The notes under the pieces: generated by a model | The model's input: the letters and a program-made list of their open reading frames with translations, nothing else | Databases searched by the model: none | What the model was told of the DNA's origin: nothing | In this document: piece by piece, positions 1 to 23,947 of the stretch | Position numbering within the stretch: the first letter of the stretch is position 1 | Layout of the letters: every line of letters begins with the position of its first letter | Translations under genes and position numbers: made by a program | NCBI GenBank assembly: GCA_016929775.1 | Contig: JAFGIE010000094.1 | Location: 1-23,947, forward strand | Reading direction: 5' to 3' | DNA length: 23,947 nt | From: Anaerolineae bacterium | GTDB taxonomy: Bacteria; Chloroflexota; Anaerolineae; JAFGEY01

Positions 1-1
1 G

Positions 2-688
2 CCCGACCTGCCTCCTGCGGGGGGAGATGCCGCTGCACGCGCAGCGGGCGGTTCGCAGGCGGCGGACCCCTGGCGCCGGGCGCTCGACCACACGGTGGAG
101 AGCGTGCCGCCCGAACTGCGCAACTCGGAGCAGTGGAAGCAACGCATCGCGCCGCTGTTGGACCAGGCCCGGCAGTGGGACGATCCGGGGCGCATCCAGG
201 CGCTGGACGACAGGATCCGGGCGATCGTCGACCTGCGCCGTCAGATCGACAGCAACCCCGCCTACCGCGCGCTACCCAAGCACCACCAGGATGCCTTGAT
301 CTGGCGGCGGCGTGGAGACGATCTGCTCGGGGCAGCGCGCGAACAGGACCGGCAGCGCCTCCTCTCGGGCCCGGCGCAAAAGCCGGCTCGTCCGCCCGCA
401 CCGGGCGCGCCGTCGCCAAGTGCGGCGCCTACGCAGCAGAAAGAGGTCGAGTTCATCGACGACCTGCGCACCTACCCGGTGCGGCGGGTCGAGAGCCCCT
501 TCCGCGCCCAGCAGCGCCAGCAGGGAGACGATCCGATTGCGCGCGACCTGTGGCGCTACCGCCGCGTCGATCCGCACAAGCCCGGCTTTGAGAGCGGTTG
601 GGAGAAGGGCAAGCGCTGGTGGCGCGAGCTCAAGGTGCTCTACGAGGAACTGCGGTTTGGCATTCCCAGACCGCCTGCGGAGGACTGA
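2..688 (+). CDS. Hypothetical protein, C-terminal part (5' end outside window)
   Basis: The frame is open from the first complete codon of the window to TGA at 686-688, so the start lies upstream; 228 residues are visible. I do not recognise the family. An Ala/Gly-rich lead-in is followed by a charged, probably helical stretch rich in Arg, Asp and Gln, then a Pro/Ala-rich linker (codons at about 370-430). A C-terminal block rich in Arg and Trp follows (FRAQQRQQGDDPIARDLW; GWEKGKRWWRELK). There is no Cys, membrane segment or catalytic motif. The stop is 2 bases before the ATG of the FHA gene, whose ribosome site (GGAGGA) lies inside this gene's end, so the two are probably translated from one message. 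Function unknown; the reading frame itself is well supported by this tight junction and the balanced composition. Confidence 0.7.
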   Translation, partial: PDLPPAGGDAAARAAGGSQAADPWRRALDHTVESVPPELRNSEQWKQRIAPLLDQARQWDDPGRIQALDDRIRAIVDLRRQIDSNPAYRALPKHHQDALIWRRRGDDLLGAAREQDRQRLLSGPAQKPARPPAPGAPSPSAAPTQQKEVEFIDDLRTYPVRRVESPFRAQQRQQGDDPIARDLWRYRRVDPHKPGFESGWEKGKRWWRELKVLYEELRFGIPRPPAED

Positions 689-690
689 CC

Positions 691-1899
691 ATGGCGCAAC
701 AAGCCGAGCGTAACGACGCGACGCAGTCCGCCGAGCGGCACATGGCGCGCGTCGACCTGTGGCTCGAGGAAGTGCCCGACGTCGATGACCTGGGCGAGCG
801 GCGGCTCTCGCTAGAACGCGTGTGCCAGCACGCGCGCGCTGCGGCGGAGGGGTACGTCGCGGCGTCGCTCTCGTGGGGGGCTGCGGAGGCGCGCCTCGCT
901 GAGGCGATCGCGCTCGCCGCTCTGGCAGAGCTGGACGAGGGCCAAGCGCGAGAGGATCGCCTCGCGCAGGCGGTGGAGGCGTGCCAGGCTGCCTGCGCCC
1001 AGATCGGGGAGGGCGGACAGGGGCAGCTCAGCCTCTGTGCCGGGATCTGGGCGGGCTGTGCCGAGGTGCTGCTCCAGGTGTATGCGCTTTCCGGCGGGGA
1101 CCTGGCGCGGCGTGCGGCGCTCGAACCGCTGGTCGAGGCGCTCGGCGACGCGACCGGCGAGGCGCTGCGCTGGGACCGGGCCTACCGCCAAGAGGGTCGC
1201 GATGCGCTGCTCATGGCGCAGGTCGCAGAGGCGGTCGCCGACCTGGAGGAGGACCCCCAGCAGCGCCTCACAGCCACACAAGCCTGCGCCGACCTCGCCC
1301 TGACGGCGGGCGCCTACTTGCAGCAGACGGGCGACGTGGAGGAGATGAACCGTGCTTACGACCTGATCCGCAACGCCCAGGGTGCACTGCAGGCGGCGCG
1401 CGCCGCGGCGCCGTCGGCGCTGCAGCGGTGTGCGCGGTGCGGGAGCGAACAGCCGCCGGGCGCGCGCTACTGCACGATCTGCGGGGCGCCGCTGGGGGCG
1501 GATGCTGCCCTACTGGGCGAGAGTTGCCTGGTGCTGCGCGATGGTCCAGACGCCGGTCGGCGCCACGCGCTGCGCGATGGTCTCGCGATCGGGCGGAGCG
1601 CAGACAATGACGTCGTGCTGGCGATGCAGCTCGTCTCGCGCCATCACGCCGTGCTGCGGCGGACAGGGGAGGGCTATGCGATCGTCGATCTGGGAAGCAG
1701 CAACGGGACGCGGGTGAACGGGACCCGGATCGAGCGATCTGCGCTGCTGCGCGACGGGGACACGATCGCCATCGGTGGGCTCGAGCTCACGGTGCAGCTT
1801 GCGCCGGGCGCTGCGGCGCCGGCAGTCTGTCCCTCCTGCGGGGAGCCGGTCGCGCCAGGGTGCGCGTTCTGCGTGCGGTGCGGGGCGCGCCTGGCATAG
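691..1899 (+). CDS. FHA-domain protein with two zinc ribbons
   Basis: 402 residues, starting at ATG 691 behind GGAGGA at 679-684. Residues about 1-240 are helical and Ala/Leu/Glu-rich, possibly TPR-like, with no family I recognise. A zinc ribbon follows with Cys247, Cys250, Cys261 and Cys264. Then comes a forkhead-associated domain at about 275-372 with the diagnostic GRS (301-303), SRHH (316-319) and SSNGT (336-340) motifs. A second zinc ribbon closes the protein with Cys380, Cys383, Cys394 and Cys397. FHA domains bind phosphothreonine peptides, so the protein probably docks onto a target of a Ser/Thr kinase; no kinase gene is visible here. No signal peptide or membrane helix, so it should be cytoplasmic. 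It sits in a run of three plus-strand genes and may work with the membrane protein that follows 10 bases later. FHA and ribbon calls are firm; the biological role is not. Confidence 0.9.
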   Translation: MAQQAERNDATQSAERHMARVDLWLEEVPDVDDLGERRLSLERVCQHARAAAEGYVAASLSWGAAEARLAEAIALAALAELDEGQAREDRLAQAVEACQAACAQIGEGGQGQLSLCAGIWAGCAEVLLQVYALSGGDLARRAALEPLVEALGDATGEALRWDRAYRQEGRDALLMAQVAEAVADLEEDPQQRLTATQACADLALTAGAYLQQTGDVEEMNRAYDLIRNAQGALQAARAAAPSALQRCARCGSEQPPGARYCTICGAPLGADAALLGESCLVLRDGPDAGRRHALRDGLAIGRSADNDVVLAMQLVSRHHAVLRRTGEGYAIVDLGSSNGTRVNGTRIERSALLRDGDTIAIGGLELTVQLAPGAAAPAVCPSCGEPVAPGCAFCVRCGARLA

Positions 1900-1909
1900 G
1901 AGACACACG

Positions 1910-2479
1910 ATGCACGCATTTTACCGGTGGATCACGGTCCTCTCTTCGCTCGTCATCGGCGGCGCGACGATCGCCACGCTGATCGCCTTCCGGCGCGAGC
2001 GCCGCATCGGCGTGGGTATGCTCTTGCTCTCGATCGCGATCAGTGCGGGGGCGCTGCTGCTCTATGTGCTGGTCAGCGGCGCGCGGACAAGCTGGCTTGC
2101 CGCCGGCGCCGCGCTGGCGCTTGGCCTGGCGCTCGGCGGCGTGCGCGGAGGGACGACGCGGCTCTCCTGGCGAGAGGGGTACGTCGTGGGACGCAGCTCG
2201 TGGCTGTCCATGCTGGTATGGGGCCTGTCGTACGCGATCGCACACCTGCTCAACCTCTTTCGCTCGCCCCTGCTCTCCTCGTCTGCCCTGATCCTGCTCT
2301 GCCTGAGCACAGGCGCCCAGGTTGCAGAGGGCGTGACCATGCTGATCCGCCGCCTGCGTCTCTCCCCCGCGGATGCAGCGCCTGCGGCGCCCTTGTCGCC
2401 CGGCACGCTGCCCGAGCGGGCGCCGCCGTCACCGCCTCCTGTGCCGCCCCCGCCGCCGACGCTGCCCGAGCGCAGCTGA
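1910..2479 (+). CDS. Small polytopic membrane protein with proline-rich tail
   Basis: 189 residues from ATG 1910, ten bases after the FHA gene stop, with AGGAGA just upstream. Hydrophobic segments at about residues 8-27, 35-57, 63-80, 100-118 and 123-140 suggest four to five membrane helices. The last 40 residues are soluble, proline-rich and probably disordered (PPSPPPVPPPPP near the C-terminus), with the tripeptide LPE repeated (TLPERAP and TLPERS). I do not recognise the family. Its position directly behind an FHA protein suggests the two belong to one system, with the tail as a possible protein-interaction site; that is inference. The gene ends facing the convergent acetyltransferase gene with 67 bases between the stops, where I see no clear terminator. 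Confidence 0.75.
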   Translation: MHAFYRWITVLSSLVIGGATIATLIAFRRERRIGVGMLLLSIAISAGALLLYVLVSGARTSWLAAGAALALGLALGGVRGGTTRLSWREGYVVGRSSWLSMLVWGLSYAIAHLLNLFRSPLLSSSALILLCLSTGAQVAEGVTMLIRRLRLSPADAAPAAPLSPGTLPERAPPSPPPVPPPPPTLPERS

Positions 2480-2546
2480 CCGGACCTGCCCGCACGCCCC
2501 CTACTTGCCCGCACGCGCTGTTGCCTTTGCCTCGCGCCGTGCACGG

Positions 2547-3425
2547 TCAGTGACCTGCGTCCCCGTGAGAGCGCAGGTCCAGGCGCATGACGTGCGCCTC
2601 GTCCCCGAGCAGGTGAAAGCCGAACCACGCGTACAGCCGCTGCGCGCGCGCGTTGTCCAGTTGGGTGTTGAGCGTGATCGCAAAGGCCCGCCGCTTCTCG
2701 AAAAAGGCAATGCCCTCTGCCAAAAGGCGGATCGCGATGCCCTGCCCCTGAAAGCAAGGATGGACGGCGATGCGCGTGACGTGTCCGTGCCGCCCGACCA
2801 AGCTGAGCGCCACGTATCCGGCGATCGTCCCTTCGAACTCGGCTACGCCGACGTACGGCATGCGCGCCAGGCAGGTGCGGAGCGTGCGGCGCGTGTTGCG
2901 CCATAGGGGCTCGAAGGCAAGCTCGTCGATCGCCAGGATCGCGTCGAGGTCCTGCTCCCGCGCGGGGCGCACGTGCACGCGGCGGTTGCCCGGGTGGGGG
3001 ATGTCGAAACGATCCTTCTGGAGGGTGATGACGGTGTCCGTATGGACAAAGCCGGCGGCGGCGAGGGCGTCGAGCAACCATCGCTCGATGCCGATGTAGG
3101 CGAGCGTCCCCACGCCCGCCTCGCCGAGGACGCATCTGGCGGTTGGCAGCAGGGCGCGCAGGACGTCGCGCTCGCGCCAGTGGTCCCGCGCGGCAAAGGC
3201 CACGATCTGGGCGATCGTGGGTGGTTCGATGGCGGCGGCGCAGACCCCTGCCACCGCGGCGTCCTCCTCGACGAGGAACAAAGTACAGCGGCGGAGCAGA
3301 TCTGCGGTTGAGCTGTCGTCGTGCTCGGGGTCGGTGCGGATCACGACGCGGTGGGCGCGGCGTAGGGCGTCCAGGGCCACTTCCTCGTCATCGCCGGATG
3401 CAACGCGGGTCTGATAGCCAGGCAT
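2547..3425 (-). CDS. GNAT-family N-acetyltransferase (double-domain)
   Basis: 292 residues. The C-terminal half (about 150-285) is a GNAT fold: the acetyl-CoA pyrophosphate-binding motif is seen as TRIAVHPCFQGQGIAIRLL (217-235), followed by the motif B strand and helix with NTQLDNARAQRLYAWFGF (253-270). It resembles RimI-type ribosomal-protein or small-molecule acetyltransferases. The N-terminal half (about 5-140) looks like a second, degenerate GNAT domain without a clear CoA loop, so this is probably a tandem-GNAT protein with one active site. The acceptor substrate cannot be read from the sequence. It is the last gene of the minus-strand operon with ugd and acpS, starting 26 bases after the acpS stop; only a weak GGGACGAG precedes the ATG. 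Confidence 0.85.
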   Translation of the reverse strand: MPGYQTRVASGDDEEVALDALRRAHRVVIRTDPEHDDSSTADLLRRCTLFLVEEDAAVAGVCAAAIEPPTIAQIVAFAARDHWRERDVLRALLPTARCVLGEAGVGTLAYIGIERWLLDALAAAGFVHTDTVITLQKDRFDIPHPGNRRVHVRPAREQDLDAILAIDELAFEPLWRNTRRTLRTCLARMPYVGVAEFEGTIAGYVALSLVGRHGHVTRIAVHPCFQGQGIAIRLLAEGIAFFEKRRAFAITLNTQLDNARAQRLYAWFGFHLLGDEAHVMRLDLRSHGDAGH

Positions 3426-3451
3426 CGCTCGTCCCAGGCAGGCGCTGCCAG

Positions 3452-3850
3452 CTACTCAGCCTGCTCACTGCACTGCGCGACGACCACGGCGATCGCCTGG
3501 AGCTCGGTGTGTGAGAGGCTGATCGCCCAACGATCGAGGCGCTGCTGGCGTGCGTACACGGCAGCGCGCCCGTAGAGGGCGACCTCGGGCTTGCCCAACC
3601 GGTTGGTGCGCACCTCGGCATCGTGGAACCCGATCCCGCCCTGCCACCAGATGCCGACGCCGAGCGCCTTCGAGACCGCCTCCTTGGCGGCAAAGCGCAC
3701 GGCGAGCTCTTGGACCCGCCCGCGGCAGCGCGCGATCTCGTGGTCCGTGTAGACACGCCGTAGGAAGCGGTCTCCCCAGCGCTCGATCGCGCGTGCGATG
3801 CGCGGCACTTGTACAATGTCTACCCCGACGGCTAGTGGGATCGGGATCAT
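3452..3850 (-). CDS. acpS: Holo-[acyl-carrier-protein] synthase
   Basis: 132 residues, the usual length for AcpS. The enzyme transfers 4'-phosphopantetheine from coenzyme A to the serine of acyl carrier protein in the cytoplasm. The family signature is intact: VGVDIVQVPRI (8-18), with the metal-binding Asp in GVDIV, and RFAAKEAVSKALG (53-65) carrying the second acidic ligand, then the GxPxV strand (LGKPEVAL) and the SLSHT block. The start overlaps the ugd stop as ATGA (3847-3850), so translation is probably coupled to ugd. The pairing with a sugar-nucleotide dehydrogenase is not functionally obvious and may simply be a shared message. Confidence 0.95.
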   Translation of the reverse strand: MIPIPLAVGVDIVQVPRIARAIERWGDRFLRRVYTDHEIARCRGRVQELAVRFAAKEAVSKALGVGIWWQGGIGFHDAEVRTNRLGKPEVALYGRAAVYARQQRLDRWAISLSHTELQAIAVVVAQCSEQAE

Positions 3851-5169
3851 CGCAGCGCCTCGCCGCTATAGCCACGTCCCATGCCGCGGTAGATAAAGCC
3901 CATCTCGCGCATGGTCTGTGGGTCGTAGACGTTGCGCCCGTCGAGCAGGATCGGCTGCCGCATCAGGTCCCGCACGCGCGCCATGTCGAGCTGCTTGAAC
4001 TCGTTCCACTCGGTGACCAGCATGACGGCGTCCGCGTCCTGTGCGGCGTCATAGGGGGTCTCGCAAAAGACGACGCGCGGGAAGGCGGGGCGGGCCCGCT
4101 CCATTGCTACGGGGTCATAGGCGCGCACGATCGCGCCCTCGTCCTGCAGCATGCGGATGATGCTGATCGAGGGCGCGTCGCGCATGTCGTCGGTGTTGGG
4201 CTTGAAGGTCAGGCCCCAAATCGCGATCGTCTTGCCCCGAAAGCCGCCCAGGATCTCGCGCACCTTGGTCACCGTGCGCTTGCGCTGGTCGGTGTTGATC
4301 TCGGTCACGGCGCGCAGCATCTGTGGGTGTTGGCCATGCACGGCGGCAATGTACGCCAGGGCGCGCACGTCCTTGGGGAAACATGACCCGCCCCAGCCGA
4401 TGCCCGCTTCGAGGAACTCGCGCGAGATGCGCCGGTCCGTGCCCATCCCGTGCGCCACCACCCGCACGTCGGCGCCCAGCGCCTCGCAGATATTGGCGAT
4501 CTCGTTGATGAACGAGATCTTGGAGGCGAGAAAGGCGTTCGCCGCATACTTGATCATCTCGGCGGTGCGCGGATCGGTCACGATCAGCTCGGCGTCCAGG
4601 GCACGGTAGAGCTGCGAGACCACCTCGGCGGCGCGCGGATCGGTCGTGCCTAGCACGATCCGGTCGGGGTGCATCCAGTCATAGACCGCCGACCCCTCGC
4701 GCAGGAACTCGGGGTTGGCGACCACCGAGTAGGGGACATCGCGGCGGGTAAGGTTCTGTTGGATCAGGTCGGCGATCCAGTCTCCGGTGCCGATCGGCAC
4801 GGTGCTGCGGTTCACGATCACCACCGGTTGGTGGATCCGCGCCGCAACAGCGCGCACCGCGTGCTCGACGTCGTCGAGATCGGTCTCGCCTTCCAGCCCG
4901 GCGGGCGTGCCGACGCACACAAAGACCAGCTCCGCATCGCGCATGCCCTCGTCGTAGGACGTAGAGAACGTCAGGCGTCCGGCGGCGACGTTGCGCTGGA
5001 CGACCTCTGCTAGGCCCGGTTCGTAGATCGGGAGCACGCCGCGGTTCAGGTCGTTGACCTTGTCCTGGTCGATGTCCAACCCGATCACGCCGTTGCCCAG
5101 GTCGGCGAGGCAAGCGCTGTTGGTCAGGCCCGCGTAGCCGGTTCCGATCACGCAGATCCGTTTCTTCAC
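3847..5169 (-). CDS. ugd: UDP-glucose 6-dehydrogenase
   Basis: 440 residues, typical length. It oxidises UDP-glucose to UDP-glucuronate with two NAD+, supplying acidic sugars for surface polysaccharides. The N-terminal Rossmann fold starts with CVIGTGYAGL; conserved blocks include FVCVGTP, the NPEFLREGSA block with DRIVLG, the central helix motif KYAANAFLASKISFINEIAN, and the catalytic cysteine in GIGWGGSCFPKD. The C-terminal UDP-binding domain has WGLTFKPNTDDMRDAPS. GTG (5167-5169) is the start, preceded by GGAGG six bases upstream. It begins 25 bases after the FAD-oxidoreductase stop and overlaps acpS by four bases, placing it mid-operon. A nucleotide-sugar dehydrogenase of another specificity (UDP-ManNAc or GDP-mannose) is possible but fits less well. 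Confidence 0.93.
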   Translation of the reverse strand: MKKRICVIGTGYAGLTNSACLADLGNGVIGLDIDQDKVNDLNRGVLPIYEPGLAEVVQRNVAAGRLTFSTSYDEGMRDAELVFVCVGTPAGLEGETDLDDVEHAVRAVAARIHQPVVIVNRSTVPIGTGDWIADLIQQNLTRRDVPYSVVANPEFLREGSAVYDWMHPDRIVLGTTDPRAAEVVSQLYRALDAELIVTDPRTAEMIKYAANAFLASKISFINEIANICEALGADVRVVAHGMGTDRRISREFLEAGIGWGGSCFPKDVRALAYIAAVHGQHPQMLRAVTEINTDQRKRTVTKVREILGGFRGKTIAIWGLTFKPNTDDMRDAPSISIIRMLQDEGAIVRAYDPVAMERARPAFPRVVFCETPYDAAQDADAVMLVTEWNEFKQLDMARVRDLMRQPILLDGRNVYDPQTMREMGFIYRGMGRGYSGEALR

Positions 5170-5194
5170 TACGACCTCCCGGAGACCCGATCCC

Positions 5195-6475
5195 CTATGC
5201 GCCCATCACCTGCGCGATGCGCTGCCCTACCTCCACGGCATAGTTTGTGCCGCGATCCCAGGGATAGACGTGGTGCATGCTGGCCCAGTAGAGGTTGGGC
5301 AGGACCGGCAGCTCCAGTTTGGGCACGTGGTGCGAATGGTCTATCAGCGGGACGGGCTGCGCGTACGCTTCGCGGAACGACCACCGGGCGCGGACCCAGC
5401 TGTCCTCGAACTCGGGACGGACGCGAAGCAGCGCCGGACGGTAGCGTTGGTAGAGCGCGTCCGTGTCCATGGCCATTTCGGGCGCGTCGAGGGGCAGGTA
5501 GTCGCCGAGGTAGACGATCACGTCGCCGCCATAGTGCGCCGCATCCTGGTAGTTGGTGTGCTCGACCATCGCCAGGCATGGAAATTCGCCCGCCGGCAGG
5601 TTCAGCCAGTAGGTCCCATCGGTCAGGATCGAACGGCTGAGGGCGAGGATCAGGACGACGGTCCCGGTCGACCTGAGGCCCGACAGGTGCGCGGCATACG
5701 CGGCAGGCAGGTCCGCGACCATGTCGCGCAGCCTGTGGGGTGACGTCGTCGTCAAGACCTGGTCGAACCGTTCGCGCTGACCGCCCGCTAGCGTCAGCGC
5801 CACCTGGCGTCCCTCCTGCGCGATGCCGTCGACCGGCGTCTCTAGGTGGACAGCGCCGCCATGGCTGCGCACGCCGTCGACCAGGCGGTCGACAAAGACC
5901 TGGAATCCCCCGTCAAAGTACCCTAGGCGCGGGGTGCGCGCAGCGATGCGCGCCCAGAACCACGCCATGTTGACCTGGTTCGAGTACGCCTTGAACTTGC
6001 CGCGCAGCATCGGTTCCCAAAGCTCGCTGTAGGCGCGCGTGCCCATCGTGCGGCGCAGCCAGCTATGCGCGGTGGTATGCTCGAGCACGGTGCCATCCCG
6101 GACGAGGTACTTGAGGTAGGCGATCACCATGCCGGCACGCAGGTTGTGGTGCAGCGGCAGGCGGGGGTAAAGCGCTGCGGCGATCGGGCTGTCGTAGGGA
6201 TAGGGATGCCCGTCGACCCACAGCGATGTCGTGGGCCGACTAAAGGTGAGCGCGGCGCCCAGCTCCTCTGCCAGCGCCACGATCGCGCGGTCGCCCGCAA
6301 AGATGTGCCGGTAGAAGCGGTCCAGGGTCCAGTCCCACCCGGGGACGCGGAACCCAGAGGAGAGCCCGCCCGGGATCGCCTGCGCCTCGAACAGGGTCAC
6401 CTGGTGACCCTGTTTCCCCAGTTCGTACGCGGCGGTGAGCCCGGCGATGCCCGCGCCGACGATGCCAATTCTCAT
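5195..6475 (-). CDS. FAD-dependent oxidoreductase (amine oxidase / protoporphyrinogen-oxidase-like fold)
   Basis: 426 residues from ATG at 6473-6475, preceded by CGGAGGTGGC; the frame is open far upstream but that extension has no ribosome site and lies over a promoter. Residues 1-35 form the FAD-binding Rossmann motif: IVGAGIAGLTAAYELG, then the acidic strand end LFEA and PGGLSSGF. The C-terminus has the amine-oxidase-type closing motif (YWASMHHVYPWDRGTNYAVEVGQ region). The fold matches flavoproteins such as HemY, phytoene desaturase and UDP-galactopyranose mutase relatives. The 2 kb downstream carries ugd, so a role in sugar or lipid-carrier modification for the envelope is plausible. Substrate unknown. 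It is the first gene of the operon led by the promoter at 6579-6607. Confidence 0.85.
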   Translation of the reverse strand: MRIGIVGAGIAGLTAAYELGKQGHQVTLFEAQAIPGGLSSGFRVPGWDWTLDRFYRHIFAGDRAIVALAEELGAALTFSRPTTSLWVDGHPYPYDSPIAAALYPRLPLHHNLRAGMVIAYLKYLVRDGTVLEHTTAHSWLRRTMGTRAYSELWEPMLRGKFKAYSNQVNMAWFWARIAARTPRLGYFDGGFQVFVDRLVDGVRSHGGAVHLETPVDGIAQEGRQVALTLAGGQRERFDQVLTTTSPHRLRDMVADLPAAYAAHLSGLRSTGTVVLILALSRSILTDGTYWLNLPAGEFPCLAMVEHTNYQDAAHYGGDVIVYLGDYLPLDAPEMAMDTDALYQRYRPALLRVRPEFEDSWVRARWSFREAYAQPVPLIDHSHHVPKLELPVLPNLYWASMHHVYPWDRGTNYAVEVGQRIAQVMGA

Positions 6476-6578
6476 GCCACCTCCGTTCGCCCGCTCGGCG
6501 CGTCGGCAGCGCGCACGTAGGAGCGGGGGCTTTGCTGTGTGTTGCCGCCTGTTCGCGCACACGCGGACGTGAGCGCAC

Positions 6579-6607
6579 ATTTTACTTGATCCCGTCAGCA
6601 GGCGCAA
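6579..6607 (-). promoter_or_regulatory. Sigma-70-type promoter for the FAD-oxidoreductase/ugd/acpS/GNAT operon
   Basis: On the minus strand TTGCGC (6607-6602) is followed after 17 bases by TAAAAT (6584-6579). Transcription would start near 6572, leaving a leader of about 97 bases before the ATG at 6475. It lies just downstream of the LuxR/Kelch gene, separating that gene from the operon. Confidence 0.6.
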
Positions 6608-6644
6608 GCACCTGTCTGGGAGAGGGCAGGGGTTCTGAACCCCG

Positions 6645-8003
6645 TCACTCGCTCGCCTGGCCCATGGTCCTCGGCAGGTAGAGGCGATAGAGCGCACGGT
6701 AGGCGTGGTTGGCGCCCAGGTACCCGCCATCCCACCCGCCGATGGCGTGCAGCATGGTGCCGCTCGCGACGACGCCGAGGTTGCGCCACTCTTGTAGGCG
6801 CGGCGAGGGCAGCGTGTGCCACGTGCCCTGGGTGGGATCGGTGGCGTGCGGGCTATAGTACTCGTTCTCGACCAGGTAGCTGTCCCACCCACCGCCGATC
6901 GCGTACAGCGCATTGCCGATCACGGCGGTGCCCAGCCCGGCGCGCGGCGCGCTCATCGCCGGGCAGCTGTTCCACACGCCGGTTTGCGGGTCATAGACCT
7001 CGCACAGGTCGAGCTCGTCCTGCCCGTCGTACCCGCCGACGACATAGATCCGGGGGCCGTTCACCTCCAGCGTTCCCGCGCCGGCGAACGCGCGCGCGGT
7101 GGGCATGCTGGCGAGGGTCGTCCACGCGTCGGACGCCGGGTCGTAGCGCAGCGCCTGAGCGCAGTATGCCGACCCGTCCCACCCGCCAAAGAGATAGAGC
7201 TGCCCGTCGTGCGCGGCAAGGGCATAGGCGCCCACGCCAGTGGGCATGGGGCTCCCCTCCGACCAGGCGCTGGTCTCCAGGTCGAGGACCTCGATCCGGT
7301 CGCTCATCTGCCCGTTCTCCAGCGTCCCGCCGGGGACATAGATCCGTCCGTCGATCGCCACGGCGCCGATGTTGGCGACCGCCGTCGGCTTGTCTGGACC
7401 GCGCACCCAGTCGTCCGACTGTGCAAGGTAGACGTCGACGGCGTTGCTGACGCCCGCCGCGCTCTCGCCCCCGATCGCGTATAGCTCTCCGTCGTGCGCG
7501 GCGAGAGCAAGGCGGCTGCGCGGGACAGGCATCTGTGCCAGCGCCTGCCAGCGAGAGCGCTCGCCGGGCACCCAGCTCGGCGTGGCGACGCGCCGGTCCG
7601 TGAACGGTCCAGATGGCTGGGCAGGGCGAGGCCAGACCAGCCACAGCCCGAGCCCGACGAGCAGCGCAGCCACGACGAGGTAGATCTGCTTCCATACGGG
7701 AAAGGGCGACGCGTCGGTCCGCGGCGCAGGCGGCGCCCCGGCGTCCGCCGGCTCGGGCCCGCCCTCGGCGGCGATGCCTCCCTCTTGCTCGAGCTGTACC
7801 CAGCCCATGCGCAGGGCGACCATGCTGGCTTCGGTGCGCGAGCTGACGTTGAGCTTGCCATAGATGTTGCGCAGGTGGACTTTGACCGTGTTGGGGCTGA
7901 TGAACAGCGCCTGCGCGATCTCTTTGTTGGTCATCCCCTGTGCCAGGAGCTCTACCAGCTCCAGTTCGCGCTCGCTCAGCGCCTCGATCGGTTCCTCTAC
8001 CAT
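6645..8003 (-). CDS. Membrane-anchored LuxR-type regulator with Kelch-repeat sensor domain
   Basis: 452 residues. Residues 7-68 are a complete LuxR/GerE helix-turn-helix: LSERELELVELLAQGMTNKE, then IAQALFISPNTVKVHLRNIY and GKLNVSSRTEA. An acidic Ala/Gly/Pro linker (71-100) leads to one membrane helix at about 104-126 (IYLVVAALLVGLGLWLVW). Residues 150-445 hold six Kelch repeats, each with the GG pair: YAIGGES, YVPGGTL, YLFGGWDG, YVVGGYDG, YAIGGGWD and HAIGGWDG. That is enough for a six-bladed beta-propeller. The expected topology puts DNA binding in the cytoplasm and the propeller outside, like ToxR/CadC one-component regulators but with a LuxR-type DNA-binding part. Target genes are unknown; the operon immediately downstream (envelope sugar genes) is a candidate. 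The ATG at 8003 has AGGGG directly upstream. Confidence 0.88.
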   Translation of the reverse strand: MVEEPIEALSERELELVELLAQGMTNKEIAQALFISPNTVKVHLRNIYGKLNVSSRTEASMVALRMGWVQLEQEGGIAAEGGPEPADAGAPPAPRTDASPFPVWKQIYLVVAALLVGLGLWLVWPRPAQPSGPFTDRRVATPSWVPGERSRWQALAQMPVPRSRLALAAHDGELYAIGGESAAGVSNAVDVYLAQSDDWVRGPDKPTAVANIGAVAIDGRIYVPGGTLENGQMSDRIEVLDLETSAWSEGSPMPTGVGAYALAAHDGQLYLFGGWDGSAYCAQALRYDPASDAWTTLASMPTARAFAGAGTLEVNGPRIYVVGGYDGQDELDLCEVYDPQTGVWNSCPAMSAPRAGLGTAVIGNALYAIGGGWDSYLVENEYYSPHATDPTQGTWHTLPSPRLQEWRNLGVVASGTMLHAIGGWDGGYLGANHAYRALYRLYLPRTMGQASE

Positions 8004-8066
8004 CCCCTAGCCCTTGTCCGTCACGCGTTGAATCAGCGCTTCGCCGCCAGCCCCACACAGAACGGA

Positions 8067-9587
8067 TCAGCCCGAGGCGGCGTCCTCTGTCGAATGTCCC
8101 CTGGACTCGTCGTGCCTATCGGGCGCGCGCAGCGCGATCGTGGCTACGCGCGTCGTCCGCTCGCTGATCCGGGCGCGCTCGTCGACGCGCCACCCACAGA
8201 CCCACATGATCGCGCCGTCGCCGCGCACCAGGAGGGGGACGTTATCCCGCCAGCAGGCGGGCACCTTTTTCTCGATCAGCAGCTCGCTCACCAGCTTGTG
8301 CCGCCCGCCCATGCCGAGGGGACAGAAGCGGTCTCCATCCTCCCGGCGGCGCAGGATGAGGTCGGCGCCGAGGACGTCGGCGTCGAGGGTGGCGCGCCAC
8401 GGGTCCCGGTTGTGCGCCCAGTCCGCCGGCAGGGTCTCGCGCGGGTCGATCCGGACGGTCACCGTCAGCCCACCCGGCAGTTCGGTCACGCCCGGCGCCG
8501 CCAGCGGAAAGCGCGGGACGCGCAGGGCGGGAAAGTCTGGCGGCGGGCAGTAGCCGCTCTCGGCGATCAGGATCGTCTCGTAGCCCAGGGTCAGCATCAC
8601 GTCGCGCGGCAGGGTGGCGCGCGCGCCTGCGTTGTGCGTCCGCGCCACCCGCACCGCGTGCTCGACGTGCCGGTAGTTGACGTCGCGCAGGTCCCAGCGG
8701 AGGTGCTGCACGGCGTGCCGCACGGTCGCACGCTGCAGCGATGGGTGCAGGGCGCGCCAAGCAGCTCGATCGAGGACCACCGCGCCGTCCGACACGCTGC
8801 GCACGACCTGCGCCCATGCGCGGTCGCGCAGTGTGCACAGCAGGTCATAGTCGTCGCGGATCACGCGCGCGCTGCGGCGCAGGATTCGGCGAAAGCCAGG
8901 CTTGTAGCTGCGCTCCAGGTAGGGCAGGAGCTCGTGGCGCAGCTTGTTTCGATAGAGCGTCGTGTCGAGGTTGGAGCGATCAAAGCGCGGCAGCAGTGCG
9001 TGTTCGGCACAGTAGCGTTCGATCGCGGCGCGCGGCAGCGCGAGCAGGGGGCGGATCAACCACAGGTCATCGCTCCCCGCTGCGGGCGCGAGGAGTCGCA
9101 GGTCCGCCACGTGCACGGCAGGCAGCATGCCGCGCAGTCCCGCGAGGCCCGCGCCGCGCAGCCAGTGCATGAGGACGGTCTCGCTCTGATCGTCCGCGTT
9201 GTGCGCGACGGCGATGCGTGTGGCGCCGCACGCGCGCGCGACCTCGGCGAGAAAGGCATAGCGCACGCGGCGCGCTGCCTCCTCGATCGCCAAGCGGCGC
9301 GTGCGCGCGGCAGCAGGCACGTCGCGCGTCTCGACCGTACATGGCAGCTGCCAGCGCGCTGCCAGCGCGGCAACGAACGCGGCGTCTGCATCGGCGTCAG
9401 AGCCCCGGATCTGGTGGTTCAGGTGCGCCACGTGCAGGCGGATGCCGAGCGTTGCGCTGCAGCGCCAAAGGAGGTGCAGCATGCAGAGCGAGTCAGGCCC
9501 GCCGGACACGCCGGCGACGACTGTGTCGCCAGGCGCGACCAGTTGTTCGCGCTCGATGTACGCCAAGACGCGGCGTTGTACGTCCAT
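8067..9587 (-). CDS. tilS: tRNA(Ile)-lysidine synthetase
   Basis: 506 residues. TilS attaches lysine to C34 of the CAU-anticodon isoleucine tRNA so that it reads AUA. The PP-loop ATP-pyrophosphatase motif is VSGGPDS near the N-terminus, followed by HLNHQIRGSDADADA and the signature AHNADDQSETVLMHWLRGAG. The C-terminal TilS domain is present (LRRREDGDRFCPLGMGGRHK then LVSELLIEKKVP), so the enzyme is the long, full-domain type. The ATG at 9587 is preferred over one at 9611: it has GGGAG upstream, whereas the upstream one has no ribosome site. The LuxR/Kelch gene starts 63 bases after its stop, so the two may share transcripts. Its promoter region overlaps that of the gene on the opposite strand. 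Confidence 0.95.
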   Translation of the reverse strand: MDVQRRVLAYIEREQLVAPGDTVVAGVSGGPDSLCMLHLLWRCSATLGIRLHVAHLNHQIRGSDADADAAFVAALAARWQLPCTVETRDVPAAARTRRLAIEEAARRVRYAFLAEVARACGATRIAVAHNADDQSETVLMHWLRGAGLAGLRGMLPAVHVADLRLLAPAAGSDDLWLIRPLLALPRAAIERYCAEHALLPRFDRSNLDTTLYRNKLRHELLPYLERSYKPGFRRILRRSARVIRDDYDLLCTLRDRAWAQVVRSVSDGAVVLDRAAWRALHPSLQRATVRHAVQHLRWDLRDVNYRHVEHAVRVARTHNAGARATLPRDVMLTLGYETILIAESGYCPPPDFPALRVPRFPLAAPGVTELPGGLTVTVRIDPRETLPADWAHNRDPWRATLDADVLGADLILRRREDGDRFCPLGMGGRHKLVSELLIEKKVPACWRDNVPLLVRGDGAIMWVCGWRVDERARISERTTRVATIALRAPDRHDESRGHSTEDAASG

Positions 9588-9657
9588 CCGTGCCGTCTCC
9601 CGCCCGACCATGCCCGCGCGAGGCGCAGCGGGCAGGTCGCCCCGCGCCCGTACGGGC

Positions 9658-9686
9658 TTGTCAACGCGCCCGCTCGGGTGTACAAT
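9658..9686 (+). promoter_or_regulatory. Near-consensus sigma-70-type promoter for the 9739 gene
   Basis: TTGTCA (9658-9663), a 17-base spacer, and TACAAT (9681-9686). Transcription should start near 9693, giving a leader of about 45 bases. It faces a probable tilS promoter on the other strand whose -10 is at 9717-9712. Confidence 0.8.
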
Positions 9687-9711
9687 CGGTCACAGGTTCG
9701 CGTTCCTGTCC

Positions 9712-9720
9712 ATTGTACCA
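9712..9720 (-). promoter_or_regulatory. Possible extended -10 promoter for tilS
   Basis: The minus strand reads TGGTACAAT from 9720 to 9712, an extended -10 element. No good -35 is seen at 17 bases (ATGGCT). The leader to the tilS ATG would be about 118 bases. Weak by itself, but no better candidate lies upstream of tilS. Confidence 0.4.
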
Positions 9721-9738
9721 TACTTTCAGGAGTTAGCC

Positions 9739-10272
9739 ATGTCGACTGAGCAGCGGCAGATCGTGCCGGAGAACACGCGCGTGGCCTTTAAACTTCAGAA
9801 CCGCTTTCCGGTCTTCCGCGAGGAGTACGTGGCGGAGGGTGTGGGGACGGTCACGCTCACGGGGCTGTTCAACCAGCGGGCGCATATCGAGGTCGCGGGG
9901 GGTGCGCGCTACCGGACGCTTGGCGCGCGCAAGCGCAGCGCGTTCCCGACCGAGCTGATCTACCCGCTGGTGGACGTGCCGGGCAAGGAGGAGGTGTGCG
10001 CGCTGCACACGCCGCTCCGCTTCGAATCGGGTGGCATGCCGCAGCTCCGCTTCTGGACGACGCTCGACGACGAGCAGTACGTCTTTCGCCAGATCACGGC
10101 GGGCAGGCGGGGCTTTGAACTGTGGGACGCGATGGAGATGAACAAGCTCGTCAACCGCGAGGTCTCTGCCAAGCTGATGCCCGATCTGAGCGTGCTCTAC
10201 CCGGTGCCCGCGCTGCTGATCTTGCTCTTTCCCTGGCTGGACAGCCAGACGATCATGCACCACCCGAGGTGA
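9739..10272 (+). CDS. Hypothetical protein, possible tubby/LURP-one-like beta-barrel
   Basis: 177 residues from ATG 9739 with AGGAG at 9728-9732. No Cys. The sequence alternates short beta-strands with Gly and charged turns (FPVFREEYVAEGVGTVTLTG, later RFWTTLDDEQYVFRQITAG) and ends in a hydrophobic C-terminal segment (VLYPVPALLILLFPWL). The strand pattern and the length resemble tubby-C-like or LURP-one-related proteins, where a closed beta-barrel surrounds a hydrophobic C-terminal helix, often binding lipids. That fold guess is inference; I cannot name the family with certainty. It is a single-gene transcription unit with a strong promoter (9658-9686) and a strong hairpin 5 bases after the stop. 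A moderately to highly expressed conserved protein is implied. Confidence 0.8.
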   Translation: MSTEQRQIVPENTRVAFKLQNRFPVFREEYVAEGVGTVTLTGLFNQRAHIEVAGGARYRTLGARKRSAFPTELIYPLVDVPGKEEVCALHTPLRFESGGMPQLRFWTTLDDEQYVFRQITAGRRGFELWDAMEMNKLVNREVSAKLMPDLSVLYPVPALLILLFPWLDSQTIMHHPR

Positions 10273-10273
10273 G

Positions 10274-10301
10274 AAAAGGGGGCATCCGCCCGGATGCCCC
10301 C
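10274..10301 (-). terminator. Rho-independent terminator (best for the sugar transferase gene)
   Basis: A perfect 10-bp stem GGGGGCATCC/GGATGCCCCC (10278-10287 with 10292-10301) encloses a 4-base loop. Read on the minus strand the hairpin is followed by TTTT (10277-10274), the classic form, and it lies 62 bases after the sugar transferase stop. On the plus strand it follows the 9739 gene by five bases but lacks a T-tract, so it may stop that message less efficiently. Confidence 0.75.
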
Positions 10302-10362
10302 TAACTGGCTGTGCGTTTCGCCCAGGCGCCTGTCGATCTGGGCTTCGGGCCGAGCGCGCGCC

Positions 10363-11781
10363 TCAGTAGGCGTTGCGGCCCGACCTGGTGCGGAAGAAGG
10401 TGCGGACCAGGATCTTAAAGTCGAGCAAGAGCGACCAGTTCTCAATGTACCACAGGTCGTACTTGGTGCGCTCTGCGATCGACGTGTCGCCGCGCAGGTC
10501 ATTGATCGCCGCCCATCCCGTCATCCCCGTCTTGATCCGGTGCCGATCCATGTAGCGCGGGATCGTGCGACGGAACTGCTCCACGTAGACGGGACGTTCG
10601 GCGCGCGGGCCGACCAAGCTCATCTCCCCCCACAGCACGTTGATCAGGTTTGGCAGTTCGTCCAGACTGGTCTGTCGCAGCCAACGCCCGAGGCGCGTGC
10701 AGCGTGGATCGTCCTTTACCGTCCACCCCGGGCCATCTGCCTCTGCATCCACGCACATGGAGCGGAACTTGATGATCCAGAACGGCTTGGCGTCCAACCC
10801 CATGCGTTCCTGGACATAGAACACCGGGCCCGACGAGTCGAGCTTGATCAAGATCGCGAACAGCAGCAGCACGGGCGACAGGAACACCAAGCCGAGGATT
10901 GCCCCGGCGATGTCCATGGCGCGCTTGGCCTGAAGGCGCCAGCCCTGCAGTGCGATGTCGCGCACGTTGAGCAAGGGAAGGCCGTTCAGGTCGCCGATCG
11001 TGATCTCGGAAGCCATGATCTGGAACAGGTCTGGGAAGATCTTGATGGTCGCGTGTCCACGCTCGCAGAGGGCAATGATCCGCAGCAGGTCCTGGTGCGT
11101 CGCCTCGGGGACGCCAATGATCACCTCGTCGACGGCGTGCGCCTCGATCAAGTCGGGCAGGTCCGCGACCTCGCCCAGCACCGGTACGCCGTGCACGAAC
11201 TTGCGTGTCTGCCCGTTGACGACCCCGACCACGCGATAGCCCATCCCGGGGGAGTGGAGCAGTTTCTGCACGATCATGTGCCCCACCTCGCCGCTGCCTA
11301 CGACGAGCACCCGGATCTCGCCCCAGCCGCGCTCGCGCAGCCATTCCTTGAGCAAGCGGTGCACCAGGTGGCCCACGATCGAGAAGACGATCGTCAGCAG
11401 CCAGGCATAGATCATCATACCGCGGGAATAGTCGAGCTCGAGAAGGCTGTTCTTGAAGAGGAATGAGGTACAGGCGATGCCGATCAAGGTGCCGATCGAC
11501 ACCGCAGCGGCGATCGCCGTCGCTTCGTCGACCATCGGTCGGGCGCGCTGCTCGCGGTAGAGGCCATACGCCGAGGACACGATCAAGACGCAGCCGATCT
11601 GGACAGCCATCATGCCCAGGTAGTGACCGAATGGCTGGATATCCTCAGGCAGGGTTGGCCACTTGATCGCAAGACGCAGCAGATACCCGCTATAGAAGGC
11701 CAAGCAGATCATCGCTGCGTCGGTCAGCACCAATGTGGACGTGAAAATCGGGCCAGCGTACCGCTTGAGCCGCTCGCTCAT
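10363..11781 (-). CDS. Undecaprenyl-phosphate sugar phosphotransferase (exopolysaccharide initiating enzyme)
   Basis: 472 residues from ATG 11781, preceded by GGAGGGGAGGAAAGG; an in-frame ATG 57 bases further up lacks a comparable site. Four to five N-terminal membrane helices (to about residue 130) lead to a Rossmann-like central domain (VLVVGSGEVGHMIV), then another hydrophobic hairpin (AGAILGLVFLSPVLLLFAIL). The C-terminal bacterial sugar transferase domain follows, with KRAMDIAGA, KFRSMCVDAE, the catalytic Asp-Glu pair in TSLDELPNLINVL and the SLVGPRAERP signature. The family (WbaP/WcaJ/CpsE) transfers a hexose-1-phosphate from a UDP-sugar to undecaprenyl phosphate at the inner membrane face, the first step of polysaccharide repeat-unit assembly. 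The sugar cannot be deduced. It is a single-gene unit with its own promoter and terminator; no glycosyltransferases are adjacent, although ugd lies about 5 kb away. Confidence 0.92.
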   Translation of the reverse strand: MSERLKRYAGPIFTSTLVLTDAAMICLAFYSGYLLRLAIKWPTLPEDIQPFGHYLGMMAVQIGCVLIVSSAYGLYREQRARPMVDEATAIAAAVSIGTLIGIACTSFLFKNSLLELDYSRGMMIYAWLLTIVFSIVGHLVHRLLKEWLRERGWGEIRVLVVGSGEVGHMIVQKLLHSPGMGYRVVGVVNGQTRKFVHGVPVLGEVADLPDLIEAHAVDEVIIGVPEATHQDLLRIIALCERGHATIKIFPDLFQIMASEITIGDLNGLPLLNVRDIALQGWRLQAKRAMDIAGAILGLVFLSPVLLLFAILIKLDSSGPVFYVQERMGLDAKPFWIIKFRSMCVDAEADGPGWTVKDDPRCTRLGRWLRQTSLDELPNLINVLWGEMSLVGPRAERPVYVEQFRRTIPRYMDRHRIKTGMTGWAAINDLRGDTSIAERTKYDLWYIENWSLLLDFKILVRTFFRTRSGRNAY

Positions 11782-11925
11782 ACGCGCCTTTCCTCCCCTC
11801 CGGTTCCCGCACGTCGCGCTGTCCGTGGGCGTCGCCATGTCCGGTGGCGATCGCGCACCTGTGCCGGTCAGCTGCGTGCCTCTGCCGTGGACCGCATCGG
11901 GCTCGGAGTCGTTCTATGGGTAGTT

Positions 11926-11954
11926 ATTCTAGCACAGTGAGACGTACCGGTCAA
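11926..11954 (-). promoter_or_regulatory. Promoter of the sugar transferase gene
   Basis: Minus strand: TTGACC (11954-11949), 17 bases, TAGAAT (11931-11926) with an extended TGC before it. The -35 box includes the trmB stop codon (11953-11951). The transcript would carry a leader of about 138 bases containing a small hairpin (11832-11837 with 11845-11850); I see no known riboswitch in it. Confidence 0.75.
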
Positions 11955-12577
11955 ACGACGGAAACGAACTGCAGGCGGTAGATCGGGTCGCCGCGCTCCA
12001 AGTAGTATGCTTCCTCACGGGTCCGGATGCCGGTCGTGCTTTCGGCGCAGAACTGTCCCGCGCCGCAGGCGTTGCGAAAACCACCGTTCGCCTGAAAGAG
12101 AGCCCGCATTTCCCGCCCTATCTCGGCCTTGTCCGTCATGAGGTGGGCCTCTCCGCCGGGGATCAGGAGCGTACGCAGGGCTTCGACGAATGCTGCGTCG
12201 ACCATGCGCCGCTTGTGATGCCGCTTGCGCTTGGTCCAAGGGTCGGGAAAGTGTACATAGACCCGTTGCAGGGTGTGTGGATCGAACAGGATCGGGAGGT
12301 GTTCCTTGACATTCGCCAGGAGAACGTGCACGTTCGGCAGCGGCTCCTCGGACAGCTGCTGTTCTACCTTTTCGATCAGGTAGGGCCGTAGTTCCAGACC
12401 GACGAACTCGACCCCCGGACGGCGGCGCGCCATCTCTAGGATGAACTCGCCGCGCCCAAAGCCACAGTCCACCTCGATCGGCTTGGTCGGGTCGAGAAGC
12501 GCGGACCAGTCGGGTCGCTCTATGCGGATCTGCAGACGGAAGGGGTTGATGCTCTTGCGGTGCCTGACACGGGCCAT
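11951..12577 (-). CDS. trmB: tRNA (guanine-N7-)-methyltransferase
   Basis: 208 residues from ATG 12577, two bases after the lepB stop. TrmB methylates G46 in the tRNA variable loop using S-adenosylmethionine. Motifs seen: the SAM-binding VDCGFGRGEFILEMA, the acidic VGLELRP strand, and the family-specific FPDPWTKRKRHHKRR with RMVDAAF following. The C-terminal TDKAEIGREM block is also present, as is the Thr/Arg region near the end (TGIRTREEAYY) that the family uses for tRNA contacts. Length matches the single-subunit bacterial enzyme. An in-frame upstream start would overlap lepB by 46 bases and is less likely. It shares a message with lepB. Confidence 0.95.
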   Translation of the reverse strand: MARVRHRKSINPFRLQIRIERPDWSALLDPTKPIEVDCGFGRGEFILEMARRRPGVEFVGLELRPYLIEKVEQQLSEEPLPNVHVLLANVKEHLPILFDPHTLQRVYVHFPDPWTKRKRHHKRRMVDAAFVEALRTLLIPGGEAHLMTDKAEIGREMRALFQANGGFRNACGAGQFCAESTTGIRTREEAYYLERGDPIYRLQFVSVV

Positions 12578-12579
12578 GG

Positions 12580-13173
12580 TCAGCGGATCAGTCCTATCGT
12601 TTCCAGGGGCCAGTACGAGATCCATGCGCGCCCGATGATCCGGGTGCGATCCACCGGGCCAAAGACGCGCGAGTCGTTGCTTGCGCCCCGGTTGTCACCC
12701 ATCACAAAGAGCTGTCCTTCGGGCACCAGGGTCGGGCCGAACGTCCCGCTTGTCGGACGACCCAGGTAGGGCTCCTCCAATCGGACTCCGTTGACGAGCA
12801 CGGCGCCGTCGCGGACCTCGATCGTCTCGCCGGGCAGGGCGATCACGCGCTTGATCAGCAGCTCAGGCCCTCGCTCCGGCATGCGCAGCACGACCACGTC
12901 GCCCCGACGTGGTTCGTGCAGCCGGTAGCTGAGCTTCTCTACGACCAGCCGCTGATCGGTGTGCAGGTTGGGCTCCATGCTGCTGCCGTATACGCGCGTC
13001 GCCTGTGCCAGAAAGAGGTTGATCAGCACGGCGATCACGATCGCCGGCAACACCGTCTCTCCCACTTCGAACAGCCAGGACTTGATCGCACGCAGCAGCG
13101 ATGGCTTTGGCTCTGCTCCCAGCGCCTCGCCTCCAGCGCCCTGCTCTGGCGCGTCAAACGGTTGTTGGCTCAT
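12580..13173 (-). CDS. lepB: Signal peptidase I
   Basis: 197 residues from ATG 13173 behind GGAAGAG; the frame is open further up but the extra part is Arg/Ala/Pro-rich and unlike the family. The enzyme cleaves signal peptides at the outer face of the membrane. One membrane helix at about 38-57 (VLPAIVIAVLINLFLAQATR) precedes the catalytic serine in VYGSSMEPNL (box B). The general-base lysine lies in LLIKRVIALPGE (box D), and the MGDNRGASNDSR box E is complete. A single N-terminal helix fits the Gram-positive/SipS-like type. trmB follows two bases after the stop. The stretch upstream to the pnp end holds a large inverted repeat and no clear promoter. Confidence 0.95.
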   Translation of the reverse strand: MSQQPFDAPEQGAGGEALGAEPKPSLLRAIKSWLFEVGETVLPAIVIAVLINLFLAQATRVYGSSMEPNLHTDQRLVVEKLSYRLHEPRRGDVVVLRMPERGPELLIKRVIALPGETIEVRDGAVLVNGVRLEEPYLGRPTSGTFGPTLVPEGQLFVMGDNRGASNDSRVFGPVDRTRIIGRAWISYWPLETIGLIR

Positions 13174-13337
13174 CAGGCTCTCTTCCGCTCGGGATCGCGC
13201 TGCGCTGCGGTGCCATCCAGCCGAAAGGGCAGGAGAGCAACCGCCCGGGGCGTCGCTCACGCGCAGCCTCCGCGACATTCTGCGCGGTCCCGTTACTTGG
13301 CGGATGGGGGCGCGTGCGCTCCTGTCCGCCGATCGGA

Positions 13338-13396
13338 GCACGGGGGCGCGCTTGGCTCGCCTGCGCATCGCCCCGGCGAGGGACGCGCCCCCGTGC
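13338..13396. repeat. Large inverted repeat between pnp and lepB
   Basis: A perfect 13-bp inverted repeat, GCACGGGGGCGCG (13338-13350) with its complement at 13384-13396. The 33-base loop contains an inner 6-bp pair, CTCGCC/GGCGAG (13356-13361 with 13375-13380). It starts 35 bases past the pnp stop on the minus strand. There is no T-run, so it is more likely a 3'-end stabiliser or a weak or Rho-dependent terminator than a classic intrinsic one. The remainder of the 13174-13431 gap shows nothing else I can name. Confidence 0.6.
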
Positions 13397-13431
13397 GTCG
13401 TTGATCTCTCAGGAAAGGATCCGGCGCGATC

Positions 13432-15612
13432 CTACCGGTTGCGCGACCTGCCGCCGCGCGAGCGGTTGTCGTCGGAACGGCTACGGCGCCCGCCCCGGTC
13501 GCGTTCCTGGGCTTCCTCGGCGGTCCATCCCTCCAAGACGGCTTGCCGGGAGAGACGGATCCTGCCGTCACGGTCGATGTCGATCACCATGACCATCACC
13601 TCGTCGCCGACGCGTACCACGTCCTCGACCGTCGGCACGTGCCCGCTGGCGAGCTGCGAGATGTGGACCAGCCCGTCCTTGCCGGGCAGGATCTGGACAA
13701 AGGCGCCAAAGTCGGTCGTGCGCACCACCTTGCCGGTGTACACCTTGCCGATCTCGGCTTCCTCGGTCAGGGACTCGACGCGCGCCTTGGCGAGTTGCGC
13801 CGAGGCGCCGTCGACGGCGGCGATGAACACGGTGCCATCGTCGTCGATGTCGATCTTGGCGCCCGTCTCGTCCTGGATGCTGCGGATCATCTTGCCGCCA
13901 GGGCCGATCACGGCGCCGATCTTGTCTGGGTCGATCTGGATCGTGATCATCTGCGGCGCATAGGATGACAGCTCAGCCCGCGGCGTGGCGATGCACTCGG
14001 TCATCACGTCGAGGATCTGATGGCGGGCCAGACGTGCCTGCTCGAGGGCCTCCGCCATGATCGCACGGCTGATGCCATGCACCTTGATGTCCATCTGCAG
14101 CGCCGTGATCCCCTCCCGGCTTCCAGCGACCTTAAAGTCCATGTCGCCCAGGTGGTCTTCCATGCCCTGGATGTCGGTCAACACCCTGTACTTGTGGGTC
14201 TCGCTGTCGATCACCAGGCCCATGGCGATGCCGGCGACGGGGGCTTTGATCGGCACGCCCGCGTCCATCAGCGCCAGCGTGCTGCCGCAGATGCTCGCCT
14301 GCGAGGTCGACCCGTTCGAGCTCAGCACCTCGCTGACGACGCGGATCGTGTATGGGAACACGTCTACGGGCGGGATCATGGGCAGGAGCGCACGCTCGCC
14401 CAGTGCACCGTGCCCGACCTCACGGCGCTTGGTGCCGCCCAGGCGTCCGGTCTCGCCGGTGCTGAAGGGCGGAAAGTTGTAGTGATGCAGGTAGCGCTTG
14501 GTCTCCTCTGGCGTCAGATCGTCCAGCTGCTGCTCGTCGCGCGGTGTGCCCAGGGTGCAGACCGATAGGGCCTGCGTCTCACCCCGTGTAAAGAGGCCTG
14601 AACCGTGTGTGCGCGGCAGCAGGCTGACCTCGGCGGAGAGAGGACGGATCGTTGTTGGGTCGCGCCCGTCGGGGCGGACACCCTCGTCGATGATCCGGCT
14701 ACGAACCAAGTCCCGGAGCTCGTCGTCGAACATCGCGTGGATCTCTTTGGATTCCCAGGTCTCGCCCAGCGCCTCGACCAGCTCGTCGCGCAGTTGATCG
14801 AACGCGTCGATCCGCTCCGACTTGACGATCGTCGTATAGACTGCCTCGCGCAGGCGATTGCCCAGTGCGCTGCGCACCGCACTGCGCAGTCCCTCGGGCT
14901 CGGGTGGGGCCACATAGCTCGACTTTTCCTTGCCGATCTGTGCCCCCATCGCTTGCTGCATCTGGATCGTGTCCTGCATCGCGGCGTGTCCGCGCTCGAT
15001 CGCCTCGAGCATCAGCTCCTCGCTGACCTCGTTGGCGCCCGCTTCGACCATCAACAGGGCATCGCTCGTGCCTGCCAGGCGGAGGTCGAGTGCGCTCTCT
15101 TCCATCTGCGAGACCGTCGGGTTGAACACGAACTCGCCGTCGATGTAGCCGACGCGCACCGCGCCCACCGGCCCAGAGAAGGGGATGTTCGAGATGGTCA
15201 GCGCCGCCGAGGCAGCGATGATGTTCAGGATGTCGGACTGGTGCTCCTCATCCTGTGAGACGGCATAGGTGATGATCTGGACCTCGTTCCGCATGCCCTT
15301 GGGAAAGAGCGGGCGCAGGGGCCGGTCCGTCAGGCGGGCCGTCAGGATCGCATTCTCGCCCGGGCGTCCCTCGCGGCGGAAGAACGACCCCGGGATGCGG
15401 CCCGCGGCGTAGAGTCGCTCCTCAAAGTCGACAGTCAGGGGGAAAAAGTCGATCCCTTCGCGCACCGATCGCGACATGGTCGCGGTGGTGAGCAGCACGG
15501 TGTCGCCGCAGCGAACCGTGACGGCGCCGCCAGCCTGTTGGGCTAGCTTGCCGGTTTCGACGATGATCCGCTGTTCGCCGATCGTCGTCTCGAATGTATG
15601 TACTTGTGCCAC
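13432..15612 (-). CDS. pnp: Polyribonucleotide nucleotidyltransferase (PNPase)
   Basis: 726 residues, full length. PNPase degrades RNA 3' to 5' by phosphorolysis and takes part in the degradosome. The order is RNase PH-like domain 1, helical linker, RNase PH-like domain 2, KH and S1. Domain 2 contains the catalytic aspartates in [20 protein letters not shown]. The KH domain shows [15 protein letters not shown], and the S1 domain shows [20 protein letters not shown]. The tail is short, basic and Arg/Ser/Gly-rich (GGRSRNR end), common for RNA-binding extensions. The start is GTG (15610-15612) with a strong AAGGAGG nine bases upstream. It lies 228 bases after rpsO in the widespread rpsO-pnp order and probably reads from the rpsO promoter; a hairpin in the gap may be its autoregulatory site. 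Confidence 0.97.
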
Positions 15613-15775
15613 AGTAAATGGCCTCCTTGCGTCTAGGGAGCGCGTGGAGGCCAGGGACTGGGAACTGCGTCCTAGCGGACGCCTGTTTGTGAGCTGTGTC
15701 TCGCCAACCAGGTGCTAGACCGCACTTCCCAATTCCTAAGCCTCAACGCCTCCTGCGATTAACGATATATACCAA

Positions 15776-15811
15776 GCGAGTAGGTGAGCGCACGTGCACG
15801 CACCTACTCGC
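15776..15811 (-). promoter_or_regulatory. rpsO-pnp intergenic hairpin (possible RNase processing / pnp control site)
   Basis: An 11-bp perfect inverted repeat, GCGAGTAGGTG (15776-15786) with CACCTACTCGC (15801-15811), around a 14-base GC-rich loop. It sits 30 bases after rpsO and about 160 bases before pnp. The minus-strand sequence after it is TTGGTATATATCG, not a T-run, so it could be a leaky terminator or, as known for E. coli pnp, a double-stranded RNase III processing site in the leader. A second small stem (GCGTCC-GCTA-GGACGC) lies nearer pnp, around 15670-15690. No other content is seen in the 15613-15840 gap. Confidence 0.55.
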
Positions 15812-15840
15812 CTGCCACCGGTTTCTGTGTCTTGCCTGCG

Positions 15841-16122
15841 CTAGCTGCGATAAGAGTCACGCAGGCCGAGCCGTTCCACAACGAATCGATAACGGTTCTT
15901 GTCCTTGCCGTTCAAATACCGCAGATGACGCCTACGCTGCCCTACCAGCTTGAGCAGACCACGACGCGAGTGATCATCGTGTTTGTGAAGTTTGAGGTGC
16001 TCGACCAGCTCGTTGATCCGTGTCGTCAGCAATGCGATCTGAACTTCAGGAGATCCCGTATCGTTCGGGTGTATGCCATACTCCCGAATGATCTCTTCTT
16101 TCTGCTCTCTTGATAGCGGCAC
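15841..16122 (-). CDS. rpsO: 30S ribosomal protein S15
   Basis: 93 residues with GTG start (16120-16122) and AAGGAGG six bases upstream. S15 binds the central domain of 16S rRNA early in 30S assembly. The family pattern is plain: [42 protein letters not shown] then HLRYL, and the closing [12 protein letters not shown] (runs quoted in parts). Length is near the usual 89. It has its own strong promoter (16173-16201) and heads the rpsO-pnp unit. In E. coli S15 represses its own translation through a leader structure; I cannot identify an equivalent fold in the short leader here. Confidence 0.97.
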
Positions 16123-16172
16123 TACGACCTCCTTGGTGCTTGTTGAGCGTGCGTTCTCGCAACACGGGGCGT

Positions 16173-16201
16173 ATTATAGCACAGTTTGCCGCCAAGAGCA
16201 A
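16173..16201 (-). promoter_or_regulatory. Promoter of rpsO-pnp
   Basis: Minus strand: TTGCTC (16201-16196), 17 bases, then consensus TATAAT (16178-16173) with the extended TGC element directly before it. Transcription should start near 16166, about 44 bases before the rpsO GTG. The promoter begins 15 bases after the xdhC-like stop codon. Confidence 0.8.
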
Positions 16202-16215
16202 GTCAGATCTGCAGA

Positions 16216-17010
16216 TCACGGGCGCGCGCGCTCGCGGCGCTGCGCCGCACCCCGCCGCACGGCGATCAGCTCGGCGACGATGCTGACTGCGATCTCGGCG
16301 GGCGTCTCGGATCCGATGTCGATCCCGATCGGCGCGTGCACGCGCGCGATCTGCTCCTCCGGCACGCCTGCCGCGCGCAGGTGGTCATAGATCACGCCGA
16401 TCTTGCGCCGACTGCCGATCATGCCCACGTACGCCGTGGGGGCGTCGATCACGGCGTGCAGCGCTTCCTCGTCGAGGGCGTGCCCGCGCGTGACGATCAC
16501 GACATACGTGCTGGGCGAGAGGGTCAGGCTGCGCAGCGTCTGCTCGATGTCGCCGACTAGGCGCTCGGCTGCGCCTGGGAAGCGCGCCTCGCTCGCCATA
16601 TCGGCCCGATCGTCGATCACGACGACGCGAAAGCCGCACGCCTGCGCGATCTCGGCTGTGGGCATCGCCACGTGCCCGGCGCCGACGAGGAGCAAGGTCG
16701 GAGCGGGGATGGTCACGTCGACGTAGACCTCGACCGTTCCGCCGCACATCCCTGGATCGCCAGCCTCCAGGTCCTGCAGTTCGTAGCGCACGATCTGCGA
16801 CCGCCCGGCGGCGATCGCCGCGACCGCCGCCTCGATCACCGAGGCTTCCATCTTGCCGCCGCCGATGGTGCCTGCGCTACGCCCATCTTGGTAGACGACC
16901 ATCTTGGCCCCGATCTCGCGGGGCGTCGATCCGGTCACGCGGATCACGGTCGCCAGGGCGACAGGCACGCCTTGAGACACCGCCTCTGCGACCAGCCTGT
17001 ATGCGTCCAT
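16216..17010 (-). CDS. XdhC/CoxI-family molybdoenzyme maturation protein
   Basis: 264 residues from ATG 17010 with GGAGAGGAG upstream. XdhC proteins bind molybdenum cofactor, help sulfurate it, and deliver it to xanthine-dehydrogenase-type hydroxylases. The N-terminal XdhC_CoxI domain shows ATVIRVTGSTPREIGAKM, GTIGGGKMEASV and DPGMCGGTVEVYVD. The C-terminal Rossmann domain shows LLLVGAGHVA, the VVIDDRADMA strand, VGMIGSRRK and PIGIDIGSETPAEIAVSI. No molybdenum hydroxylase subunit, MoCo gene or purine gene is present in the window, so its client must be encoded elsewhere. Relatives of XdhC also occur in selenium-dependent molybdenum hydroxylase systems, of interest because of the selenoprotein in this window, but nothing here proves that link. 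It has its own promoter, divergent from the D-aminoacylase gene. Confidence 0.9.
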   Translation of the reverse strand: MDAYRLVAEAVSQGVPVALATVIRVTGSTPREIGAKMVVYQDGRSAGTIGGGKMEASVIEAAVAAIAAGRSQIVRYELQDLEAGDPGMCGGTVEVYVDVTIPAPTLLLVGAGHVAMPTAEIAQACGFRVVVIDDRADMASEARFPGAAERLVGDIEQTLRSLTLSPSTYVVIVTRGHALDEEALHAVIDAPTAYVGMIGSRRKIGVIYDHLRAAGVPEEQIARVHAPIGIDIGSETPAEIAVSIVAELIAVRRGAAQRRERARP

Positions 17011-17054
17011 CGCCGCTCCTCTCCGGTAGGGGCGCTGCCCACCCATCGCGTCCG

Positions 17055-17083
17055 ATTGTACCTCATGCTGCGGGGGGAGGCAA
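17055..17083 (-). promoter_or_regulatory. Promoter of the xdhC-like gene
   Basis: Minus strand: TTGCCT (17083-17078), 17 bases, TACAAT (17060-17055). The leader to the ATG at 17010 is about 38 bases. Its -35 is 30 bases from the -35 of the divergent D-aminoacylase promoter, so a shared regulator could act on both. Confidence 0.65.
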
Positions 17084-17112
17084 GCGCCACACACGACGGG
17101 CGCCCCGCGCGC

Positions 17113-17141
17113 TTGGCGTCTGCGCGGGAGGGTGCTATAAT
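17113..17141 (+). promoter_or_regulatory. Promoter of the D-aminoacylase/M20 operon
   Basis: TTGGCG (17113-17118), 17 bases, TATAAT (17136-17141) with an extended TGC immediately upstream of the -10. The start site would be near 17148, about 69 bases before the TTG start codon. Confidence 0.8.
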
Positions 17142-17216
17142 CCCTTCCCGGTACGACGCGTCGCCGTATCCGTCTTTGGCGGTTGTCCCAGCCACGTTCT
17201 GCAAAGGGGGAGCGAG

Positions 17217-18785
17217 TTGGACGTCATCATCCGCAACATCGATCTGCTCGATGGCAGCGGGGCGCCGGCGTACCGGGCTGACATCGGCCTGGCGGGCGAC
17301 CGCATTGCCGCGATCGGCGACCTGTCCAGCGCGACGGCGCGGCTCATGGTCGATGGCGCTGGGCGCACGGCGTCGCCCGGGTTTATCGACATGCACTCGC
17401 ACTCGGACTTTACGTTGCCGATCAACCCGCGCGCCGAGAGCAAGGTCCGGCAGGGCGTGACGACCGAAGTCGTCGGCATGTGCGGCGCCAGTCCAGCGCC
17501 GCTCAGCGAGGCGTCCAAGGCACGGCGCGCACACGGGGATCCCCGCCTCTCGTGGGAATGGGACACCTTTGGCTCGTACCTCGACGTCCTGCGCAGCCAG
17601 GGGACGAGTGTCAACGTGATCCCGCTGGTCGGGCACGGCGCAGTGCGCGAGATGGTAGTTGGCCTAAAAGATCGCGCGCCCACGGCTGCCGAGTTGGGCG
17701 AGATGATGCGGCTCGTGGCGCAGGTGATGGACGAGGGGGCTTGGGGCCTGTCCAGCGGGCTGATCTACCCGCCGGGCATGTACGCCGGCACCGGCGAGTT
17801 GGTCGCATTGAGCGAGGTGTCCGCGGCGCGCGGCGGTTTCTATTTCAGCCACATCCGCGGCGAAGGGGAGACGGTGCTGGACGCCGTGGCGGAGGCGATC
17901 GAGATCGGCGAGCGTGCCGGCTTGCCCGTGCAGATCGCGCACCTCAAGGCGATGGGCGCGGCGAACTGGGCGCTGCTCCCCCGTGTGCTCGCCCTGATCG
18001 ACGAGGCGCGCGCGCGTGGCTTGGACGTCATGGCCGATCGCTACCCCTACATCGCGTCGAGTAACAGCTTGTCGGCGAACCTGCCCCGCTGGGCGCAAGA
18101 TGGCGGCGCCGAGGCGCTGCTGGCGCGCCTGCGCGACCCCGCCGACCGGCAGCGGATCCTGTCCGACCCGCAGGTGCGCACGCGCTGCTGGGATCGGGTT
18201 GTGATCGCCTACGCGCCCGACCATCCCGAGTGGGAAGGGGAGAGCGTGGCCCAGCTCGCCGCCCGGCGCGGCGCGGGGGAGGGAGAGACAGCGCTGGACC
18301 TGGTCGTGGAGGCAGAGGCCAACGTCTCTGTGATCCACTTTGGCATGGACGAGGGCAACCTGCGCGCCGTGCTCCAGCACCCCGCGGTGATGATCGGGTC
18401 CGACGGCTCTGCCCTGGCGCCCTATGGACCGCTGGGCGAGGGGAAGGCGCATCCGCGCAACTATGGCACGTTTCCGCGCGTGTTGGGCCGCTACGTGCGC
18501 CAGGAACGGGTGCTCTCGCTGCCGGAGGCTGTGCACAAGATGACGGGCCTGCCCGCGCATCGGCTGGGCCTGCGCGATCGCGGGCTATTGCGCGAGGGAT
18601 GGAAGGCTGACCTGGTGCTGTTCGATCCACAGACCGTGCGCGATGTCGCCACGTTCGCCGAGCCCTACCGCTATCCGGACGGGATCGCGTACGTGTATGT
18701 CAATGGCGTGGCAGTGGTTGTCCCCGACGGGCACACGGGTGCGCTGCCCGGGCGGGTACTCGACCTCGCCACGGACCGAGGCTGA
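17217..18785 (+). CDS. N-acyl-D-amino-acid deacylase (D-aminoacylase, amidohydrolase family)
   Basis: 522 residues. The start is taken as TTG 17217, with AAGGGGG six bases upstream and the typical N-terminus DVIIRNIDLLDGSG right after it; further upstream the frame reads through the promoter. The amidohydrolase metal motif is GFIDMHSHSD (His60, His62). The D-aminoacylase-specific Cys ligand is in TTEVVGMCGASPAP (Cys89). Later come the HIRGEGE and HLKAMG metal-site blocks and the GSDGSALAPYG aspartate. The closing part (EAVHKMTGLPAHRLGLRDRG, then KADLVLFDP) is typical. The enzyme hydrolyses N-acyl-D-amino acids or, in relatives, D-aminoacyl dipeptides. No signal peptide, so cytoplasmic. It is the first gene of a two-gene operon with an M20 peptidase, suggesting salvage of peptides or cell-wall D-amino acids. 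Some relatives act on other amides, so exact substrate is open. Confidence 0.92.
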   Translation: MDVIIRNIDLLDGSGAPAYRADIGLAGDRIAAIGDLSSATARLMVDGAGRTASPGFIDMHSHSDFTLPINPRAESKVRQGVTTEVVGMCGASPAPLSEASKARRAHGDPRLSWEWDTFGSYLDVLRSQGTSVNVIPLVGHGAVREMVVGLKDRAPTAAELGEMMRLVAQVMDEGAWGLSSGLIYPPGMYAGTGELVALSEVSAARGGFYFSHIRGEGETVLDAVAEAIEIGERAGLPVQIAHLKAMGAANWALLPRVLALIDEARARGLDVMADRYPYIASSNSLSANLPRWAQDGGAEALLARLRDPADRQRILSDPQVRTRCWDRVVIAYAPDHPEWEGESVAQLAARRGAGEGETALDLVVEAEANVSVIHFGMDEGNLRAVLQHPAVMIGSDGSALAPYGPLGEGKAHPRNYGTFPRVLGRYVRQERVLSLPEAVHKMTGLPAHRLGLRDRGLLREGWKADLVLFDPQTVRDVATFAEPYRYPDGIAYVYVNGVAVVVPDGHTGALPGRVLDLATDRG

Positions 18786-18799
18786 GGAGGCAAAGCGGG

Positions 18800-20158
18800 A
18801 TGAGTGACGCATTGGAGCGCTACCTGCGTACGCAGGAGAGGGATGGACAGCGGCTGCTCGAGGCGCTGTGCCAGGAGCCGAGCATCGCCGCGCAGGGCGT
18901 AGGTATGCAAGAGACCGCCGATCTGCTGACCACGCTCTTGCAGGATGCGGGGTTCCAGACGCAGTACCTGCGCGTCGAGGGCGCGCCGCCGGCGGTATAT
19001 GGCGAGCGGGTGGGGCGTTCGCCCTACACGCTGCTGATGTACAACCACTATGACGTGCAGCCGCCCGAGCCCCTCGAGCTGTGGGACTCGCCTCCCTTTA
19101 CGCCGACGGTGCGCGATGGCAAGCTCTATGCGCGCGGCGTGTCCGACAACAAGGGCGAGATCGCGGCGCGTCTCGCGGCAGTGCGCGCCCTGATCAAGAC
19201 CACGGGCGAGCTGCCGATCACGATCCGGTGGATCATCGAGGGGGAGGAAGAGGTCGGCAGCCCTCACTTTGGCGCCATCGCCGAGCGATACGCCGACCTG
19301 CTACGCGCGGATGGCTGCTTGTGGGAGGGAAGCGGGTTCGATCCCGCCGACCGCCCGGTCTTTGTGCTGGGAAGCAAGGGCATGCTGTACGTGCAGTACG
19401 AGGTCGAGACGATGACGCGCGACGCTCACTCGGGGTCTGCGACGGCTTTGCCCAGCGCAGCCTGGCGGCTGGTGGAGGCGCTCGCCTCGCTGCGTGGGCC
19501 CGACGGGCGGGTGCGGATCCCGGGTTTCTACGATGCGGTCCGCCCGCCAACAGAGGCCCAGATCGCCGCTCTGGCGGACCTGGAGGACACGGAAGCGCTG
19601 GTGCGCGAGATGTACGGGATCGAGTCGTTTGTCGATGGGCTGACGGGCATGGCGCTCCGCGAGCGGCAGGCCTTTGGGCCGACGTGCAACATCGCCGGCT
19701 TGTCCAGCGGCTACACTGAAGAGGGCGTCAAGACCGTCCTGCCGGCGCGCGCCATGGCCAAGATGGACTTCCGGCTGGTGCCCGACCAGGACCCTGACGA
19801 CATCCTGGCGCACTTGCGTGCCCACCTCGACGCGCAGGGATTCGGCGACGTGCAGGTGCAGCGGCTGGGCAGCGCGCCGCCCGTGGTCACGCCGGTCGAT
19901 CACCCGTTGGTGGAGCGCCTGGTGGCGATCGCGCGCGACTTTGCCGGCAAACCGCCCGCAGTCAGCCCGATGATGGGCGGTACGCTCCCGCTGCTCGGCG
20001 CGCTAGAGCGCTACGTCGGCGTGCCCGGCGTCGCAGCGCCCGGCAACCCCGCCTACTGGGGCAGCGGTGCGCACGCCCCGAACGAGCACATCCGTCTTTC
20101 GGACCTGACCCGCGCCGTGCGCTTCAACTGCTACATGTTCCAGCACCTGGGCGCCTGA
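18800..20158 (+). CDS. M20-family metallopeptidase (dipeptidase-like)
   Basis: 452 residues from ATG 18800, 14 bases after the D-aminoacylase stop, with GAGGAGG at 18784-18790 overlapping that stop. The zinc-site residues are all present: His83 in LMYNHYDVQP, Asp116 in ARGVSDNKGE, the Glu pair 149-150 in IIEGEEEVGS, and a late His in GSGAHAPNEHIR. The dimerisation (lid) domain occupies the middle, with the SG(S/A) substrate-contact block at DAHSGSATALPSAAW. Such enzymes cleave short peptides or N-acyl amino acids in the cytoplasm. Together with the D-aminoacylase it would break down acylated or D-containing peptides. A hairpin at 20191-20216 follows. The match to carnosinase-like/ArgE-type dipeptidases is good; the precise substrate is not known. 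Confidence 0.93.
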   Translation: MSDALERYLRTQERDGQRLLEALCQEPSIAAQGVGMQETADLLTTLLQDAGFQTQYLRVEGAPPAVYGERVGRSPYTLLMYNHYDVQPPEPLELWDSPPFTPTVRDGKLYARGVSDNKGEIAARLAAVRALIKTTGELPITIRWIIEGEEEVGSPHFGAIAERYADLLRADGCLWEGSGFDPADRPVFVLGSKGMLYVQYEVETMTRDAHSGSATALPSAAWRLVEALASLRGPDGRVRIPGFYDAVRPPTEAQIAALADLEDTEALVREMYGIESFVDGLTGMALRERQAFGPTCNIAGLSSGYTEEGVKTVLPARAMAKMDFRLVPDQDPDDILAHLRAHLDAQGFGDVQVQRLGSAPPVVTPVDHPLVERLVAIARDFAGKPPAVSPMMGGTLPLLGALERYVGVPGVAAPGNPAYWGSGAHAPNEHIRLSDLTRAVRFNCYMFQHLGA

Positions 20159-20190
20159 GCGGGTGTTGCCCAGCTGCCCGCACACGCACT

Positions 20191-20216
20191 CGCCCCCACG
20201 CTCCAGCGTGGGGGCG
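20191..20216. terminator. Strong hairpin between convergent genes (probable bidirectional terminator)
   Basis: A perfect 11-bp stem CGCCCCCACGC/GCGTGGGGGCG (20191-20201 with 20206-20216) and a TCCA loop, 32 bases past the M20 stop. No T-tract on either side, so termination efficiency is uncertain. Confidence 0.55.
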
Positions 20217-20294
20217 AACCGGACCGATGCGCCACCGACCAAGCGCTGGGGCATCGAGCAGCCGAACGGGACTCTTGGCCCTCAGTTGATGCAG

Positions 20295-20321
20295 GTAGGG
20301 CACGGCGCGTCGTGCCCCTAC
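20295..20321. repeat. Imperfect GTAGGG...CCCTAC palindrome, possible dispersed REP-like unit
   Basis: GTAGGGCACG (20295-20304) pairs with CGTGCCCCTAC (20311-20321) around GCGCGT, with one bulged C. It lies 17 bases past the DUF362 gene stop. The form resembles short dispersed palindromes found between genes in many GC-rich genomes; only one copy is in the window, so this is a guess. Between the two hairpins I see nothing else. Confidence 0.4.
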
Positions 20322-20337
20322 AGCAGTTGGCGCGCCG

Positions 20338-21429
20338 CTACCCGGGGTACTGCTCGAAGAGCCGTCCCCACGGGCTCTCGCGCTTCCACTCCTCGACGAC
20401 CTTGCGGCCCTTGACCGGGTACCAGAAGTGATCGTGGTAGAACTCGCTGGCAAAGATAAAGATGTTGACCAGCGGGGTGTGAAAGAGGAGCTTTTGGAAG
20501 ACGCGCAGGGGGGTGCGCCACAGCAGCATGCCCGTCCCCGTCCCCAGGTTGACGCCGACGCGAAAGCCCCAACGCTCTGCGGCGACCTCGGGCATGCCGA
20601 CGATCTCGATCTCGCGCGGGTCGCCCTGGCCCAGCCCGCGCTCGGTGGCGTGCGCAATGTAGCGGATCTTGAGCGGGTCAAAGCCCATCATCTGTGCCGC
20701 CACGGCGTCGATCGCGACCTGATCGGCTGAGGCGAGGATCACGTCCTTCTGGTGCGGGATCAGCGTCCGGGGCCCGGGGCCACTGCCTGCCGTGGTCCCG
20801 TCCATCGTGCAAAACAGCCCGGTGTGGATCTCTTTTTGGATCGCCAACAGGTCGACCAGCGTGTCGTGGATCCAGGTGTGCGTGTAGTGGCGGTTGATGT
20901 TGAGCAACCCGCCGAACGCGTTCTTCATCGCCCCCGTGGTCACCGTGTACGAGTGGGTCTTGACCGTGGGCAGGTGGACGATGTTCTTGCCAAAGAAGTA
21001 GTCGGGGAGATAGATCCCGTGCGGGAAGATGTGATCGAGGACCGACATCTTGGCCTTGGGCCGGTACTCGATCCACTGCATGTCCTCTTCCCGAAAGTTG
21101 TACTTTTTTGGGATCTCAAAGTGATCCAGCACGGGGCCGAACTTGTTGTACCGATCGCCCAGGTCGGCGATCGTGACCACCGTCTTGTTGTGGACGTTGA
21201 CCAGATCGGTAAAGCCGGCGTTGAGCAGGCCCAGGATCGTCCCCTCGAGCTGCCACGGCGTCGTATTGGCGCCGGGGTAGAGCAGGTGCCAGCTGATGTT
21301 GTCTTTGAGGATCGTCGCCGCCGAATGGTCGAGCGCATCCTGCACGCCTGCCAGTTCGCACAGACGCTGGTAATCGTCGACCACGCGCTCGGGCGTGGTG
21401 CGCAGCACAGCGACCTTTGGTCTTGCCAT
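20338..21429 (-). CDS. DUF362-domain protein
   Basis: 363 residues from ATG 21429 with GGAGG seven bases upstream. The DUF362 family core is recognisable: an early lysine-containing strand (ATILKDNISW), IVHLPTVKTHSYTVTTGAMK, NAFGGLLNINRHYTHTW, then the TMDGTTAGSGPGPRT loop and ILASADQVAIDAVAAQMMGF. The family has no firmly assigned reaction; some members are fused to 4Fe-4S ferredoxin domains. This one has only two cysteines (early CELAG and middle GLFCTMDG) and no iron-sulfur cluster motif, so it is the non-ferredoxin type. A C-terminal hydrophobic patch (PLVNIFIFASEF) is too short for a sure membrane helix. It is a single-gene unit with its own promoter and is convergent with the M20 gene. 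Confidence 0.9.
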   Translation of the reverse strand: MARPKVAVLRTTPERVVDDYQRLCELAGVQDALDHSAATILKDNISWHLLYPGANTTPWQLEGTILGLLNAGFTDLVNVHNKTVVTIADLGDRYNKFGPVLDHFEIPKKYNFREEDMQWIEYRPKAKMSVLDHIFPHGIYLPDYFFGKNIVHLPTVKTHSYTVTTGAMKNAFGGLLNINRHYTHTWIHDTLVDLLAIQKEIHTGLFCTMDGTTAGSGPGPRTLIPHQKDVILASADQVAIDAVAAQMMGFDPLKIRYIAHATERGLGQGDPREIEIVGMPEVAAERWGFRVGVNLGTGTGMLLWRTPLRVFQKLLFHTPLVNIFIFASEFYHDHFWYPVKGRKVVEEWKRESPWGRLFEQYPG

Positions 21430-21485
21430 CGTATACCTCCGCGTTATGTGTGGGCGGGCGCTCCGCCCAGCCCTGGATCAGGGGC

Positions 21486-21514
21486 ATTCTACCTGAAGCG
21501 CGTGCAAGATGCAA
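21486..21514 (-). promoter_or_regulatory. Promoter of the DUF362 gene
   Basis: Minus strand: TTGCAT (21514-21509), 17 bases, TAGAAT (21491-21486). Leader to the ATG at 21429 about 50 bases. Confidence 0.65.
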
Positions 21515-21572
21515 GTCAACAACCTTGTCTTTGGGTGCACCCGTCTCTGTGTGGCAGCCAGGGGCCCGGTTG

Positions 21573-21581
21573 TGATATACT
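21573..21581 (+). promoter_or_regulatory. Possible extended -10 promoter for the 21620 gene
   Basis: TGATATACT (21573-21581) is an extended -10 with hexamer TATACT. The -35 is poor. It lies downstream of an apparent earlier ATG (21509), supporting the later start at 21620. Confidence 0.4.
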
Positions 21582-21619
21582 TGACTGGGCAATGGGTAGG
21601 CGAGGACCGATCGGTGGGC

Positions 21620-22318
21620 ATGCAGCCGGGACGAACGCATACGAAACGGGGTCGCAGGGCAAAGGCTGAACGGCAGAGCGACCACGCGCTGAACGGGTCA
21701 CTCGGGGCGATCGGTGTGCCCTGGGGTGAGGGGGCGCGCCAATTGACCGTCCAGCGCCTACTCCTCGGCGCCTCGACGTGGGCGCCGTTCGTGGCATGGG
21801 TCGCCTGGCTCCTCCTGGATGTGCGTCTCGACCTGGATCCCTGGATAGCCGGCGTGGGCGTCGCCGTCCTCGTCGCCCTGTGGGCCATCGCGGCGAGAAC
21901 GCGTGTAGGAGATGGGCTGTGGCCGATGCTCGGCGCCGCCGCTGTCGTGTTTGCGGTCTCCTACTCGGTTGCCGCGCGTTCGGCAAAGGTAGGCGGCTTT
22001 ATCGTGGTCAGCACGCTCGGTTGGACGCTCGCCAACAGCGTGCGCGGAGCGTTGGTCTCTGTATGGGCTGCCGATCTGGTAGGCGTACACAGCTACGCGC
22101 AGGTCGAGGATTCGATGCTGCGCAACGTCATGCTCGGCGAGACGGCGTTGATGACCGCGATCGCGGTTGGGCGCACCGGCAACGAGCTCGGCGGCACAGC
22201 GGTCGCCGTCCTCCTCGGTTTGCTGGTCGGCGGGATCCTGTCGTGGTTTGTCTTTGCCCTGGTCTACTGGGTTATGAACGTCGCGCTCAGCCTGGCGTAT
22301 CGAGAGGAGGCAGGGTGA
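21620..22318 (+). CDS. Polytopic membrane protein of unknown function
   Basis: 232 residues from ATG 21620 (a GTG six bases earlier is an alternative); GGTGGG is the only nearby ribosome-like site. A basic N-terminus (RTHTKRGRRAKAERQ) of about 50 residues precedes five or so hydrophobic segments: around VQRLLLGASTWAPFVAWVAW, AGVGVAVLVALWAIAA, WPMLGAAAVVFAVSYSVA, GFIVVSTLGWTLA and, last, VAVLLGLLVGGILSWFVFAL with YWVMNVALSLAY. The positive N-terminus suggests a cytoplasmic start. A soluble loop (SYAQVEDSMLRNVMLGET) lies between helices. I do not recognise the family. Its TGA overlaps the GTG of a possible small ORF, and a second membrane protein follows 112 bases later, probably on the same message. 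Confidence 0.75.
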   Translation: MQPGRTHTKRGRRAKAERQSDHALNGSLGAIGVPWGEGARQLTVQRLLLGASTWAPFVAWVAWLLLDVRLDLDPWIAGVGVAVLVALWAIAARTRVGDGLWPMLGAAAVVFAVSYSVAARSAKVGGFIVVSTLGWTLANSVRGALVSVWAADLVGVHSYAQVEDSMLRNVMLGETALMTAIAVGRTGNELGGTAVAVLLGLLVGGILSWFVFALVYWVMNVALSLAYREEAG

Positions 22319-22428
22319 GCAGCAGGGCACGGGGGCAAGGGCGCATGGTCTGGGACCTGCGTGGAGGAGAGCGCTCGACAGCAGGCTGCCCCCTGGACGC
22401 GCGCGGAGCCTGCGGAGGAGGTGTCTAG
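22315..22428 (+). CDS. Candidate small coupled ORF (37 codons)
   Basis: GTG 22315 overlaps the preceding stop as GTGA, has AGGAGG at 22305-22310, and runs to TAG 22428, two bases before the ATG of the next gene. The product would be Arg/Gly-rich with two cysteines (TAGCPLDARGACGGG) and no membrane helix. It fills the gap between two membrane protein genes exactly, as a translated or merely coupling ORF would. The composition is also what untranslated GC-rich DNA would give, so this stays tentative. Confidence 0.3.
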   Translation: MSSRARGQGRMVWDLRGGERSTAGCPLDARGACGGGV

Positions 22429-22430
22429 GG

Positions 22431-22796
22431 ATGGGCGTGGCTCTAGTACCGGTGGTAGCGATCGGCGCATTCGTCGTCTTTGGCGCCGGCTACCTGCTGA
22501 CTTGGGGGCTGCTCGTGGTTGGCGAACGGCTCTACATGCGCACTCAGAAGCCAGAGAAGGTCGTGGTGCTGCTGTCGGGCGAGACCGAAAAAGAGCCGAG
22601 GCGGCTGACAGAGAGAGCCAAGGAGAATCTTGCCAGGGCGGGGGGCGTGGCGTCGATCGCGCTCGTCGTGCTGCTGATGGTCCTTGTCCCGCGCTGGGCG
22701 GTCTGGATCTGGCTGGGGTTGATGGGACTGGGCTACCTGGGTGCGTTCGTCGTGTGGATGCTACAGCTCTCGCAGAGGCCCCGCTCGAGGCGGTAA
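22431..22796 (+). CDS. Small membrane protein, three hydrophobic segments
   Basis: 121 residues from ATG 22431 with GGAGGAG at 22414-22420. An N-terminal helix (about residues 4-30, VALVPVVAIGAFVVFGAGYL region) is followed by a charged cytoplasmic-type loop (PEKVVVLLSGETEKEPRRLT). Two more helices lie at about 72-87 (ASIALVVLLMVLVP) and 90-112 (VWIWLGLMGLGYLGAFVVWM). The tail is basic (SQRPRSRR). No family recognised. It ends the plus-strand membrane pair and faces msrA, with 131 bases between their stops. Probably works with the preceding membrane protein, but only by position. Confidence 0.75.
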   Translation: MGVALVPVVAIGAFVVFGAGYLLTWGLLVVGERLYMRTQKPEKVVVLLSGETEKEPRRLTERAKENLARAGGVASIALVVLLMVLVPRWAVWIWLGLMGLGYLGAFVVWMLQLSQRPRSRR

Positions 22797-22875
22797 GGGC
22801 AGGGGAACAAGCTTCTTACTCTCTATCCTGCCCGCGGGTTGGCCCCTCCGTGGGGCGTGACCTGTGCCGGGCGCA

Positions 22876-22910
22876 GCCCCGAGACAGGGCAAGCGGCTCT
22901 GCCCCGGGGC
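22876..22910. terminator. GC-rich hairpin between convergent genes
   Basis: GCCCCG (22876-22881) pairs with CGGGGC (22905-22910), and GGGC (22887-22890) with GCCC (22901-22904), with an AGACA bulge. It lies between the membrane protein stop (22796) and the msrA stop (22928). No T-run; a weak candidate for a bidirectional terminator. Confidence 0.35.
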
Positions 22911-22927
22911 TGGGCGACGGCATGGCG

Positions 22928-23761
22928 TCAGTCCAGGACGATCGGGCACTGCGTGCCGGTCTCTTGCGTGCGCAGCCCAAAGCGGCTGAGCAGGCGCTCG
23001 CGCAGCTCGGCTGACAGCCCCAGGCTCTCGATCTCGGCTTTGACCTGCTCCCGCGTACCATAGCCTCCCAGGTAGCCGTTGATCCGCGCCGCGGCGGTCG
23101 AGGCGATCAGGTCTCCCGTTTCGGGATAGATCGCCGCCAGCTCGCCGTAGTAGGCGGCTTGCGAGCGCAGGTACCACTTTTGGTGATAGTCCTCCGCCAG
23201 GTAGAACTCGCCCGCCGGCAAGACCTCGGTGGTCAGCGGGTCGTCGTGCGCTGCGGCGACCTGGTCGCGCGCCTCCAGGGCAAGCCGCTTCTGTTCCTCG
23301 TCGTGGTAGAACACTGCTTCCATGTACTGCCGCGAGTACCAGCCCCCCGTCGGGTCGTGGCTGCGCCAGAAGACCTCGAGCAGCTCAGCGTACGTGATCT
23401 GCCGCGGGTCAAAGTCGATCTGGACCGATTCGGTGTGGTCGCCAATGCTGCGGTAGGTGGGATCGGGCAGTGCGCCCCCCGTGTACCCCACGCGCGTGCG
23501 GACCACGCCGGGCAGGCTCCCAAACTGGGAGTCCACGCCCCAGAATCAGCCCATGGCAAAGGTTGCCGTCTCGATTTCGGTTGGTTGTGCGGCGTCGATC
23601 GGCGGCACTGGGCGCGCGCCCGGTGCCGTGCTGGTCGGTGCCTCACCCGCGAAGGCGCCGCTCCAGCGCACGATCCCGAACGCCACCGCTGCGAGGACCG
23701 CAAGGGCGAGACTGGCGATCGCTGCCACGCTCCCCGCCGTCACGTGTCGGACTTGGTCCAT
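22928..23761 (-). CDS. msrA: Selenocysteine-containing peptide methionine sulfoxide reductase A (UGA-encoded Sec72)
   Basis: 277 residues if the TGA at 23548-23546 is read as selenocysteine. MsrA reduces methionine-S-sulfoxide in proteins. The open frame from ATG 23761 (GGAGT upstream) runs ETATFAMG, then TGA, then FWGVDSQFG in the same frame: the catalytic GCFWG motif with Cys replaced by the TGA codon. The rest is intact MsrA: VRTRVGYTGG, IGDHTESVQIDFDP, FWRSHDPT, QYMEAVFYHDEEQ and EFYLAEDYHQKWYLR. It ends at a normal TGA (22930-22928). Residues 11-32 are a hydrophobic signal anchor, so the enzyme should lie outside the cytoplasmic membrane, followed by a Pro/Ala linker. The only cysteine is Cys272, a likely resolving residue. 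The GDHTESV form recalls the MsrA branch that includes plant MSRA5. A hairpin after the UGA fits a bacterial SECIS. selA/B/C/D must be elsewhere; a point mutation or read error is the alternative. Confidence 0.88.
23515..23548 (-). promoter_or_regulatory. Candidate bacterial SECIS element of msrA, including the Sec UGA
   Basis: In the mRNA, UGA (23548-23546) is followed by a stem GG-(A bulge)-CUCCCA (23534-23526), loop GUU (23525-23523) and UGGGAG-CC (23522-23515). Eight pairs with one bulged A, a 3-base loop starting with G, and 20 bases from UGA to the loop. These match the published general rules for bacterial SECIS elements (loop within about 16-37 bases of UGA, G in the first loop positions), by hand folding only. 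Confidence 0.7.
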
Positions 23762-23783
23762 CGTCTGCACTCCGAGTGTTCGG

Positions 23784-23810
23784 GCACGGCGCAGGGGCAC
23801 TGCGCCATGC
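23784..23810 (-). promoter_or_regulatory. Hairpin in the msrA leader
   Basis: GGCGCAG (23788-23794) pairs with CTGCGCC (23800-23806) around GGGCA, extended by GCA/TGC after one mismatch (23784-23810). It ends 23 bases before the msrA ATG. Either a terminator remnant of the upstream gene or a leader control structure; no T-run. No convincing msrA promoter is seen in 23762-23905. Confidence 0.35.
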
Positions 23811-23905
23811 CAGATAGAATGCGTGGGCAGTCCCTGTGTGGAGGCTGCCCGCGCAAGGTGGGTATCCGTTTCCGTACCCATGAGAGTGGGTGGGGTGAGG
23901 GATTC

Positions 23906-23947
23906 TTACCCGAGGGGGCTCCACAGGTTGTTGAACCGTTCGTAGTA
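23906..23947 (-). CDS. C-terminus of a minus-strand gene entering from the right edge
   Basis: The last 42 bases read, on the minus strand, thirteen codons and TAA (23908-23906): YYERFNNLWSPLG. The aromatic/Asn composition is unlike random GC-rich frames and suggests a real protein tail. Too short to identify. Its stop lies 144 bases before the msrA start. Confidence 0.4.
   Translation of the reverse strand, partial: YYERFNNLWSPLG

Follow-up and report, generated by a model that had tools for sequence, protein, structure and literature searches.

Background

Selenocysteine (Sec)-containing methionine sulfoxide reductase A (MsrA) is one of the listed prokaryotic selenoprotein families (available parts of PMC13188914, PMC2398784 and PMC9312934). 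The closest described enzyme is that of Clostridium oremlandii (CoMsrA), which according to the available part of PMC4479559 has 209 residues and no Cys, belongs to the 1-Cys type and is reduced by glutaredoxin, the activity of the native Sec protein exceeding that of the Cys form about 20-fold. Reading of UGA as Sec in bacteria is associated with a hairpin (bSECIS), for which the model in the available part of PMC13188914 gives a loop of 3–9 nt with a G among its first two positions, a stem of 4–16 bp and a spacing of 16–37 nt. A 2006 count, given as a table row in the available part of its source, lists three selenoproteins for Chloroflexi, unnamed there. Here we describe an msrA gene, very probably of this kind, from an Anaerolineae bacterium; the whole stretch of 23,947 nucleotides that was analysed is referred to as the window.

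An msrA frame with UGA at the catalytic codon

The following features were identified at the msrA locus, with UGA read as Sec in the translation:

22928..23761, minus strand: msrA gene, predicted Sec-containing peptide-methionine (S)-S-oxide reductase, 277 residues
23546..23548, minus strand: UGA codon of the predicted Sec72, at the catalytic position in GUFWG
22930-22928, minus strand: stop codon TGA of msrA
23770..23773, minus strand: RBS-like GGAG, 8 nt before the ATG at 23761 (read by eye from the sequence)
23150..23569, minus strand: MsrA catalytic domain PF01625, residues 65–204 (Pfam, 5.1e-44)
23009..23110, minus strand: MsrA_helical domain PF20939, residues 218–251 (Pfam, 1.3e-6; 28.6 bits, cut-off 23.7)

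The initial annotation had joined two open frames across the sequence TGA TTC TGG GGC into one MsrA, and on re-reading the sequence its coordinates proved exact: the minus-strand frame runs from 23761 to 23549, through the TGA at 23548-23546 and TTC TGG GGC, and from a GTG at 23536 to the stop codon, with no other break. Both Pfam domains are found on the joined product, and U72 lies in the context FAMG-U-FWG inside the PF01625 match, exactly at the position of the catalytic Cys, as had been claimed. The feature by which a selenoprotein MsrA is recognized, a UGA in frame at the catalytic position (GUFWG), is present. The single Cys that had been noted near the C-terminus, Cys272, is the sole Cys of the read-through product.

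Conservation of the UGA codon among relatives

Relatives were collected from one genome per species in a scan of 84,980 species; at least 567 were confirmed and the best 80 were analysed. At the codon corresponding to residue 72, these best 80 have TGA in 73 cases, TGC in four and TGT in two, with one sequence uncovered at the site, and the proposed comparison of relatives at this codon has thereby revealed the alternation of Cys and UGA that a selenoprotein would display. Sec rather than Cys is the usual state in this set (73 versus 6), across many phyla.

A second search covered 396 genomes sampled from the class of genome G002, recorded as Chloroflexi bacterium; the same class includes G007 and G009, both recorded as Anaerolineae bacterium. 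MsrA of the window type (E 1e-40 or better) was found in 26 of the 396, with TGA at the site in 24, TGC in one (L094) and one match (L100) starting after the site. As these genomes overlap in part with the best-80 set, both were combined: 106 covered sequences, including the window and a paralog from genome G017 (L112), less four duplicates give 102 distinct sequences, 94 with TGA and eight with Cys, L112 being a distant paralog (42% identity) among the latter. One gene, represented by L069 and L100, is uncovered at the site and stands outside these counts. Judging by record names, at least ten phyla contribute TGA copies. A maximum-likelihood tree obtained with a quick procedure has low resolution (46 of its 99 inner branches open, with a very long branch for L112); on it the Sec/Cys label changes at least six times, two of these changes being forced by starred branches; shuffled labels average 7.8 changes, so the label is mildly clustered.

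Downstream of the UGA the frame remains open for 160 to 221 residues in the 94 distinct TGA genes, in contrast to the decay of the downstream frame that had been named as a sign against a selenoprotein. Since TGA occupies this codon in so many of the best relatives and the frame stays open behind it, the UGA-interrupted MsrA frame is a confirmed observation beyond chance. A pseudogene, in which a Cys-type msrA would have acquired a nonsense mutation, might be suspected from an in-frame stop in a single metagenome contig, and one relative does carry a frameshift near the site; but random nonsense mutations would not repeatedly strike the catalytic codon, the frames behind it are long and open, and we regard this explanation as highly improbable.

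The relative with the frameshift (L069:5100-5240, the same gene as L100, from genome G009) has kept the TGA, and its frame is shifted a few codons further on, within the SECIS region, which represents either an assembly error or early decay. A second stop inside the stretch aligned to the window MsrA was observed in L007, L024, L043, L082 and L105; L007 is the shortest case, with a further TGA early on that ends the frame 160 residues after the site.

A conserved stem-loop following the UGA

Shortly downstream of the UGA a hairpin could be identified:

23517..23531, minus strand: bSECIS-like upper stem-loop CUCCCA-GUU-UGGGAG, 6-bp stem, GUU loop starting 20 nt past the UGA
23510..23540, minus strand: extended predicted hairpin around the stem-loop, its lower stem absent from the RNAalifold consensus of 94 sequences

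With a spacing of 20 nt, a 6-bp stem and a 3-nt loop with G in first position, this hairpin falls within the published bSECIS model. The 40 nt from the UGA fold with -21.5 kcal/mol (z -3.26), and none of 200 shuffles was equally stable; longer stretches fold less remarkably (60 nt, z -1.87; 47 nt without the UGA, z -1.08). For the window alone, the 18-nt fold has a p of 0.02 in its own synonymous null, in which the chance of core stem plus GU loop is 0.10.

Of the 94 TGA genes, 75 possess four core pairs together with the GU loop, compared to 4.6 expected from 300 synonymous redraws per gene, as does one of the eight Cys genes (0.2 expected); as the criterion was shaped after the window fold and the alignment had been seen, and the redraws ignore kinship, these figures give an effect size and not a probability. 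Some part of the criterion fails in 19 of the 94 TGA genes. The GU loop alone is found in 93 of the 94 TGA genes and three of the eight Cys genes. Codon 79, seven past the UGA, is CGG in 56 TGA genes, CAG in 37 and CGT in one, and CTG, CGC, CTC or GTC in the Cys genes.

The stem also shows paired changes. In the alignment of the 94 TGA genes, 90.8% of the pairing cells are paired (80.3% when shuffled), 63 cells have changed on both sides (23.1 when shuffled) and covariation scores 0.313 (0.145 when shuffled), values which none of 500 shuffles reached. The other two of the five covariation measures did not rise above the shuffles (pairs with changes on both sides, 3 versus 3.0; further pair types, 8 versus 8.1). 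Sliding the partner by one to three columns lowers pairing to 25–63%, and RNAalifold recovers the same stem from the 94 sequences with no structure supplied. The first base of the codon for residue 78 (Ser/Ala) and that of codon 82 form U-A in 51 genes, G-C in 23 and U-G in three, and are unpaired in 17. Rfam contained no family that matched the window at gathering score, with one chance-level match near the site. A hairpin maintained by paired changes also speaks against a pseudogene.

One TGC-containing MsrA, L004 from a Dehalococcoidia genome (G012), still has the core stem and the GU loop, and looks like a recent switch from Sec to Cys.

Annotation of homologous proteins

Among 120 listed homologs, the residue at the site is C in 76, W in 25 and R in one, and 18 begin after residue 72; these residues cannot serve as Sec/Cys counts, since a U may appear as C or W in the source entries. 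The 18 late-starting proteins include the top four, the first of which (P0002) is the protein of the window itself or identical to it. They were seen as protein entries, and their start is as expected if their genes also have TGA at the site. The initial annotation's expectation that ordinary annotation shortens such a gene agrees with these entries, and the family provides an example of a repair enzyme that gene finders can lose, with 18 homologs called from after the site and 25 carrying Trp among the 120 listed. A plasmid search gave 28 matches, of which the 20 listed span 7–8% of the query with 68–69% identity, most being annotated as msrA.

Trp is found at the catalytic position of P0006, P0007, P0009 and 22 other listed homologs, again seen as protein entries, and most likely reflects UGA read as Trp by the gene caller of the source. 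The same Trp residues could be taken to indicate a genome-wide reassignment of UGA to Trp or Gly. This we consider the most remote of the alternatives: the window msrA itself terminates with TGA, as do 29 of the 94 TGA genes, the eight other frames of the window that were compared with Pfam match their families under table 11, and the catalytic position requires the chemistry of Cys or Sec.

A sequencing or assembly error that turned TGC or TGT into TGA would likewise mimic a selenoprotein gene. However, the window possesses the core stem and GU loop that are missing in seven of the eight Cys genes, and the 18 homologs called from after the site behave as if they had TGA too; an error is therefore very unlikely.

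Selenocysteine machinery in related genomes

Genes selA, selB, selC and selD were searched in the genomes of relatives. Of the best PNPase homologs of the window among those listed, the closest apart from its own has 89% identity, and one with 80% is named Anaerolineae bacterium; by this one protein the window appears Anaerolineae-like. The nearest of the 396 class genomes as judged by PNPase is G017 (80% identity, the next having 69%), which encodes SelB (301.9 bits, over cut-off), SelD (371 bits) and a tRNA-Sec (69.7 bits; called tRNA-SeC with anticodon tca by ARAGORN), while its SelA match comprises 147 of 455 positions, is cut by a contig end and lies below cut-off. A window-type MsrA was not found in G017, the one genome searched from its family, its only match at E 1e-10 being the Cys paralog of 42% identity.

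The selD gene of G017 (L115:1501-2436, minus strand) has one in-frame UGA (AAG-U-AAK, residue 19 of the translated stretch), at what we take to be the usual Sec/Cys site of SelD. This SelD is likely a second selenoprotein in the nearest relative.

As a discriminator of MsrA-bearing genomes the Sec machinery had to be rejected. SelB exceeds its cut-off in 21 of the 26 genomes with window-type MsrA and in 17 of 20 without it, the latter being the first non-matching genomes in order (G016 to G035). For tRNA-Sec of at least 60 bits the numbers are 19 of 26 and 17 of 20, using a line chosen after the scores had been seen; the gathering score of 47 is passed by 40 of the 46 genomes, and several of the weaker matches of 47–53 bits are taken for other tRNAs. 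Because SelB and tRNA-Sec are common throughout the class, their presence alone says little. Either SelB over cut-off or tRNA-Sec of at least 60 bits is found in 25 of the 26 MsrA-bearing genomes (15 both, six SelB only, four tRNA only). Both are lacking in one genome, G299, which also has the only MsrA with TGC at the site among the 26; this agreement concerns a single genome and depends on the 60-bit line, as the best tRNA-Sec match of G299 (50.6 bits) exceeds the gathering score. SelB or a strong tRNA-Sec is likewise present in 17 of the 20 class genomes without this MsrA.

The initial annotation's reading of the gene as a genuine selenoprotein is supported by these data: because Cys and TGA alternate at the site, a bSECIS-like hairpin with paired changes follows it, the nearest searched genome has Sec machinery and the frames of relatives remain open, the window gene is very probably a genuine selenoprotein of a known kind and not a pseudogene. 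Its description as a hidden selenoprotein holds for annotation, but not for knowledge, since the GUFWG MsrA family is already known (available parts of PMC13188914 and PMC4479559).

Domain structure, N-terminal segment and C-terminal tail

PF20939 is described in Pfam as "Selenoprotein methionine sulfoxide reductase A, helical domain", and the window MsrA also matches TIGR00401 (134.4 bits, cut-off 108.1). The AlphaFold2 model has a mean pLDDT of 86.4, with high values across residues 51–260 and low confidence at the N-terminus and in the final 17 residues. CoMsrA is the best PDB match both by sequence (9.1e-59) and by fold (Foldseek, TM 0.88 by target length), and the seven best PDB matches are all CoMsrA chains; in entry 7c13, the depositor's title of which mentions glutaredoxin, chain A is MsrA by sequence match. 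Two further features lie outside the well-modelled core:

23669..23728, minus strand: hydrophobic N-terminal segment, residues about 12–31, maximal 19-mer Kyte-Doolittle score 2.58, modelled as a helix over residues 12–25 with low pLDDT
22946..22948, minus strand: Cys272 codon, C-terminal tail QCPIVLD, candidate resolving Cys, tail pLDDT 54–58

The hydrophobic segment is likely a membrane anchor or signal. A hydrophobic 19-mer (Kyte-Doolittle of at least 1.6) precedes the UGA in 54 of the 94 TGA genes, a number that may be high as start codons were set mechanically, and such a segment is also present in three of the eight Cys genes. A Cys-Pro tail occurs in 15 of the 94 TGA genes, and 22 have at least one Cys among their final 15 residues; the model places the tail, and with it Cys272 relative to Sec72, at low confidence. 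Together, the membrane-like segment and the Cys-Pro tail suggest an enzyme located outside the cytoplasm, possibly with a resolving Cys.

We propose the following mechanism. SelB with Sec-tRNA-Sec would bind the hairpin just past the UGA, and Sec would be put in at residue 72 in place of termination. The selenolate would attack the sulfoxide of methionine-S-sulfoxide, releasing methionine and forming a selenenic acid. This acid could then be reduced by a separate thiol protein, the role of glutaredoxin in the case of CoMsrA, or initially by Cys272 in the enzyme's own tail. The N-terminal segment would probably tether the enzyme to the outer face of the membrane. The frame, the UGA at the catalytic site, the hairpin, the conservation and the Sec machinery of the nearest searched genome are read from sequence, whereas the insertion of Sec in this organism, the chemistry, the electron donor and the location are inferred. 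That the gene encodes a genuine selenoprotein MsrA with Sec at residue 72 is very probable.

A more specific version, in which the membrane-anchored, outward-facing enzyme resolves its selenenic acid as a selenenylsulfide with the Cys-Pro tail ("Sec plus tail Cys" type), is offered tentatively on the basis of sequence features. If true, such an MsrA would be unlike the 1-Cys Clostridium enzyme and would require an extracytoplasmic thiol donor. Also plausible, albeit short of an even chance, is a cytoplasmic Sec-MsrA whose translation truly starts after the hydrophobic segment and in which Cys272 has no role. A hydrophobic 19-mer is lacking before the site in 40 of the 94 TGA genes, a C-terminal Cys is found in only the 22 mentioned, and the Clostridium enzyme has no Cys and works with glutaredoxin (available part of PMC4479559). 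On the other hand, the GGAG motif lies 8 nt upstream of the ATG at 23761, the window segment scores 2.58 and a hydrophobic segment recurs in more than half of the TGA genes, and the Cys-Pro tail recurs as well. If the hydrophobic N-termini mean export, Sec-MsrAs would repair oxidised methionines on surface proteins.

Gene neighbourhood

No constant gene partner was found at the 57 loci with enough flank among the 73 TGA loci of L001-L080. Neighbour clusters included MsrB-like genes at five of the 57 loci and sensor-kinase-like genes at six, these names being read from sequence alone. In L038 an MsrB-like frame with a signal-like N-terminus, likewise identified by its sequence, lies directly upstream of the Sec-MsrA, and in L086 and L090 MsrB-like sequence continues in frame into MsrA. 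In the window, two hydrophobic-looking frames adjoin msrA (21509-22318 and 22431-22796, both plus strand), neither with an NCBIfam match.

Comparison with known MsrA systems

No paper that combines methionine sulfoxide reductase, selenocysteine and Anaerolineae was found in full texts covering few subscription papers, and none of the titles listed concerned a Sec-MsrA from Chloroflexota or a bacterial Sec-MsrA that is exported. The string "Chloroflex-" is absent from the available main texts of the searched papers on prokaryotic selenoproteins (PMC13188914, PMC2398784 and PMC9312934 among them). The window MsrA is very probably a known kind of selenoprotein, of the Clostridium oremlandii MsrA type, in a lineage for which no printed report was found in the literature searched.

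The E. coli and bovine 3-Cys MsrAs and the bacterial 2-Cys MsrAs share the MsrA fold and catalytic domain with the window protein, but their catalytic residue is Cys rather than Sec, and they have one or two Cys that resolve. With the prokaryotic "methionine sulfoxide reductase A" selenoprotein family (PF01625, GUFWG/H), as described in the available part of PMC13188914, the window protein has the motif, the Pfam family and the bSECIS model in common, and shows no defining difference. CoMsrA (PDB 4lwj, 4lwk and 4u66) has Sec at the catalytic site, as predicted for the window MsrA, and shares the combination of an MsrA domain with a C-terminal helical domain; compared to this enzyme, the window MsrA has in addition the hydrophobic N-terminal segment and Cys272 in its tail.
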